Shown here: in pieces, positions 1 to 64,000 of the stretch
Layout of the letters: each line of letters begins with the position of its first letter
Position numbering within the stretch: position 1 is the stretch's first letter
Source of the DNA: Halobacteriovoraceae bacterium
GTDB taxonomy: Bacteria; Bdellovibrionota; Bacteriovoracia; Bacteriovoracales; Bacteriovoracaceae
Assembly (NCBI GenBank): GCA_018646195.1
Contig: JABGVH010000065.1
Coordinates: forward strand, 1-64,000
Length of the DNA stretch: 64,000 nt
Reading direction: 5' to 3'
Notes under the pieces: model-generated
The model's database searches: none
Told to the model about the DNA's origin: nothing
What the model saw: the letters and a program-made list of their open reading frames with translations, nothing else
Translations under genes and position numbers: made by a program

Positions 1-68
1 CGAGAGGATTCGAACCTCCGACCCCTTGCTCCCAAAGCAAGTGCGCTACCAAGCTGCGCTACGCTCCG
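1..68 (-). tRNA. tRNA-Pro (UGG), truncated by window edge
   Basis: Read on the minus strand, the bases fold as a tRNA. The 5' acceptor strand is at 68-62. The anticodon stem is 41-37 with 29-25, enclosing loop TTTGGGA, whose middle bases TGG (34-32) are the proline UGG anticodon. The T arm carries TTCGAAT. The window cuts the gene two bases into the 3' acceptor strand, so the last acceptor bases and the discriminator lie outside. It sits 28 bases downstream of rdgB on the same strand. Confidence 0.93.
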
Positions 69-96
69 ACTGATTTTTTGACTGTGCTATTTTTAG

Positions 97-702
97 TTAA
101 TCCGGCGTCTTTTGTCCATTTCTTTCTTTAAAGAATAGATTGGCCTTTTGGCAGGCCAGGGCGCGGTGGGAGTTCGCCGCCTTCCAGCCCGGATCACAGG
201 CGACGCTCTGGCGGCTTTTTAAATTTTTAGGGATGAAAACAGGATCGTAGCCAAAGCCTTCCTCCCCGGAGGCCTCGGTAGCAATGGCGCCGTCCAGCCG
301 TCCTTCGAAAAAATATATTTCCTCAGGTCCCAGGTAAAAGCAAAGAACACAAGAGAAGTAGGCGTTTCTCTTTTCACACTCTAACTCACCCAGCTTTTCC
401 AAAAGATGCTCGACTCGCTGCTCATCAGATAGCCCTGGCCCTCCAAAACGAGCAGAAAAAATTCCAAGCTCACCTGGCAAGGCCTCGACTGTTAGGCCTG
501 AGTCATCAGAGATGACCGGTACTTTAAATTGGGAATAGTAATCAGTGGCCTTCTTGAGGGCATTTTCAAAATAGGTCTCGCCATCTTCCAACACTTCTAT
601 TTTAGAAGGTGCGGCGTTGACCGACAGCAATTGCCTGTCAAAAAGGGCGGCAAATTCTTGCGCCTTATGGGGATTTCCTGAAGCGAGTAGCAGTTCTAGC
701 AT
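97..702 (-). CDS. rdgB: XTP/dITP diphosphatase (RdgB/HAM1 family)
   Basis: This 201-residue enzyme belongs to the family that hydrolyses non-canonical purine nucleoside triphosphates (dITP, XTP) to monophosphates and so cleans the nucleotide pool. The N-terminus LLLASGNPHKAQEF is the family's nucleotide-binding signature. SDDSGLTVEALPGELGIFSARF is matched in pieces (the DDSGL and GxxSARF motifs), and GFGYDPVF is present near residue 155. An in-frame ATG lies further upstream, but the ATG at 702-700 gives the normal family N-terminus. It overlaps the rph stop as TAATG, which points to translational coupling. The rph-rdgB pairing is common in bacteria. Confidence 0.93.
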   Translation of the reverse strand: MLELLLASGNPHKAQEFAALFDRQLLSVNAAPSKIEVLEDGETYFENALKKATDYYSQFKVPVISDDSGLTVEALPGELGIFSARFGGPGLSDEQRVEHLLEKLGELECEKRNAYFSCVLCFYLGPEEIYFFEGRLDGAIATEASGEEGFGYDPVFIPKNLKSRQSVACDPGWKAANSHRALACQKANLFFKERNGQKTPD

Positions 703-1400
703 TAGCTCAGTGCCTGGTCCATCGCCGCAAAAACTGGCCCCAAGGCGGTCTTTCCACACTCAAGCAGCCCCAGTAATTCTTCATGAGAAAAAGGAACGCC
801 CTCGGCAGTTCCCTGTAATTCAATAAATTTTCCACTCTTCGTCATCACCATATTCATATCGGTACTGCAAGAGGAGTCCTCTTCGTAATTCAAGTCCGCC
901 AGTATTTTCCCTTCAGTGGTAATACCCACGCTTAGTGCACCGAGCGGTTCAATAATTGGATTCTCGCTTATCACACCTTCTTCTAATAATTTATTAACCG
1001 CCAATTGCAGAGCTACAAAGCCCCCCGATACAGAAGTGGTTCGTGTGCCGCCATCGGCAACTATCACATCACAATCAACTATAATTGAATTTTCCCCTAG
1101 TTTCTCTAGGTCAATAACTGAACGCAGACTACGGCCTATTAATCTTTGAATTTCTTGAGTCCGCCCACCAACTTTGCCTCTTTCGCGGCGACTTCGAGTA
1201 TGGGTTGCGCCTGGAAGCATAGAATACTCTGCCGTCACCCAACCTTTTCCTTTTCCCTTAAGCCAGGAGGGAACTGAAGACTCTACGCTGGCGGTAATAT
1301 GAACTTTGGTATTCCCAAATTCTGCCAAAACGCTGCCTTTTGCATAAGGGTTATTATGGGTGGTAAATGAAATAGGGCGAGGGTCTTGTCTTTCAATCAT
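702..1400 (-). CDS. rph: Ribonuclease PH
   Basis: RNase PH is a phosphorolytic 3'-5' exoribonuclease that trims tRNA 3' ends. At 232 residues it is close to the usual 238. Visible family features are the [28 protein letters not shown]-terminus (in parts), the [23 protein letters not shown] block with the substrate-binding arginines, and [19 protein letters not shown] near residue 110, which contains active-site residues. The start is an ATG preceded by GGAGAG on the minus strand. It is the first gene of a two-gene unit with rdgB and is divergent from birA, with a 77-base spacer between them. The identification is secure. Confidence 0.96.
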
Positions 1401-1414
1401 AATTCTCTCCAGCT

Positions 1415-1442
1415 TTGTCTTTGTGAAGAACAGTAATACAAT
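1415..1442 (+). promoter_or_regulatory. Candidate sigma-70 promoter for birA
   Basis: TTGTCT (1415-1420) and TACAAT (1437-1442) are separated by 16 bases. This gives a short leader before the birA ATG at 1478. The -10 box is good and the -35 box is only 4 of 6, so this is a plausible call and not a strong one. Confidence 0.35.
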
Positions 1443-1477
1443 AAGAGAGCTGAAAAGAAAACTGAGAGCCTAACCTT

Positions 1478-2185
1478 ATGCATCACATCCATTTTGAAAC
1501 CACAGACTCAACTCAGGAATACCTCAAGCAAAATATTTCTGATCTTTTAGCTATTGACCGCGACCTCATCGTCACTACTGATCAGCAAACCGCAGGGGTG
1601 GGTCGCCACGGAACCCGTTGGTCAAAATATTCCAACTCCCTGTGCTTTTCGTTCACTTTAAAACCCTCTGAATCCTTAACCCTGACCCCACTTGAACTGG
1701 GTGTTTTGCTTTCAGAATTCTGCCAGCAAAAATTTAATCAGAAATTGCAATTGAAATGGCCGAATGACCTCATCTTAAATCAAAAGCAAAAGTGCGGAGG
1801 CATTCTCTGTCACTACCACTCTCCCGAAGTCCTGATGATTGGCATCGGTTTAAATCTTGGTCAATGCACAGAGAAAGTCGACGAGTCACAATTTAAATTT
1901 AAGTCGGCCTCACTACTCCCCCAATCTTCGTTTGATAATACCCAGCTACAAGAACTCTCTCTCGAGCTCTTTCAGTATTTTTTAGATAATAGAAAATCGC
2001 TAATCGAAATCCAAGAAGGCTGGAACCAACTCTGTGCCCATCACCAACAATTAGTAGAAGTTGTCGATGGCCCGCAAAAATCTTCAGGCCATTTTGTAGG
2101 CATTGGCAGTGATGGACAGGCCTTGATAAAAGATCCTGAGACGGGTCATATTAAAGCGGTAATTTCGGGATCATTATTTTATTAA
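1478..2185 (+). CDS. birA: Biotin-[acetyl-CoA-carboxylase] ligase, short BirA
   Basis: BirA activates biotin with ATP and attaches it to the acceptor lysine of carboxylase carrier domains. The 235-residue protein contains the catalytic domain (TDSTQEYLK near residue 10, the adenylate-binding loop AGVGRHGTRW near 40, KWPNDL near 89, GGILCH, and GIGLNLG) followed by a small C-terminal domain. The N-terminal DNA-binding domain of E. coli BirA is absent, so it cannot act as an E. coli-style biotin operon repressor. A likely client in this window is the biotin carrier protein at 38361-38867. Its stop shares TTAA (2182-2185) with the convergent receiver protein gene. Confidence 0.93.
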   Translation: MHHIHFETTDSTQEYLKQNISDLLAIDRDLIVTTDQQTAGVGRHGTRWSKYSNSLCFSFTLKPSESLTLTPLELGVLLSEFCQQKFNQKLQLKWPNDLILNQKQKCGGILCHYHSPEVLMIGIGLNLGQCTEKVDESQFKFKSASLLPQSSFDNTQLQELSLELFQYFLDNRKSLIEIQEGWNQLCAHHQQLVEVVDGPQKSSGHFVGIGSDGQALIKDPETGHIKAVISGSLFY

Positions 2186-3498
2186 GAGTGGCTATTTCTT
2201 TCTGAGATATTTCGAATTTCTTCTTTGATTAAATTTTCAGCGAGGTCTGGAATAACTTCCCAGGCAATTTTTTCAACATTTTGCTGGCAGTACTCTCTAA
2301 CCAGGTCGACTATCAGTGGGCTAATTTTATCTTTGATCATTTCAGCAATATGCTCTTCGTCGAAAGCAGGACTGGCGTCGGCACTAATAGGATCGGGCTC
2401 AGTGATAATTGGTTCTGGTTCCACAACTGGCTCAGGCTCTTTTTCCTGATGATCATCCAGTTGGTCTAAACTTATTGCACTATTTTCCGGCCCCTCAGGC
2501 TCAGGTCCACTATCTATTACTTCATCAACCGCCCAAAAATCTTGCTCGTCGACTTCTTCTGAAAGCTCATTTTTTAATTCATCGACATTTGTATCATCTT
2601 CACTTGAATTATTATCTAAACTAAAACCAGGAGAAGTATCCTCTCCAAGATCGATATCACCAGCCGTATTTTCTTCTGCAAAGTCATCAATAGAAGTTAA
2701 CTGAGGTTCTACTTTTTCTGCAGGTGCCTCTGTAAAATCGCTGCCAAAATCGAGATCTGGGTATTCAAGGTCTTGAGTCTCGGGAACTTTCTCTTCTTCT
2801 TCAGCTTCAGCTTGGTCAAAATCCTCTTCAACCTGCTCTATTTTTATTTCTTCTTGAACGGGGGCGGAAGTTTCAATCACTGGTGGGTACTGACCAAGTC
2901 CACGGTCATCGTCACCGATCACACCGGGAATTTCCATTCCCCAATCTTGCATTTCATTATTAAGTTGATCCGAAGCTGCTACCGCGACCGGGCCCTCTTC
3001 AAAATTTGAAGTGTCTTCAACTTCAGGAGAATCAACAACCCACTGATCGCCAACTTCTTCGCTGGAATCTTCTTCAACATCTTCTACATCTTCTTCTTCA
3101 TATTCGTCACTGGCACTACTCTCAAGTGAGCCTCCACCAGATTCGATTAATTCTTGGCAAATTTTTAGAAATTTCTGACTTTCAAAAGGTTTAACAATTT
3201 TGGCCTGAATTCCAACTTTTTCAAGTGAGTCTTCATCGACACTATCAAAAGTTCCCAGCATAACGAGTACTGGCATGTCGGGGTTATTTTTATGAATTTC
3301 AGCGGCTAGGTCGTAGCCGGTTTTACTATCCGACAAATTAAAATCGAGAAGTAGCAAATCAAACTGATCACTACTCAATGCACTGACAAGGGCCTCTTCA
3401 CTTAAGCACTCAACCAATTCATACGGCCCGTTCGCCATAGTGATTCCCACTACTTTTTGAATTGTTAAGCTATCATCTGCTACGAGTATTTTGGCCAT
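2182..3498 (-). CDS. Receiver-domain protein with long acidic linker
   Basis: A 438-residue protein. Residues 1-115 form a CheY-like receiver: acidic pair D8-D9, phospho-acceptor D52 in LLLLDFNL, and the conserved lysine in KIVKPF. A linker of roughly 250 residues follows, very rich in Glu, Asp, Ser and Pro. A conserved-looking C-terminal helical segment of about 60 residues contains EKIAWEVIPDLAENLIKEEI. From memory, related C-terminal segments occur in receiver proteins of myxobacteria and Geobacter. No DNA-binding, kinase or cyclase output is visible, so it probably works through protein contacts, as a scaffold or hub. The ATG at 3498 is chosen because it starts the receiver exactly (MAKILVADD) and has GAGG upstream. 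It follows the PP2C gene after 97 bases. Confidence 0.8.
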   Translation of the reverse strand: MAKILVADDSLTIQKVVGITMANGPYELVECLSEEALVSALSSDQFDLLLLDFNLSDSKTGYDLAAEIHKNNPDMPVLVMLGTFDSVDEDSLEKVGIQAKIVKPFESQKFLKICQELIESGGGSLESSASDEYEEEDVEDVEEDSSEEVGDQWVVDSPEVEDTSNFEEGPVAVAASDQLNNEMQDWGMEIPGVIGDDDRGLGQYPPVIETSAPVQEEIKIEQVEEDFDQAEAEEEEKVPETQDLEYPDLDFGSDFTEAPAEKVEPQLTSIDDFAEENTAGDIDLGEDTSPGFSLDNNSSEDDTNVDELKNELSEEVDEQDFWAVDEVIDSGPEPEGPENSAISLDQLDDHQEKEPEPVVEPEPIITEPDPISADASPAFDEEHIAEMIKDKISPLIVDLVREYCQQNVEKIAWEVIPDLAENLIKEEIRNISERNSHS

Positions 3499-3519
3499 CA
3501 GTCTTATTACCTCACTACC

Positions 3520-3548
3520 ATTGTCACCTAATAACATCACCTTATCAA
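3520..3548 (-). promoter_or_regulatory. Candidate promoter for the receiver-protein gene
   Basis: On the minus strand TTGATA (3548-3543) and GACAAT (3525-3520) are 17 bases apart, giving a start near 3513 and a very short leader with GAGG before the ATG at 3498. The -35 matches 5 of 6 consensus bases and the -10 matches 4 of 6. It would let the receiver gene be expressed independently of the upstream FHA/PP2C genes. Confidence 0.4.
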
Positions 3549-3595
3549 GGGAACGGAATCAAATAATTTGAATTTCTAAGTAAACTGATCGGAAA

Positions 3596-4336
3596 TTAAA
3601 ATTGAAGAATAACTGCAGATTGATTGTCGAGATTTCCTCGAGAGTTAGATTGAGAAAAGAGTTCTCCTATTTTTTCACTCTCTGTGGCGTTCTTTTTCTC
3701 GATTACATATTTAATCTCATCTTCATCCAATCGCGCATAGGCCCCATCAGTCATCAAAAGAACCATATCCCCATCAGTAATTCGAAGCTCATGAATTTCC
3801 AAATGAAGGTCATCGAAAAGTCCAAAGCCACTCATAGGGGCAGTGAAGAAGTGACGGTTATAATCATCGACGCTTAAATCGTGAAGACTATCAGGTCTGG
3901 CAATAATCTCTAGATGACCTTTGCGATACAGGTAGCCGGCACAATTACCAGTGGCCGCCATAGTAAGAATATTTTCGGCCAGGGCCGCCCCTATCGCCGA
4001 AGAGCCTCCTCTTTCAGACATATTCTTATCGAAATTGTCTTTTTTAATGAGAGAATGCGCGTAATGCATAGAGTTAATGAGAGCATTTCCTTCCAGTAAG
4101 TATTTTGGGCTGTAAAAAAAAGGCAGGGTTGAGTCAGGATCCCCTCCAATTTTTGTATAGAATTTTTTGATAGTCTCCTTAACTTTGGCGACTGTTTTGT
4201 CTCCAATATTAGAGCCACCAAAACCATCGAATATTAAATAAAGCTGGGAGCGTAAATCAACTTCAATCCCATCTTCATTAATTTGAAGATAAGGTCCCTG
4301 ATTTGTCATCGCTGCATAACTTTTTAATTTCGCCAT
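3596..4336 (-). CDS. PP2C-family serine/threonine phosphatase
   Basis: A 246-residue protein with the ordered PP2C (PPM) motifs: NED at 20-22, the metal-binding DGFGG at 37-41, a GSSAIGAAL segment in the middle, LLMTDGAY near residue 192 with a metal-binding Asp, and LDNQSAVIL at the C-terminus. Such enzymes remove phosphate from Ser/Thr on proteins and are Mn/Mg dependent. No transmembrane segment is seen, so it should be cytosolic. It ends a run of three FHA-domain genes, starting 9 bases after the last. Because FHA domains bind phosphothreonine, the natural inference is that it resets phosphorylation read by those FHA proteins. No kinase gene lies in the window. Confidence 0.88.
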   Translation of the reverse strand: MAKLKSYAAMTNQGPYLQINEDGIEVDLRSQLYLIFDGFGGSNIGDKTVAKVKETIKKFYTKIGGDPDSTLPFFYSPKYLLEGNALINSMHYAHSLIKKDNFDKNMSERGGSSAIGAALAENILTMAATGNCAGYLYRKGHLEIIARPDSLHDLSVDDYNRHFFTAPMSGFGLFDDLHLEIHELRITDGDMVLLMTDGAYARLDEDEIKYVIEKKNATESEKIGELFSQSNSRGNLDNQSAVILQF

Positions 4337-4345
4337 AATTACACC

Positions 4346-6736
4346 CTAGTCGATATAGTCTTTGAGTTTCTCAGTTGCCTTCTTATAATAATCACTGTCA
4401 GAGGGTGAGATTTGCTGAACCTCTTGGAATTTTTCTTTTGCATCTTCGAATAAGCTTAATGATTCTGAAATAATTGCTTCACGATAAACTTTTCTTGAAC
4501 GGTGAAATAATTTTTCGCGAATGGCAGACATTTCGTTTAAGGCCTCGATATTGGAAGGATCGAAATCTAAGATCTGTTTGTAATTTTCGTAAGAGCCTTT
4601 CAAGTCTTGGCCCTCACTTAAGGAGCGCGCCTTGCCCAGTAATGGAGCGACAATATTATTTAGATTGTCTTTCGATTCCTTTAACATGGTAGAGGCTTCT
4701 TTAATTAGGTCTTCATCCATATCTGTTAGCTTGAGAAAATCTTCTAATTTTAAGACTGCTCGGTACCATTCTTTTTGTAGGTAAAAACTTTTTCCTGGCT
4801 GAAGTGCCGCCACTTTACGTTTCCGTTCCGCCTTTTTTGCGGCTTCTTCCACTCTCTTGCGCTCTTCTTCTTTTTCCCATTCCTCTAATTCAAGCTTAAG
4901 AGGTTGCAATTCAAAGTTCTCTGGATCTAGTTCTGAAATTTTTTGAAATAAAGATTTGGCGAGGGCGACCTGCCGATTCTTAACCGCTTCTTTAGTTTTA
5001 ATCAGCAATTCTTTTACCTTTTTCTTTTTTTCTGCCTCTCGCTGCTTTCTTATCCGCTCTCGCTCAATTCTTTCAAGTTCATCTAATCCTTGTTTGGCAA
5101 GTGAGTAGATTTGTTTCGAGTTTTTATAAACTGAAATTACAGCATGCAGGCGATCAAGTTCTAATATGGTCTCTCGGTAATTTCCACTCTTCATCAATTC
5201 TTTGGCCAATTCATACTGACCGGCGACAAACTCCAATTGCTCTGGAGTTAATTTTTTGAGTGCCTTATTTTTTGGTTTGGCTTTTTTTGCCTTACCATCA
5301 TCGAGAATATACTTACCGTTCTTGTCTTTCTTCCCTTTCTTAATTGGTTTCTTGGCCGGCTCTTCGCCTGAGAAAAGTAAGATCATTGCCAGAATAACGC
5401 CACCATAAATAAGCTTTTTCTTCTCTTTTGGATCAGACCACATTAATTTAATTTTTTTAACTAATGATTTTTCGGCCTTAATTTGTTCTTGAATACTTTG
5501 AGCGGCTTCACCAAAGGCCAGCCCGCCTTCTTCGCCTTCCTCACCTTCTTCATCTTCAAAACTAGCATCTACTTCTAATATTTCTTCAACTTCAATTACT
5601 TGGTTTTCTTCAACAGGCATTAAACGATCAGCTTCATCTTCGATTAAAGACGAGATAATTTTGACCGTAAAAGTGGTGGTTCCGATTAAAATTTCATCAT
5701 TATTAGTCAAGGGAGAGGCATTGATCCGTTCCCCATTTAGAATAGTTCCGTTTTGCGAACGCTGATCTTCTATCGCAAGAATAATATTAGAGCGCTTTAT
5801 AACCGCATGAACGGAAGAAACTTCAGGATCTTTTAAAACAATTTGGCACTTGCTAGCATCCCGGCCAATGAAAGTTTCATTATCGTCGATTGTGAATTTG
5901 TCATAGGGGGCGAACTCACCGAAAACCTCTAGCTCAAATTTTGCAAAGGCAGTGAAAACTTGGGTCTTCGAACCGACATCATCATCGTCACCTTCATCAC
6001 TGGCCTCCATATCAAAGCCGCCCTCATCTCCAAAACCATCGTCACTGTCTTCGTCGCTCTCCTCAGAACTATCATCATCTCCAAAAAGCTCTCCATCATC
6101 GGATGACTCTTCGCCATCAGCGTCATCAGAGGTTTCAAACTCGTCACCAAAGTCTGCCTCGGCCTCATCAGAACTTTCTTCATCAGAATCTTCAGATTCG
6201 TCGAGGTCCCCGCCAAATTCGTCATCCCCATCCAGCTCTCCACCATCAAGTTCTTCACCGTCGATCCCGTCATCATCTAGCTCTTCAGAATCGAGTGGTT
6301 CTTCTAGATCGCCATCGAGTTCTTCAACTAAGGGATCGTCAGCTTCTTCTAATTCACCGCCAGCTTCCTCTTCTAGGGAATCCTCCGTGACATCAGTAGC
6401 AACTTCAGCCGCAACAGGGGCGACTACTGGTACAAATACATTGAGAAGGTAGGGACCGATAGAAATCATATCACCTGTATTTAAAACTTTATCTTCTAGT
6501 AAAGAACCGTTGATAATTAATTGGCCAAACTCCGCCGCTTTAACAATTTTCCATTCGCTACCATCAAATACAACTTCAGCATGTTCTCGTGAGACCATTT
6601 TATCTTCGAGAACAATATGGCACTCTTCAGACCTTCCAATTAGGAAAGTTAGCTGAGAATTATCGTTCCCTTCGATTTCTAGCCCAAGATCTATTTCTTG
6701 AACTGGAAGATTGTCTTTAAAAACACTTAACTTCAC
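4346..6736 (-). CDS. Membrane protein with two FHA domains, acidic linker and TPR-like tail
   Basis: A 796-residue protein. FHA domain 1 covers about residues 5-105 (LIGRSEECHI, then VSREHA). Residues 115-260 are an extremely acidic Asp/Glu/Ser/Gly stretch. FHA domain 2 covers about 265-360 (FIGRDASKCQI, SSVHA, SQNGTILNG). One hydrophobic segment at about 442-457 is followed by a Lys-rich stretch. The C-terminal half is charged and helical with TPR-like repeats (for example GSYENYKQILDFDPSNIEALNEM). The start is GTG at 6736, overlapping the previous gene by 20 bases. No ATG gives an intact first FHA. By design it could bind phosphothreonine partners on one side of the inner membrane and scaffold proteins through its repeats. 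Function unknown. Confidence 0.82.
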   Translation of the reverse strand: MKLSVFKDNLPVQEIDLGLEIEGNDNSQLTFLIGRSEECHIVLEDKMVSREHAEVVFDGSEWKIVKAAEFGQLIINGSLLEDKVLNTGDMISIGPYLLNVFVPVVAPVAAEVATDVTEDSLEEEAGGELEEADDPLVEELDGDLEEPLDSEELDDDGIDGEELDGGELDGDDEFGGDLDESEDSDEESSDEAEADFGDEFETSDDADGEESSDDGELFGDDDSSEESDEDSDDGFGDEGGFDMEASDEGDDDDVGSKTQVFTAFAKFELEVFGEFAPYDKFTIDDNETFIGRDASKCQIVLKDPEVSSVHAVIKRSNIILAIEDQRSQNGTILNGERINASPLTNNDEILIGTTTFTVKIISSLIEDEADRLMPVEENQVIEVEEILEVDASFEDEEGEEGEEGGLAFGEAAQSIQEQIKAEKSLVKKIKLMWSDPKEKKKLIYGGVILAMILLFSGEEPAKKPIKKGKKDKNGKYILDDGKAKKAKPKNKALKKLTPEQLEFVAGQYELAKELMKSGNYRETILELDRLHAVISVYKNSKQIYSLAKQGLDELERIERERIRKQREAEKKKKVKELLIKTKEAVKNRQVALAKSLFQKISELDPENFELQPLKLELEEWEKEEERKRVEEAAKKAERKRKVAALQPGKSFYLQKEWYRAVLKLEDFLKLTDMDEDLIKEASTMLKESKDNLNNIVAPLLGKARSLSEGQDLKGSYENYKQILDFDPSNIEALNEMSAIREKLFHRSRKVYREAIISESLSLFEDAKEKFQEVQQISPSDSDYYKKATEKLKDYID

Positions 6737-7739
6737 CTTTATCTAATCCCATGTCTGCCTCTATAATACCTAGGTTTTTTTCGGCAGCTTTATAACGTTC
6801 GTCATCTGAATAATCTTGTAATAATTTTATAATATTGCAGTAAGAAATGATCGCCGAAGAAAATTTTAACGACTCCACATCCCTTTTTGCCTTTGTAAAG
6901 TTGGTATCGATCTCATCATTGAGTCGCTGTTTCGTTTTTCCTAAGTAGAAACTTGCTCGTCCATTATTTGGACTTAAAATCAATGCCAGTTCAAATTCTT
7001 CAATCGCCCTGAAAAAATTTCTCTCTCTAAATTCTCTCTGACCCCTATGAATAATCGCCTCTAATTTTTCTCGGACCTCTTTTTCTTCGGCTTTAATTTT
7101 CTTATCTCCCAATCCCTTAAATTCCCCTGAATCGTCACTTATTCCTGGTGCTTTCCCTCGTTTCGATTTCTTCTTCTTTGGTCCACTATCATCCCCCATC
7201 ATCATCATCGCGAGGACAATTACTACCACTATATAAATTAATTTCTTATTGTCTTTTTTTCCTTTCTTTTTACCTTTCTTACCCTTTTTTGAGTCGTCTT
7301 TTTGCTCTTCTTCTTCCTCATCTTCATCGTCTTCATACTCTTCAAGATCATCGTCATCATCAGTTGCAACAACGGCAGTATCTTGGATACGCAACATGCT
7401 GTACTTAAAGACTGTCTGTCCAATGATAAATTTATCCCCATCGACCAATTTATGCTGAGTAACTTTTAAGTCATTGACCACTACTCCGTTTTGAGATCCT
7501 AGATCTGTAACAAAAAAGTCGTGCCCAATTCTTTTAATCTCGGCGTGCTCTCTCGAGCTTTTAGTATCCAATACTTGAATGTCAGCAGTTTCTCCCCTTC
7601 CAAGAACAATACGTTTACCTAAAATATAATAACAAAGTCCTTTAGATTTCCCTGTTAGGGTCAACAATCTATGATAGCCCCCTGGAGCCTCAGGGGGCGT
7701 AAAGTTCTTAGAAATTTTTATATTCTTATCAGCTGCCAT
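6717..7739 (-). CDS. FHA-domain membrane protein with TPR-like C-terminus
   Basis: A 340-residue protein. Its FHA domain lies at about residues 20-120, with LGRGETADIQV, SSREHAEI and LGSQNGVVVND carrying the phosphothreonine-binding Arg, Ser and Asn. An acidic stretch then a Lys-rich stretch lead to one transmembrane segment (about 166-183, KLIYIVVVIVLAMMMM). The C-terminal part has a TPR-like helix pair (FRAIEEFELALILSPNNGRASFYLGK). The layout is the same as the 796-residue neighbour but with one FHA domain, so the two look like paralogues. It lies between two other FHA genes, 5 bases after one and overlapping the next. Confidence 0.82.
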   Translation of the reverse strand: MAADKNIKISKNFTPPEAPGGYHRLLTLTGKSKGLCYYILGKRIVLGRGETADIQVLDTKSSREHAEIKRIGHDFFVTDLGSQNGVVVNDLKVTQHKLVDGDKFIIGQTVFKYSMLRIQDTAVVATDDDDDLEEYEDDEDEEEEEQKDDSKKGKKGKKKGKKDNKKLIYIVVVIVLAMMMMGDDSGPKKKKSKRGKAPGISDDSGEFKGLGDKKIKAEEKEVREKLEAIIHRGQREFRERNFFRAIEEFELALILSPNNGRASFYLGKTKQRLNDEIDTNFTKAKRDVESLKFSSAIISYCNIIKLLQDYSDDERYKAAEKNLGIIEADMGLDKGEVKCF

Positions 7740-7744
7740 TAAAT

Positions 7745-9310
7745 TTACTCATCCTTTATGAACGTAATGTAAAATGACTTTGCAAAATTATCTTTACCCA
7801 TTAAAGAAGTGACATAAACACGGTGGGGAAAGCCACCTAATTCATATTCTCCATCCTGGCTGGTTCCATTAGCATTGGCGGAATTGTCACAGAGTTCTAT
7901 AACAGTGGCGGCGAAGCCTTGCTCTCTTGAGACATCTAATAAATTCTCGCCTTCTGAAGATGATTCTCTAATTCCAGTTAAGTCTTCCGCCTCGAGATTA
8001 ATCGCGGCTACCGCTTTTTCAGAATTCAATACCATTCCAGGAACTCCCGCTCCTCTTAAAAATTCTTTTAAGGTATCTACATAGGGAGTGTCTTCTTCTA
8101 ATTGGTCGAATTCAGCATCCCCTTCCTCGCTGCCGAGTTCCCGTATTCTAGAGAGCATTGAGTTCACCGCATTTTTCAGAATCGCCAGCTCATTAAAGAG
8201 ATAACGGCTATCAACGTTTTTACGCTTCCCCCTCAAGGCCTCTTCAATTTGATACTTCATTTCCTCTATAGGTCTAAGAGTTAGGTAATAAATAATCCCA
8301 AAAAAGATAATCGCCGCAATCGCTGCGGTGACTAATGCTTCCATATAAAGTTTAGTACTTTTGGCGGCTTCAACAATCAAGGTCTTGGGCTTAAAGCGAA
8401 TGGCAATCACTCCCACGGCCTCCATTTCGGCCCTTTTCGGGTTGAAGGCCATGATCTTTTTACCAATCCCAATTTCTCCACCTGGTAGTGGTTTTGCAAA
8501 AGTATCGTTACCTTTTCTCTGCTTCGAGGCATATTCTTTAGCCTCTACAGAGAAAGGATCTGAAATATACTCATTCATTCTTTCAACCGGTCTTACAATT
8601 CTTCCTTCAAAATCAAATAGATCAAAATAAACCACTCCTTCTTCTGTTTTTAGGAATTTGGCATTCACTTGATCTAATAGTTTTTGTTCAAGCGCTCGGG
8701 AATTCATCCGAGAAATTTCATCTGCAAAGTGAGCTCCCCTTTTGGCAATTTCCCCCATCAGCATATCTTTACTATTTTGTAGAACTGGGAAGATTGTAAG
8801 CGTGATAATAACCACTAAGAAGATAGTCAGGATGATTCCAAAAAGAATTCTCCACTCATACTCCTCATTAATGCCATGAATGGCATTCATAAACTTATAC
8901 TTAAAGAGGTGAAGTAACTTTCCCGGTATTGAAGCTGGCGCTTCACCTCCCGTTAGATAAACTTCTTCGTCCTCTTCCTCTTCTTCATCAGAGACTCTTT
9001 TCTTTACAATAATTTTTTTCTCTGCCACATAGACAACTTGTAAAATAGTGTCAGGCAAAGCAATTTTGTCACCATTTTTAACGGTTCCTCTTTTAACAAT
9101 TTTGCCATTTAAAAAAGTTCCGTTGGCGCTCTCTAAGTCTTTTAGGTAAGCGACATCATCGGTAACCGTTATTGAAACGTGTTTTTTGGAAATCCCTTGA
9201 ACAGGAGTGTGGAGATCGCAACCAGAATCCCGGCCGAGAATATTCTCACCATTTTTTAAGGTAAATTCAGTTCCTCGAATTTTCCCTGCAATACATACTA
9301 ACTTATACAT
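7745..9310 (-). CDS. FHA-domain transmembrane sensor (FHA-TM-sensor-TM-HAMP-PAS-like)
   Basis: A 521-residue protein with an unusual order of parts. The FHA domain is at about 20-96 (ILGRDSGCDL, ISKKHV, ESANGTFLNG). An acidic linker precedes transmembrane segment 1 (about 153-177). An extracytoplasmic region of about 145 residues follows. Transmembrane segment 2 (about 323-343) is followed by a HAMP-like stretch starting LRPIEEMKYQIEEAL. The end, from about residue 415, looks PAS-like. There is no kinase, cyclase or methyl-accepting region, so the FHA domain itself may be the output. It overlaps the DUF192 gene by 13 bases and leads the two other FHA genes. The sensor fold is assigned by topology only. 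Confidence 0.78.
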   Translation of the reverse strand: MYKLVCIAGKIRGTEFTLKNGENILGRDSGCDLHTPVQGISKKHVSITVTDDVAYLKDLESANGTFLNGKIVKRGTVKNGDKIALPDTILQVVYVAEKKIIVKKRVSDEEEEEDEEVYLTGGEAPASIPGKLLHLFKYKFMNAIHGINEEYEWRILFGIILTIFLVVIITLTIFPVLQNSKDMLMGEIAKRGAHFADEISRMNSRALEQKLLDQVNAKFLKTEEGVVYFDLFDFEGRIVRPVERMNEYISDPFSVEAKEYASKQRKGNDTFAKPLPGGEIGIGKKIMAFNPKRAEMEAVGVIAIRFKPKTLIVEAAKSTKLYMEALVTAAIAAIIFFGIIYYLTLRPIEEMKYQIEEALRGKRKNVDSRYLFNELAILKNAVNSMLSRIRELGSEEGDAEFDQLEEDTPYVDTLKEFLRGAGVPGMVLNSEKAVAAINLEAEDLTGIRESSSEGENLLDVSREQGFAATVIELCDNSANANGTSQDGEYELGGFPHRVYVTSLMGKDNFAKSFYITFIKDE

Positions 9311-9648
9311 ACTACCTCTAGGGTTTCACCCTTTTGAATTCTTGCCCCAATAGTATTCCCCTTTAGCTCCAAAACTTTGGATGCAGAGAAATAAAGCGGC
9401 GTCAGTCTCCAGGGCTTCAAATTTTCAATAACTTTGACAACTTTATTAGACTTGTCTAAAAAAACTACGTCGATATTGTATTTCATAAAAAAGGTATGGA
9501 TCTGATTGCAAGGCTTAATTAGCAATCCATCATATCCTTTCATTTCATTTTCAAACATTAAACCTTTCATTCTTGAAAACATCGTTGAGGCAATTTCAAC
9601 ATCTACCCCAAGTACTTCTTTTTTTTCTGAAAGAACTTTGACTCTCAT
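9298..9648 (-). CDS. DUF192 family protein
   Basis: A 116-residue protein matching the DUF192 family: the early block FSRMKGLMF, then IHTFFMKYNIDVVFLDKSNKVV, and later LELKGNTI. DUF192 proteins are small beta-rich proteins, often secreted, with no settled biochemical role. This copy has no signal peptide and no lipobox, so it may be cytosolic. It sits directly after tadC (adjacent with no gap) and overlaps the FHA sensor gene by 13 bases, which ties it to the Tad/FHA cluster. Confidence 0.85.
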   Translation of the reverse strand: MRVKVLSEKKEVLGVDVEIASTMFSRMKGLMFENEMKGYDGLLIKPCNQIHTFFMKYNIDVVFLDKSNKVVKVIENLKPWRLTPLYFSASKVLELKGNTIGARIQKGETLEVVCIS

Positions 9649-10551
9649 CTATTTTCCTCCCGCCTTGGCCTGCATCGCCTGCAAGGCAATTGGAGCAATC
9701 ACAATTATAAAAACTGCCGGGACAATTAGAAAAAGCATTGGAAAGAGAATTTTAGTCGCTGCAGTGGCACCGGCCTTCTCAACTTCCGAAGATTTTTTCT
9801 GCCTAATTTCACCTGATAATGCTTTTAAAATGGGCCCAATAGAAGCCCCCACCGAGTCAGCGGCGATAAGAGTGGCGCAAAAAGAGGAAACTTGAATCAG
9901 GTCAATTCTCCAGGCCATATTTCGCAAGCTTTCTGCCCGGCTTGCACCAACTTTAATTTCCTTTAAAAGAATTTCGAATTCTTCAGTAAGAGCAGATGAC
10001 TTTGCTTTTTCCACAACCTTTGTCATGGCCGCAATAAAATCCAGACCAGCTTCAACTGATAGCGCCAGCATATCGACACAGAATGGCATCGACATTACGA
10101 CTTCTTTTTGGCGCCCTTGAATTTTCCCGCTGATCCAAATATCTGGATAGAAAAAACCAACCACTGCAACTACTGGTATAGCGGTTAGAGGCCAGGTCTC
10201 TTCTAGAAATTGCCTGACTCCGAAAAATAAAATGGGGAATCCTACGATAAGAAAAAGCTTGAATGAAAAGAAGTCTTCAGGACTTAAGTAATCTGTTAAA
10301 CCAGCAGAGGCCAGTTTCCTTTTATATTTCTCTTTTATTTTCTTCTTGTTCTTCATCTGAGAAACGATGGGCGTAACGTAGCGCTTAAAAAAAGGTCTAG
10401 AATACCGCAGGACAATCCCGTGGTCCTTCTCTTCCTTCCCCCCTTCGTCTAATTTCTCTTGGGCCTTGAAAGCTTCTTCGTCTTGAAACATCATGTTAGT
10501 AATGATGAAGACTGCTATTCCAATTAAAATGACGGCCGCCCACATTAACAC
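9649..10551 (-). CDS. tadC: TadC-like type II secretion F-domain platform protein
   Basis: A 300-residue inner-membrane protein of the Tad/Flp pilus assembly family. It has an N-terminal membrane helix, a charged cytosolic stretch, two central helices (FKLFLIVGFPILFFGV and the following WPLTAIPVVAVVGFF), a type II secretion F domain at about 135-270 (CVDMLALSVEAGLDF, LIAADSVGASIGPIL), and a C-terminal helix. TadC and TadB normally form the platform on which the ATPase TadA extends the pilus. The start is GTG at 10551, with AGGAG seven bases upstream. An ATG two codons later is the alternative. No tadA, tadB, cpaC or pilin gene is in the window, so this is a detached tadC leading the FHA/PP2C cluster. 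Confidence 0.87.
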   Translation of the reverse strand: MLMWAAVILIGIAVFIITNMMFQDEEAFKAQEKLDEGGKEEKDHGIVLRYSRPFFKRYVTPIVSQMKNKKKIKEKYKRKLASAGLTDYLSPEDFFSFKLFLIVGFPILFFGVRQFLEETWPLTAIPVVAVVGFFYPDIWISGKIQGRQKEVVMSMPFCVDMLALSVEAGLDFIAAMTKVVEKAKSSALTEEFEILLKEIKVGASRAESLRNMAWRIDLIQVSSFCATLIAADSVGASIGPILKALSGEIRQKKSSEVEKAGATAATKILFPMLFLIVPAVFIIVIAPIALQAMQAKAGGK

Positions 10552-10651
10552 TGTAATTCTCCTGGTTTATCCCGTATCTACAGGATATCAAAAGGATAGG
10601 AATCATTTCGCACCTGGAAAAAAATCCCACTATAAAGAAAGAATTAGGAAG

Positions 10652-11740
10652 TTATTCCCCAGTTTTTGAGTCAGCTATTGATTTTGAAATTTCTTCTAGA
10701 AATATTTGAGAGCCCCTGCTATTCAGCTTCTTGGTGACTTCGGGGACAAAAATAGGTTGGTATTCGGCAAAATTGAGTTTTTTAGTTTCAAGAATTCGAG
10801 AAGAGCGATCATTTACAATTTCGCGGGTTAATTCCCCGCTATCCACCGCTTGTTCTAAGCCTAAGTAGGCTTCCCTGGCCAAATTCATGTCACGGTATTC
10901 AACGATATCGGCGCCTGCTTTAATGGCCTTAACCGCAGCGCCGCCTACTGAATAGTTTTTTGTGATCGCCTCCATTTGCATGTCATCTGTAATTATAATT
11001 TTCTTGTAGCGCAATTCATTTCGTAAATACTGATAAGCTTCCGGCGCAAGTGAAGCGGGAAGTTTATTGTCAAAAGCATCCACCCGTATATGCGCCATCA
11101 TAACAAATTCGACTCTCGACTTAACGGCTTTAACAAAGGGAATTAGCTCTAGCCCCTCTAGTTCTTCAAGTGATTTTTCTAAATAAGGTAATTCGAAATG
11201 ACTGTCTTCCGCAGTGGCACCATGACCTGGAAAATGCTTAGCACAGGCCAGAATAGAGTTTGTTTGCAGCCCTCTTATGATTGACGAAATATATTTTGAA
11301 ACAGTTTCAGCATCCCGACCGAAGGCGCGGTCACCGATTACTTGGTTTTCTTCGTGAGTAAGTACATCACAGCAAGGTGCAAAGTTTACATTCACTCCCA
11401 ACGCCAATAGTTCCTCTGCCATAATTTTGGCAACAGTAAAGCAAACCTTAGGACTATTTGTTTTAGCGAGTTCTAGCATCGCTGGAAACTGAGTTAAGTG
11501 TTCTTTAAAACGACGGACTCTTCCGCCTTCCTGGTCAACCGCAATAAAGAGAGGGGATTCATCCCTAAGCGCCTGAATTGAATTAACAAGCTCGGCCAAC
11601 TGGGTGGGGCTTTCATAATTATTAGCAAAAAGAAGAACTCCACCAATTTTAGAATTCGAAATAAATTCACTCTCTATATCAGTTAGAACTTTGCCACTAA
11701 TACCAGTCATTATTAATTGACCAAGATTACTCAATTTCAT
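10652..11740 (-). CDS. nagZ: Beta-N-acetylhexosaminidase NagZ (GH3)
   Basis: A 362-residue GH3 enzyme that removes GlcNAc from anhydro-muropeptides during peptidoglycan recycling, and in other bacteria acts in the cytosol. Diagnostic pieces are AVDQEGGRVRR (about residue 67), CAKHFPGHGATAEDSH (about 166, with the catalytic His-Asp loop of NagZ) and IITDDMQMEAI (about 250, with the nucleophile Asp). No signal peptide is seen. It is the last gene of a tight run beginning at mreB and follows the permease gene after 4 bases. This suggests that muropeptide-derived sugars and peptides are handled together. Confidence 0.92.
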   Translation of the reverse strand: MKLSNLGQLIMTGISGKVLTDIESEFISNSKIGGVLLFANNYESPTQLAELVNSIQALRDESPLFIAVDQEGGRVRRFKEHLTQFPAMLELAKTNSPKVCFTVAKIMAEELLALGVNVNFAPCCDVLTHEENQVIGDRAFGRDAETVSKYISSIIRGLQTNSILACAKHFPGHGATAEDSHFELPYLEKSLEELEGLELIPFVKAVKSRVEFVMMAHIRVDAFDNKLPASLAPEAYQYLRNELRYKKIIITDDMQMEAITKNYSVGGAAVKAIKAGADIVEYRDMNLAREAYLGLEQAVDSGELTREIVNDRSSRILETKKLNFAEYQPIFVPEVTKKLNSRGSQIFLEEISKSIADSKTGE

Positions 11741-11744
11741 TGCC

Positions 11745-12584
11745 CTACACTCCCTTTGGATCGAGGTAATCCCTCAATCCGTCCCCAAGTAGATTGAGAC
11801 CTATAATTAAGCCTCCCATGGAAAAACTAAGAAAAACTACAACACTAGGTGCTTCCAATAATACCGTTTTTGCCATGGATAACATGCTACCCCAAGAATA
11901 TTCTGAACCACCCAGCCCTAAAAAGCCAAGCGTTGCTTCACTTATAATCACTCCACTTAGCCCCAATACGATATGAACTGATAATAGAGGCATTATGGCC
12001 GGCAATAAAATGGTAAAAAAGAGCCTTAGTTTAGAAACTCCAATTGCTACCGCACTCTCCACATAGGTCAGCCCCATTACTCTTATCGTTTCGCCCCTTA
12101 CAATTTTGGCATAACCAGGCCAACCGGTTACTACCAAACAAAAAACTAAACCCCAAAATGATTGACCTGTGGCAGCCATTATTAAAATTGCAATTAAGAT
12201 GCTTGGAAAAACAAAAATGAGATTGATCAGCAGGTCACTTGCAATTTTAACAAATCGAGGACCGGTCACTGAGAGGTAGCCAACGATAATTCCTATGCTG
12301 GCGGCCATCAGGCAAACTAGTAAAGAAATTCCCAATGAGTAATTCAAACCCGAAGAGAGCAATTCATAGAGCGATCGGCCATAAATATCGGTCCCCAATA
12401 TAAAGCCCTGGCCGCCAGGACCTAGCAGTTCGATTTTAATATCCGAACTCGGTAAGTAAGGAGCGGAAAAGCTCCCTTTTAAAAAATGAGATTGTATAAA
12501 CCAAGTGATTGCCCAGACAAGGTAAAGCGCCAGGATACTGCCGCCCCATTTTATTTCGGAATTTATTTTTTTTAAACTATTCAA
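11745..12584 (-). CDS. Peptide ABC transporter permease, DppC/OppC family
   Basis: A 279-residue integral membrane protein with the OppC-type N-terminal segment, a large loop and five more helices. The ATPase-contacting EAA loop is visible as YVESAVAIGVSKLRLFFTILLPAIMP in two adjacent parts. The C-terminus LNLLGDGLRDYLDPKG is typical of the DppC/OppC branch. The start is TTG at 12584, overlapping the stop of the partner permease as TTGA. It pairs with the upstream DppB-like protein. No substrate-binding protein or ATPase genes are present nearby, so these must be encoded elsewhere. The substrate is presumably oligopeptide and, from its neighbours, possibly cell-wall peptide. Confidence 0.88.
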   Translation of the reverse strand: MNSLKKINSEIKWGGSILALYLVWAITWFIQSHFLKGSFSAPYLPSSDIKIELLGPGGQGFILGTDIYGRSLYELLSSGLNYSLGISLLVCLMAASIGIIVGYLSVTGPRFVKIASDLLINLIFVFPSILIAILIMAATGQSFWGLVFCLVVTGWPGYAKIVRGETIRVMGLTYVESAVAIGVSKLRLFFTILLPAIMPLLSVHIVLGLSGVIISEATLGFLGLGGSEYSWGSMLSMAKTVLLEAPSVVVFLSFSMGGLIIGLNLLGDGLRDYLDPKGV

Positions 12585-13495
12585 TTTACTCTAATCCTGG
12601 GATCGACTTTCTCATTAAAAAAGTCGACTAAAAAATAAACTGCCATATATATCACAGTTGAATAAATAATCACTCCTTGCACAATTGGGTAATCTCTATT
12701 CTCAATACTCGAGAGTAAAAGCATTCCCATGCCAGGAATATCAAAGATTGTTTCGGTTATCATTGTTCCTGCCAAAATTACAGATAGTTGAATAGCGATA
12801 ACATTAAAAATCGAAGGCAAGCAAACTTTTGTCAGTCGCAACAATATGGCAAACTCTCCCATACCTTTGGCCCTTAGTACTGTTACCCAGGGAACATTCA
12901 CTTCTTCTAAAAATTTATTCCTGGTTACTCTCACTAAAACGGAAGTTAAGGGAAATACTAAAGTTAAAATCGGTAAAATGGTATGCTCGACCCCTAACCA
13001 TTCTGAAACTGGCAACACTCCCAATTGAATTGAAAAAATTAGCACTAACAAGGGAGCTAAGGAAAAAATTGGAAAAGAAAGAAAGAAAAGTGAGACTACT
13101 CGGGACAAGTTATCCACCCAGCTAGACTTCCTATGGCCAGACCATATGCCAAGAAAAACCCCCAGTACTGCAGAGATCAGCATTGCAATTGTTGAGAGCG
13201 TAAGGGTCGGTCCTATATGCGAGAGTATTAAGTTCCCGACATTTTTTTTCTTAAAAAGAGAAACTCCCAAGTCTCCCAAGAATAGATTCTTCATATAGGA
13301 AAGATATTGAATGCTAATTGGTTGATCTAGGCCCAGGTCTTTTCTATACAGCAGCACTTCTTTTTGAGAGGCCTCTGGACCTAAAATTCTAGAAACCGGA
13401 TCACCAGGAGTAAGGCGTATTATAAAAAATATTGCTGTCAGGGCCAAAAAGATTGTAAATAACGAATAGGCAAGCTTGCCAAATATCCTATTCAC
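12581..13495 (-). CDS. Peptide ABC transporter permease, DppB/OppB family
   Basis: A 304-residue membrane protein with the family N-terminus (first helix then IRLTPGDPVSRILGPEAS), an EAA loop around WVTVLRAKGMGEFAILLRL, TIFDIPGMGMLLLSSI, and the DPRIR end found in DppB/OppB proteins. The start is GTG at 13495, overlapping the stop of the lipoprotein gene as GTGA. It forms the translocation pore with the DppC-like partner. ATP-binding subunits are missing from the region. Confidence 0.88.
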   Translation of the reverse strand: MNRIFGKLAYSLFTIFLALTAIFFIIRLTPGDPVSRILGPEASQKEVLLYRKDLGLDQPISIQYLSYMKNLFLGDLGVSLFKKKNVGNLILSHIGPTLTLSTIAMLISAVLGVFLGIWSGHRKSSWVDNLSRVVSLFFLSFPIFSLAPLLVLIFSIQLGVLPVSEWLGVEHTILPILTLVFPLTSVLVRVTRNKFLEEVNVPWVTVLRAKGMGEFAILLRLTKVCLPSIFNVIAIQLSVILAGTMITETIFDIPGMGMLLLSSIENRDYPIVQGVIIYSTVIYMAVYFLVDFFNEKVDPRIRVN

Positions 13496-14253
13496 TGGAT
13501 ATCACTTTCAACCATTGAAAAGCCTTGGGAGACCCAGAATTTTTTTGAAAAGGAACCATTTTTCTTTAAAAAATAAAAAATCGATTGCCCACCAGCTTTA
13601 AGAGTAAATCTAATCTCCTGCTTTCTATTTTTCCCATCATATTGAAAAATAGCAGGAGTAAAAATTTCGGTAGGTAAATTTAGATACTGTTCCTGAAAAT
13701 AAGGGTAACCATCCCAAAGGATGTAAAAGCGCATTTTGCCGGCGCCTTTCTCGACCGCCTTTTTTACAAAACCAGTAACGCTCGCACATTCTGCGACTTG
13801 GCTATAAAAACAAAAGACCCCATTGCCTTTGGGGAACTTGATTGTTTTCTGTCCGTTCCATTGTTTTTCGGGACTCTTCATCCGCAACACAATTGCTTTT
13901 TTCTTTACATCAACCTTCATTTCAGAAAAATACTTTTTCCCATCAAACCAAACAGAATATTGTGAGACACTTGGTCGCAAGAGGGGGAGTTTTTTTACCT
14001 TTCCTAATTTTGAAATAGTTATACTTTTTTCTAATATATTTGTGGATTTTTTGCTCTTAGAAAAAACTTTTCTCTTAATAATAAAATCGTTATTTTTTTT
14101 CTGATAAAAAACTTCACGTTCTACCTTAAATTTTCCGGCATTATCAGTAAGGTCGTATTTTGTTCGTCTATTATTAAGAATACTTGAAGAAACTTGTTCT
14201 CCAGAAGAGCAAGCCGTTAAGCTAAGCAAAAAAAATATTATAATTTTATTCAT
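13492..14253 (-). CDS. Predicted lipoprotein of unknown function
   Basis: A 253-residue protein starting MNKIIIFFLLSLTAC, with a lipobox (LTAC, Cys15), so it should be a lipid-anchored periplasmic or outer-membrane protein. The mature part is Lys-rich with predicted beta strands. I do not recognise a family. It is much too short for a family 5 peptide-binding protein. An in-frame start further upstream lacks the signal peptide at the N-terminus, so ATG 14253 is preferred. It overlaps the PilZ-like gene by 8 bases and the permease gene by 4 bases. This position suggests an accessory role in peptide uptake or wall maintenance. Confidence 0.75.
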   Translation of the reverse strand: MNKIIIFFLLSLTACSSGEQVSSSILNNRRTKYDLTDNAGKFKVEREVFYQKKNNDFIIKRKVFSKSKKSTNILEKSITISKLGKVKKLPLLRPSVSQYSVWFDGKKYFSEMKVDVKKKAIVLRMKSPEKQWNGQKTIKFPKGNGVFCFYSQVAECASVTGFVKKAVEKGAGKMRFYILWDGYPYFQEQYLNLPTEIFTPAIFQYDGKNRKQEIRFTLKAGGQSIFYFLKKNGSFSKKFWVSQGFSMVESDIQ

Positions 14254-15088
14254 CTTTAATGAAATTTTCGAACTCTCTTGTCCGTTCCTGAAAGGTATTA
14301 GATTCCTCAATTACTTTTTCTATTAAGCTTTTGACCTCTTCATCTTGATTGAATTTGAAGCCTATTTTGTAATGTGATGAATTCTTAACTCGAGGATTCA
14401 TATAATCAACTTTATAAACAAGCTCAGACCCAGTGATTGTAAAGGTTTTTCCTTCTAATAGGATTTTATAGCTATAAATTGAATCACTGTGATTGAAAAA
14501 CAAGACCTCTTCATGTGAGGCCAATGCCGATACGCCTTCAGAGGAAATATCCAACACCCTAAACCCGATCAACTCTTCTCTCTGCCCTTTCATTTCCTCA
14601 GGAAGATTACTCATACCTTCCTTTGTTTTAAAGGTCTTCTTACCACCATCTTTTGATAAAAAGATGACGTTCTCACTGCCTTCCACATCATGATCTGTCT
14701 GTTTAAAGTAGAGGTAAGATTGGCGATGAGGATAAGTCAGGAGTCTCTCTTCGATTCGTTTTTCACGTCGAAATATTTCATCTTGTATATTAAGCCAAAA
14801 CTCATCTGGTCCTGCTTTAAAAACAGTTCCTATTAGAAAATATTCTAAATTTCCATCTGAGAAATTAAGATAATATTCACTCTCAAGCGGATGCTCACGA
14901 GCATCTTCATTGAAGAGACATAATTCTAGATGCCCCTCTAATGTGGCATCTTTAAGTTTAGACGAGAAGGCCTCATGACCTTTTTGCCAAACCTGTAATG
15001 ATTTTTTGCTTGAAGAAATCGAAAGAAGTTTATTATGAACTTCCTTCGCTGAAAGCTGAGAGAACTTTCCCTGTTCTAATTCAGTCAT
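14246..15088 (-). CDS. PilZ-like domain protein
   Basis: A 280-residue protein with no signal peptide. The region from about 108 resembles PilZ. It has an Arg-rich RREKRIEERLLTYPHR segment with RxxxR spacing, then VLDISSEGVSAL (a DxSxxG motif) and a YKIGFKF strand near the end. PilZ domains bind cyclic di-GMP through exactly those two motifs. The domain is split by a long insert, so binding is not assured. It starts 13 bases after mreB and overlaps the lipoprotein gene, so it is probably co-transcribed with mreB. A degenerate or non-binding PilZ is the main alternative. Confidence 0.6.
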   Translation of the reverse strand: MTELEQGKFSQLSAKEVHNKLLSISSSKKSLQVWQKGHEAFSSKLKDATLEGHLELCLFNEDAREHPLESEYYLNFSDGNLEYFLIGTVFKAGPDEFWLNIQDEIFRREKRIEERLLTYPHRQSYLYFKQTDHDVEGSENVIFLSKDGGKKTFKTKEGMSNLPEEMKGQREELIGFRVLDISSEGVSALASHEEVLFFNHSDSIYSYKILLEGKTFTITGSELVYKVDYMNPRVKNSSHYKIGFKFNQDEEVKSLIEKVIEESNTFQERTREFENFIKDE

Positions 15089-15101
15089 TATCTACTGGCC
15101 C

Positions 15102-16166
<1,065 letters not shown>

Positions 16167-16169
16167 TTA

Positions 16170-17132
16170 TTACCAATTATAGTGTTTTATTTTTTCGCCT
16201 CTATCGGCAATATCGGCCATTGCCTCTATCCCTACTTCAATGTGGCGGTCCGTATAACTTCTGAAGACTTTCTTAGCTGATGCTTTAGTTTTGATTCCAC
16301 CCGGCTTAAAGGGGCAATCAGAAACTAATAGCAATGCTCCAATATTCACTTTACTGACAAAACAAGTCGTAAAGAGAGCGGCTGTTTCCATTTCCACCGC
16401 TAATACTCTTTCGTGTATTAAATTTTTCTTAAACTTTTCGTCAAACTCCCAAAAACGATAATCAGTGGAATGAATAGTCCCAGTTCGGTAGTCGTATCCA
16501 TGCTCAACTAAAAGTTGACTGACAAACTTTTGAACTTTAAAGGTCGGGAGTGCTGGCACCTGGGGAGGCAAGAAATGTCTGGTAACCCCTTCTCCCCTAA
16601 TTGAGGCAATAGGTAAGATAAAATCCCCTACTTTAAGAGAGGAGTGAACCGCACCACAGAGGCCTAAAAATAAAACGGCCTTTGGTTCAATCACGGCCAG
16701 TAGTTCGCCAATCAGTGCGGCCATTGCCGAGCCAACTCCGAATTCCACAATTGTCACTTGCGCCTTTTTAGAGGAGGAGGCTTTAAAGGCCGAGCCTTTG
16801 GTATAAACTGTATCTGAAAGAATATGATTGAAGCGTTCAATATAATAATGAAAATTAGTTAGAATGATTTGCTTCTGAAAATCTTTAAAAGAATGCCCGG
16901 TATAGCGTTCCAGCATATCGACTGCTATTCGTCTCTTTTCTTTATTTCCATGAATACGTTTTTTCTTTAACGCTAATTTTAGGGAAGTTATATCATCGAT
17001 GATTTCATCGAGGCCCTGTTGTTCCGTTTCACTTAGATTGTCTTGAAGCTTTTTGCGGGCCTGGGTTTTAATCCCACCACTCCAGCTCTTAGTCTTTTTC
17101 TTAGTGACTTTCTTTTTTTTGCTTCCCTGTGT
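16170..17132 (-). CDS. amn: AMP nucleosidase-like phosphorylase family protein
   Basis: About 321 residues, of the AMP nucleosidase/nucleoside phosphorylase superfamily. AMP nucleosidase splits AMP into adenine and ribose 5-phosphate. A family-like N-terminal block IAVDMLERYTGHSF and IILTNFHYYIERF comes first. The phosphorylase core follows, with FGVGSAMAALIGEL, VLFLGLCGAVHSSLKVGDFI, VLAVEMETAALF (substrate-binding Glu-Met-Glu) and LLLVSDCPFKPGG (Asp). About 60 Lys-rich residues precede the core. The reading frame opens with TTG at 17135, a weakly supported start, so the true N-terminus may be shorter. It ends 30 bases before mreB on the same strand. A nucleoside or futalosine-type hydrolase is a less likely alternative. 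Confidence 0.78.
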   Translation of the reverse strand, partial: TQGSKKKKVTKKKTKSWSGGIKTQARKKLQDNLSETEQQGLDEIIDDITSLKLALKKKRIHGNKEKRRIAVDMLERYTGHSFKDFQKQIILTNFHYYIERFNHILSDTVYTKGSAFKASSSKKAQVTIVEFGVGSAMAALIGELLAVIEPKAVLFLGLCGAVHSSLKVGDFILPIASIRGEGVTRHFLPPQVPALPTFKVQKFVSQLLVEHGYDYRTGTIHSTDYRFWEFDEKFKKNLIHERVLAVEMETAALFTTCFVSKVNIGALLLVSDCPFKPGGIKTKASAKKVFRSYTDRHIEVGIEAMADIADRGEKIKHYNW

Positions 17133-17217
17133 CAAATTAACCTATCCTATGGTTTTATCTAACGTAAAATTTACCACTTGGAGGATTTTCCTGACAACAC
17201 CTAATATGCCCAAATCC

Positions 17218-17246
17218 TTGTCATCCCGTCTTATTTCCCCTATTAT
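17218..17246 (+). promoter_or_regulatory. Strong sigma-70-type promoter for the small basic protein
   Basis: TTGTCA (17218-17223) and TATTAT (17241-17246) are separated by exactly 17 bases, each matching 5 of 6 consensus positions. This places the start near 17253 and gives a 40-base leader before ATG 17293. It is among the best promoter matches in the window. Confidence 0.65.
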
Positions 17247-17292
17247 GGGCGTTCTGAAAAATAACACTTAGCAAAAAACCAGGAAGTTGAAG

Positions 17293-17406
17293 ATGGGCAG
17301 AGGCAGAAAAAATACGACAAGAAAAATGAAGCAAAGAGCCGGTCAATTAAAGAAAAAACTCCGCGTTATTAGAAGAAAACAAGAAGCAGCAGCCAAAAAA
17401 GCTTAA
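17293..17406 (+). CDS. 37-residue highly basic small protein
   Basis: An intact small reading frame, translating as MGRGRKNTTRKMKQRAG followed by QLKKKLRVIRRKQEAAAKKA. Roughly half of the residues are Lys or Arg and there is no acidic residue before Glu31. AGGA lies 8 bases before the ATG and a consensus-like promoter lies upstream. Size and composition resemble accessory ribosomal proteins such as bTHX or bS22, but the sequence is not one I can equate with either. An RNA-binding or ribosome-associated role is inference. Its TAA shares TTAA with the stop of the convergent HprK-like gene. Confidence 0.72.
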   Translation: MGRGRKNTTRKMKQRAGQLKKKLRVIRRKQEAAAKKA

Positions 17407-18413
17407 TTCTTTCGATTTTCTAAAAATTCCCTCAAGACTTTTGCATTCTCTTTAGAGTTAGAACCGAGATCGATATGATAGATCGCTGAGTTTCTTAATA
17501 GCTGAGCACTCGCTCTAGTGCGCAAAAGGGCAATTTTAACCTTTCGCCAAAAATCCATAAAACCAGTTTCCCAAAAGTATTCAAGAATCATAGGAAGGCC
17601 CAGGCCAATAATCAGTGACTCTAGTAAGACCAAGGCGTGCTGGCCTAAAAAACCGTCACGGATAACACATTCAGCGACAGGGTGGCGATTAGCGGTCATA
17701 ACAAGCACTTCATCGTAGTCATTCCCTACCGGCACATCCCAATCTTTGAGTGAGATGAGGTGCTTTTTTCCGTGATGCTCCCTGAGTAACTGGTATTTTT
17801 CAGGAGCATCTACCCAATCGGGAATTTCTCGCTCTAGCCCAATTCTGACGGGAAAGGGATGAACAAGACCATTTGAATCGATCAAGGGAGCGTCATCTGA
17901 ATAGAGAGAGAATTCACTACCTGAATTTTTTATCAGCTCAAGTAGCAAGGTACTTTTTCCGCCACCAGAAGGCAGTAGGATCAAACAAAGTTTTTTACCG
18001 ATGGTAAAAGCGCAGCTATGAACCCGGTGAAGTCCTTGTAGGTCCCAAGCCTTTCCCACTCTAGAGTGAATTAAGAGGTAGGTAAGCTCATGCAATTTCT
18101 CTAAACTCTGACCGAATACCTGAGCCTCTTCTTTGGAGTAATCCATCAAGCTTTGGGCCTTGCCATGATAGTCATTTATCCGAACCGAACCTCTTTGATA
18201 GGTTATGGAATTAACGGATTCCCATATTTTCTTATAGGACTTTTTATTAATAGCTGGCGGAGTTTCGTCAAAAAGCTGGATTTTAAAATTCACTGGTCCC
18301 GTGAAGTCATCTAAAAAATGCCAAAAGTCTTTTCTCAAACGGTTCAAGAGTTCTTCATTGTTGGAAAGAACTTTTACCTTTATGCTGTTAAAATTGAATG
18401 AAATTGTATTCAT
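17403..18413 (-). CDS. HprK-like P-loop protein
   Basis: A 336-residue cytosolic protein. The N-terminal 130 residues are unrecognised. A C-terminal HPr-kinase-like nucleotide-binding domain begins near residue 130, with Walker A LLPSGGGKSTLLLEL and then YSDDAPLID, as in HprK-related proteins. Bona fide HprK phosphorylates Ser46 of HPr. There is no HPr or PTS gene here, and HprK-like P-loop proteins often act in other pathways, such as peptide modification or polysaccharide clusters. The substrate is therefore unknown. It is divergent from a glycosyltransferase gene with a 45-base spacer, which suggests but does not prove a shared cell-surface role. Confidence 0.68.
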   Translation of the reverse strand: MNTISFNFNSIKVKVLSNNEELLNRLRKDFWHFLDDFTGPVNFKIQLFDETPPAINKKSYKKIWESVNSITYQRGSVRINDYHGKAQSLMDYSKEEAQVFGQSLEKLHELTYLLIHSRVGKAWDLQGLHRVHSCAFTIGKKLCLILLPSGGGKSTLLLELIKNSGSEFSLYSDDAPLIDSNGLVHPFPVRIGLEREIPDWVDAPEKYQLLREHHGKKHLISLKDWDVPVGNDYDEVLVMTANRHPVAECVIRDGFLGQHALVLLESLIIGLGLPMILEYFWETGFMDFWRKVKIALLRTRASAQLLRNSAIYHIDLGSNSKENAKVLREFLENRKN

Positions 18414-18458
18414 ACTTAAAAATATAACTTATTAATCAAACAGGCGCCAATAGAGCTC

Positions 18459-19442
18459 ATGAAGATCAGTATAATCATCGTTACTTTTAATAGAAGAGAG
18501 CTACTTGAAAATCTTCTTCACTCTATAATTCAACCCGCCTTGATTGATTCTACAAAACACTCTTTTGAAATACTTGTGATGTGGAATGGAGTAGATGAAA
18601 CAAAGAAACTTATAGAAAGTCTCTTTCCCTATATTAAAGGCCATGAAAAAGGCCATGGAACCCCAGCCGAAGCGCGCAATATCTTGATCAGCAAAGCCGA
18701 GGGAGACTATTTACTATTTCTTGATGACGATGTTCTGCTGCCAGCCACCTATTGGGAAACTGCCTTTCAGTATCTAGATAAAAAGCTTGATGTATTCGGA
18801 GGCCCCGATGGCCCCTATCCTGAGATAGATGACAACGAAAGGGCCTTGACCTTGGCCCTAACCTCTCCTCTGGCCACTGCCAATACCAGGTATCGCCACT
18901 CATCCAATGGCCAAACCGAGCCGTCCGAAACATGTGAAAAGAAATTAATTCTTTGTAACTTATGGATCAAAAGTTCTCTTTTAAAACAACATTATCTAAA
19001 ATTTGATAAAAGATTTTTTAGGAATGAAGAAAACGTCCTGCTCTTCCAATTACAGTCTTTAGGAAAAAAAATGCTGTATATTCCAAAGCTATCAGTAGGA
19101 CATAAGAAAAAGGCGGATTACCGGTATTTTATTCGCGCCGTAATGAAGTCTGGATATTATAGAACCAAAAGTTTTGTCGCCTTTCCCCGAAGTATTGATA
19201 TTCTCTATTTCGTTCCCTCACTCTTTGTAATTTATCTTTTTTTACTATTATTATTTCCGACCAAGGTCATGTGCCTCCCTCTTTTGGTATACCTCTTTCT
19301 CAATTTGATCTTTACCGCCCGTATAGTTTCGCTGTCAAAATGCTGGAGTCTTTTTCCACGAATTTTCACCAATCAATTACTGATTAATATTTTCTATGGG
19401 ATTGGATTTCTATTGGGATTCTTGCCTAAGATTAATTTATAG
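18459..19442 (+). CDS. Family 2 glycosyltransferase with C-terminal membrane helices
   Basis: A 327-residue GT-A fold enzyme. The N-terminus MKISIIIVTFNRRELLENLL is typical. YLLFLDDDVLLP (about 93) contains the metal-binding Asp motif, and FFRNEENVLLFQLQSLG resembles the ED-containing acceptor region. Two or three hydrophobic segments follow from about residue 247, so it is probably bound to the inner membrane and acts on a lipid-linked or surface glycan. Sugar specificity cannot be read from sequence. It overlaps the end of the convergent LpoA-like gene by 11 bases. Confidence 0.86.
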   Translation: MKISIIIVTFNRRELLENLLHSIIQPALIDSTKHSFEILVMWNGVDETKKLIESLFPYIKGHEKGHGTPAEARNILISKAEGDYLLFLDDDVLLPATYWETAFQYLDKKLDVFGGPDGPYPEIDDNERALTLALTSPLATANTRYRHSSNGQTEPSETCEKKLILCNLWIKSSLLKQHYLKFDKRFFRNEENVLLFQLQSLGKKMLYIPKLSVGHKKKADYRYFIRAVMKSGYYRTKSFVAFPRSIDILYFVPSLFVIYLFLLLLFPTKVMCLPLLVYLFLNLIFTARIVSLSKCWSLFPRIFTNQLLINIFYGIGFLLGFLPKINL

Positions 19443-21414
19443 GTTTAAATAATTTTTCGATATGACCGTTTCGCAACTTTAGTGAGGCCATCTGCTTCAA
19501 CCAAACACCTTGAGTTAAAAACCAATTGCCTGTAACACCAGTAAGCTGTGATTGAGAGCGGATATAAATATCCAATTCATCTCTAGAATTTTTAGAGAAA
19601 CCTTTTAGTAAGCTAGCAGCGACATGAAGCGAGTCGTAGGCCCGCATTTCAATCAATTTTGGACGCTTCTTGTAGCGGGCCAAGAATTTATTGGTAAATT
19701 GATTATTAGTCTCTTCGACATCGTCACCAATGAAATATAAATGACCTAGTTTTGAACTCTCTCTCGATAATCTCTGAGAACGCCAACTTGGACCGCCTAT
19801 AAGATTCAATCCAAAGGCATCGAAGTATGAAAAGCTAGGAATCAATTGCAGTGCTTCTCTTGGTCTGGCGGGGATAAAAACCCAATCAAAATCAACTTGC
19901 GGCTTTAAATGTTGAATTCTTCTTGCCGAATTTCTTTTCTCTAAAGAGTGAATTTCAGATAAGAGGTCTAACTCTTCTTTTCTTTCTCGTGGAAATTTTA
20001 ACCCTAGTAAATTCCTAACAGGGTCTCGGAAATCAGTCAGTTTTTTGTCGTAGGCCAGTACTCCAGTCAGTGTAACTCCAGTCGCCTGTGACTTTCTCCA
20101 AAACTCATTGACATAGGCCCTGCCCCTTTCACTTCGAGGGTATATAATCGCCCCTCTCTTACCAAAATTTTCCAACATGCTACTTGATAGAATCTGGTTC
20201 ACTTGAGATTCAACTGAGCCATCAATTTCGACTAAGAGGTGATCTTTTTCTTCTTTTGGTAAATAGATTTGTGAAAGAGAGATAAAAAGTACGCCATGTC
20301 TTTTTGCTTCAAGGTATTCTTTAGTTGCCTCTTTAGAATAAAGGCCACCGATAATTGCAGTGACGTAATTATTTTCTATTAGTTGACGAATCTGATAAGC
20401 GCCAACCGCTCCGCTTCCTTTCGAATCTTTTACAAAAACCCTATAGGGTTTTTGCCCCTCAAGTAGTGCGCCATTTTTCTCAGCCAGGGCACTGTCGACG
20501 CCGTAAAGCGCCCGTTTTCCATAACCTTCTTTTTCACCAGACAAAGGCAAGATAACTCCAACCGAGCTAAGGTCAATTTTACCAAAGTTTTCTATCCTAA
20601 AATGAAAGTTCTTAACCAACTGAATGGCCTCAGGTTGATTTTCAAAACTTTTTTCAATCCATTCTAAAACGTCTTTTCCATCATCTTTTTTGCCATTGTA
20701 ATAAAGTTTCTCAGCTTCCAAATAAGCTAGGTAACCAACTACTAGCGCTTTTTCTTCAGCCGTATCTTCTAAAAATTTTAACTTCTCGCTGCTACCCATG
20801 CTGAAAAAAGCATTCAGCAGTTTTTCAAAATGCAAGTCGCTCTTAAGCTCACTTATTTGTTTTTTATCGGAAAGATAGAGAGTAAGGGATAATACTGCCT
20901 CATCTCTCTTGCCTAATTTTTTGGCCAATTCATAATGTAGTTGATGGTATTTCTTAACCTCTCGAGGATGCAAAGTTTTATAATTTGACAGCACTAAGGA
21001 TTCGTACGACTTTTCATGATGCTCTAATTTATAATAGCTACTCGCTAAATTGAGATAGATTTGGGAACGTAGCGAGGGATCTTCTTCAGAGGAAGAAATC
21101 GCCTGATTAAAGTTAAAAATGGCTGTTTCGTAATTACCCGTCGAGAAGTGAATGACTCCTATTAAATTTAATCTCATCGAACGCTCGGGTTGCTTTAGGG
21201 TCTCGACACTAATAGCTTTAAGTTGAGCTAACGCTTCATCTTTGTACCCTTGCCGATACTGACCTTTAATTTGTTCGATTTTTTTTAAAAATTCTACGCG
21301 ATAAATATCTGTCCGCTTCTTAGTGGACAGCATTGAGATTCCTCCGCAACCTTGGAGAAAAAGCAAAAGTAGTAATATCGACCAGACCCTGGTCTTACCA
21401 AAAAAGCTTTTCAT
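19432..21414 (-). CDS. LpoA/LppC-like lipoprotein (TPR plus periplasmic-binding fold)
   Basis: A 660-residue lipoprotein with signal and lipobox LQGC (Cys23). The N-terminal half has TPR-like repeats (for example IHFSTGNYETAIFNFNQAI). The C-terminal half, from about residue 280, starts VGVILPLSGEKEGYGKRAL and matches the branched-chain amino acid type binding fold, the layout of LpoA/LppC. LpoA activates penicillin-binding protein PBP1A from the outer membrane in Gammaproteobacteria. That activity here is inferred from domain order only. It begins 30 bases after dnaJ on the same strand, so it appears to be the last gene of the dnaK operon. Confidence 0.8.
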   Translation of the reverse strand: MKSFFGKTRVWSILLLLLFLQGCGGISMLSTKKRTDIYRVEFLKKIEQIKGQYRQGYKDEALAQLKAISVETLKQPERSMRLNLIGVIHFSTGNYETAIFNFNQAISSSEEDPSLRSQIYLNLASSYYKLEHHEKSYESLVLSNYKTLHPREVKKYHQLHYELAKKLGKRDEAVLSLTLYLSDKKQISELKSDLHFEKLLNAFFSMGSSEKLKFLEDTAEEKALVVGYLAYLEAEKLYYNGKKDDGKDVLEWIEKSFENQPEAIQLVKNFHFRIENFGKIDLSSVGVILPLSGEKEGYGKRALYGVDSALAEKNGALLEGQKPYRVFVKDSKGSGAVGAYQIRQLIENNYVTAIIGGLYSKEATKEYLEAKRHGVLFISLSQIYLPKEEKDHLLVEIDGSVESQVNQILSSSMLENFGKRGAIIYPRSERGRAYVNEFWRKSQATGVTLTGVLAYDKKLTDFRDPVRNLLGLKFPRERKEELDLLSEIHSLEKRNSARRIQHLKPQVDFDWVFIPARPREALQLIPSFSYFDAFGLNLIGGPSWRSQRLSRESSKLGHLYFIGDDVEETNNQFTNKFLARYKKRPKLIEMRAYDSLHVAASLLKGFSKNSRDELDIYIRSQSQLTGVTGNWFLTQGVWLKQMASLKLRNGHIEKLFKPIN

Positions 21415-21444
21415 AGGAGAATATTGTAGCCCCAGAGAGCGGGG

Positions 21445-22581
21445 TTAGTGAAATAAATCTCGTACTTTATCGAAGAATCCTCGACTCATTGGGTTAGAGC
21501 TTTCTTTATCTTCTAACTCTCCCAATTCTTTAAAAATCTTCTTCTGTTGTGAGGAAAGCCGACTGGGAGTTTCAACGTGAATCACCAAAATTTCATCCCC
21601 CTGGCCGTAGCCACCGAGCTTTTGGATTCCCTTCCCTTTAAGTCGCATTTTTTTACCTGACTGAGTTCCTTCAGGTATTTTAACTTCTACTTTCCCATCT
21701 AGGGTTGGCACACTTAAACTAGCGCCCAGTGCTGCTTGAGAAAAATTAATCGGCAAGGTGCAGTAAACATCAAAGCCATCTCTTTCAAAAATTTCATGAT
21801 TTTTTATATCGATCACTACATAGAGATCACCTGCAGGCCCACCATTTTCACCGGCATCGCCTTCTCTTGAAAGTTTTAAACGTTGGCCTCGGTCGATCCC
21901 GGCAGGGACTTTAACGGCAAGCTCAACTTTTTTACGTTTTCTTCCTTTGCCACTGCAAGTGTTGCAAGGATCGGAAATTTTTTGACCTGAGCCATGGCAA
22001 ACCGGGCAAGTACTCGCGACAGTAAAAAATCCCTGCTGTCTCCGGACTTCTCCGTAACCATTACATTGTGTACAGGTTATTGGCTGGGCACCTTTTTTTC
22101 CACCCGAACCACTACAGTCATCACATGAAATATTACGAGTTAATTCTATATTTTTTTCAATCCCGAAGGCAGCTTCTTCAAACGAAACAGCAATTGGCAT
22201 TTGTAAATCATTACCGGCCCGACCACGACTTCGTTGGCCGCCTCTTCGACGCCCGCCTCCACCTAGGATATCTCCAAAAATATCACCGAAAATATCACCT
22301 AGATCGCCAAACTCAGCTGAGAATCCGCCACCGCCGCCACCAAAGCCAGCCTGTCCATCAACTCCGGCATGGCCGAATTGATCGTAGCGGGATTTCTTTT
22401 CTTCAGTAACCAAAACATCCGCTGCTTCAGAGGCTTCTTTAAATTTAGCCTCAGCTTCTTTATTGTCTGGATTTCTATCGGGGTGGTACTTCATCGCAAG
22501 CTTGCGATAAGCTTTTTTAATTTCATCTTTTGAAGCATCTCTCGAGACACCTAGAACGTCGTAATAATCCCTTTTACTCAT
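21445..22581 (-). CDS. dnaJ: Chaperone DnaJ
   Basis: A 378-residue type I Hsp40 that delivers clients to DnaK and stimulates its ATPase. The J domain at 1-70 has HPD at 33-35. A Gly/Phe-rich stretch runs from about 75 to 130. Four zinc-binding CxxCxGxG repeats follow ([32 protein letters not shown]), then the substrate-binding C-terminal domains. Length and order are standard. It lies 63 bases downstream of dnaK, with a hairpin in the spacer. Confidence 0.97.
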
Positions 22582-22603
22582 ATTGATCTCTTAAATAACA
22601 GAA

Positions 22604-22619
22604 GGGGTCTTTCGACCCC
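22604..22619 (-). promoter_or_regulatory. Stable hairpin with GAAA tetraloop between dnaK and dnaJ
   Basis: On the minus strand GGGGTC-GAAA-GACCCC forms a six-pair GC-rich stem closed by a GNRA tetraloop. The bases after it are only moderately T-rich, so it is more likely a processing or stability element, or a partial terminator that lowers dnaJ relative to dnaK, than a full terminator. Confidence 0.55.
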
Positions 22620-22644
22620 CGCTGGAAAAATTGAATACCAGTTA

Positions 22645-24576
22645 TTAAACTTCTTTAAAATCAGCGTCGACAACATCATCGTCGTCTTTTTGATTGCTTT
22701 CAGGTCCAGCTTCTGGACCGGCAGCACCAGGTTGTGGACCAGGTCCAGCCTCAGCACCTGGTTGCGCTCCGGCAGCTTGGTACATGTCTGTTGCAATTTT
22801 ATGACTAACATTTTGAAGTCTTTCAGTAGCAGCCTTTAGCTCATCTAAGTCTTGAACTTCAAGCTTAGTTTTTGCTTCGGCAATAGCTTCTTCCAATTCT
22901 TTCTTGGCACTTTCATCAAGCTTCTCACCACCATCTTTAATCATTTTTTCGGCACCAAGAATCATGGCATCGAGATTATTATGAGTATCGACAAGCTCTC
23001 TACGTTTTTGATCTGATTCTTTGTTTTCCTCAGCATCTTTTACCATCGCCTCGATTTCGTCTTCAGAAAGACCTGAGCCAGCAGTAATTTTAATTTCTTG
23101 CTTCTGATTTGTGGCCTTATCCATAGCGGATACATGCACAATACCGTTGGCATCGATATCAAAAGTAACTTCAACTTGAGGAACTCCTCTAGGAGCCGGT
23201 GCGATACCAGAAAGGTCAAATCGTCCAAGTGTCTTATTGTCATTTGAAAACTCACGCTCTCCTTGAAGGACGTGGATCGAAACAGCAGGTTGATTATCTT
23301 GTGCTGTAGAGAAAGTCTGAGACTTCTTACTTGGAATAGTTGTATTTTTCTCGATCAGCTTGGTCATAACTCCACCAAGAGTTTCAATACCAAGAGAAAG
23401 AGGTGTTACATCTAAAAGAAGAACATCTTTTACATCTCCTGCTAATACTCCACCTTGAATGGCAGCACCTGCGGCAACAACTTCGTCAGGATTAACCCCT
23501 TTAGAAGGCTCTTTACCAAAAATCTGCTTAACTTTTTCTTGAACTAAAGGAATTCGAATAGAACCACCTACTAAGATGACTTCATCAATTTCATTTTTAT
23601 CAAGACCAGAGTCAGAGATACAAGTTTCACAAGGAGCGCTAACTCTATTTAGCATATCTCCAATTAGTGATTCAAATTTTGCTCTAGTAAGATTTACGTT
23701 TAAGTGTTTCGGCCCAGAAGCATCTGCAGTAATAAAAGGAAGGTTTACATCTGTACTAGAAACATTTGAAAGCTCATGTTTGGCTTTCTCTGCCGCTTCT
23801 TTAAGACGTTGTAGTGCCATTGGATCGTTACGAAGATCAATTCCATCAGAGCTTTTAAATTCGTCTGCAAGAAAGTGAATAATCGCTTCGTCAAAATCTT
23901 CACCACCTAAAAAGGTATCACCATTAGTGGCCTTCACTTCGAAGACTCCGTCGCTAGTAATTTCAAGAATCGAAATATCGAAAGTACCGCCACCCAAGTC
24001 AAAAACAGCAATGTTTTTATCTTGTTTAGACTCAAGTCCGTAGGCAAGAGCTGCTGCAGTTGGCTCATTGATAATACGCTTAACTTCAAGGCCAGCAATT
24101 CTACCGGCATCTTTAGTCGCTTGTCTTTGAGCATCATTAAAATAGGCAGGAACCGTAATAACAGCTTCAGAAACTGTCTCTCCAAGATAATCTTCGGCTG
24201 AAGATTTCATTTTTCCTAAAATCGCAGCAGAAATTTCTTGAGGTGACATTTCTTTTCCATCGGCCTTTACCCAGGCATCGCCATTTTTATTAGCGAAAAT
24301 ATCAAAAGGGGCTACTTTTTTAAATTTATCAACTTCTGGTGCAGTTGCTTTACGACCAATAAGTCTCTTAACTCCATAAAGAGTCTTGCCTGGATTGGTG
24401 ACGGCTTGGCGTTTTGCAACTTGCCCTACCATTTTCTCGTCGCCTTTTCCAAAGCCTACTACTGATGGGGTAGTATTATGCCCCTCAGAGTTTTGAATGA
24501 TTTTGTATTTTCCATTTTCAAGAACACTCACACATGAGTTGGTTGTTCCTAAGTCAATTCCGATAATTTTTCCCAT
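22645..24576 (-). CDS. dnaK: Chaperone DnaK (Hsp70)
   Basis: A 643-residue Hsp70. The ATPase domain begins [15 protein letters not shown] and contains [12 protein letters not shown] and [13 protein letters not shown]. The interdomain linker [16 protein letters not shown] and substrate-binding domain follow, then a lid. It ends with a Gly/Pro/Ala-rich tail and [12 protein letters not shown], the canonical co-chaperone-binding end. AAGGAG precedes the start. It is the middle gene of grpE-dnaK-dnaJ and follows grpE after 27 bases. Confidence 0.98.
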
Positions 24577-24603
24577 TTTATTCTCCTTATATTAATTAAT
24601 TTA

Positions 24604-25197
24604 TTATTTTTTTTCTTTCGCTACTATTACTTTTGCTGGTCTTAAGAGACGACCATTTAGAACATACCCTTTTTGGTATTCCATAATAATGTCACCTTCT
24701 TTTTTTCCTTCTACTTCTTGCTGGGCCATGGCTTCATGAAAATTTGGGTCAAATTCCTGCCCCTCAGTTTCAACTGCTTCAAGTCCGGATTTTTTTAATA
24801 CTCCGACAAATTGTTCTCTTACCATCTCGACTCCTTTCGCTATGTTTTGAACGACTTCATTTTCTTCCTTAGCAGCAGCTTCAATTGTTCTCTCTAAGTT
24901 ATCTACTACATCTAAAAGGCTTGAGAGAATCTTTTCATTGCCATATTTTATCCAATTGGTTTTTTCTCTCTCAAAACGCTTGCGCATGTTTTCCATTTCA
25001 GCAGCAAGATAGAAATATTTTGCTTTGAAGTCTTCTTCTGCTGGTTCTTCTTTTTCACTCGGTAGAACTTCTACATTATCTGGAAGTTCGCTTTCTTCAT
25101 TCACTTCTTCAGCACTTTCAGCTTGTACTTCTTGCTCTGAAGAAGTCGTTTCATCTTCAACTTTTTTGTCATCAGTCTGACTCATCATATCCACCAT
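24604..25197 (-). CDS. grpE: Nucleotide exchange factor GrpE
   Basis: A 197-residue protein. An acidic, probably disordered N-terminus of about 55 residues is followed by the long helix (AEMENMRKRFEREK) and the C-terminal beta domain with VEMVREQFVGVLKKSGLEAV and FDPNFHEAMAQ. GrpE releases ADP from DnaK. Of the three clustered ATGs, the one at 25197 is preferred because GGAG lies seven bases upstream. The start 12 bases later is also possible. A heat-shock-type promoter lies just upstream. Confidence 0.95.
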   Translation of the reverse strand: MVDMMSQTDDKKVEDETTSSEQEVQAESAEEVNEESELPDNVEVLPSEKEEPAEEDFKAKYFYLAAEMENMRKRFEREKTNWIKYGNEKILSSLLDVVDNLERTIEAAAKEENEVVQNIAKGVEMVREQFVGVLKKSGLEAVETEGQEFDPNFHEAMAQQEVEGKKEGDIIMEYQKGYVLNGRLLRPAKVIVAKEKK

Positions 25198-25231
25198 TCT
25201 CTCGCTCCATACTCAATTTCAGCTAGACATA

Positions 25232-25258
25232 AGATGGTGTCATCTGGAGTTCTGTCAA
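25232..25258 (-). promoter_or_regulatory. Sigma-32-like heat-shock promoter for grpE-dnaK-dnaJ
   Basis: Reading the minus strand, TTGACA (25258-25253) is followed after 13 bases by CACCATCT (25239-25232). This matches the E. coli sigma-32 consensus (TTGAAA, 13-15 bases, CCCCATNT) at 5 of 6 and 6 of 7 fixed positions. The predicted start near 25224 leaves a leader of about 27 bases containing the GGAG of grpE. No CIRCE inverted repeat is seen in this spacer. Confidence 0.6.
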
Positions 25259-25299
25259 TAGTTGAAAGCTTGGCTTTTTTCTGGTCTATATAGCTGTAA

Positions 25300-26424
25300 T
25301 TATAGAGAATTTGTATATTGAAAAAGCTCTTCCAGGAGACCATCCATGCGAATATAGCCACTTGGCCTAAGAATAAGCTTATTTTGGCGGGTTTCACACC
25401 AGCCCTGACGCTGCCATTTTGATACAATCGGCGCAATTTTTAAAAGCTCAGCGCTGGTAAAAAACTCTTCTAGTATGACGCCTTCAAAAGTTCTAAGCCT
25501 TAAATAAAAATTTTCTAGCTTAGCTTCCTTTTCACTTAATTGTTCTGGAACAAATTCTAATTCACTCACCTTCCATTTATAACGTAGTCTAGAATCGGCC
25601 AAGTAGCCTGTGGCAGAGGGTCCGAGTGCCGCAACTGATTCTGAGCGCCAATACTTTAGATTATGGCGCGACTCACGACCTGGTCTTGCAAAGTTTGAAA
25701 CCTCGTAATGAAGGTATCCGCGCTTCTCTAAAAATTCCGAGACTTCGAGATACTCTCGCTCTAGCTGCTCGTTTTCTGGCAGGAACTCGGTATGAGGATA
25801 GTTTCCCTTGGGGGTTAAAATATAAAGGCTAAGGTGGGGAGGATTATAGGACATTATTTTTTCAAGCTCTGCCGCAATATCTCTCTGGTAAGACGCGATA
25901 ACTGGTAAGCCCAACATAAAGTCAACCGAAAAATTTAATTTTAATTTATTAAAAAAACCTAACGTTTGGTGCACGTCTTCTAGTGAGTGAACCCTATCTA
26001 GCTGTCCAAGCATCTTGGAGTCCAAGGCCTGAACTCCCAACGAATAGCGGTTCACTCCCAATTTCTGAAAAGCTTTAATTCCTTCTTCAGTCCACGACCC
26101 TGGATTTACTTCAAGGGTCATTTCAAGATTTTCGGCGAGTACTAGCTGGTTGGCATTGAGGAAGCTTTTTAAAAACTCCGCCCCTTCTCTACCCCAGAGA
26201 GAAGGTGTGCCTCCTCCAAGATATAAGGTTTCAAGTGGCTCCCAACTAATATCGTTTTGTTCCAAAAAATGCTGATGGATTGCAAAGCTCTGGGTCAATT
26301 CACTTTGGAAGCCATTAAAGGCCATTCGATAGTCAGAGCTCTCTACTCTGGTTTTATAAAAGTCACAGTAATTACAAAGATGGCGGCAAAATGGGAAATG
26401 GATATATAAGGAAGAAATGCCCAA
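25300..26424 (-). CDS. hemW: Radical SAM heme chaperone HemW
   Basis: A 374-residue radical SAM protein with CRHLCNYC (Cys13, Cys17, Cys20; CX3CX2C) and LYLGGGTPSLW, RYSLGVQALD and SVDFMLGLP. These are HemW/HemN-like, and the short length with this cluster spacing favours HemW, a heme-binding chaperone, over true oxygen-independent coproporphyrinogen oxidase. The start is TTG at 26424, with AAGGA six bases upstream. It is divergent from the M16 protease gene and lies about 100 bases upstream of grpE. Confidence 0.87.
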   Translation of the reverse strand: MGISSLYIHFPFCRHLCNYCDFYKTRVESSDYRMAFNGFQSELTQSFAIHQHFLEQNDISWEPLETLYLGGGTPSLWGREGAEFLKSFLNANQLVLAENLEMTLEVNPGSWTEEGIKAFQKLGVNRYSLGVQALDSKMLGQLDRVHSLEDVHQTLGFFNKLKLNFSVDFMLGLPVIASYQRDIAAELEKIMSYNPPHLSLYILTPKGNYPHTEFLPENEQLEREYLEVSEFLEKRGYLHYEVSNFARPGRESRHNLKYWRSESVAALGPSATGYLADSRLRYKWKVSELEFVPEQLSEKEAKLENFYLRLRTFEGVILEEFFTSAELLKIAPIVSKWQRQGWCETRQNKLILRPSGYIRMDGLLEELFQYTNSL

Positions 26425-26480
26425 TTGAATTCCTTTATTTGCTAGTCGGTAGGGCCTAGAGAGCTTATAATTCTTCTAGC

Positions 26481-29051
26481 ATGCATCATGAACAAGTAAA
26501 ACTTAAAAACGACCTCCAAACTCTATTCATAGATTTCCCTGGCAGTACTGCCGCTAGTGTCCAAATTTGGTTTCGCGCGGGTAGTGCACTTGAAACTGGA
26601 AACGATAAAGGTATCGCGCATTTTTTAGAGCATATGTTTTTTAAAGGCACCAAGAAAAGACCGGGCAGCGCTATGGCCCACGAAATAGAATCTTTCGGTG
26701 GTGAGCTTAACGCTTTCACTTCTTTTGATTACACTTGTTACTATGCAAATAGCCCAAATTCTCAATTAGATAAAACTATCGAAATTTTAATGGATATGGT
26801 TTCTAATCCTCTCTTTGAACAAAGCGAATTAGAACCTGAACGCGATGTTGTTTTCGAAGAGTATAGAAGAAGCCAAGATAATCCTGGCCAGTACTCTTTT
26901 CAAAAATTACAGAATGCCTGTTTTACGGCCGGCTATTCCCACCCTATCTTAGGCAACGAAAAAACAATAAAGAATTTTACTCGCGAACAGCTTATTAAAT
27001 TTCGTAGTGCTTTCTACTGTAATTCGAATGCTCTTTTAGTGGTCGCCGGCGATCTTAAAAAGAAACCTAAGCTTATTAAAACAATCGAATCCTTTAGTTT
27101 ACCAAAAGGAAATCCGACTCTCTTTCCGAAATTTAAGTTAAAGACAAAAGAAGCGACTCAAATCCATCAGAAAGATGTTCGAATGGCCCAAGTATATATG
27201 TCCATTCAAGCACCTGCTTTTAGCGACAAAGGTGCAGCCGCTGAAGACCTGGCCTTTAATTGTCTCGGACATGGAGAATCTTCCTATCTTTACAAATCCC
27301 TCGTCACCGATGGAAGTATTGCAAATACCTCTTCAAGCTCAACCATGTTTATGGCCAAAGGTGGAGTGCATTTCATCAGAGTTGTCTTTCCTATTGATAA
27401 TCAAACAAAAGTTTTTAATATTTTGGCCAAAGTCGTTGAAGAGTTGCTGACCAATGGTATTGATAATAAAGAAGTACAGAAAATTAAGAATCAGTACCTC
27501 TCAACTAAAGTCTACGAAATGGAATCTCTTGAATCCTACGCCTTTTCACTAGGTCACGGTTTTGCGCAAGCTGGAGATATTAACTCTGAAGAAGATTTCG
27601 TAAATCGAATCAAAGCGACTAGCAACTTCGCTGTTAATCGTGCCTATAAAGATATCTTTAATCGCCCAATGCATATATGTCTTCAGCTTCCCAATGACGC
27701 TTCCGTCCCTAAGATTAAAAAGACGATTAGTGCCTTCAGAAGCAAACTTGAAAAGATTAAGGCCAAATCGAATAAATTAAGCCAATCGAAGTTTTCAGTT
27801 AAGACCAGCCAATTTGATCCGCAAGTGAAGTGGATTAAAATTAAAGAAGGCGTCACGCTTATTCATCGCAAAAATCCTCTTAACCCTACATTTGTTTTAC
27901 ATGCTTATGTACGGGGTGGCCTGACCGACGAAACAAAATTAACCAATGGAAGTCACAGCTTGATCGCCAGCTTGGTAACTCAAGGGTATGCAGGAACCAA
28001 CATGGAAAAGCTCAAAGCGCTGCTCGATGATCGTTCCGCTAACCTGCATGGCTTTTCTGGAAAAAATGCATACGGTTTAACTATGCATGGCCAGTCAGAA
28101 CATATTCCTGAATTAGTAGATCATTTCTCTGGCTCTTTTTTAAATCCTGAAATGCCAAGTAAGATGATTAACCATGAAAAAGAAATGTCACTTCGCTCTA
28201 TTTCAAATCATGAAAAAGATCCGATCAAGCAATGTTTCAAAGCAGCCACTAAAATATTTTTTAATAAGCACCCTTACTCCATGAGTCTTACGGGAACCTC
28301 TTCGAGCATTAAGAAAATTACTCGAAAAGGGCTTATAGACATGCATCAAAAAAATATAAGTAAACGTGAAGTTCTCTTCACTTACTGTGGAGACCAAGAC
28401 GTTGATGAGGTACTACAATTACTAGCGCCTACCTTTGACAAGCTAAAGCCAAGGAAAGATAAAAAGACTTTAGGAAAGAAAGTTGTGCCTCAAAATAAAG
28501 CTCTCGAGTATATTCCATTTGATCGTGAACAGACTCAAGTTTTTGTGGGTATCCCTTCCGCCGCTCTTGGCTCGAAAGATAATCTCTACTTAAAAATGCT
28601 AACGACACATCTTTCAGGACAGAGCTCTGACCTCTTTGTTGAAGTCCGCGATCGCCAGGGACTTTGCTACGCTGCCCAGCCGGTACAATTCACCGCCCTT
28701 GAAGGAGGGTATTGGGGAATTTACATGGCCTGCGGTCACGATAAAGTGAAGGCTGCACTAGCTGCTATTAGAAAAATTCTTGATCAGCATAAGAAAAGTG
28801 GTTTATCGCGTGGGGAATTTAATAGAATTAAAAAAATGATCGAAGGCCAGTCTCTTATCAATATTCAAACGAATGATGACTATGCCAGCATTTATTCAAT
28901 TACAGCACTTCAAGGAAAGGGGTTAGATTATTATCATCTTAATAATCAAGCCGTGAAGAACCTTTCTTATGAAGAGTTTCAAAAATCAATCAAAAAAATC
29001 TTAGGTCGGAACTGGTCTACAGTTGTTGTAGGTAGAGAGACTGAGCTTTAA
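26481..29051 (+). CDS. M16-family zinc metalloprotease, two-domain
   Basis: An 856-residue protein of the pitrilysin/insulinase family. The first M16 domain has the inverted zinc motif HFLEH (His47, Glu50, His51) and FEEYRRSQDNPG further on. The second half (about 450 to the end) repeats the fold without the zinc motif, ending with VEVRDRQGLCYAAQ and later helices. The family digests peptides inside a closed chamber. No signal peptide is visible, so it may be cytosolic. A possible -10 TATAAT lies only nine bases before the ATG and no Shine-Dalgarno is seen. The TAA shares TTAA with the convergent gene. Confidence 0.88.
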   Translation: MHHEQVKLKNDLQTLFIDFPGSTAASVQIWFRAGSALETGNDKGIAHFLEHMFFKGTKKRPGSAMAHEIESFGGELNAFTSFDYTCYYANSPNSQLDKTIEILMDMVSNPLFEQSELEPERDVVFEEYRRSQDNPGQYSFQKLQNACFTAGYSHPILGNEKTIKNFTREQLIKFRSAFYCNSNALLVVAGDLKKKPKLIKTIESFSLPKGNPTLFPKFKLKTKEATQIHQKDVRMAQVYMSIQAPAFSDKGAAAEDLAFNCLGHGESSYLYKSLVTDGSIANTSSSSTMFMAKGGVHFIRVVFPIDNQTKVFNILAKVVEELLTNGIDNKEVQKIKNQYLSTKVYEMESLESYAFSLGHGFAQAGDINSEEDFVNRIKATSNFAVNRAYKDIFNRPMHICLQLPNDASVPKIKKTISAFRSKLEKIKAKSNKLSQSKFSVKTSQFDPQVKWIKIKEGVTLIHRKNPLNPTFVLHAYVRGGLTDETKLTNGSHSLIASLVTQGYAGTNMEKLKALLDDRSANLHGFSGKNAYGLTMHGQSEHIPELVDHFSGSFLNPEMPSKMINHEKEMSLRSISNHEKDPIKQCFKAATKIFFNKHPYSMSLTGTSSSIKKITRKGLIDMHQKNISKREVLFTYCGDQDVDEVLQLLAPTFDKLKPRKDKKTLGKKVVPQNKALEYIPFDREQTQVFVGIPSAALGSKDNLYLKMLTTHLSGQSSDLFVEVRDRQGLCYAAQPVQFTALEGGYWGIYMACGHDKVKAALAAIRKILDQHKKSGLSRGEFNRIKKMIEGQSLINIQTNDDYASIYSITALQGKGLDYYHLNNQAVKNLSYEEFQKSIKKILGRNWSTVVVGRETEL

Positions 29052-29608
29052 GAGACTTTAATTTTATTAACATCATTAATCACCAAAAGCATTGGTGAAT
29101 TCATCCCTTCCACTTTTTCTAAACTTTCTTTGGCCACCAAATTCATCATCAATGTTATATCGTGGAATGATTTTGATAGTAGTTTAAAGAAGGACGGGAC
29201 TTCGTAGACATCAGGGATTAAGTGATTGAGCCGTGAGTAAGCAATTTGGCCTAGCTCTTTATAATACTTCTCATCGACTAATTTCTTATTTAAGGATTCG
29301 GAGAAGTAGCCACATAAGAGCAAAGCGGTATCTCCAATATCAATAAGAGTTCTCTTCTTTTTAGCAGGAGACATTTCCGAGCACTCTAATAATTTAAGGC
29401 CAAGGGTTTTATTTCTCAAGCGACCATCGGAATTTTCAAAATAATTCTGGGTATCACCAAATTTATCCATTACCAAAGAGGAATAAAAAATTGCTTCCTT
29501 CGGCAAGGGTTTACTGAATTTTTGATTCACTTTTTGAAGTTGGTCGTAGAAAAATGATTGTAAGCTCGCCTCAAGCACCAATCCACTATTTTGAGTCTGG
29601 TCTGCCAT
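29048..29608 (-). CDS. Uncharacterised 186-residue helical protein
   Basis: I do not recognise this family. The 186-residue product is soluble, without signal peptide or membrane segment, and predicted mostly helical. Noticeable stretches are DIGDTALLLCGYFSESL and GQIAYSRL. A strong GGAGGG precedes the ATG, so it is a real, translated gene. It is convergent with the M16 protease gene, sharing the stop TTAA, and divergent from the methylmalonyl-CoA mutase gene. No function is assigned. Confidence 0.78.
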   Translation of the reverse strand: MADQTQNSGLVLEASLQSFFYDQLQKVNQKFSKPLPKEAIFYSSLVMDKFGDTQNYFENSDGRLRNKTLGLKLLECSEMSPAKKKRTLIDIGDTALLLCGYFSESLNKKLVDEKYYKELGQIAYSRLNHLIPDVYEVPSFFKLLSKSFHDITLMMNLVAKESLEKVEGMNSPMLLVINDVNKIKVS

Positions 29609-29740
29609 TTACCCTCCAGCTCTCTATATTGTAGCAAATGTGTAAATTCCCTCGGAATTGGGAAAAATATGCCTAAATTAGTTGGGTAATGCCCTGTGTA
29701 AAATCTGACAAATTGCGGCTCTTTTTGATAGGCTGCCCCT

Positions 29741-31870
29741 ATGACTGATAACAAATTCCCAAAAGACTGGAGCTCCCTGGCCACCAAAGAAAGCAAGGGC
29801 AAAACTCCTGATGAAATGGTTTGGAATTCCCCTGAGGGAATCGCTGTCAAACCTCTTTATACTGCCGATGATGTTACCCATCAGGCTAATCCTGGGATTG
29901 AACCTTTTACTCGCGGGCCAAGGGCCACCATGTATACTGGTCGCGCCTGGACCATTAGGCAATACGCCGGTTTTTCTACCGCAGAAGAATCGAATGCCTT
30001 TTATAAAAAAACTCTGGCCGGTGGCGGACAGGGAGTCAGTGTTGCTTTTGATTTGGCGACTCACCGTGGATACGATTCAGATCATGAACGAGTCAGTGGC
30101 GACGTTGGTAAAGCCGGTGTTGCTATTGATAGCGTTGAAGATATGAAAATTCTATTTGATGGGATTCCATTGGATAAAATATCAGTCTCGATGACCATGA
30201 ACGGTGCCGTTCTTCCTATTCTCGCTAGCTATATTGTTGCGGCGGAAGAACAGGGAGTGCCTGCTGAGAAACTGTCTGGCACTATACAAAATGATATCCT
30301 TAAAGAATTTATGGTGCGGAACACTTATATTTTTCCACCAGCTCCCTCTATGAAAGTGATTTCTGATATCTTTGCCTACACCGCTAAAAATATGCCTAAA
30401 TTTAATTCAATTTCAATTTCTGGCTACCATATTCAAGAAGCTGGGGCAGATGCTGCTCTCGAGCTGGCCTATACCTTGGCCGATGGTAAAGAGTACGTTG
30501 AAACGGCCATCAATTCTGGAATGAAAATCGACCAATTTGCACCACGCCTTTCTTTCTTTTTTGGCATCGGTATGAATTTCTATATGGAAATTGCAAAGCT
30601 AAGAGCTGCCCGAAAATTATGGTGCGAGATAATTTCAAAATACAAACCTACTAATCCTAAATCAAAAATGCTGAGAACCCATTGCCAGACTTCTGGTTGG
30701 TCTCTTACTGAACAAGACCCCTATAATAATGTCATAAGGACCACTATTGAGGCGATGGCTGCTATTTTTGGTGGCACCCAATCTCTTCATACCAATTCAT
30801 TTGATGAAGCAGTGGCGCTTCCTACCGAATTCTCGGCCAGGATTGCTCGCAATACCCAAGTGGTACTACAGGAAGAAACTCAGATTACAAAAGTTGTAGA
30901 TCCTTGGGGCGGGTCTTATATGATGGAAGCTTTGACCGAGCAAATGATCGAAAAAGCAAAAGAAATTATTAGTGAAATTGATGAGCTCGGCGGAATGGCC
31001 AAGGCAATCGAAAAAGGAATCCCGAAACTTAATATTGAAAAAGCTGCTGCACTTAAGCAGGCCAAAATAGATCGCGGGGAAGATGTTATTGTTGGGGTTA
31101 ATAAATATCAATTAGAAAAAGAAGCTGAGATCGATATCCTCGAAATAGATAATATTAAAGTTCGAGATTCACAAATTAAAAGACTTGAGAAAACTAAATC
31201 AGGACGTGACGAAAGCAAGGCGAAAGCCGCTCTAGCCGCCTTGGGCGAGTATGCAAAAACGGGTATCGGAAATAGCCTCGAGCTGTCCGTTACCGCTTGC
31301 CGGGCCCGCTGTACCGTTGGAGAAATAACTTCGGCCCTAGAAAAACACTGGGGTCGTTATAAAGCTCAAACCCAGACTGTAAGTGGTGTCTATGGTTCGG
31401 CATTTAGTGAAGATAAGGAATGGACTCGTATGAAAGAACAAATCGCCACCTTTGAAACTAAATATGGAAGGCGCCCCAGAATGCTCGTCGCAAAAATGGG
31501 ACAAGATGGTCACGACCGAGGTGCTAAAGTAATCGCAACAGCATTTGCCGATGTTGGCTTTGATATAGACTTAGCACCACTTTTTTCAACTCCCAAAGAA
31601 GTTGCCAAACAGGCGATTGAAAATGATGTGCATGTCGTTGGTGTTTCAAGCCAAGCAGCTGGCCATAAGACACTTGTTCCCGAACTGATTAATCAACTTA
31701 AAGAGCAAGGGGCTGAAGATATAATAGTGGTTGTTGGAGGAGTAATTCCAAAACAAGACTATGAATTCCTGGTTGAAACGGGAGTTAAGGGGATATTCGG
31801 CCCAGGCACTCCGATCTCTGAATCAGCTCAGGCCGTGTTAGAATCAATAGAGAAACAAATCTCTAAATAA
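29741..31870 (+). CDS. mcm: Methylmalonyl-CoA mutase, catalytic chain
   Basis: A 709-residue B12-dependent enzyme that interconverts methylmalonyl-CoA and succinyl-CoA. The large barrel domain has [16 protein letters not shown] in parts, [16 protein letters not shown], and [14 protein letters not shown]. The C-terminal cobalamin-binding domain has [13 protein letters not shown] (DxHxxG) and [14 protein letters not shown] heteromeric small subunit is not in the window, and the full length suits a single-chain homodimer. MeaB follows 10 bases later. Confidence 0.96.
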
Positions 31871-31880
31871 TGCGAAAACT

Positions 31881-32843
31881 ATGAGTATAGATTTAAAAGC
31901 ACTCCAAGCAGGAAATCCAAGAGCACTGGCAAAGGCCATCACGCTTATTGAATCAAAAAAAGAAAGTGACCAGGCTGAGGCACAACAGCTTCTCAATGAT
32001 ATTCTAAAAAAGAACAATAAGAGCTTAAGAATCGGAATCTCTGGAATTCCAGGTGTCGGGAAATCAACCTTTATTGAATCCTTCGGTCTAAATTTAATTG
32101 ATGCCGGCCAAAAAGTTGCTGTCTTAGCAGTTGATCCCTCATCGCCACTAAGTGGCGGGTCCATCATGGGTGACAAAACCCGAATGGACCAATTAGCCGC
32201 CAATCAAAATGCCTATATACGTCCCTCCCCTACCACAGGTCATCTTGGAGGAGTTGCGGCAAAAACCAGAGAATGCATGCTACTTTGCGAGGCAGCTGGA
32301 TTTGATATCATACTAGTTGAAACTGTCGGTGTCGGACAGAGCGAGTACGATGTCGCAAGTATGGTTGATTTCTTCTTAGTCTTAATGGTACCTACTGCCG
32401 GTGATGAGCTACAGGGAATTAAAAAAGGAATACTAGAATTAGCCGATGCATTGGTAGTGAATAAAGCTGATGGTGAATTACTTAAGTTCGCCAATAGCGC
32501 CAAACAGAACTATGAAAATGCTCTCTCGCTAGTTAGTCATCCCTCTTTCTGGTCACCTCAAGTTAAAACTTGTTCGGCCCTGGAAAATACTGGATTAGAC
32601 GAGGTCTGGAAAATGATTAAAACGTATCAAGATGAGGCCATCGAAAATAATTATTTTACTGAAAAAAGAAGTTCCCAAAACCTGGCCTGGATGAAAAAAA
32701 TAATCCAATCCCTTATGGACCAAAAACTTCAAAATAATCCAAAAGTTTCGAAACTGTTAGTGAAGCTTGAAAAAGAAGTTCAAGAAGGAATGGCAACTCC
32801 TCTCCTCGCCGCAGAAAAAATTATAAAGGAATTATTTAAGTGA
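31881..32843 (+). CDS. meaB: MeaB/ArgK-type GTPase for methylmalonyl-CoA mutase
   Basis: A 320-residue G3E-type GTPase with Walker A GIPGVGKSTFIESFG, DPSSPLSGGSIMGDKTRM, the VETVGVGQSEYDVASMVD switch, and NKADG for guanine. MeaB protects and reloads the mutase with its B12 cofactor. It follows the mutase gene after 10 bases and no clear Shine-Dalgarno is seen. Its TGA overlaps the GTG of the next gene (GTGA). Confidence 0.95.
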   Translation: MSIDLKALQAGNPRALAKAITLIESKKESDQAEAQQLLNDILKKNNKSLRIGISGIPGVGKSTFIESFGLNLIDAGQKVAVLAVDPSSPLSGGSIMGDKTRMDQLAANQNAYIRPSPTTGHLGGVAAKTRECMLLCEAAGFDIILVETVGVGQSEYDVASMVDFFLVLMVPTAGDELQGIKKGILELADALVVNKADGELLKFANSAKQNYENALSLVSHPSFWSPQVKTCSALENTGLDEVWKMIKTYQDEAIENNYFTEKRSSQNLAWMKKIIQSLMDQKLQNNPKVSKLLVKLEKEVQEGMATPLLAAEKIIKELFK

Positions 32844-33649
32844 AAAATTTTTTAATCACACTAATTCTACTTTATCCCATCTGGGGTTTTGCCATCGATT
32901 GTCCCCCCAATCACAGTGTAGTCGAATACGATTCTATTAGTGGTGATCATATTTCTTTTTGCCAACGTACAGTAAATGGGTCAATCCTTAAGAATGGCCC
33001 TGAAGTTCATACTGACAAATCCGGAAAAGTAATAAAAAAAATATTCTACCTAGATGGTGTTGTTCAAAAGGAAGAAAAAATAAGCCCTGCTGTAAAAACC
33101 AAAAAAATTGATCTAGGCCTTATGGATAAAGCTTTTCAATTAGTAATGATTAGGGCGATTGGCCCCTTAACGAATACAAATAATGAATTAGTTATTAGTA
33201 AGTATGATCGAGGGCGCTGTTTGGCGATGCCTCTCGCTCGTCTTAATTTTTTAGTCAGAAATGTAGCCTACACCAATAATATTAAATTTCGTCCCAATTG
33301 CCATAAGCAAGGAGCGATGCGATTTGAATTCGATAAAGAGGTTAAAACAGATTTAGTTTTAAAGAAATCGGAACCTTTCGAGAAGCTTCAATACACTATT
33401 AAGCTAACTAAAAAGCAGCTTTCAAAAAATACCTTTAGAATTGATGCTCATTTAACTAAGGGTAAGGCTTATTCAAAAGATATGAAAAATAGTATTACTT
33501 TTGAAACTAAACTCGCCTTTACGGTAAAGGTATCTGAAGTCATTTCTACTCGCGGAAGAGAAGGCGTCTTTTTCAATTTTTTCGAATTTATAGGAAAGAC
33601 TCTCAATGGAAAGCCCGTAGTATTTAAGAAAGTTAAAAACTCCAAATAA
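32840..33649 (+). CDS. Secreted protein of unknown function
   Basis: A 269-residue protein with an N-terminal signal peptide (FLITLILLYPIWGFAI) and a cleavage region at about residue 19. The start is GTG at 32840, overlapping the meaB stop, with AAAGGA about nine bases upstream. The mature protein is Lys-rich with several cysteines and alternating strands. A short opening region (VVEYDSISGDHISFCQ) resembles repeat-type secreted proteins, but I do not recognise the family. It ends exactly where the convergent secreted protein gene ends. Confidence 0.72.
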   Translation: MKNFLITLILLYPIWGFAIDCPPNHSVVEYDSISGDHISFCQRTVNGSILKNGPEVHTDKSGKVIKKIFYLDGVVQKEEKISPAVKTKKIDLGLMDKAFQLVMIRAIGPLTNTNNELVISKYDRGRCLAMPLARLNFLVRNVAYTNNIKFRPNCHKQGAMRFEFDKEVKTDLVLKKSEPFEKLQYTIKLTKKQLSKNTFRIDAHLTKGKAYSKDMKNSITFETKLAFTVKVSEVISTRGREGVFFNFFEFIGKTLNGKPVVFKKVKNSK

Positions 33650-34609
33650 TTAACGAACGCAATAGTATTTAAATACTTTTGCATTCACTTCCCATGGGCT
33701 TCTAACCGGTGAAGGATTTCTTAATAAAGGGTGAAATACTTTTCCATATGGTAAGGCCCAAACAGAATTTCCAACGCCAACTCCACCAGACCAATCGCCA
33801 TAGGAGCTAATTAAGTCCAACTCTGTTGCATTAGGTAAGCGACCATCTAAAGTTTGGCAGGCCAATTCGGCCATTCGAAGGTCACTCACTTGATCGACAC
33901 TTCCATTAAGTCCCCCAAGAAGGGTTAGGTTTCTATTACCTATTCTTAATTTAGAAGGAAACTTTGTGCGCTGGTATTCAGTGTAAAGATCACTAGCTAT
34001 TTGGCTCATTACAACTTCTGGTTTTCCGGTGGCCACGTAAGAATCCGTCACGCCATCACGGCCAATTAAGTGTAGAGTTACTTGAATATTTCCACGGCAA
34101 TTAGGTGCCAGGGTATAAGTTCCGTAAGCAATAAAGTCTAAGTCATTAAGCATTTCTTCAGTAATTGTTCCAATTCTTTGGCCATTTTTTAAAGCGGAGA
34201 TAATGTCGACCAGACGATTAGTATGTCTAAATGAAATTTTCTTTATGCGAGGGCGGAGTTTTCGGTGGTAACTATCGAGATAAGATTTTAAGGTCGATTC
34301 CAATGTTACATCTAAACCCTTACCTTGAACTGCCAAGCGCTGATTTTTATCATAGAGGGAATCAAACATTAGCAATAATTGCTGGGCCTCAGTTCCAAGC
34401 GCACCGGCATAGAGGAGGTTTTCAGCATTTTGAACCATTTCCCGCATGTATTCGCTACGAGTTTGTCCGTAAGCATTGCTGTACTTACAAAGATCGGCGC
34501 CTCGTAAAAAGGGAATAGATGGCCAAATATCGACCCGACTTGAGTCTGCATAGCTGCTTAAAGGCATTAGAAATAGGACGAGCCAGAGGCTTAAAGTGGT
34601 TCTAATCAT
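33650..34609 (-). CDS. Secreted protein with C-terminal RLPNATEL region
   Basis: A 319-residue protein with a signal peptide (LSLWLVLFLMPLSSYAD, cleavage after about residue 21). Most of the mature part is unrecognised. The last 80 residues carry ACQTLDGRLPNATELDLI and SVWALPYGKVFH and finish with YYCVR. This resembles Cys-bounded lectin or sulfatase-modifying-type C-terminal modules, in which a conserved RLP(T/N) motif follows a Cys. That resemblance is from memory and not proof. It abuts the convergent gene's stop with no spacer. The 87 bases upstream of its start show no convincing element. Confidence 0.7.
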   Translation of the reverse strand: MIRTTLSLWLVLFLMPLSSYADSSRVDIWPSIPFLRGADLCKYSNAYGQTRSEYMREMVQNAENLLYAGALGTEAQQLLLMFDSLYDKNQRLAVQGKGLDVTLESTLKSYLDSYHRKLRPRIKKISFRHTNRLVDIISALKNGQRIGTITEEMLNDLDFIAYGTYTLAPNCRGNIQVTLHLIGRDGVTDSYVATGKPEVVMSQIASDLYTEYQRTKFPSKLRIGNRNLTLLGGLNGSVDQVSDLRMAELACQTLDGRLPNATELDLISSYGDWSGGVGVGNSVWALPYGKVFHPLLRNPSPVRSPWEVNAKVFKYYCVR

Positions 34610-34696
34610 GTGGTTCCTCGAATAATGGTATCGCTGGAAGCTAGCATAAAGCCTTTAGGATGAGAGCAAATTGTAATAAATTTAGACTTTTAGGGG

Positions 34697-36376
34697 TTAT
34701 TTTTGCTGAAATTGAAAGAATCTAAAGGGTTTTTTGGCGCTTAAGGTATTGCCCCAGTTGAAATCATAGTCCAGGAAAAAGAGCAGGTGGCCGTGGGAAT
34801 CGATTGCGGAGCTGGCCATCTTGAGAGGAATACTGGCGATTTCGCTCGGAATAGGGAGAGATTTTGCCAGCACGTATCCTTTAATTGCAGGTTCCATCGC
34901 CATTAATTTATTGCGGACTACTTTGCGAACTTTTCTAGGAAATAGACGGATGTAGTGATCGGGAACCCAGATAGATTTTCTATCGACACCCACTGCTACC
35001 ATTTGTGGTTTTCCATTTTTAATTGGAAACTCAACAAAGAGGTCAAAATCGATAAGGATGGGGTTTTTAACCAGCCAGCTACCAATTCCAGAAACCTTGT
35101 ATTCAATTTGAAGTTTAAGCCGCGCCCTTTCTTTAATTTCTAATACCGGTTGCTTTGTCAGCACAATGCTGGTGTCAGCATTTAATTTTATTTGTGAGAA
35201 ATAACCACGCCTTGTCGACAGCTGGAGAACTTTATTCAAAAAGCCTTGGTTGAGAGAAAAAACCATATCATGCTTTGAAACCTCGGCAGCATTTAACTTA
35301 GGCGCCTTGAGGGATTGATAACCATTTGGAAGCGGAATAGGACCTGTAGTGGGGTCATTAACATAACCATCGAGCATTAGATGAAGGTGCTGCGCTTTAA
35401 AATTAATATCTGAGATATCGAGACCCCATTTAAATTTCACACTGCCAGGTTTTGGCGCTCCAGGAGGATCCATTGGACTTTCATTCATAAAGCCACGAGA
35501 AAAATTATTCTGTAAAAAGAGATTTATTTTTTCAGGAACTTCTTCCACAAGATATTTTTTAGCCGCCTCTTGTAGTGGGGTGAGTAATAGGTCATGAGAA
35601 TCTCGAATGGCCCGTTCGATATTTTCCATGTTCATTGTGACAACATGGTCATTAATCCTAATTTCAATTTTTGGAAGTAAAATTGCTCCCTTGATCCGGG
35701 CATCAACAATTAATTGTTCCAAATTGGTACTAGGAGCGAGAACTTTTATGACAAGCTTTCCATGGGCATCTTTCTTGCAAATTGCCGGAATTTTCACAAT
35801 TAAGGGTTCAGACTTGGAGTTAATTTTAGTGACATAATTTTCAATGACTGTTTTTCCAAGGAAGGGATGATTGATATCCTGAGCGCTGAAGGAATCCAGG
35901 CTAAAGTTTATATTCTGGGCCTGAAGCTCAATCGAGAAAAAAGCCGAATAATCTTCACCTATTTGAGGAACATTTTCGTTAAAGGGAGCAAAGGCGTAAA
36001 CCCCGAGCCGATCCCACTTTGCGCGAAACTTTATATCTTTAATTTCGACCGCGAACTTATTCTTACCCAGCTCGAAACCACGGAAGAACTTCTTTAAAAA
36101 ATCTTTCGCCGACATAACCATTTCACGAAGTTCGACGTCCTCAGCAGGAATCATATCCTCTAAGTAGGCCTCTTCTGTTTCTGCATTAATTTTTGGAATA
36201 TCGATTGAAGAAAGGTTGAGACCATTTCTTTTAAAAAGATTTTCTAAATTACTATTGAAGTACTTCTGCCCCTTGGGGGTGATATACAACCCCACTGCAT
36301 GCTTGAGATTAAAATCCTTTGCATGCGAGCGGGGTATTATCGTTAGGAATATTAGAATTAAAACCAAAAATCTCAT
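34697..36376 (-). CDS. Secreted protein, possibly TULIP/BPI-like lipid-binding
   Basis: A 559-residue protein starting MRFLVLILIFLTIIPRSHA, a signal peptide with cleavage at about residue 19. A TTG one codon upstream is the alternative start. The mature protein alternates amphipathic strands and helices and seems to form two halves of similar design. The pieces DIPKINAETEEA, HDMVFSLNQGFLNKVLQL and HLLFFLDYDF recall BPI/LBP-type barrel proteins that carry lipid or LPS. This is inference from pattern and not established. It follows hflC after about 12 bases and so probably shares an operon with it. Confidence 0.58.
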   Translation of the reverse strand: MRFLVLILIFLTIIPRSHAKDFNLKHAVGLYITPKGQKYFNSNLENLFKRNGLNLSSIDIPKINAETEEAYLEDMIPAEDVELREMVMSAKDFLKKFFRGFELGKNKFAVEIKDIKFRAKWDRLGVYAFAPFNENVPQIGEDYSAFFSIELQAQNINFSLDSFSAQDINHPFLGKTVIENYVTKINSKSEPLIVKIPAICKKDAHGKLVIKVLAPSTNLEQLIVDARIKGAILLPKIEIRINDHVVTMNMENIERAIRDSHDLLLTPLQEAAKKYLVEEVPEKINLFLQNNFSRGFMNESPMDPPGAPKPGSVKFKWGLDISDINFKAQHLHLMLDGYVNDPTTGPIPLPNGYQSLKAPKLNAAEVSKHDMVFSLNQGFLNKVLQLSTRRGYFSQIKLNADTSIVLTKQPVLEIKERARLKLQIEYKVSGIGSWLVKNPILIDFDLFVEFPIKNGKPQMVAVGVDRKSIWVPDHYIRLFPRKVRKVVRNKLMAMEPAIKGYVLAKSLPIPSEIASIPLKMASSAIDSHGHLLFFLDYDFNWGNTLSAKKPFRFFQFQQK

Positions 36377-36387
36377 CAAATTGTTTC

Positions 36388-37356
36388 CTACTTATCTGAC
36401 TGCATGTACTTCAAAAATTCCGAGTCACTTGAGAGTAAAAAATTTGAGCTGCCTTTTAGTGATTTCTTATAGGCTTCCATTGAACGGATAAAAGCATAAA
36501 AGTTGGCACCACCTCTTAATGAGCGAGCATAAATGTCCGTGGCCTTTGCCTCAGCTTTACCGCGGACAATTTGAGCTTTCTTATAGGCTTCAGACTGAAT
36601 ACCTTTAAGTTCCCACTCAATACGTCCTTCAATTTTGGCCTTCTCACCTTGTCCAACTGAACGAATCTTTTGAGCGATCCTCTGCCTTTCAGAAACCATT
36701 CTTTCATACACTTTGGCCTCAACAGAGCGCTCATAAGAAATACGCCTTAACTGAACATCAATTAACTCGATCCCGAGTCCGGCCAAGTCACCTCTGGCAG
36801 CTGTGACAATTTGCTGACTAAGGTGATCCCGTCCAATATTAATTTTTTCAATTTCACCAAAGACTTCTTCTTCTATAATCTGAGTACCAGCTTTTTTGTT
36901 CTTGGCCATCATTAATTTTTTCTTCTCAATATTGTCGAGAATCAAATTGGTATTTCTAACCGCCTCTACTAGATTCTGTTTAGAAATAATCTGGCGAGTT
37001 GCAGAATCTAAGATAGTATCAAGTCTCGCTTTGGCCCCTCTTTGATTTCTCACTGTTTGGATAAACTTCAAAGTGTCGACGATCCTCCAACGAGCAGTGG
37101 TGTCCACTTTAATAAATTTCTTATCTTTGGTTGCCATTTGCTCGGGAATTCCATCCCAGTTAAGAATTCGTTTATCAACAAGTCTAATTTCTTGTGTAAA
37201 GGGAATCTTAAAATGTAAACCTGGTTTTGTAATTGGCTCCCCGATTGGCTTACCAAATTGGGTTATGATCGCCTGGCGACCTTCATTAAGTCGATACATA
37301 CTTCCGCGCATGACCACTATGACTAAAAGGACAATGACTATTATTGCTGCTTTCAT
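36388..37356 (-). CDS. hflC: HflC, FtsH-protease regulatory subunit
   Basis: A 322-residue SPFH/band-7 protein. It has one N-terminal membrane helix (AAIIVIVLLVIVVM), then RQAIITQFGKP and the SPFH domain with FSLKPI-free core helices and a long coiled-coil tail rich in Glu, Lys and Arg. With HflK it forms a large cage around the membrane protease FtsH. It begins 3 bases after hflK, the usual order. Confidence 0.94.
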   Translation of the reverse strand: MKAAIIVIVLLVIVVMRGSMYRLNEGRQAIITQFGKPIGEPITKPGLHFKIPFTQEIRLVDKRILNWDGIPEQMATKDKKFIKVDTTARWRIVDTLKFIQTVRNQRGAKARLDTILDSATRQIISKQNLVEAVRNTNLILDNIEKKKLMMAKNKKAGTQIIEEEVFGEIEKINIGRDHLSQQIVTAARGDLAGLGIELIDVQLRRISYERSVEAKVYERMVSERQRIAQKIRSVGQGEKAKIEGRIEWELKGIQSEAYKKAQIVRGKAEAKATDIYARSLRGGANFYAFIRSMEAYKKSLKGSSNFLLSSDSEFLKYMQSDK

Positions 37357-37359
37357 ATT

Positions 37360-38355
37360 TTACTCGCTCTTTTGATTTAATTTGTTAAATACGGGAAGAA
37401 GTCCCTTTACACGTGAATCGACAATCGTGACATTTTCCATACGATCAAAAATCGTTTCCATGGTTTCAAGATAAATTCTCTTACGGGTAATTGCAGGAGC
37501 TCTATTATAGGCCTTTAAAACAGTAGCGAAATTTTCTCCGTCACCTTTTGCACGATTGATCAGTGCCGCTGCATAACCTTCGGCCTGAGAGACTAACTTC
37601 TCAGCCTTTCCTCTCGCCTCTGGGATCACTCTATTATAAGCAGTCTCGGCTTGATTGATCATTTTCTCTTGTTCTTGTTTGGCGGCGTTCACTTCATTAA
37701 AAGAAGCTTTCACTTTTTCAGGAGGATTCACATCCTGAAGCTTTACTACAACAATCTTAATTCCCATGTCGTATTTATTAATCACTTCTTGCATTAATTT
37801 CTTGGCCTCAATTTCAATTTCGTTCCGACCAGTCGTTAGTACATCTGTAACTAAACGATCTCCAACAACTCGTCTCATAATTGATTCAGACACATCTCTA
37901 ACATTTACAATTGGCTCTTTAGTCTTAAACTGAAACTTATAAGGATCAGAGATTTCGTACTGAACAACCCACTCCACGTTAGCGATATTGAGGTCTCCAG
38001 TCAGCATATGAGACTCATCATCGTAATTTCCACGAGAATAAGTAGTGACCCGAGTTCCTGTATTGGCAGTTCGAAAACCAAACTCCGCTTGCAACCTTCT
38101 TTTTGTTTTAAGCTTGATCGCCTGATCAATTCCTAGAGGAAGCTTAAAGTGCAGACCAGGGCCATTGGTTTCGATGTATTTTCCAAGACGGATTACAATT
38201 GCCTCTTCTTCAGGTTCTACTTGGTAGAAGGAAGTCTTACCCAAAATAACAAGAATAAAAAAACCGACCACAGGGATCACGTTTTTATACATCTTTTTAA
38301 AATCGCCCTTAAACTTTTCAAAGTCTTCAGGGAAATTTGAATTAAAATCATTCAT
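37360..38355 (-). CDS. hflK: HflK, FtsH-protease regulatory subunit
   Basis: About 331 residues, SPFH domain. A short hydrophilic N-terminus leads to a membrane helix (VIPVVGFFILVILGKT), then EAIVIRLGKYIETNGPGLHFKLP, the family start of the SPFH domain, and the coiled-coil region. The ATG at 38355 has GGAG eight bases upstream and is preferred. A GTG at 38364 would overlap the previous gene as GTGA. hflK follows the biotin carrier gene directly and precedes hflC. Confidence 0.93.
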   Translation of the reverse strand: MNDFNSNFPEDFEKFKGDFKKMYKNVIPVVGFFILVILGKTSFYQVEPEEEAIVIRLGKYIETNGPGLHFKLPLGIDQAIKLKTKRRLQAEFGFRTANTGTRVTTYSRGNYDDESHMLTGDLNIANVEWVVQYEISDPYKFQFKTKEPIVNVRDVSESIMRRVVGDRLVTDVLTTGRNEIEIEAKKLMQEVINKYDMGIKIVVVKLQDVNPPEKVKASFNEVNAAKQEQEKMINQAETAYNRVIPEARGKAEKLVSQAEGYAAALINRAKGDGENFATVLKAYNRAPAITRKRIYLETMETIFDRMENVTIVDSRVKGLLPVFNKLNQKSE

Positions 38356-38360
38356 TTCTT

Positions 38361-38867
38361 TCACTCCAGTTCCAGCATAAGAACACCCTGATCTAGAGCA
38401 TCCCCAACTGACACATGTATATTTTTAACAACGCCATCTAGCCCTGCTTTTATTTCATTTTCCATTTTCATAGCTTCGAGGATTACCAAGGTTTGGCCTT
38501 CCACAACTTCGTCTCCAGTAGCGACTAAAATCTTAACTACCTTGCCCGGCATCTGAGTTAAAAGCTCTCCATCATTCCCATCCGAGAGTCCAGAAGGCTT
38601 AAACCCGCGATAAATATCAAAAACTCTATCAACATTTAAAAATTTCTTAGGGAGATTTTGGGGCGCCAGCTTAACCCAATTTTTTTGATCATTAGATGCA
38701 AAATAGCGACCGGCCAATTTTCTTACAAAAATATTTTCCCGATGGACGATTTCATTGTCCTGAAGAGTGCTAAATTCAAATTCAATTAGCTCTTTAGAAT
38801 GAACAAGTGTTTTAGTAAGGTCGATGATTAGTTCATTTTTCTCAGCGTCTATCAGGTAGGTTCTCAT
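38361..38867 (-). CDS. Biotin carboxyl carrier protein of acyl-CoA carboxylase
   Basis: A 168-residue protein. The last 75 residues are a biotinyl domain with ILEAMKMENEI, whose Lys is the biotin site, preceded by a Gly-rich strand. The N-terminal 90 residues match the region between the biotin carboxylase and biotinyl parts of propionyl-CoA carboxylase alpha chains. It overlaps the biotin carboxylase gene as ATGA and hflK by 3 bases if the GTG start is used. It is the carrier arm of a carboxylase encoded as three polypeptides. Confidence 0.9.
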   Translation of the reverse strand: MRTYLIDAEKNELIIDLTKTLVHSKELIEFEFSTLQDNEIVHRENIFVRKLAGRYFASNDQKNWVKLAPQNLPKKFLNVDRVFDIYRGFKPSGLSDGNDGELLTQMPGKVVKILVATGDEVVEGQTLVILEAMKMENEIKAGLDGVVKNIHVSVGDALDQGVLMLELE

Positions 38868-40315
38868 AGTCCCATCCTTCGCGCTTCAATTCCGGCGAGC
38901 TTCATATAGAAGGAAGTATAATCGATATTATTTGTGATTTGTTCCTGGGGTTTTTCAACACCTATAAAGCTAGTTGAATAATTCCCATCTCTAAAATTCT
39001 GATTGGCCAATATTATTTTGTGAAGGGGAATATTCGTTTTGAGCCCTTCAATATAAAGTCCCTCAAGGGCCGATTCCATCTTCCTAATAGCGACATCCCT
39101 GACGACTCCCTTTGCAATTAGTTTTCCAACCATAGGGTCAAAGTCAGGAGTCACCTCAAGGTCTTTAAAAAGACAATTATCAAATCGTATGCCTTGAGGA
39201 AAATTGGTTTCAAATCCTGTCACAACTCCTGGAGCAGGTAGCATGGTGATAGGGTCTTCAGCACAAATTCGGCATTCAATGGCGTGCCCCGATCGCGTGA
39301 TAAAATCTTGCGATGGAATTTGTAAATCTTCACCGAGAGCGGATTGGATCATGCAAACAATCAGGTCCATTCCTGTAATCTCTTCAGTAATAGGATGCTC
39401 AACTTGGATACGAGTATTCATTTCGAGAAAATAAAAAGATTTATCCTCAGCCATTATAAATTCAACCGTTCCTGCTGAGTCATACTTAACCGCTTTAGAT
39501 AATTTTACGGCGGTTTGACATATTTTCTGGCGCAGTTCTTCGTCATCTCCAATGAATGGAGAGGGGGCTTCTTCTACAATTTTTTGATGGCGTCTTTGAA
39601 CAGAACATTCTCTTTCAAAGAAATGAAAAACATTGCCATGCTTATCGGCAAGAATTTGAACTTCAATATGGCGAGGATTGAGGACTAGCTTTTCAACCAG
39701 CAAATCCCCATTACCAAAAGCCGCCATCGACTCGCGCCCTACGGCTTCAAATTGTTCTTTAATTTCATTTTCATCAGCACAGGCGCGCATTCCGCGACCG
39801 CCACCACCGGCGACTGCTTTTAAGAGAACTGGGTAGCCGATTTCTTCCGCAATTTTTATCGCCTCTGCTACCGACTTCACAGCATCAGCTGAACCGGGTA
39901 CCACTGGAACTCCAGATTCCTTGGCAAGCGTTTTACTGGTCGCCTTATCTCCCATTATTTTTATGGCCTCAATATGGGGACCGATAAAAATAATATCGTT
40001 ATTAGAGAGGGCTTCAGCAAAGCCTCCGTTTTCCGAGAGAAAGCCATAACCTGGATGAACGGCATCGACCTTCAGCTCTTTAGCAATTTTAATAATTTTA
40101 TCTTGGTTAAGATAAGTTTCAGTATTGCCGGTGCCTTCTAAGTGGGCCCACTCATCACAGAATTCTAAGTGGCGGGCATGGACTTCATTGTCGGTCCAAA
40201 GTCCAATCGCGGTGTGACCCAATTCCCGACAGGCCTTGGCGATCCTGGCGGCAATCTCTCCCCTATTGGCAATAAGTATTCGGCGAGCTTTGTTTTCTTT
40301 GAGACGAATACTCAT
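38864..40315 (-). CDS. pccA: Biotin carboxylase subunit of propionyl/acyl-CoA carboxylase
   Basis: A 483-residue ATP-grasp enzyme that carboxylates biotin using ATP and bicarbonate. Key pieces are ILIANRGEIAARI at the start, HPGYGFLSENGGFA, KAVAGGGGRGMRA, ECSVQRRHQK and EMNTRIQVEHPITEE. It lacks its own biotinyl domain, which is carried by the next gene. It overlaps the beta subunit gene as ATGA. The neighbourhood favours propionyl-CoA (or methylcrotonyl-type) over acetyl-CoA as substrate. That is inference from mcm/meaB nearby. Confidence 0.93.
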   Translation of the reverse strand: MSIRLKENKARRILIANRGEIAARIAKACRELGHTAIGLWTDNEVHARHLEFCDEWAHLEGTGNTETYLNQDKIIKIAKELKVDAVHPGYGFLSENGGFAEALSNNDIIFIGPHIEAIKIMGDKATSKTLAKESGVPVVPGSADAVKSVAEAIKIAEEIGYPVLLKAVAGGGGRGMRACADENEIKEQFEAVGRESMAAFGNGDLLVEKLVLNPRHIEVQILADKHGNVFHFFERECSVQRRHQKIVEEAPSPFIGDDEELRQKICQTAVKLSKAVKYDSAGTVEFIMAEDKSFYFLEMNTRIQVEHPITEEITGMDLIVCMIQSALGEDLQIPSQDFITRSGHAIECRICAEDPITMLPAPGVVTGFETNFPQGIRFDNCLFKDLEVTPDFDPMVGKLIAKGVVRDVAIRKMESALEGLYIEGLKTNIPLHKIILANQNFRDGNYSTSFIGVEKPQEQITNNIDYTSFYMKLAGIEARRMGL

Positions 40316-41874
40316 AGTTGGATATTCCCGTGTTTACGACGAGGCATCTCAACTTTCTTATGTTTTAAGGTTTTAAAGTATTCTGAAATACGCTGGCGAG
40401 TTTCTTCGGGAAGAATCACGGCATCGATATAGCCAAGTTCGGCAGCACGATAAGGATTATTAAATTGCTTTTCGTAACTGCTTACTAATTCCTGGCGTTT
40501 CTTTTCCAGCTCTTTACCTTTTAGACCTTTAAGCTCATTTCTAAAAATAATATTAACAGCACCCTCAGCTCCCATCACTGCGATTTCGGCAGTAGGGAAG
40601 GCCAAGTTTACGTCGGCGCGAATATGCTTTGAAGCCATTACGTCGTAAGCGCCGCCATATGCTTTTCTGGTAATCAATGTAATTTTAGGAACTGTAGCTT
40701 CTGCAAAGGCATAGAGAAGTTTTGATCCATGCTTAATAATTCCGCCGTACTCTTGAACTGTACCGGGAAGAAAACCTGGCACATCAACCAAAGTTAAAAA
40801 TGGAATATCAAAAGCATCGCAGAAGCGAATAAATCGAGCGGCCTTATTAGAAGAATCAATATCCAATACGCCTGCTAATATTTGAGGTTGGTTAGCAATA
40901 ATTCCAATTTTCTCTCCACCAATAGACGCAAAACCTACAATAATATTTTTGGCGTAGTCTTGATGGACTTCCATAAAGCGACCTTCATCAACTATTTCGG
41001 TGATGACTTCTTTCATATCGTAGGGCTTTTTAGGATTAGAAGGAATTAAGTCTTGAAGTTTTAGATTGTCTCTAAAGACCGGGTCGGAAGTGAATAGAGT
41101 AGTCTGCTCTCTAAAGTTAGAAGGTGGAATATAACAGAGTAGTTCACGAACTCTTTCGAAACACTCATCTTCACCATTGCATTTAAATTGAGCGACGCCA
41201 GATTTTTCTGCGTGAGTAGAGGCTCCACCAAGTTCTTCTTTGGTGACTTCTTCATGAGTCACAGTTTTTATAACATCGGGCCCAGTTACGAACATATAAG
41301 AAGTCTTGTCGACCATAAAAATAAAATCAGTAATTGCTGGTGAGTAAACAGCTCCACCTGCACAAGGTCCCATGATGATAGTAATTTGAGGAATTACACC
41401 TGAGGCCTTCACATTACGATAAAAAATTTCGGCGTAACCGCCAAGAGAATCCACGCCCTCTTGAATTCGAGCTCCACCAGAGTCGGCCATTCCAATTACT
41501 GGAATTCGATTCTCAAGAGCTAGGTCCATTATTTTACAAATCTTTTTGGCATGAGCGGCACCGAGCGCGCCCCCCCAGCAAGTAAAGTCTTGGGAATAGA
41601 GTGCCACTTTTTGGCCATTGATTTCACCAATACCGGTGACAACACCGTCACCTAGGAATTTTTTATCTTCCATTCCAAAGTCATGACATCTATGTGTTAC
41701 GAATTTATCGAATTCAATAAAAGAACCGGGATCGATTAGGCGTTCTATCCTTTCCCTTGCAGTGTACTTACCACCACTATGCTGTTTTTCAATTTTTTCT
41801 GGGCCGCCACCAAGCTCTGCTTCACTTCGCAAACCTTCAAGCTGTTGCCGCTTTTCTTCCAGCACTTGATCCAT
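40312..41874 (-). CDS. pccB: Propionyl-CoA carboxylase beta (carboxyltransferase) subunit
   Basis: A 520-residue carboxyltransferase that moves the carboxyl group from biotin to an acyl-CoA. ERIERLIDPGSFIEF, the oxyanion-hole region GMADSGGARIQEGVDSLGGYAE in parts, and GPCAGGAVYSPA lie in the N half. LVDVPGFLPGTVQEYGGIIKHGSKL and KAYGGAYDVM in the C half are typical of PccB-type chains. GGAGGA precedes the ATG. It is first in an apparent operon running to hflC and the secreted protein. Confidence 0.94.
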   Translation of the reverse strand: MDQVLEEKRQQLEGLRSEAELGGGPEKIEKQHSGGKYTARERIERLIDPGSFIEFDKFVTHRCHDFGMEDKKFLGDGVVTGIGEINGQKVALYSQDFTCWGGALGAAHAKKICKIMDLALENRIPVIGMADSGGARIQEGVDSLGGYAEIFYRNVKASGVIPQITIIMGPCAGGAVYSPAITDFIFMVDKTSYMFVTGPDVIKTVTHEEVTKEELGGASTHAEKSGVAQFKCNGEDECFERVRELLCYIPPSNFREQTTLFTSDPVFRDNLKLQDLIPSNPKKPYDMKEVITEIVDEGRFMEVHQDYAKNIIVGFASIGGEKIGIIANQPQILAGVLDIDSSNKAARFIRFCDAFDIPFLTLVDVPGFLPGTVQEYGGIIKHGSKLLYAFAEATVPKITLITRKAYGGAYDVMASKHIRADVNLAFPTAEIAVMGAEGAVNIIFRNELKGLKGKELEKKRQELVSSYEKQFNNPYRAAELGYIDAVILPEETRQRISEYFKTLKHKKVEMPRRKHGNIQL

Positions 41875-41970
41875 AAAAAAAATCCTCCTAAAGACCCGAG
41901 TATTCTACATTCTTGGTCCAGAGGAGGCTAATTTTTTAGCTTGTTTTTTGGCTACTTTTGACGCTGGCGG

Positions 41971-43542
41971 TTACTCTCCAGCTGCCTTTTTACGCTTATC
42001 TAAGCCGTATTTATCGACTTTCATAATAAGTGAGGCACGACTAATTCCAAGCTCTTTTGAGAGCTTTGATTTATTAAAGTTGCAGCGCTTCAATCCCTCG
42101 CGAATCATGATCGCTTCGAGTTCTTCAAGTGCCTGTTTCAATGATCCACTAGTATTAATTCCCTTACCGGCAATTTCTGGTTTTTCACCAAAATCGATGA
42201 TGCGGGGAGAGAGCAAATCAGGAGTGACCATTTTATCTTCACCGGCCAAAACAACTAGCCGCTCAATTTCATTTTCAAGTTCACGAACGTTTCCAGGCCA
42301 GGGATAATCCAGCATTTTCTCCATACATTTTTTCGAGAGTGTTTTCAGAGCACAACCTGATTCATCACAGCGTTTCTTAAGAAAATGCTCCATAAGAATT
42401 GGGATATCATCAGCTCGCTCACGAAGAGCTGGAATATTTACGTTAATAACGTTGATACGATAAAAGAGGTCTTCTCTGAACTCACCTTTCGCCATCATTT
42501 CTTTTATCGGCTTATTGGTAGCTGCGATAATTCGAACGTCGGCCTTGCGAGGAGTGGTGGCCCCTACTGGAAGAAAAGTTCCCTCCTGTAATACTCTAAG
42601 AAGTTTCACCTGCATTGAAAGAGAAGTGTCTCCAATCTCGTCCAAAAATAATGAGCCCCCGTGGGCCATTTCAAAAAGTCCCTTCTTGTCTTTTATAGCG
42701 CCAGTAAAGGCCCCTTTAACATGTCCAAAAAGTTCCGAGTCCAAAAGATTATCATTAAAGGCGGAACAGTTGACTGCTAAAAATAAACAATCTTTGCGTG
42801 GAGATCCGTAATGCACGGCCTTGGCCACTAGCTCTTTACCAGTACCGTTATCTCCCTGAATAAAAACAGAAGAATCCGAGTTGGATACTTTTTCAAGTAG
42901 CCCGTAAATGGCCTGCATCTTTTTCGATTTACCAATCATATTATGGTAGCGATACTTATCGCCTAACTCGCTATTTAATTCTTGAATTCGTTCTTCACGC
43001 TTTGAAATTTCTTCATGGAACTCAGCAATTTCTTCTGAAACTAACTCCACAAGTTCTTGCAGGTATTCACTTTCTACTGAGCTAAGCCGTTTGACATGCT
43101 CGAGAGAATTTTGGGCATCATGATCAGTTGCACCTGATTCAGATAGGTTCTTTCTTACAGAAAGTGCCTCATCGTCTGTCATAGAGTCCATTACAAAAGG
43201 ATAGGCGAAGACGGTTCCGAGGTACTCTCCCTCGACAACAACTTTAGAGGCCACACCTTTTACATGATGAAAAAAAGAATCAAAGACTGTTGTTGATTCA
43301 GTGCTTTCATTTAATTTATCAGTTATTTTTTCGATATCCTGACCTAGGTATTCATAACCATATTTCATATTCATTTGAACTTTCATGAATTGATTATAAA
43401 AGTCGTGGTCTTTTTCAAGATGATTAGAACGAATTTTGTAATGCATATCCGTCCAGAAAAGTTCTACTCCGTACCACTTATTTAGAATCTCTTCGAGTTT
43501 TGAGATAACGTGCAAGCTACTCATCTCCGTCCAATTGATCAT
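41971..43542 (-). CDS. Sigma-54-dependent transcriptional activator
   Basis: A 523-residue enhancer-binding protein. The N-terminal 200 residues are an unassigned sensor region (possibly PocR-like, with VEGEYLGTVFAYPF) plus a coiled coil. The AAA+ domain covers about 213-440 with Walker A GDNGTGKEL, sigma-54-contacting GAFTGA, and Walker B GGSLFLDEIGD. A Fis-type HTH lies at the end (NKSKLSKELGISRASLIMK). ATG 43542 has GGAG seven bases before it. No receiver domain is present, so it probably senses a ligand or partner. Its targets are not identified. Confidence 0.92.
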   Translation of the reverse strand: MINWTEMSSLHVISKLEEILNKWYGVELFWTDMHYKIRSNHLEKDHDFYNQFMKVQMNMKYGYEYLGQDIEKITDKLNESTESTTVFDSFFHHVKGVASKVVVEGEYLGTVFAYPFVMDSMTDDEALSVRKNLSESGATDHDAQNSLEHVKRLSSVESEYLQELVELVSEEIAEFHEEISKREERIQELNSELGDKYRYHNMIGKSKKMQAIYGLLEKVSNSDSSVFIQGDNGTGKELVAKAVHYGSPRKDCLFLAVNCSAFNDNLLDSELFGHVKGAFTGAIKDKKGLFEMAHGGSLFLDEIGDTSLSMQVKLLRVLQEGTFLPVGATTPRKADVRIIAATNKPIKEMMAKGEFREDLFYRINVINVNIPALRERADDIPILMEHFLKKRCDESGCALKTLSKKCMEKMLDYPWPGNVRELENEIERLVVLAGEDKMVTPDLLSPRIIDFGEKPEIAGKGINTSGSLKQALEELEAIMIREGLKRCNFNKSKLSKELGISRASLIMKVDKYGLDKRKKAAGE

Positions 43543-43597
43543 GTCTAAACTCCAGCCATATTAGCGTTTATTTTTTAGTCGATCTTTATATTTGGGT

Positions 43598-43634
43598 GCC
43601 GAATAATTAACCCCTTAGTGTTTAACTTTTCGGC
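43598..43634. repeat. 37-base imperfect inverted repeat upstream of the sigma-54 activator
   Basis: GCCGAA (43598-43603) and TTCGGC (43629-43634) face each other, with inner complementary TTAAC/GTTTAA parts between them, about 56 bases before the activator's start. It could be an operator (possibly autoregulatory) or a leader hairpin. The remaining 200-base spacer (43543-43743) shows no clear promoter. Confidence 0.4.
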
Positions 43635-43743
43635 AGCTAAATCGGGAAACTTAACGAAATCGAGGGTTATTTGAATAAAGTTTAAACAGCTAGAAAAAGC
43701 CGTGGCAGTTTTAGAAGGCTATTATTTCAATAAGATAGATAGA

Positions 43744-44361
43744 TTAATGAGTCTCAATGACTAGATTTTGAACATTTTTTGCACCCTCTAATAGGGACTG
43801 CGTTTTAAAATAGTATATTTTTTGACTCCAGTCCTGTGGGCCGACAAATTTAGTCAAGTGAATGCCTTGCTCATCAAAAAGGTAAGTGTCCGGAACCTTG
43901 GCCGACCCCAATTGGTCCATCGCCAAATTACCCGAGTCCAATGCTATGCTGACATTGCTTGGTAACTTAAAGCGTTTTATAAACTTCTTTATGTCTTTCT
44001 TCTTATCATTGATGGCGAGCAGGACTACTTTAACTCCCAATTTATCCAATTTTTCCGAAAATTTTAAGAAAGCTGGTAGCTCTCTCTCACAAGGTGCGCA
44101 CCAAGTTCCCCAAAGGTGTACAAAAAGCCCACTTCCTTTCTTGGCCAAACTCGATAGCGCCACCTGCCCATCGCTTGGGTATTTCTCCACCTTTATAGTG
44201 GGAATGTTTTTAAGCAGTAGTGGAGTTTCAAGAGTATCGAATTGGTCGATATGGTGCCGGTGATAAATTGAATAAGCGATAGTCACACTAATGATGCCGA
44301 AAAGAATGAGCATCTTAGTAGAGGTATTGAGGCTTTTTGATGTCTTTTGCGATTCAGTCAT
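43744..44361 (-). CDS. TlpA/ResA-like membrane-anchored thioredoxin
   Basis: A 205-residue protein with one N-terminal helix (about 17-35) and a periplasmic thioredoxin fold carrying LWGTWCAPCERELP, the redox CxxC. Such proteins reduce periplasmic disulfides, for example in cytochrome c maturation. The start ATG lies only 12 bases after the hairpin that terminates the rplQ transcript, and no Shine-Dalgarno is visible. A later start before the membrane helix is possible. Confidence 0.83.
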   Translation of the reverse strand: MTESQKTSKSLNTSTKMLILFGIISVTIAYSIYHRHHIDQFDTLETPLLLKNIPTIKVEKYPSDGQVALSSLAKKGSGLFVHLWGTWCAPCERELPAFLKFSEKLDKLGVKVVLLAINDKKKDIKKFIKRFKLPSNVSIALDSGNLAMDQLGSAKVPDTYLFDEQGIHLTKFVGPQDWSQKIYYFKTQSLLEGAKNVQNLVIETH

Positions 44362-44373
44362 TTTTAAAAATAA

Positions 44374-44396
44374 GGAGCCACTTATAAAGTGGCCCC
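44374..44396 (-). terminator. Intrinsic terminator of the ribosomal super-operon after rplQ
   Basis: On the minus strand GGGGCCACTT-TAT-AAGTGGCTCC forms a ten-pair stem with one wobble, then TTATTTTTAAAA. It lies 37 bases beyond the rplQ stop. The U-run is interrupted, so some read-through into the thioredoxin gene is likely. Confidence 0.72.
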
Positions 44397-44432
44397 TCTA
44401 ATACGTAGTAATGATTTTGATAATCTTAAATG

Positions 44433-44789
44433 CTAGTCAACCAGAGCGATAAAACTCATTTTAGCATTATCCCCTACACGGCCATCGGCAAGCTTAAGGA
44501 TACGAGTGTAACCACCATCTCTTTCTTTGTACTTTGGACCAACTTCTGTAAAAAGTGTTCTTACAGCTTTAGCATTGCCAAGTTTAGAAAGAGCTAAACG
44601 CCTATTGGCCACTGAATCTTCTTTAGAGATAGTAATCAGTTTTTCAACGTAAGGTTGAATGGCCTTGCATTTAGCGTGGGTAGTTTTAATTTTCCCGTGG
44701 TCAATAACTTCGATTGCCAAGTTTCGGAGAAGAGAGCGGCGGTGAGCCGGGCTAGTTCCAATTCTATACTTTCTTTTATTATGTCTCAT
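44433..44789 (-). CDS. rplQ: Ribosomal protein L17
   Basis: A 118-residue large-subunit protein that binds 23S rRNA domain III near the exit tunnel. It starts [21 protein letters not shown], with the family's signature N-terminus, and has LEIVIDHGKI-type mid-sequence and [13 protein letters not shown] at the end. It is the last gene of the alpha operon, 23 bases after rpoA, and is followed by a terminator. Confidence 0.97.
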
Positions 44790-44812
44790 AGTTTACTCCG
44801 TTACTCTCGAAC

Positions 44813-45841
44813 TTACTCGGGAGTTCCTCCTGGATTTTCGTTGATATCTTTCATTACAGAATCAACTTTCATTCCTAGGCCAAGACCCATTTGTTGTAGG
44901 ATCTCTTTAATTTCGTTAAGTGATTTACGACCAAAATTCTTAGTTCGAAGCATTTCGCCTTCTGTCTTAGAAACAAGTTCGTAGATAAATTTGATATTTG
45001 CATTCTGAAGACAATTTGCAGAACGAACTGAAAGCTCTAGTTCTGAAACAGGCTTAAGAAGAGCATTGTTAGTTGTTGAAGTCGCAGCTTGTGGCTTAGA
45101 TTCCATACGAGCAATTTCTTCTTCGTCTTCAAAGTTTAAAAATACAGAGAATTGATCTCTAAGGATTTTTGCAGAATAAGCAACTGCATCCGACGGCTCA
45201 ATTCCAGCATTTGTCCAAATTTCAAGAGTAAGCTTATCAAAGTCAGTTCTCTTTCCAACACGAGCATTTGTTACAGTGTAATTTACACGGTTAACAGGTG
45301 AGAAAAGAGTATCAAGATAAACCCAACCGATAGGAAGATCGAAATCTTCTTTATTATCTAGAGCAGTTACATAACCTTTACCACGAGCTAACTTAAGTTC
45401 CATTCTGATACTTCCACCAGAAGAGATATTACAGATAGTGTGGTCAGGATTAAGAACTTCTACTGAAGAATTTTCACCAATATTGTGACCGGTTACAGCC
45501 CCTTCTCCAGATTTTTCTAGAGTAAGAACAACATCTTCCTTACCCATAATCTTAAAGCGCATTTCTTTAAGGTTAAGGATAATTTCCGAAACTTCTTCTT
45601 TTACATTATCAATAGTTCCAAACTCATGCTCAACACCATCAATACGAATAGCAACAATCCCTGCACCTTGAAGTGAAGAAAGTAGAACTCGTCGAAGAGA
45701 GTTTCCAAGAGTTTGTCCGTAACCACGCTCAAGAGGCTTAGCTACGAATTTTCCATAATCACCACGGTTGGCTTCTTGATCTGCTTCAAGAGCAATAGGG
45801 CGAATCATGCTTGACCAATTTTTTGAAGTAAATGCTTCCAT
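44813..45841 (-). CDS. rpoA: RNA polymerase alpha subunit
   Basis: A 342-residue subunit. The N-terminal dimerisation domain contains [18 protein letters not shown]. The C-terminal domain has [14 protein letters not shown], including the Arg and Asn used to bind UP elements and activators, and [13 protein letters not shown]. It assembles core RNA polymerase. It follows rpsK directly after 31 bases. rpsD, which usually lies between rpsK and rpoA, is absent. Confidence 0.98.
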
Positions 45842-45872
45842 TATAATAATCTCCTAATTTTAGTGTTTCTTA

Positions 45873-46256
45873 TTATACTCGACGTCTCTTAGGGGCACGA
45901 CAGCCGTTGTGAGGGATCGGGCTTCTATCAGAGACGGATGTGATTTTTAATCCGGCCTGAACTAGAGCGCGGATAGCGTTTTCACGTCCTGCTCCTGGTC
46001 CTTTCACTCGTACTTCAACAACCTGAAGACCGTGTTCCATCGCTTTTTTAGCCGCTTCAATAGAAGCAGTTTGAGCCGCGAAGGGAGTCGATTTTTTAGA
46101 ACCTCTAAAACCTAGTTGACCAGCGCTGGCCCATGCAAGAGCGTTTCCTGCAGTGTCAGTGAAAGTCACGATAGTGTTATTAAAGGAAGCTTGAATATGA
46201 CAAATACCATTGCTGATATTTTTCTTTACTCTTTTCTTTTGTACTTTTTTTACCAT
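45873..46256 (-). CDS. rpsK: Ribosomal protein S11
   Basis: A 127-residue small-subunit platform protein with [22 protein letters not shown] in parts, [15 protein letters not shown] and the basic end APKRRRV. It binds 16S rRNA near the mRNA exit. It follows rpsM after 11 bases in the alpha operon. Confidence 0.97.
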
Positions 46257-46267
46257 TTTACACCCGC

Positions 46268-46651
46268 CTACTTCAGTGACTTGATAGATTTCTTACCTGC
46301 AATCGCCGTAGCCGGACCTTTTCTTGTTCTTGCGTTGGTCGATGTTCTTTGACCACGAACAGGAAGTCCTCTTCTATGACGAACGCCGCGATAGGCACCC
46401 ATGTCTTTTAAACGTTTAATATTCAATCCCACTTCTCGTCTGAGATCCCCTTCCACATTGTAACTGTCTTCTAACAGTTTCCTGATGGATTGAGCCTCTT
46501 CTTCTGTGAGATCATTTGAATTTGTAAGGGGGTCGACGTTACTTTTTGCTAGAATTTCAAGCGATAATGTCCGGCCTACACCGTAAATTGCCGTAAGGGC
46601 AATCTTCATCGCTTTATTTCTAGGAATATCGACGCCAAGAATACGTGCCAT
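46268..46651 (-). CDS. rpsM: Ribosomal protein S13
   Basis: A 127-residue head protein contacting the P-site tRNA and bridging to the large subunit. It has [23 protein letters not shown] at the start in parts, [13 protein letters not shown] and a basic C-terminus. It is preceded by rpmJ after 30 bases. In E. coli the S4-binding leader lies upstream of rpsM, but I see no obvious counterpart in this short spacer. Confidence 0.97.
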
Positions 46652-46681
46652 AGCTACACTCCTAAGAATAAAATATTATTA

Positions 46682-46798
46682 TTAACCTTGTCTTTGTTTA
46701 TGTTTTTTATTGGTCTTGCAAACAACTCGCAATACACCTTTTCTCTTAATAACTTTACAGTCTTTACACATAACTTTAACTGATGCTCTTACTTTCAT
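46682..46798 (-). CDS. rpmJ: Ribosomal protein L36 (zinc-binding form)
   Basis: A 38-residue protein read directly from the sequence. It starts [14 protein letters not shown] and ends HKQRQG, matching L36. Cys11, Cys14, Cys27 and His33 form the zinc site, so this is the zinc-dependent type. It lies between rpsM and infA, the usual position. Confidence 0.95.
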
Positions 46799-46815
46799 AA
46801 CTAACCTTTAGTAAA

Positions 46816-47043
46816 TTATCTTTTACCTTTACTTCTATACGTAATTCTTCCCTTGGTTAGGTCGTACTTGGAAATTTCCACTAGTACTTTGTCCCCTGGG
46901 AGAATTTTAATAAAGTGCATTCTCATTTTTCCGCTAATATGGGCGGTGATCATATGTCCGTTAGGAAGTTTTACTTTAAATTTTGTATTCGGTAATAGTT
47001 CGAGAACTTCACCTTCCACTTCAATGGATTCTTCCGCTGCCAT
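46816..47043 (-). CDS. infA: Translation initiation factor IF-1
   Basis: A 75-residue OB-fold factor that occupies the ribosomal A site during initiation. It has [22 protein letters not shown] in parts and [18 protein letters not shown] lies unusually far (about 13 bases) before its ATG. It is 84 bases downstream of adk, a spacer that contains a direct repeat of CCCGTCTA but no clear terminator. Confidence 0.96.
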
Positions 47044-47127
47044 ATGCTTGAAAATGCTCCTTAATTAGTCTTACATCTATATATGACGAAATGCCAAAAG
47101 GCAACCCGTCTACTGCTGCCAGCCCGT

Positions 47128-47769
47128 CTAGTTACCTAGTACGGCCTCCACCTCAGTAAATACTTCGCCTGGTTTTTGCGACGCATCAACTCTTCTCAAT
47201 GTGCCCTTGGCTTCATAATGGGCCAAAATTGGTTCAACCTGATCTTTAAATACTTGAAGCCGATTACTAACGGTTTCCTCATTATCATCTTTTCTATGCT
47301 CAAGATTAGTTCCACCGCAAGAGTCACAAACTCCCTCGGTCTTCGGAGCATTGAAAAGCAAATTGTAAATCACTCCACAATCTTTACAGGTTCTACGGTT
47401 GACCAGGCGGTCTTTTAAAACCCCAAGGTCGAGCTCAAAGTAGATCGCCAAGGCGGTTGAGTCGCCTAGAACTACTTCATCGAGCATTCTTGCTTGCTCA
47501 TTATTGCGAGGAAAACCATCAAAAATATGTGAGGCATTCTCTAGATCACAATTAACTTTTAAAAGCTCTAGTACCATATTGTCGTCGACCAAGTCTCCTC
47601 GATCTAGTACACCCTTCACTCTCTGCCCTAGGTCGGATTCTTTTGCGATTTCTGCTCGCAATAAATCCCCTGTTGAGAGGTGCTTATAACCAAATTCCGA
47701 AACTAAGCGATTGGCTTGAGTACCTTTACCTGAGCCAGGGGCTCCTAATAGAATTAAGTTAGGGCGCAT
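47128..47769 (-). CDS. adk: Adenylate kinase, zinc-lid type
   Basis: A 213-residue kinase interconverting AMP, ADP and ATP. It has P-loop LLGAPGSGKGTQA, DGFPRN near residue 83, and a long LID with CKDCGVIYNL and CDSCGGTN, giving four cysteines for zinc. It begins 11 bases after secY, with which it is normally co-transcribed. Confidence 0.97.
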   Translation of the reverse strand: MRPNLILLGAPGSGKGTQANRLVSEFGYKHLSTGDLLRAEIAKESDLGQRVKGVLDRGDLVDDNMVLELLKVNCDLENASHIFDGFPRNNEQARMLDEVVLGDSTALAIYFELDLGVLKDRLVNRRTCKDCGVIYNLLFNAPKTEGVCDSCGGTNLEHRKDDNEETVSNRLQVFKDQVEPILAHYEAKGTLRRVDASQKPGEVFTEVEAVLGN

Positions 47770-47780
47770 CTTATATATCC

Positions 47781-49091
47781 TTAAAACCTTCTGTTTTGAC
47801 CGTTGTATTTTCCACGCGCCTTATAGGCAGTTTCCATACGGTCGGCATACATAAAACTTTGAATATTCATCATTACTCGAATAGAAACTGAAACTAAAAT
47901 AAGCATAGCAGTTCCACCGAAACTAGTTTGCTGGCCAGTAATCAGAGTTGGAGAAATACAAATAACTACCAAAAAGATACTTCCAAAAAAGGTCAAACGA
48001 TTGAGAATAAAATCCAAGTATTCTTTAGTCTTGGCACCTGGGCGAATTCCAGGGACGAAGGCATTATTCTTTTGCAACATTTCTGTAATTTTCTTCGTTT
48101 TAAACTGAATTGGAGCGTAAAAATAAGTCATATAGACAATCAGGGCACCAAAGAAAATATTAAAAAGCAGCTGACCTGGATACAGAGACTGAACGATGGT
48201 ATCGAGGTAAGGCTTAATTGGATTGCCTTCGCCAACGAAGCTAGCAAAGGTAGTTGGAGCCGCAAGTAGTGAAGAGGCCAAAATTGGAGGCATAACTCCA
48301 CCAGTATCAACTCTCATAGGCAATGTCTGGGTTCCACCGTAAGTACGGTTATGAACCACTTTTTTGGCGTACTGAACTGGCACAGATCTAAAGGCCTTTT
48401 CGATATAAGCCACAATATAAAAAATAATTAAAATGACCGCAAAGAACACAAGTAGTGAAACTCCTGGAAGCTCACCATTTCTATAAAGAGTTAATTTTTG
48501 AAGTACTTCTGAAGGTAGTTCGACTGCGATACCTGCAAAAATAATTAAAGATACGCCGTTTTCAAGACCTACCTCAGTAATTCTTTCACCAAGCCAGAGC
48601 AGGAACATCGTTCCAGCGGCAAGCGTAATCATTGTTGTTACTCTAAAAAGCATTCCTGGTTCAGGAATAATTGCCAAGCCACCTGGACTTTTAAAACCTT
48701 CAAAAACAGCTGCCATTCCGTAACCTTGGACACAGCAGAGAAGGACAGTTGCATAACGAGTCCATTTGGCGATCTTCTTCTGTCCATCGGCATCGTCTTG
48801 AAGTTCAGCAATTTGTGGAATGACCTCTCCAAGCAGAGAGAAAATAATAGAAGTGGTAATATAAGGCATGATCCCAAGGGCCAGTACCGAGAACCGTTTA
48901 AAGGCCCCCCCACTAAAAGTATTAATGAGATCGAAAATTCCTCCGCCAGACTCTGAAAAATAAGCCGCGATGGCACTGGCATTGACGCCAGGAACAGATA
49001 TCTGAGCAAATAGTCTATATACGACTAAAAGCATGAAGGTAAAGAAGACCTTTCTCTTGAGTTCCTCAAGTTTTCCGTGAGCAGTCGACAT
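47781..49091 (-). CDS. secY: Protein translocase subunit SecY
   Basis: A 436-residue pore protein with ten predicted membrane helices. It has LFAQISVPGVNASAI, the plug region with the FDLINTFSGGAFKRFSVLALGIMPYI block in parts, and PFVPGIRPG-like cytosolic loop FVPGIRPGAKTKEYL. It forms the SecYEG channel. It follows rplO after 30 bases in the spc operon. Confidence 0.97.
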   Translation of the reverse strand: MSTAHGKLEELKRKVFFTFMLLVVYRLFAQISVPGVNASAIAAYFSESGGGIFDLINTFSGGAFKRFSVLALGIMPYITTSIIFSLLGEVIPQIAELQDDADGQKKIAKWTRYATVLLCCVQGYGMAAVFEGFKSPGGLAIIPEPGMLFRVTTMITLAAGTMFLLWLGERITEVGLENGVSLIIFAGIAVELPSEVLQKLTLYRNGELPGVSLLVFFAVILIIFYIVAYIEKAFRSVPVQYAKKVVHNRTYGGTQTLPMRVDTGGVMPPILASSLLAAPTTFASFVGEGNPIKPYLDTIVQSLYPGQLLFNIFFGALIVYMTYFYAPIQFKTKKITEMLQKNNAFVPGIRPGAKTKEYLDFILNRLTFFGSIFLVVICISPTLITGQQTSFGGTAMLILVSVSIRVMMNIQSFMYADRMETAYKARGKYNGQNRRF

Positions 49092-49121
49092 GGATTCTTA
49101 TCCTTATATTTTAAATTTTAA

Positions 49122-49625
49122 CTATTTCTTTTTTTCTTTCTTAACGAATTTTGCACGGCGAGTAGGTTGAGCTACTTCTTCAATTTTTCCACCAGCTTTA
49201 ACAATTGCTTCAGAGGCGGTTTTTGAAAATTTCTCAATACCTTTAAAAGTAAGAGCCGTTTTAAGTTCGCCAGTAGATAAAATCTTTACTGGACGACGCT
49301 TATTAATTCCTTTCAGAATACCTTTTTCGATAAGAGCCGCTTTAGTAACTTCTCCAGCATCAAATTTTGACTCTAGAAGTGCCAAGCTAACTTCAGCATA
49401 TTCTGTTTTAAAAAGGGCATTTTTAAAACCACGTTTTGGTAAACGCATATAAAGAGGCATCGCGCCGCCTTCAAAACCAGGACGTACGCCCCCACCACTT
49501 CGAGCTTTTTGCCCTTTATGGCCTTTACCAGCCTGAGCTCCTTGTCCGGAACCTTGTCCACGGCCAATTCTCTTTGTGTTTCTATTGGCACCCTTGGGGC
49601 TACTAAGATTATTTAACGTCAGCAT
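49122..49625 (-). CDS. rplO: Ribosomal protein L15
   Basis: A 167-residue late-assembly protein of the large subunit. It has the Gly/Arg-rich N-terminus KRIGRGQGSGQGAQAGKGHKGQ in parts and RLPKRGFKN, with a Lys-rich extension at the C-terminus (VKKEKKK) that lengthens it relative to the E. coli protein (144 residues). Confidence 0.96.
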   Translation of the reverse strand: MLTLNNLSSPKGANRNTKRIGRGQGSGQGAQAGKGHKGQKARSGGGVRPGFEGGAMPLYMRLPKRGFKNALFKTEYAEVSLALLESKFDAGEVTKAALIEKGILKGINKRRPVKILSTGELKTALTFKGIEKFSKTASEAIVKAGGKIEEVAQPTRRAKFVKKEKKK

Positions 49626-49637
49626 AATATCCTCGCA

Positions 49638-49820
49638 CTACTTTTGAATTTCTAATAAGTGAATAACTTTTTTAATCATGCCTCGAACTGCTGGAGTGTT
49701 TTCTAATGTTCTAACACTACCAATTTTACGAAGACCTAATCCACGCACACAAGCCTTATGTCTTTCAACACGGCCATGAGTACTTTTTATTAATTTTACT
49801 GTAATCGTTTTTTCAGTCAT
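49638..49820 (-). CDS. rpmD: Ribosomal protein L30
   Basis: A 60-residue protein with [30 protein letters not shown] in parts, the family core, and [12 protein letters not shown]. It is found in its usual place between rpsE and rplO, with gaps of 11 and 12 bases. Confidence 0.95.
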
Positions 49821-49831
49821 ATCTACCTCAA

Positions 49832-50461
49832 CTACTTAAGTCGTAATCCGTGGGCTTCTTTTCCTCTTGCCTTGGCAACTTGCTCTACAGAACGAAGTTG
49901 GCTAAGGGCACGAAAAGTTGCCTTCACAATATTGTGAGGGTTGTTACCACGAACCGACTTAGTCAGAACATTTTTAACACCCGCTAATTCTAAAATTGAT
50001 CGGCATGCACCAGCAGCCTTTACTCCAGTACCGTCAGATGCTGGCTTGAAAATAATCATTCCAGCGTCGAATTTCCCAGTAATGATATGAGGGATCGTTC
50101 CTTTTTCAATTGGAACCTTAATCATATTTTTCTGAGCAGCTTGGGTCGCTTTACGGATAGCTTCTGGAACTTCTTTGGCCTTACCAAGTCCGTATCCCAC
50201 TCTCCCTTTTCTATCTCCAACAATCATAAGAGCAGAGAATGAAAAGCGTCGACCACCTTTTACAACTTTAGCAACACGGTTAACCGCAACAACAGTCTCT
50301 TCGAATTCACCAACTGGAGCTGGTTTTCTTGGAGGTCTTGCACCTTGTTTCTTACCGCGGCCACCTTTTTTATCTTCTTTAGCATCGGCCTTTACTTCGG
50401 CTCCAGCTGCAGCAGCTTCTTTAGGGGCTTTTGTTTCTTCAGTTTTCTTATCTTCAGTCAT
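49832..50461 (-). CDS. rpsE: Ribosomal protein S5 with N-terminal extension
   Basis: A 209-residue protein. The family core begins near residue 52 ([24 protein letters not shown] in parts) and includes [20 protein letters not shown] and the [15 protein letters not shown] end block. Before it are about 45 extra Lys/Ala/Glu-rich residues ([19 protein letters not shown] onward) not present in E. coli S5 (about 166 residues). S5 affects decoding fidelity and has helicase-like contact with mRNA. The function of the tail is unknown. Confidence 0.95.
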
Positions 50462-50480
50462 ATCTGATTCCCTTTAAACC

Positions 50481-50855
50481 CTAGAGTTTAATTCCTTGTT
50501 CTCTTACAGCTTCACAAAGTACCGCGATAACTCCGGTGTACTTGTATCCTGAGCGATCAAAAACTGCTGTTTCAATTTTAGCGGCTTTTAATTTTTCAGC
50601 GAGCTTAGTTCCAACTGCCTTAGCACCTTCTTTATTATTGCTTTTAGCGGCTGCCTCTTTTCCATAAGTTTGAACCGAAAAAAGTGTCTTATGAGTAACA
50701 TCGTCAACGACTTGTACTCTTAAGTGCTTATTCGTCTTATCAAGAGTAATACGAGGAACATCAGCTGTTCCCGAAAGAGTTCTACGAATAGAAAGCTTCC
50801 TGCGTATTCTTTTGGCAACTTTTGGACTTTTAATTTTACCTAGTGGCTTTCTCAT
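50481..50855 (-). CDS. rplR: Ribosomal protein L18
   Basis: A 124-residue 5S rRNA-binding protein. It has RIRRKLSIRRTLSGTADVPRIT in parts, HLRVQVVDD, and the C-terminal FDRSGYKYTGVIAVLCEAVREQG. It stands between rplF and rpsE in the spc operon. Confidence 0.95.
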   Translation of the reverse strand: MRKPLGKIKSPKVAKRIRRKLSIRRTLSGTADVPRITLDKTNKHLRVQVVDDVTHKTLFSVQTYGKEAAAKSNNKEGAKAVGTKLAEKLKAAKIETAVFDRSGYKYTGVIAVLCEAVREQGIKL

Positions 50856-50862
50856 GACTTAC

Positions 50863-51402
50863 CTATTTTTTCCCGCCAGTTTTACCGGCTTTTCTAATGA
50901 TTCTTTCATCACTGTATCTAACACCTTTACCTTTATAGGGCTCTGGTGGTCTAAAGGATCTAATTTTTGCTGCGGCAAATCCCACAAGCTCTTTACTACA
51001 TCCAGATAGCTCAATTACGGTCTTATTAACTTTCGCAGAAACACCTTCTGGAAGTTTATAATTTATCGGGTGAGAAAAACCAAGATTCAAAACTAGCTCG
51101 TCACCCTTAGCCGCTGCTTTATAACCAACTCCTGTAAACTCTAGAACTTTTGTAAAACCGTCGCTGACACCAGTTACCATATTACCTACGAGAGTTCGAG
51201 TTGTTCCCCAAAGAGCGCGAGCTTTTTGAGTTTCATCTACTGGCTTAACAATAACTTCTTTGCCGACCAGTTCAATTTTAACAAAATTAGTAAAAGTATA
51301 TTCCAATTGTCCCTTAGGACCCTTAACTGAAACATGAGCTCCATTAATTTTAACTTCAACTTTATCAGGTAGTGCTACTGGCACTTTTCCAATTCTTGAC
51401 AT
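50863..51402 (-). CDS. rplF: Ribosomal protein L6
   Basis: A 179-residue protein binding near the GTPase-associated centre. It starts MSRIGKVPVALPDKVEVKING in parts and has VTGVSDGFTKVLEFTGVGYKA and PEPYKGKGVRYSDERI near the end, both family blocks. It lies 9 bases after rpsH. Confidence 0.96.
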   Translation of the reverse strand: MSRIGKVPVALPDKVEVKINGAHVSVKGPKGQLEYTFTNFVKIELVGKEVIVKPVDETQKARALWGTTRTLVGNMVTGVSDGFTKVLEFTGVGYKAAAKGDELVLNLGFSHPINYKLPEGVSAKVNKTVIELSGCSKELVGFAAAKIRSFRPPEPYKGKGVRYSDERIIRKAGKTGGKK

Positions 51403-51411
51403 GGTATACTC

Positions 51412-51795
51412 CTACCAAACATTACAGAGGACTTCGCCCCCGATTTTCTTATGTTTCGCTGTACGGGTTGAAACAATTCCACTAGAAGTCGACAAAATCG
51501 AAGTTCCTAGTCCAGAGATTACACGTGGTAAATCTCTATAGCTTCTATATTGACGAAGGCCAGGTTTACTAAATCTTTGTAAGCCAACGATCGCATCTTC
51601 TTTAAAAAGAACCTTTAATCGAATATCACTTTTAGACTTAGCAATGATTTTAAAAGACTTAATATAGCCTTCATCTTTCATCACCTTGCAAATTCCCGCT
51701 TTCATTTTTGAAGCTGGAAATTCAACTCTGTCATGTCCCGCACTAATTGCGTTTCTCATTCTTGTTAACATATCTGCAACAGGATCAGTCATCAT
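51412..51795 (-). CDS. rpsH: Ribosomal protein S8
   Basis: A 127-residue protein with DPVADMLTRMRNAISAGH and, near the end, GIVSTRTAKHKKIGGEVLCNVW, matching S8. S8 binds helix 21 of 16S rRNA and in E. coli also represses its own operon. Two adjacent ATGs are possible starts and GGAGA precedes them. Confidence 0.96.
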   Translation of the reverse strand: MMTDPVADMLTRMRNAISAGHDRVEFPASKMKAGICKVMKDEGYIKSFKIIAKSKSDIRLKVLFKEDAIVGLQRFSKPGLRQYRSYRDLPRVISGLGTSILSTSSGIVSTRTAKHKKIGGEVLCNVW

Positions 51796-51811
51796 ATGCC
51801 AATCTCCTCTC

Positions 51812-52117
51812 TCACCAACTGGATTTGGTTATGCCCGGGATTAAACCTTGAAGGGCCATTCTTCTAAATACTAAACGTGAAACTCTAAAAGCTCGGTAAA
51901 ACGATCTCGGTCTACCGGTCACTTCGCAACGATTACGAACCCTATTAGGGTTGGAGTTTCGTGGAAGAGCTTGGAGTTGTCTTTGCGCGTCCGCTTTTTC
52001 ATCAAAAGGAGCTTTAGGATCTTGCATGATCTTCCTAAGGGCATCTCTTTTAGACTTATAGCGAGCAGCTAATTTCTGTCTCTTTAAGTTACTTTGAATT
52101 TTTGCAATTCTTGCCAT
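51812..52117 (-). CDS. rpsN: Ribosomal protein S14 (zinc-free long form)
   Basis: A 101-residue protein of the E. coli type: RYKSKRDALRKIM, LPRNSNPNRVRNRCEVTGRPR, and the end ALQGLIPGITKSSW. Only one Cys is present where the zinc form has CxxC pairs, so it is independent of zinc. Confidence 0.96.
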   Translation of the reverse strand: MARIAKIQSNLKRQKLAARYKSKRDALRKIMQDPKAPFDEKADAQRQLQALPRNSNPNRVRNRCEVTGRPRSFYRAFRVSRLVFRRMALQGLIPGITKSSW

Positions 52118-52126
52118 GTTTTTTTC

Positions 52127-52666
52127 CTATTTCCTAAAAGGCATACCGAGTTGGTCGAGAAGTTCTCTCCCTTCCTCGTTGTTTTTTGCACTTGTTACGA
52201 TGCAAATCCCAATGCCTCTAACCTTATCAATTTCATCATAATTAATTTCTGGAAAAATAATCTGCTCTGTTACGCCTAGAGTGTAATTCCCGCGGCCATC
52301 GAAAGCCTTAGGAGAGATGCCTCTAAAGTCACGAACACGCGGAAGAGAGATTGAAATCAAGCGGTCAAGAAATTCGTACATACGAGTTCCACGAAGCGTA
52401 ACGCTAGCACCGATAGGCATGCCTTCACGTAGCTTAAAACCAGCAATTGATTTACGAGCAAGTGCTTTTACGGCTCTTTGTCCGGTGATTGCACTTAATT
52501 GATCAACAATTCCATCAACAACCTTTCCACTAGCTACCGCATCTTTAGTACAACAATTCACAACAATCTTTTCGACTTTTGGAATTTGGTTTTCATTTTT
52601 AAATGAAAACTTCTCCTGAAGAGCTTTTCTAATTTCTGATTGGTATCTTTCCCTTAATCTAGCCAT
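52127..52666 (-). CDS. rplE: Ribosomal protein L5
   Basis: A 179-residue protein that binds 5S rRNA and touches P-site tRNA. It has [39 protein letters not shown] in parts, and the late [20 protein letters not shown]. It lies 12 bases after rplX. Confidence 0.96.
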
Positions 52667-52678
52667 AACTATTCCTAA

Positions 52679-52990
52679 TTATTTCAAAACCGATCCGCAA
52701 GCAACTGCTATGCGAACGTTTTTTCCGTCTTTATTTTCAATTCTTACTTTTGTTGCTTTACTAGTCTTTGGACTAACCACTGCAATATTACTTAAGTGTA
52801 AAGTCTGCTCTATCTCAACAATTCCACCAGTTGGATTTTCTTGAGTAGGCTTCATGGCCTTCTTAACCATATTTACACCAGCAATTAATACTCTTTTCTT
52901 TTTCAAGAAAAGCTTACTTACGGTTCCAGTTTTGCCTTTATCTTTTCCAGCTAAAACAATAATTTCATCATCAACTTTTATCTTTTGCAT
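52679..52990 (-). CDS. rplX: Ribosomal protein L24
   Basis: A 103-residue assembly-initiator protein with the KOW segment KVDDEIIVLAGKDKGKTGTV and NMVKKAMKPTQENPTGGIVE. It lies between rplN and rplE, each 12 bases away. Confidence 0.95.
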   Translation of the reverse strand: MQKIKVDDEIIVLAGKDKGKTGTVSKLFLKKKRVLIAGVNMVKKAMKPTQENPTGGIVEIEQTLHLSNIAVVSPKTSKATKVRIENKDGKNVRIAVACGSVLK

Positions 52991-53002
52991 AATTACCTCT
53001 AA

Positions 53003-53371
53003 TTAAAGAACTTCAGGAGCTAGTGAACAAATTTTTGTATAACTTTTTGCTCGTAGCTCTCTTGCTACAGGTCCAAAAATACGTGTTCCTACAGGATCTT
53101 GTCCTTGGGCCAATATAACCACGCTATTTTTATCAAAACGGATATAAGAACCATCTTCTCTACGAATAGGATATTTTGTTCTTACGATAACCGCTTTTTT
53201 AACGTCACCTTTTTTAATTTTTCCGCCAGGAGCAGCTTGTTGAACAGCGCAGACAATTACGTCTCCAAGTCCAGCACTCATTCTCTTTGAGCCACCAAGA
53301 ACTTTAATACACTTAACTTCTTTGGCACCTGAGTTATCGGCTACTTCTAATTTACTTTGCATTTGAATCAT
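53003..53371 (-). CDS. rplN: Ribosomal protein L14
   Basis: A 122-residue protein with [54 protein letters not shown] near the end. It sits at the subunit interface and begins the spc operon. A seven-pair hairpin (53394-53410) lies just upstream, right after the rpsQ stop. Confidence 0.96.
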
Positions 53372-53409
53372 AACTGACTCCGCTTATCCTTTGATCAACC
53401 AGTGGCTGA

Positions 53410-53664
53410 TTAATTAATACTAACTAATTCCCATGTCTTTGTTTTTGAGTAGCGACGAGATTCTATAATCGTCACTCTGTCGCCAACCTTCGCTTTACTG
53501 TCTGAATCATGAGCATGGTAGTTTTTAGATTTGTTAATAAATTTATTGTAAACAGCATGCTTATAACGACGACTAACGTTTACAACAATTGTTTGCTCAT
53601 TATTGTCAGAGAGAACAACTCCTTCCAATCTTCTTTTAAATCTTTTTACTTCTGTAGTACTCAT
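53410..53664 (-). CDS. rpsQ: Ribosomal protein S17
   Basis: An 84-residue protein with [20 protein letters not shown] and later [20 protein letters not shown], both S17 blocks. It is a primary 16S rRNA-binding protein and the last gene of the S10 operon. Confidence 0.95.
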
Positions 53665-53678
53665 AACTAATTATCCTT

Positions 53679-53885
53679 TTAGGCTTTGGCCTTAGCATTT
53701 TTCTTAGTTAACAATTTTGCGATATTTGACTTAAGAATTTTAAGCTCATGAGACTTCTCAATTCCAGAAGCTCCTTTTTGCATCCTTAAAGTAAATAGAG
53801 TTGTTCTTGATTGCTCAAGCTTGGCGCCTAGTGCTCCAGCGTCCAACTTTTCTACATCGCTATATTTTAAAATTTCAACTGCCAT
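53679..53885 (-). CDS. rpmC: Ribosomal protein L29
   Basis: A 68-residue helical hairpin protein with LRMQKGASGIEKSHELKILK, matching L29. It lies near the exit tunnel where trigger factor and SRP dock. The gaps to rplP and rpsQ are 18 and 14 bases. Confidence 0.94.
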   Translation of the reverse strand: MAVEILKYSDVEKLDAGALGAKLEQSRTTLFTLRMQKGASGIEKSHELKILKSNIAKLLTKKNAKAKA

Positions 53886-53903
53886 ATCTGCCTCGCCTTT
53901 AAA

Positions 53904-54314
53904 TTAGGCTTCCTTTTTAATAATTCTGGTTTTTATTGGAAGCTTGTAACCTGCCAATCTTAATGCTGCTTTTGTCAGCTCTGCATCATCGTGTTTAATT
54001 TCAAATAAAATTCGCCCTGGCTTTACTACGGCCACCCAGCTATCAGGAGATCCTTTCCCTTTACCCATACGAACTTCAGCTGGTTTTTTCGTCAATGACT
54101 TGTCTGGAAAAATCTTAATCCAAACAGATCCGCCCCGCTTAATTTTACGGGTCATGGCGATACGAGCAGCCTCGATTTGCCTATTTGTTATATAACCACA
54201 AGTTAAGGCCTGAATAGCGTATTCTCCAAACGTGATAGTATTTCCACGGTTGGCCTTGCCCTTCATGCGGCCTTTCTGTTGTTTTCTCCATTTAACTTTC
54301 TTCGGACTTAACAT
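53904..54314 (-). CDS. rplP: Ribosomal protein L16
   Basis: A 136-residue protein near the A site. It starts [19 protein letters not shown] and has [19 protein letters not shown] followed by [16 protein letters not shown], the typical block with the conserved Arg and the tRNA-side loop. Confidence 0.96.
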
Positions 54315-54338
54315 AACGTTTTCCTATTTATTCTCTAC

Positions 54339-54968
54339 TTATACGTAGATTTCACCTTTATAAACCCAAACTTTTACCCCAATTACTCCGTAGGTAGTTT
54401 TGGCGATGGCGGTATTGTAATCAATATCAGCTCTCAGTGTGTGAAGAGGAACTTTTCTTTCTGAGTATCCTTCAGAACGAGCCATTTCTGCTCCACCAAG
54501 ACGACCTGCTGTACGAACGCGGATACCTTTTACACCGGCACGAAAAGCTGATTGCATCACCTTTTTCATAGCACGACGGAAGGCCACACGTTTTTCAAGT
54601 TGAGCAGCGATATTTTCGGCGATCAACTTAGCATTCGAATCCGGACGCTTAACTTCGGCAATATTAAAAATAAGATGCCCTTTAGTAATTTTCTTAAGGT
54701 CGTTGCGAATCTTTTCGATTCCAGCGCCTTTCTTACCGATCGCTACACCAGGCTTAGCAGTATTAACTGTTACCTTAACTTGATCAGCAGTTCTTTCGAT
54801 TCCAACGCTTGCAACAGCGGCGTTTTTCATTTCGTCTTCTACGTATTTACGAATCTTAATGTCTTCTTGAAGAAGATCGGCATAGGATTTCTTGTCAGCA
54901 AACCAATTTGAGTGCCAACCCTTGATATAACCTAGTCTAAATCCGTAAGGATGTACTTTCTGTCCCAT
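54339..54968 (-). CDS. rpsC: Ribosomal protein S3
   Basis: A 209-residue protein of the mRNA entry channel. The KH domain has [17 protein letters not shown], and the C-terminal domain has [19 protein letters not shown]. Start [14 protein letters not shown] is family-standard. It follows rplV after 2 bases. Confidence 0.96.
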
Positions 54969-54970
54969 AT

Positions 54971-55306
54971 CTATGCTTCCTTTAGCTCAACTGTAACGTG
55001 AGAAGTTCTTTTTCTAATTCTAAAAGCCCGGCCTTGAGCTCTAGGTTGGATTCTCTTTAAAGTAGGTCCACCGTCAGCAAAAATAGTTCCAACAACTAAA
55101 TTATCGATGTCGTATTTATCTGACTCAGTAGCAATTGCTAGCCCGCTGTTTATAAGCTTGGTCAGCATAATAGCTATTTCTTTCTTCTCACAAAAACGTA
55201 AGATCTTAAGTGCTTCAGAAGCTTTCTTGTCTCTTACAAGATTGCAAACTAAGCGTACTTTTGAAGGAGAAATACCAACTCTTCTATTTTTTACTTTTAT
55301 GGTCAT
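54971..55306 (-). CDS. rplV: Ribosomal protein L22
   Basis: A 111-residue protein lining the exit tunnel. It has [19 protein letters not shown], and the tunnel hairpin [19 protein letters not shown], the region changed in some macrolide-resistant strains (no such change is assessed here). Confidence 0.95.
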
Positions 55307-55315
55307 AACTTACTC

Positions 55316-55594
55316 CTATTTCTTCTTCTTATCTGAGCCGTGACCATAAAAAGTTCTGGTCATGGAAAACTCACCTAGTTTGTGACCGATCATATTGTCA
55401 GTGACATAAACTGGGATGAATTTTTTTCCGTTGTGAACAGCAAAAGTAAGCCCGATAAACTCAGGGATAATTGTTGATCGACGTGACCAAGTCTTAATTA
55501 CTTTTCCAGCTTTAGCTTTATCTTCTTGTAGGCCCATTACTTTCTTCATCAATGAGAAATCTACAAAAGGTCCTTTCTTTAACGAACGTGACAT
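55316..55594 (-). CDS. rpsS: Ribosomal protein S19
   Basis: A 92-residue head protein with [36 protein letters not shown] and [16 protein letters not shown], the typical blocks. The gap to rplB is 23 bases. Confidence 0.96.
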
Positions 55595-55617
55595 ATGTTC
55601 TCCTTAAGCGCTAAGGC

Positions 55618-56448
55618 TTATTTTTTACCTCTACGCTTAACAATAAATTTGTTAGTGCGTTTATTTTTTCTAGTCTTATAACCTTTAGTTGGTGTTCCCC
55701 AAGGTGAAACTGGGTGACGTCCACCAGAAGTTCTCCCTTCACCACCACCATGTGGGTGATCAACAGGATTCATCACAACACCACGGACCTTAGGTCTGCG
55801 GCCAAGGTGACGAGCTCTACCAGCTTTACCAATCTTGATTTTCTCGTGATCAATATTACCAACCTGACCTATAGTCGCGCGGCAATTACTTTTCACTTTA
55901 CGAAGTTCTCCTGAAGGCATCCTTAGAAGAATTTCTATTCCGTCTTTGGCCATAACCTGAACATAAGCTCCAGCTGAACGGGCCAATTGACCTCCAGCAC
56001 CTGGGTAAAGTTCTACGTTATGAACAAGAGTACCAACCGGCACATCTTTTAATAACTTTGAGTTCCCAACTTTAATATCGGCATCGGTTGATGAAACAAT
56101 TGTATCTCCAACATTGAGGCCGTTAGGACAAAGAATATAAGTCTTTTCGCCATCAAGATAAGCGATCAGTGCCAGGTTACATGTTCTGTTTGGATCGTAA
56201 TGGATCTCTTGAACTTTCGCTGGAATATCTAACTTACTTCTTTTGAAATCAACAACACGGTAGCGTTGCTTAGCTCCGCCTCCACGACGACGCATAGTAA
56301 TGCGTCCACTATTGTTTCTTCCTGCAGTTGAACTTTTCGCCCTCAACAATGGCTTAAAGGGAGCCTTACCAGGAGTCACTTCATCACTATGTAATATCTG
56401 TGTATTACGTAATGAAGGCGTGGTCGGCTTAAATTTTCTGATTCCCAT
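55618..56448 (-). CDS. rplB: Ribosomal protein L2
   Basis: A 276-residue protein important for peptidyl transfer. It has [32 protein letters not shown] and the late [20 protein letters not shown], with the conserved His of the DHPHGGGEG loop. Confidence 0.97.
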
Positions 56449-56472
56449 TTCTAATATCCTTTAAAAAAAACC

Positions 56473-56763
56473 TTAAACACCTTTAAAAAATTCAATTCGT
56501 TGGCCTTCGCCCAATTGAACATAAGCATTTTTAACTTTAGGAAGTTTTTTTGTAGTCTTCCCAAGACGCTTAATTTTTCCAGGAGTGATATTGGTTTTTA
56601 CATTCAAAACTTTAACATTATAAAATTTCTCAACGGCTTCTTTGATTTGGTTTTTATTTGACCAAAGGGCCACTTTAAAACCGTATCGATTAGCTTTTTC
56701 TGTCGCGAAAGAAGCTTTTTCAGTGATGAGTGGTTTTACAAGAACTTCGTGTATCTGTGCCAT
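56473..56763 (-). CDS. rplW: Ribosomal protein L23
   Basis: A 96-residue exit-site protein with LVKPLITEKASFATEKANRY in parts and IKEAVEKFYNVKVLNVKT. It is the main docking site for trigger factor and SRP. It lies 3 bases after rplD. Confidence 0.95.
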   Translation of the reverse strand: MAQIHEVLVKPLITEKASFATEKANRYGFKVALWSNKNQIKEAVEKFYNVKVLNVKTNITPGKIKRLGKTTKKLPKVKNAYVQLGEGQRIEFFKGV

Positions 56764-56766
56764 AAC

Positions 56767-57384
56767 TTACCCCAACCTTCCAAGAAGCTTTTCAAGCGCT
56801 TCTTTTTCAATAACTAGGTTTTCATATTTAACAGCTTCGTAAACACTGAAACCATCAACTGGAACAGCATTGCCCCATTGAAGATTGCGAGCAGCACGAA
56901 TAGCTGGATCATCTTTTTTAGCTGTCACTACTAAGGCAGGAAGAAGACCCTTACCATTTAGCATTGTGAACATCCCTTTAGTTTTTCCGTCAGAGTTAAA
57001 ACTCTCAACTACAGTCAATTTTCCAGACTGAAGCTTGTCAGCAAGAACAGATTGAATCGCTCCAAGAACAATTTTTTTGTTTGTTGCTTGGTGATAGTCA
57101 CGAGGTTTTGGTCCGAAAGCGACACCACCACCAATAAGAAGAGGTGAACGAATTGAACCTTGACGAGCACGTCCAGTTCCTTTTTGCTTAAAAGGTTTGC
57201 ATCCGCCGCCGCGCACTTCAGAACGATCTTTTGTACTTGCTGTACCTTGACGTCTTCCTGCGAGAGTTGCTTTGACAACTTGGTGGACCACTGGAACTTT
57301 AATATCTTCAGGAGTTAAACTTACTGTAGTAGCAAGTGTTCCTGCTGATTCGAATTTTGAGTTTAATACTTTTATATCAGCCAT
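56767..57384 (-). CDS. rplD: Ribosomal protein L4
   Basis: A 205-residue protein. Its tunnel loop has KPFKQKGTGRARQGSIRSP, preceded by VRGGGC. Other blocks are KIVLGAIQSVLADKL and LVVTAKKD. In E. coli L4 also represses its own operon from the long S10 leader. That leader is not apparent here, as the predicted leader is only about 28 bases. Confidence 0.95.
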   Translation of the reverse strand: MADIKVLNSKFESAGTLATTVSLTPEDIKVPVVHQVVKATLAGRRQGTASTKDRSEVRGGGCKPFKQKGTGRARQGSIRSPLLIGGGVAFGPKPRDYHQATNKKIVLGAIQSVLADKLQSGKLTVVESFNSDGKTKGMFTMLNGKGLLPALVVTAKKDDPAIRAARNLQWGNAVPVDGFSVYEAVKYENLVIEKEALEKLLGRLG

Positions 57385-57393
57385 ATCTTATCC

Positions 57394-58089
57394 TTACTTC
57401 TTAATCGCTTTAGAAATACGTACAAAGCCACTTTTAGAACCAGGAACAGAACCTTTAATCAGGAGGTATCCTTTTTCTTTATTTACTTCTACGATTTTTA
57501 AGTTTTGAACTGTTTCTCTTTTGTCACCCATATGACCGGCCATATGCTTGCCTTTCATAACGCGACCAGGAGATGCACACATACCAATTGAACCACCAGT
57601 ACGACGGAAACCTGTTCCGTGAGCACCAGGACCACCGGCCATGTTCCAACGCTTCATAACGCCTTGGAAGCCCTTCCCTTTAGATTTGCCTGTTACATCG
57701 ATGTAAGTACCTGGAGTAAAACCATCTACTGAAAGCTCTTTACCGAGGTTGGCGACATCTGTTCCGGCAGTAAGAATCTCTGCATAACGAGCAAGATTTT
57801 CTTTAACACCAGCTTTAGCGAGACGACCTTTAGTAGGCTTATTGATAAGCTTTTCGCGCTTACCGTAATAACCGACTTGATAAGCTTCGTAGCCATCTTT
57901 TGCTTTGGTTTTAACTTGAGTGATGAAGTTTGGAAGTAACTCAATTACAGTTACTGCAACATGATTTCCGTCTTCATTAAAGATGCGAGTCATGCCTGCT
58001 TTTCTTCCGTAGAAAGAGCTGAGCTCGACAGAGGTTGAAGGGGCTGATTTTTCTGCAGCAGCTTCGGTGTTAGAATTCTCTTCAGTCAT
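57394..58089 (-). CDS. rplC: Ribosomal protein L3 with N-terminal extension
   Basis: About 231 residues from the chosen ATG at 58089 (GGAG six bases upstream). ATGs at 58101 and 58128 are in frame alternatives. The core starts FYGRKAGMTRIFNEDG, followed by the RWNMAGGPGAHGTG loop reaching the peptidyl-transferase centre and GRVMKGKHMAGHMG. About 20 extra Ser/Ala/Glu residues precede the core. Just upstream on the mRNA, CCCTG-TGAA-CAGGG forms a small hairpin. Confidence 0.94.
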   Translation of the reverse strand: MTEENSNTEAAAEKSAPSTSVELSSFYGRKAGMTRIFNEDGNHVAVTVIELLPNFITQVKTKAKDGYEAYQVGYYGKREKLINKPTKGRLAKAGVKENLARYAEILTAGTDVANLGKELSVDGFTPGTYIDVTGKSKGKGFQGVMKRWNMAGGPGAHGTGFRRTGGSIGMCASPGRVMKGKHMAGHMGDKRETVQNLKIVEVNKEKGYLLIKGSVPGSKSGFVRISKAIKK

Positions 58090-58165
58090 TTTTTTCTCCA
58101 TAGCATCACCCTGTTCACAGGGATGCATCCATGGGTTAGTAATTTTTTTCTATAAAGAAACTAAA

Positions 58166-58474
58166 TTAATATTTAATTTCTACGTCAACACCTGCAGATA
58201 GGTCTAATTTCATTAGGCTATCAACGGTTTGTTGTGTTGGATCTATAATGTCAACTAAACGCTTATGGGTTCTCATTTCAAATTGTTCACGGGCCTTTTT
58301 ATTGACGTGTGGACCACGTAAGACTGTGAATTTATTGATTTCTGTAGGAAGAGGGATAGGACCAGCGATTCGGGCACCAGTTTCTTTGGCAGTCTGAACG
58401 ATCTCTTGTACTGAGTTATCAAGTAGTTTGTGATCGTAAGCCCTTAATTTTATACGCAACTTGGTCGCTTTCAT
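58166..58474 (-). CDS. rpsJ: Ribosomal protein S10
   Basis: A 102-residue protein with [23 protein letters not shown] in parts, [29 protein letters not shown] in parts, and [22 protein letters not shown]. It is also the NusE elongation factor. It is the first gene of the S10 operon, with its own promoter behind the tuf terminator. Confidence 0.97.
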
Positions 58475-58509
58475 CAGCTAATTCCTCTTCAACGTTTTAT
58501 TGAACCCGT

Positions 58510-58538
58510 TTTGTAGTTTTTATGGGGCCTTTTGTCAA
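58510..58538 (-). promoter_or_regulatory. Promoter of the S10 operon
   Basis: On the minus strand TTGACA (58538-58533), a 17-base spacer, then TACAAA (58515-58510). The -35 is perfect and the -10 is 4 of 6. Start is near 58503, a leader of about 28 bases before rpsJ. It lies directly after the tuf terminator. Confidence 0.6.
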
Positions 58539-58569
58539 CAGCCCCCGCCTTAAAAACCCACAAAAAGGT

Positions 58570-58597
58570 AAAAAAAAGCCAGGATGTTACTCCTGGC
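58570..58597 (-). terminator. Intrinsic terminator after tuf
   Basis: On the minus strand GCCAGGA-GTAACA-TCCTGGC is a perfect seven-pair stem followed by eight T. It starts 28 bases past the tuf stop, which ends the str operon transcript before the S10 operon promoter. Confidence 0.92.
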
Positions 58598-58624
58598 CTC
58601 TATTATTAAATCCAATCTATTGGA

Positions 58625-59815
58625 TTAATCTAAAATATCAGCAACAGTTCCAGCACCGATGGTCCGTCCACCTTCGCGAATCGCGAATTTAAGACCTTTT
58701 TCCATGGCAATTGGAGTAATCAATTCAACACCAAAAGAAGTATTGTCGCCTGGCATAACCATTTCGACGCCTTCTTTCAAAGTGATATCTCCAGTCACGT
58801 CAGTTGTACGGAAGTAAAACTGAGGACGGTAACCTTTAAAGATAGGAGTGTGACGTCCACCTTCGTCTTTAGAAAGAATATAAACTTCGCAATTGAATTT
58901 TTTGTGAGGCTTAACAGAACCTGGCTTGCAGAGAACTTGACCACGCTCAACATCTTCACGTTTTGTACCACGAAGAAGAAGACCAACGTTATCACCAGCA
59001 CGACCTTCGTCGAGTAGCTTACGGAACATCTCAACGCCTGTAACAATCGTTTTAGATGTGTCGCGGATACCAACAACTTCAACTTCTTCGTTGACTTTGA
59101 TGATGCCTCTTTCGATACGGCCTGTCACAACAGTACCACGTCCAGAAATTGAGAAGACATCTTCAACTGGCATAAGGAAATCTTTATCGATATCACGAGC
59201 AGGAGTTGGGATATACTCATCAACTTTGGCCATAAGCTCTAGTACTTTATCTTTACCAATATTTGGATCACGACCTTCAACAGCTGCAAGAGCAGATCCG
59301 GCTACGATAGGAATATCGTCTCCAGGGAAGTCGTATGAAGAAAGAAGTTCACGAACTTCCATTTCAACTAATTCAAGTAGTTCTTCGTCATCAACTTGGT
59401 CAACCTTGTTTAGGAAAACAACAAGAGCTGGAACCCCAACCTGGCGTGCAAGAAGGATATGCTCACGAGTTTGTGGCATAGGTCCGTCAGCAGCTGAACA
59501 AACGAGAATTCCACCGTCCATTTGAGCGGCACCAGTAATCATGTTTTTAACGTAGTCAGCGTGACCCGGACAATCCACATGGGCATAGTGACGGTTAGCT
59601 GTTTCATACTCAATATGAGAGGTATTAATTGTAATACCACGAGCTTTCTCTTCTGGTGCTGAGTCAATCTCGTCAAATTTCTTAACTTCCATCCCTGAGG
59701 CTTCAGCAAGTACCATTGAGATAGCTGCAGTAAGGGTAGTTTTACCATGGTCAACGTGACCGATAGTACCGATGTTTACATGAGGTTTACTTCGATCAAA
59801 TGTTTCTTTTGCCAT
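58625..59815 (-). CDS. tuf: Elongation factor Tu
   Basis: A 396-residue GTPase carrying aminoacyl-tRNA to the ribosome. G1 [28 protein letters not shown] (G3) and NKVDQVDD (G4) are present, then [13 protein letters not shown] in domain 2 and [17 protein letters not shown] at the end. It lies 67 bases after fusA and is followed by a terminator. Confidence 0.98.
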
Positions 59816-59882
59816 TACGGTCTCCTAAATAAAAATAACTATGAGTTATATAACTAATCTTCAAAATCTAGATCGGTTGAAA

Positions 59883-61964
59883 TTATATGTATATGCCCCG
59901 TTTTTCAAGCATTGTTTTAGCTAAATCCATAGGAATCTCCACATATTTGTCGAAATTCATTGTGAAATTGGCCCGCCCCTGGGTCTTACTGCGTAAATCA
60001 GTACTATATCCGAACATTTCTACCAGTGGAACTTCAGCAATGACCTGCTCTTTATTTTGGCGATTGCTCATATTGATGACTTTTCCACGTTTCATGTTGA
60101 TATCTGAGATGACGTCGCCAGTATACTCGTCTGGGGTGACCACCTCTAGTGCCATAACCGGCTCCATCATTTGGGCCTTGGCCTTTTGACAGGCTTCTCT
60201 AAAAGCTGCCGAGGCGGCAATGACATAGGCGACTTCGCTAGAGTCTTCTTCTTTGTATTCAGCCGAAAGCAGTGTCGCTTTAACATTGATAAGCGGATAA
60301 CCGGCCAACACACCACCGGGAGCGGTATCGTTAATACTTTGTTCAATCGCTTTTATAAATTCTTCTGGTAATTGTTTTTTGGTAATTTTCGATTCAAAAA
60401 GAACGCCGTCTTGATTATCAATAGGCTCCACCGCTAAGGTGCATTGACCGAATTGAACTTTGCCGGCTTGTTCACGATTAAAAGTTGAAGAACCTTGGCC
60501 AGCTTTTTTAATCGTCTCTCTATAGGAAACTTGTGGCGATCCAACCCTGACACCTACCTTAAATTCTCTAAGCAAACGGTCACAAATAATTTCAAGGTGA
60601 AGTTCACCCATCCCGTAAATTAGTAGCTGCCCAGTTTCTTTATTATGCTTATAAGTAAATGAAGGATCTTCAATTTTTAATTGAGTTAAGGTTTCCATTA
60701 ATTTCTTTTCATCGGCAGTAGTCTTTGGCTCGATGGCAACAGAGATAACTGTTTCAGGAAACTTCATAAGATCAAAAACAATCGGCTTATGGTCGGCACA
60801 GAGAGTTTGGCCTGTTAAGGTATGCCTGACTCCCACCAATGCTACAATATCGCCCGCCTTGCACTCTTTTAATTCTGTTCTCTTATCGGCATGCATTTGC
60901 AAAATTTTTGTAATTCGCTCTTTCTTTTTTTCTAGTGGATTAAGAATTGTCTGACCTTGCTTTAGAGTTCCGGAATAAACCCGGATATAGGTAAGACTGC
61001 CAACAAATGGGTCCGAGGCAATTTTAAAGGCGAGGGCGCTAAATAAGTCCGCCGGATCAGGCTTTCGAGAATCTTCTTTTTCTAAGTCTTTAGCCGAGTG
61101 ACCTTTTACCTCTCCCCTATCAAGTGGTGAGGGCAGGTAGTCAAGAACCGCATCCATAAGCGGTTGCACCCCTTTATTTTTAAAAGCTGAGCCACAGAAC
61201 ACAGGAATAAAATTTTGCTTAATCACCGCCTGGCGCATGGTCTTTTTAATTTCAGCGATAGAGAGCTCTTCGCCGCCTAAGTATTTTTCGGCAAAAGCAT
61301 CATCGTAGTCCGCTAGCCCTTCTATCAATTCTTCTCGGGCCAATTCTGACGACTCTTTCAGCTCGTCTGGAATTTCTCTAGAGTCTACAGTTGAACCAAG
61401 GTCGTCTTCTTGAAAGTAGATGGCCTTCATGGCCACGAGGTCGATGACTCCTAAAAATTCGTCCTCGGCTCCAATTGGTAATTGAGCGGCAATGGCAGTC
61501 TTGTCTAACTTGGTTCGAATCTCTTCTACCGTATTATGAAAGTGGGCACCGACTCGATCCATCTTATTGGCAAAGGCTATCCGAGGCACTTCGTAGCGGT
61601 CAGCTTGCGCCCAAACCGTTTCCGATTGTGGCTCAACACCTGAGACGGCATCAAATACACCAACTGCACCATCGAGAACACGCAAACTTCTTTCCACTTC
61701 AATGGTGAAGTCGACGTGACCGGGAGTATCGATAATATTAATAGTGTGCTTATTCCATTCGCAAGTGGTGGCGGCGGAAGTAATGGTTATTCCCCGCTCT
61801 TGTTCTTGAATCATCCAGTCCATAGTGGCGGCACCATCATGAACTTCACCGATCTTATGACTTTTCCCTGTGTAGTAGAGAATCCTTTCGGTGGTGGTGG
61901 TTTTACCAGCATCGATGTGGGCCATAATCCCAATATTGCGAATGTTTTGTAATTTAGAACTCAT
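59883..61964 (-). CDS. fusA: Elongation factor G
   Basis: A 693-residue translocase GTPase with [47 protein letters not shown], and the C-terminal domains ending [16 protein letters not shown]. No clear Shine-Dalgarno precedes its ATG, and a strong terminator-like hairpin lies about 25 bases upstream. Therefore its own initiation or a read-through mechanism is needed. Confidence 0.97.
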
Positions 61965-61990
61965 GGTATTTATATCTATTCAAAAAAATT

Positions 61991-62032
61991 AAAAAAAAAG
62001 CTTCTTAGAAGATAAACTAATAAGAAGCTTTT
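61991..62032 (-). terminator. Strong terminator-like hairpin between rpsG and fusA
   Basis: On the minus strand AAAAGCTTCTTA and TAAGAAGCTTTT pair over twelve bases around a 13-base loop, and the 3' arm runs on into a nine-T tract. This is a textbook intrinsic terminator located within the str operon, 28 bases past the rpsG stop and about 25 bases before fusA. Confidence 0.82.
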
Positions 62033-62060
62033 GGAATTGCTTTTTTAGTATTTTAGCTAA

Positions 62061-62531
62061 TCACCATTTAAGGTGAGCGAATGCCTTATTGGCATCTGCC
62101 ATTTTGTAAACATCTTCTCTCTTCTTAACCGCTCCACCGCGATTTTGAGAAGCATCGATGATTTCATCAGCTAGTTTTTGCATCATTGTGCGACCATTTC
62201 TTGTTTTCGCATAATCACGTAACCAACGAAGGGAAAGTGATTGACGACGAACCTGGCGAACTTCAACTGGAATTTGATAAGTAGCACCACCGATACGACG
62301 GGACTTAACTTCAACAGCTGGTTTGATATTAGAAAGGGCCTTCTTAAAAACTTTAAGTGCCTCTTCTCCAGTTTTCTCTTCAACGATTGCCATGGCACCG
62401 TAGAAAATTTTCTCTGCAGTAGAGCGCTTTCCACCTTTCATAAGAGAATTAATAGTTTTTGTGACAACAACATCTTGATAACGAGGATCTGGAAGAACTT
62501 GTCTGATTACTGCGCGATGTTTACGGCTCAT
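62061..62531 (-). CDS. rpsG: Ribosomal protein S7
   Basis: A 156-residue head protein. It has LPDPRYQDVVVTKTINSLMKGGKRSTAEKIFY in parts, and GGAVKKREDVYKMADANKAFAHLKW, typical of S7. In E. coli S7 binds the rpsL-rpsG spacer to repress the operon, and three hairpins lie in that spacer here. Confidence 0.96.
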   Translation of the reverse strand: MSRKHRAVIRQVLPDPRYQDVVVTKTINSLMKGGKRSTAEKIFYGAMAIVEEKTGEEALKVFKKALSNIKPAVEVKSRRIGGATYQIPVEVRQVRRQSLSLRWLRDYAKTRNGRTMMQKLADEIIDASQNRGGAVKKREDVYKMADANKAFAHLKW

Positions 62532-62543
62532 AGGATCTCCTTC

Positions 62544-62624
62544 ACTTTAATAACTAAAGTTACTCTCTCTCACCTAAGCCAAAGCGGGTGAAAGAGTGGT
62601 TTTATCGACAGGTAAGGCCTGTCG
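62544..62624 (-). promoter_or_regulatory. Three-hairpin rpsL-rpsG spacer, possible S7 autoregulatory site
   Basis: In RNA order on the minus strand: CGACAGG with CCTGTCG (62624-62606, seven pairs), then a ten-pair stem between 62596-62587 and 62574-62565 (one G-U), then ACTTTA with TAAAGT (62560-62544) immediately before AAGGAG and the rpsG start. In E. coli the same spacer is where S7 binds to repress translation. The parallel here is by position and structure only. Confidence 0.55.
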
Positions 62625-62631
62625 TTTTTAC

Positions 62632-63006
62632 TTACTTTTTAGGTCTTTTAGCACCGTATTTTGAACGGCCTTGGCGTCTCTTATCACAACCGGTAGCATC
62701 GAGTGCTCCACGGATAGTGTGGTAACGAACACCAGGAAGATCTTTAACTCTCCCGCCACGTAACATTACGATACTGTGTTCTTGAAGGTTATGACCTTCT
62801 CCACCGATATAAGAGGTGACTTCAAATCCACTTGTTAAACGAACACGGCAGACTTTTCTCATCGCCGAATTTGGTTTCTTTGGAGTAGTTGTATAAACTC
62901 GAGTGCAAACACCCCTTCTTTGAGGGCATGCCTTTAGTGCCGGACATTTAGTTTTTGTAACTTTGTCCTGACGACCACTTCGAATCAACTGGTTAATAGT
63001 AGGCAT
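62632..63006 (-). CDS. rpsL: Ribosomal protein S12
   Basis: A 124-residue decoding-centre protein. It has [12 protein letters not shown], the [10 protein letters not shown] motif and [11 protein letters not shown], in which the two Lys positions linked to streptomycin sensitivity are unchanged. It is the first gene after rpoC, with a long hairpin in the spacer and AAGGAGC before its ATG. Confidence 0.98.
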
Positions 63007-63065
63007 TTTCTTAGCTCCTTAATTCTGTTCCACGTCGGATAGCTTCCGCATTTTTCACAATATTT

Positions 63066-63111
63066 TTGTCCGATGCTAGCCTGAAGTAACACATCAAGCT
63101 AGCAAGGACAA
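63066..63111 (-). promoter_or_regulatory. Long stem-loop between rpoC and rpsL
   Basis: Outer arms TTGTCC/GGACAA (63111-63106 with 63071-63066) and inner arms GCTAGCTTGA/TCAGGCTAGC (63103-63094 with 63084-63075, one G-U) are separated by a small internal loop. There is no T tract after it, so it is not a simple terminator. An RNase processing site or an rpsL leader element fits better. It begins eight bases after the rpoC stop. Confidence 0.55.
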
Positions 63112-63118
63112 GATTTAA

Positions 63119-64000
63119 TTATAATGTCAGGCTGGCAGTTTCCATTTCTGCTTGAGCCGGGGCCTCTTCTTCAATCACTGCATCGAAGTCACGGTAGCGA
63201 GAAATCCCAGAACCTGCTGGAATTAAACGACCCATGATAACATTTTCTTTCAATCCACGGAGTGAATCAGATTTCCCTTCTAGGGTGGCCTGAGTCAAAA
63301 CCTTGGTAGTTTCTTGGAAAGAAGCTGCCGAGATGAAAGAGTCTGTAGTAAGTGAAGCTTTGGTAATTCCTAGAAGTAATGGACGTCCAACCGCTGGAGC
63401 TTCTCCTGCTTCCACCAATTCAGCATTGGTTTCTTTCAGTACACCTTTAGTCATTGTATCCCCAACGATATAAGTACTATCGCCGGCATCTAGGATTTCT
63501 ACTTTCTTAAGCATTTGGCTAACAATCACTTCAATGTGCTTGTCATCGATCATCACCCCTTGGAGGCGATAAACTTCTTGAACTTCGTCAACGATATAGC
63601 GAGCAAGAGCTTTAAGACCCATAACTCTCAAAATATCGTGAGGATTAGAAGGACCATCCATAATGGCTTCGCCAGCACGGATATAATCTCCCTCGTTCAC
63701 AATTACGTAACGCCCTTTTGGAATGGAGTAAACCATTGGATCACTTCCATCATCAGGCTTAACGAAAATTCGACGAGAACCTCTAAGCTCAGGACCAAAT
63801 TCAATTGTTCCAGAGATATCTGTAATCTGAGCCGCTTGAGCTGGTTTACGAGCTTCGAAAAGCTCAGCAACTCTCGGTAGACCACCGGTGATATCTTTTG
63901 TTTTTGTTGTTTCACGTTGCATTTTAGAAATGGCCATACCAGCAGTAACAACGTCGCCTTCATTAACAATAATGTTGGCGCCGACCTGAATACGGTAAGC
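63119..64000 (-). CDS. rpoC: RNA polymerase beta' subunit, C-terminal part (truncated by window edge)
   Basis: Only the last 293 codons are inside the window. The frame is open to base 64000. The family end block is clear: VNEGDVVTAGMAIS, TKDITGGLPRVAELFEARKP and VSRLG-type helices, then FISAASFQETTKVLTQATLEGK and GRLIPAGSG. The last 20 residues are a short acidic tail. The missing upstream part, with the active-site NADFDGD, lies beyond the window. An internal Met at 63937 is not the start. Confidence 0.97.
   Translation of the reverse strand, partial: AYRIQVGANIIVNEGDVVTAGMAISKMQRETTKTKDITGGLPRVAELFEARKPAQAAQITDISGTIEFGPELRGSRRIFVKPDDGSDPMVYSIPKGRYVIVNEGDYIRAGEAIMDGPSNPHDILRVMGLKALARYIVDEVQEVYRLQGVMIDDKHIEVIVSQMLKKVEILDAGDSTYIVGDTMTKGVLKETNAELVEAGEAPAVGRPLLLGITKASLTTDSFISAASFQETTKVLTQATLEGKSDSLRGLKENVIMGRLIPAGSGISRYRDFDAVIEEEAPAQAEMETASLTL

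Follow-up and report, generated by a model that had tools for sequence, protein, structure and literature searches.

A TadC operon with FHA proteins and a PP2C-type phosphatase in a Halobacteriovoraceae bacterium corresponds to the Bd0470-Bd0475 predation operon of Bdellovibrio

In Bdellovibrio bacteriovorus, transposon mutants of the TadC gene Bd0470 are defective in attachment, and those of the FHA gene Bd0474 attach and neither kill nor round their prey (Duncan et al., PMC6561027). Both genes lie in one operon (PMC6561027), and the whole set Bd0470-Bd0475 has been called a single operon in which Bd0475 is labelled as hypothetical (PMC12034629). The same study reported a predicted contact between Bd0473 and Bd0475, with an ipTM of 0.604 that falls in the grey zone, and a two-hybrid interaction of Bd0474 with Bd0075 (PMC12034629). 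A related FHA-rich, Tad-like system that kills prey, Kil, is known from Myxococcus, and the systems of the Bdellovibrionales lie near kil in the tree (Seef et al., PMC8460266). Gating by an FHA domain and phosphothreonine is moreover established for DgcB, which licenses invasion by Bdellovibrio (PMC6733907). Our literature searches found only the work of Duncan et al. to combine four of the five subjects Tad, TadC, FHA domain, Myxococcus and PP2C, and no paper joining Tad, the FHA domain and DUF192, which in neither case proves absence.

The DNA analysed here (the window) is a stretch of 64,000 nucleotides from one contig (C60) of a Halobacteriovoraceae genome of 3.8 Mb in 254 contigs. A check of the open reading frames recovered six minus-strand genes at 3596-10551, encoding TadC, a DUF192 protein, three FHA proteins and a PP2C-type phosphatase (Table 1). 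From TadC to PP2C, successive genes are separated by 0, -13, +5, -20 and +9 bases (negative values are overlaps), so that the compact single-strand run described in the first-pass annotation is confirmed, as are, by Pfam domains and transmembrane (TM) helices, its TadC, its DUF192 protein, its three FHA proteins and the two membrane helices of the FHA sensor. Its account of the remaining two as FHA-membrane-TPR proteins holds for the FHA domain and the membrane helix, but one of them, the 796-aa protein, carries two FHA domains (four in the operon by Pfam), and the TPR repeats can hardly be made out in the window copies and are clearer in the orthologues. The linker of this double-FHA protein (5929-6452) is extremely rich in Asp and Glu, and long spurious open reading frames arise from it in a second frame and on the opposite strand. 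Scans of the locus for promoters and terminators returned fewer matches than in shuffles.

Table 1. Genes of the TadC operon and its immediate neighbours in the window
Feature	Position	Strand	Evidence and correspondence
TadC/CpaH-type inner-membrane platform protein, 300 aa	9649..10551	-	T2SSF 1.4e-14 (Pfam); Bd0470 orthologue
DUF192 protein, 116 aa	9298..9648	-	DUF192 1.3e-19 (Pfam); Bd0471 position
FHA-sensor, 521 aa	7745..9310	-	FHA 1.7e-14 (Pfam); two TM helices; Bd0472 position
FHA-TM-TPR-like protein, 340 aa	6717..7739	-	FHA 1.9e-15, TPR_2 0.0043 (Pfam); TM 163-186; Bd0473 position
2xFHA-acidic linker-TM-TPR-like protein, 796 aa	4346..6736	-	FHA 2.3e-29, two stretches (Pfam); Bd0474 position
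PP2C-type Ser/Thr phosphatase (predicted), 246 aa	3596..4336	-	NF033484 4e-17; homologue of 'hypothetical' Bd0475
Response-regulator receiver + acidic linker + C-terminal helix	2182..3540	-	Response_reg 4.2e-12 (Pfam); 55 bases after PP2C
NagZ-like protein of glycoside hydrolase family 3, encoded upstream	10652..11740	-	GH3 5e-76 (Pfam)

The same genes in the same order are found at a locus (L208) of a genome that we take to be that of B. bacteriovorus HD100 (G095), with open reading frames that fit the lengths published for Bd0473 (386 aa), Bd0474 (674 aa) and Bd0475 (228 aa). The six genes are thus the predator version of Bd0470-Bd0475, a Kil-like/type IVb pilus operon. Since this operon is known in B. 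bacteriovorus and its predation phenotypes are published (PMC6561027, PMC12034629), the earlier suggestion of an undescribed system has to be abandoned.

This gene order is conserved across the Bdellovibrionota and is not a peculiarity of one genome. TadC is present in 57 of 59 relatives, and the DUF192-FHA-FHA-FHA order follows it in nearly every locus that is long enough, both in the window family and in other families of the phylum, the Bdellovibrionaceae (the family of genome G041) included; the DUF192 gene keeps its position in nearly every relative. The recurrence of the order in dozens of genomes, among them families with no more than 32-45% identity in TadC, argues against chance. In one family (f9), a single FHA domain instead of two was detected in the last FHA protein. 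One clear exception is a TadC gene of genome G036 (L070, on the same contig as L154), which has no adjoining DUF192 or FHA genes; this TadC is 70% identical to that of the window, and a rearrangement or an assembly error is possible. Among the best 80 matches kept as named loci, all of them Bacteriovoracia-like, 59 have the complete set, with the NagZ-like gene on one side and the response regulator on the other. The latter constitutes a seventh gene of the run in the window family, where it comes after PP2C in nearly all loci that are intact; it does so in at least 60 of these 80, and the remainder are mostly truncated by contig ends. Behind the operon of other families no such gene was detected. 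The GH3 gene directly upstream is conserved in the window family (f1) and not elsewhere, and is probably not part of the system. In three other families (L092, L093 and L094) the module lies directly upstream of the CpaB and secretin genes, with a prepilin peptidase gene also after the module in L093, which ties it physically to the Tad machine.

The first-pass annotation had noted that tadA, tadB, pilin genes and a Ser/Thr kinase were absent, which is true of the window but not of the genome, so that the run cannot be regarded as self-contained. Another contig (C122) encodes a prepilin peptidase, a small pilin-like protein (a weak match to Flp1_like, 0.0093, below the cut-off), CpaB, a secretin, a 724-aa MinD-TadA fusion and a TadB distinct from the TadC of the window, together with two additional small proteins that have no match in Pfam and are minor-pilin-like by their position and N-terminal hydrophobic stretch. 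All the parts of a Tad (type IVc) pilus, namely the TadA ATPase, TadB, TadC, CpaB, secretin, prepilin peptidase and, by its weak match, pilin, are therefore present in the genome. The 724-aa ATPase (L015:7139-9313) combines CbiA/MinD and T2SSE domains, matches the TadA family model TIGR03819 at 4.6e-89, below the cut-off of that model, and showed no FHA domain in the domain search. A gene for an RHS-repeat/DUF6531 protein (L015:10299-11924) directly follows tadB. Matches to Hanks-type kinases above the cut-off occur on two more contigs (C146 and C116). The kinase on C146 has 696 aa (L198:5005-7095), what appears to be a TM helix and, as read from its sequence, the HRD and DFG motifs. A GYF_2-domain protein (L198:2561-3526) is encoded a few genes upstream of it, and the same contig also encodes, on its minus strand, a DgcB-like FHA-GGDEF protein (L198:13234-14139). 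A GYF_2 search of the genome for a partner like Bd0075 gave short candidates. Hanks kinases were found in 57 of 59 relatives, most of which have one of about 600-700 aa. The kinase is not linked to the operon.

The sixth gene was examined as a possible PP2C phosphatase. Its Pfam match (E 0.0013) is below the cut-off, though it matches the NCBIfam model of Stp1-type PP2C (NF033484) over the full length, at a score far below the equivalog cut-off of that model, and its profile matches PP2C sequences of the PDB down to 3.7e-26. An AlphaFold2 model (mean pLDDT 92.1) gave Foldseek matches to MsPP, tPphA, PppA and PstP. A spurious call was consequently rejected, and the PP2C of the first-pass annotation stands. 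The M1/M2 metal residues are present (E21, D37, D197 and D237), and the four core residues are intact in 28 of the 30 copies of the window family, whose sixth gene, as far as sequence can tell, keeps the residues of a PP2C eraser. The window family replaces the third-metal aspartate of the GDS motif, mostly by Asn (GN(C)), as in the window protein itself, implying an unusual third-metal site, and the activity of these proteins may be reduced as a result.

The protein at the Bd0475 position gave no Pfam match, and all 28 alignable copies of the Bdellovibrionaceae keep none or only one of the four metal residues. The letters at single sites of these degenerate copies depend on an alignment of distant sequences; loss of the DGxGG and DN motifs, however, can be seen in the sequences themselves. 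A profile-profile comparison joined the sixth gene to the Bdellovibrionaceae copies (probability 98.5, E 1.8e-15), and a hidden Markov model built from window-family copies only reached several of them (best 3.7e-10), so that by these profile matches the sixth gene is homologous to Bd0475. A loss rather than a gain of the metal residues is inferred from the ancestry shared with PP2C enzymes. Bd0475 is thus predicted to be a pseudophosphatase, and conservation of the PP2C as an enzyme throughout the phylum was rejected. In other families the metal residues are mixed, and seven loci whose sequence extends past the FHA genes yielded no copy of the sixth gene; on the TadC tree, whose root is arbitrary, the intact state requires at least four changes. 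An eraser encoded in the operon is therefore not essential to the machine, and the Bdellovibrionaceae would still have one, as a canonical Stp1-like PP2C is encoded elsewhere in each of the 16 genomes checked. The affiliation of the sixth gene to the PP2C family, with metal sites kept in the lineage of the window and lost in that of Bdellovibrio, appears to be new.

Taken together, the most plausible reading, which we hold to be rather likely, is that the run represents the TadC operon of a Kil-like Tad (type IVb/c) predation pilus equipped with an FHA/PP2C phosphothreonine switch. A different view would give the FHA proteins a structural, scaffolding role in the Tad basal body, comparable to that of the FHA fold of YscD/SctD, and would see the PP2C as a passenger that is being lost. 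All FHA domains of the operon indeed also match Yop-YscD_cpl, a fold that is structural in type III secretion, YscD is listed among the Foldseek matches of the FHA-sensor, and in several lineages the PP2C has degenerated or was not detected. Moreover, the first FHA domain of the 796-aa protein keeps its Arg and Ser in most of about 80 genomes and lacks the Asn of the SxNG motif, and may be structural for this reason. However, in the FHA-sensor, in the FHA-TPR protein and in the second FHA domain of the 796-aa protein, the Arg, Ser and Asn of the phosphothreonine pocket show almost no variation across the same genomes, where identity of the whole orthologous proteins drops to about 15-25%, a pattern hard to explain without phosphopeptide binding. 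Three of the four domains hence keep the residues of a phosphothreonine reader, and the lack of Arg and Ser that would have weakened the idea of a switch was not observed. The AlphaFold2 model of the FHA-sensor shows an FHA domain, a TM helix, an extracytoplasmic sensor-like domain, a second TM helix, a HAMP-like helix and a PAS-like domain, and no histidine-kinase domain. The model has a mean pLDDT of 87.9, and its pTM of 0.49 makes the arrangement of these domains unreliable. Its nearest full-length fold is a WalK model, followed by the FHA domains of FhaA, GarA and DgcB, so that the nearest FHA folds of the PDB are phospho-readers, and a purely structural role of the FHA proteins seems unlikely.

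Even less probable, in our opinion, is that the FHA and PP2C genes make up an operon for general signalling, in gliding, the cell cycle or the output of the response regulator, and merely have a promoter in common with tadC. The flanking genes differ between families, a response regulator follows the operon in the window family, and FHA proteins are encoded at further sites of the genome, all of which would fit such a role. But TadC is the constant partner across families, other Tad genes come directly after the module in three of them, and mutants of both Bd0470 and Bd0474 fail at predation (PMC6561027). The main discordant observation for the preferred reading, a predation pilus with a phosphothreonine switch, comes from two genomes (G045 and G052, both 88% complete) in which the start of the module is present and a Hanks kinase was not detected.

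The phosphothreonine switch is proposed on the basis of gene content, the conservation of genes and residues and the parts recovered elsewhere in the genome, as observed here, and of the Bd0470 and Bd0474 phenotypes in the literature; the organism of the window is itself taken to be a predator because its relatives are. TadC would be the subunit that forms the inner-membrane platform of a machine otherwise encoded elsewhere in the genome, and the three FHA proteins would sit in the inner membrane with cytoplasmic heads that read phosphothreonine, two of them exposing extracytoplasmic TPR-like domains and the third a sensor-like module between its two membrane helices. Upon prey contact, a Hanks-type Ser/Thr kinase would phosphorylate threonines on FHA or Tad proteins, and docking of the FHA heads on these marks would switch the machine from attachment to killing and entry. 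As the first-pass annotation had envisaged, FHA proteins may bind phosphorylated Tad components and the PP2C may control piliation. In the Bacteriovoracia, the PP2C of the operon would erase the marks, whereas in the Bdellovibrionaceae, with a predicted pseudophosphatase, erasure would be left to the housekeeping Stp1-like PP2C. A tentative extension, of which we are doubtful, is that the predation pilus of the Bacteriovoracia has a dedicated eraser and the pseudophosphatase of the Bdellovibrionaceae binds the mark, as the published modelling that pairs Bd0475 with the FHA protein Bd0473 (PMC12034629) might suggest, so that the two lineages reset the attack switch differently. These genes bear on how predators turn prey contact into killing, with FHA-phosphothreonine signalling already implicated in invasion (PMC6733907). 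Bd0475, as a relative of PP2C that looks active or degenerate depending on the lineage, can be named as a candidate off-switch, for which the contrast between the lineages is a natural test case, and the near-invariance of the FHA pockets opens the way to a direct test of whether Bd0472-Bd0474 are phospho-readers.

Among known systems, the threonine-phosphorylation pathway of the Pseudomonas aeruginosa type VI system (PpkA, PppA and Fha1) would be the nearest functional parallel, as an analogy and not as a membership: an FHA reader and a PP2C eraser are encoded there with a contact-dependent weapon, and PppA (6jkv) is among the closest folds to the window PP2C, but the machine is contractile, unlike the Tad machine found here. 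The kinase of the type VI pathway is encoded in the same cluster, which is not the case at the window operon. The Kil system of Myxococcus xanthus (MXAN_3102-3108 and MXAN_4648-4661) is likewise Tad-like, divided between two loci, rich in FHA proteins and involved in predation, with one CpaF-type ATPase in the locus (PMC8460266), just as the Tad genes here are split over C60 and C122 and accompanied by FHA-rich accessory genes. As far as Kil is known by description, however, the published KilF has an N-terminal FHA domain, in place of which the ATPase found here has a MinD/ParA domain. DgcB (FHA-GGDEF) shares a phosphothreonine-gated FHA domain that controls prey invasion (PMC6733907), but it is a diguanylate cyclase, in contrast to the FHA-membrane proteins of the Tad operon. 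Finally, the Bd0470-Bd0475 operon and that of the window present the same single-strand succession of TadC, DUF192, FHA, FHA, 2xFHA and a sixth gene, as seen in L208, and differ in that the protein at the Bd0475 position lacks the PP2C metal residues and has no Pfam match, whereas the window copy keeps these residues.
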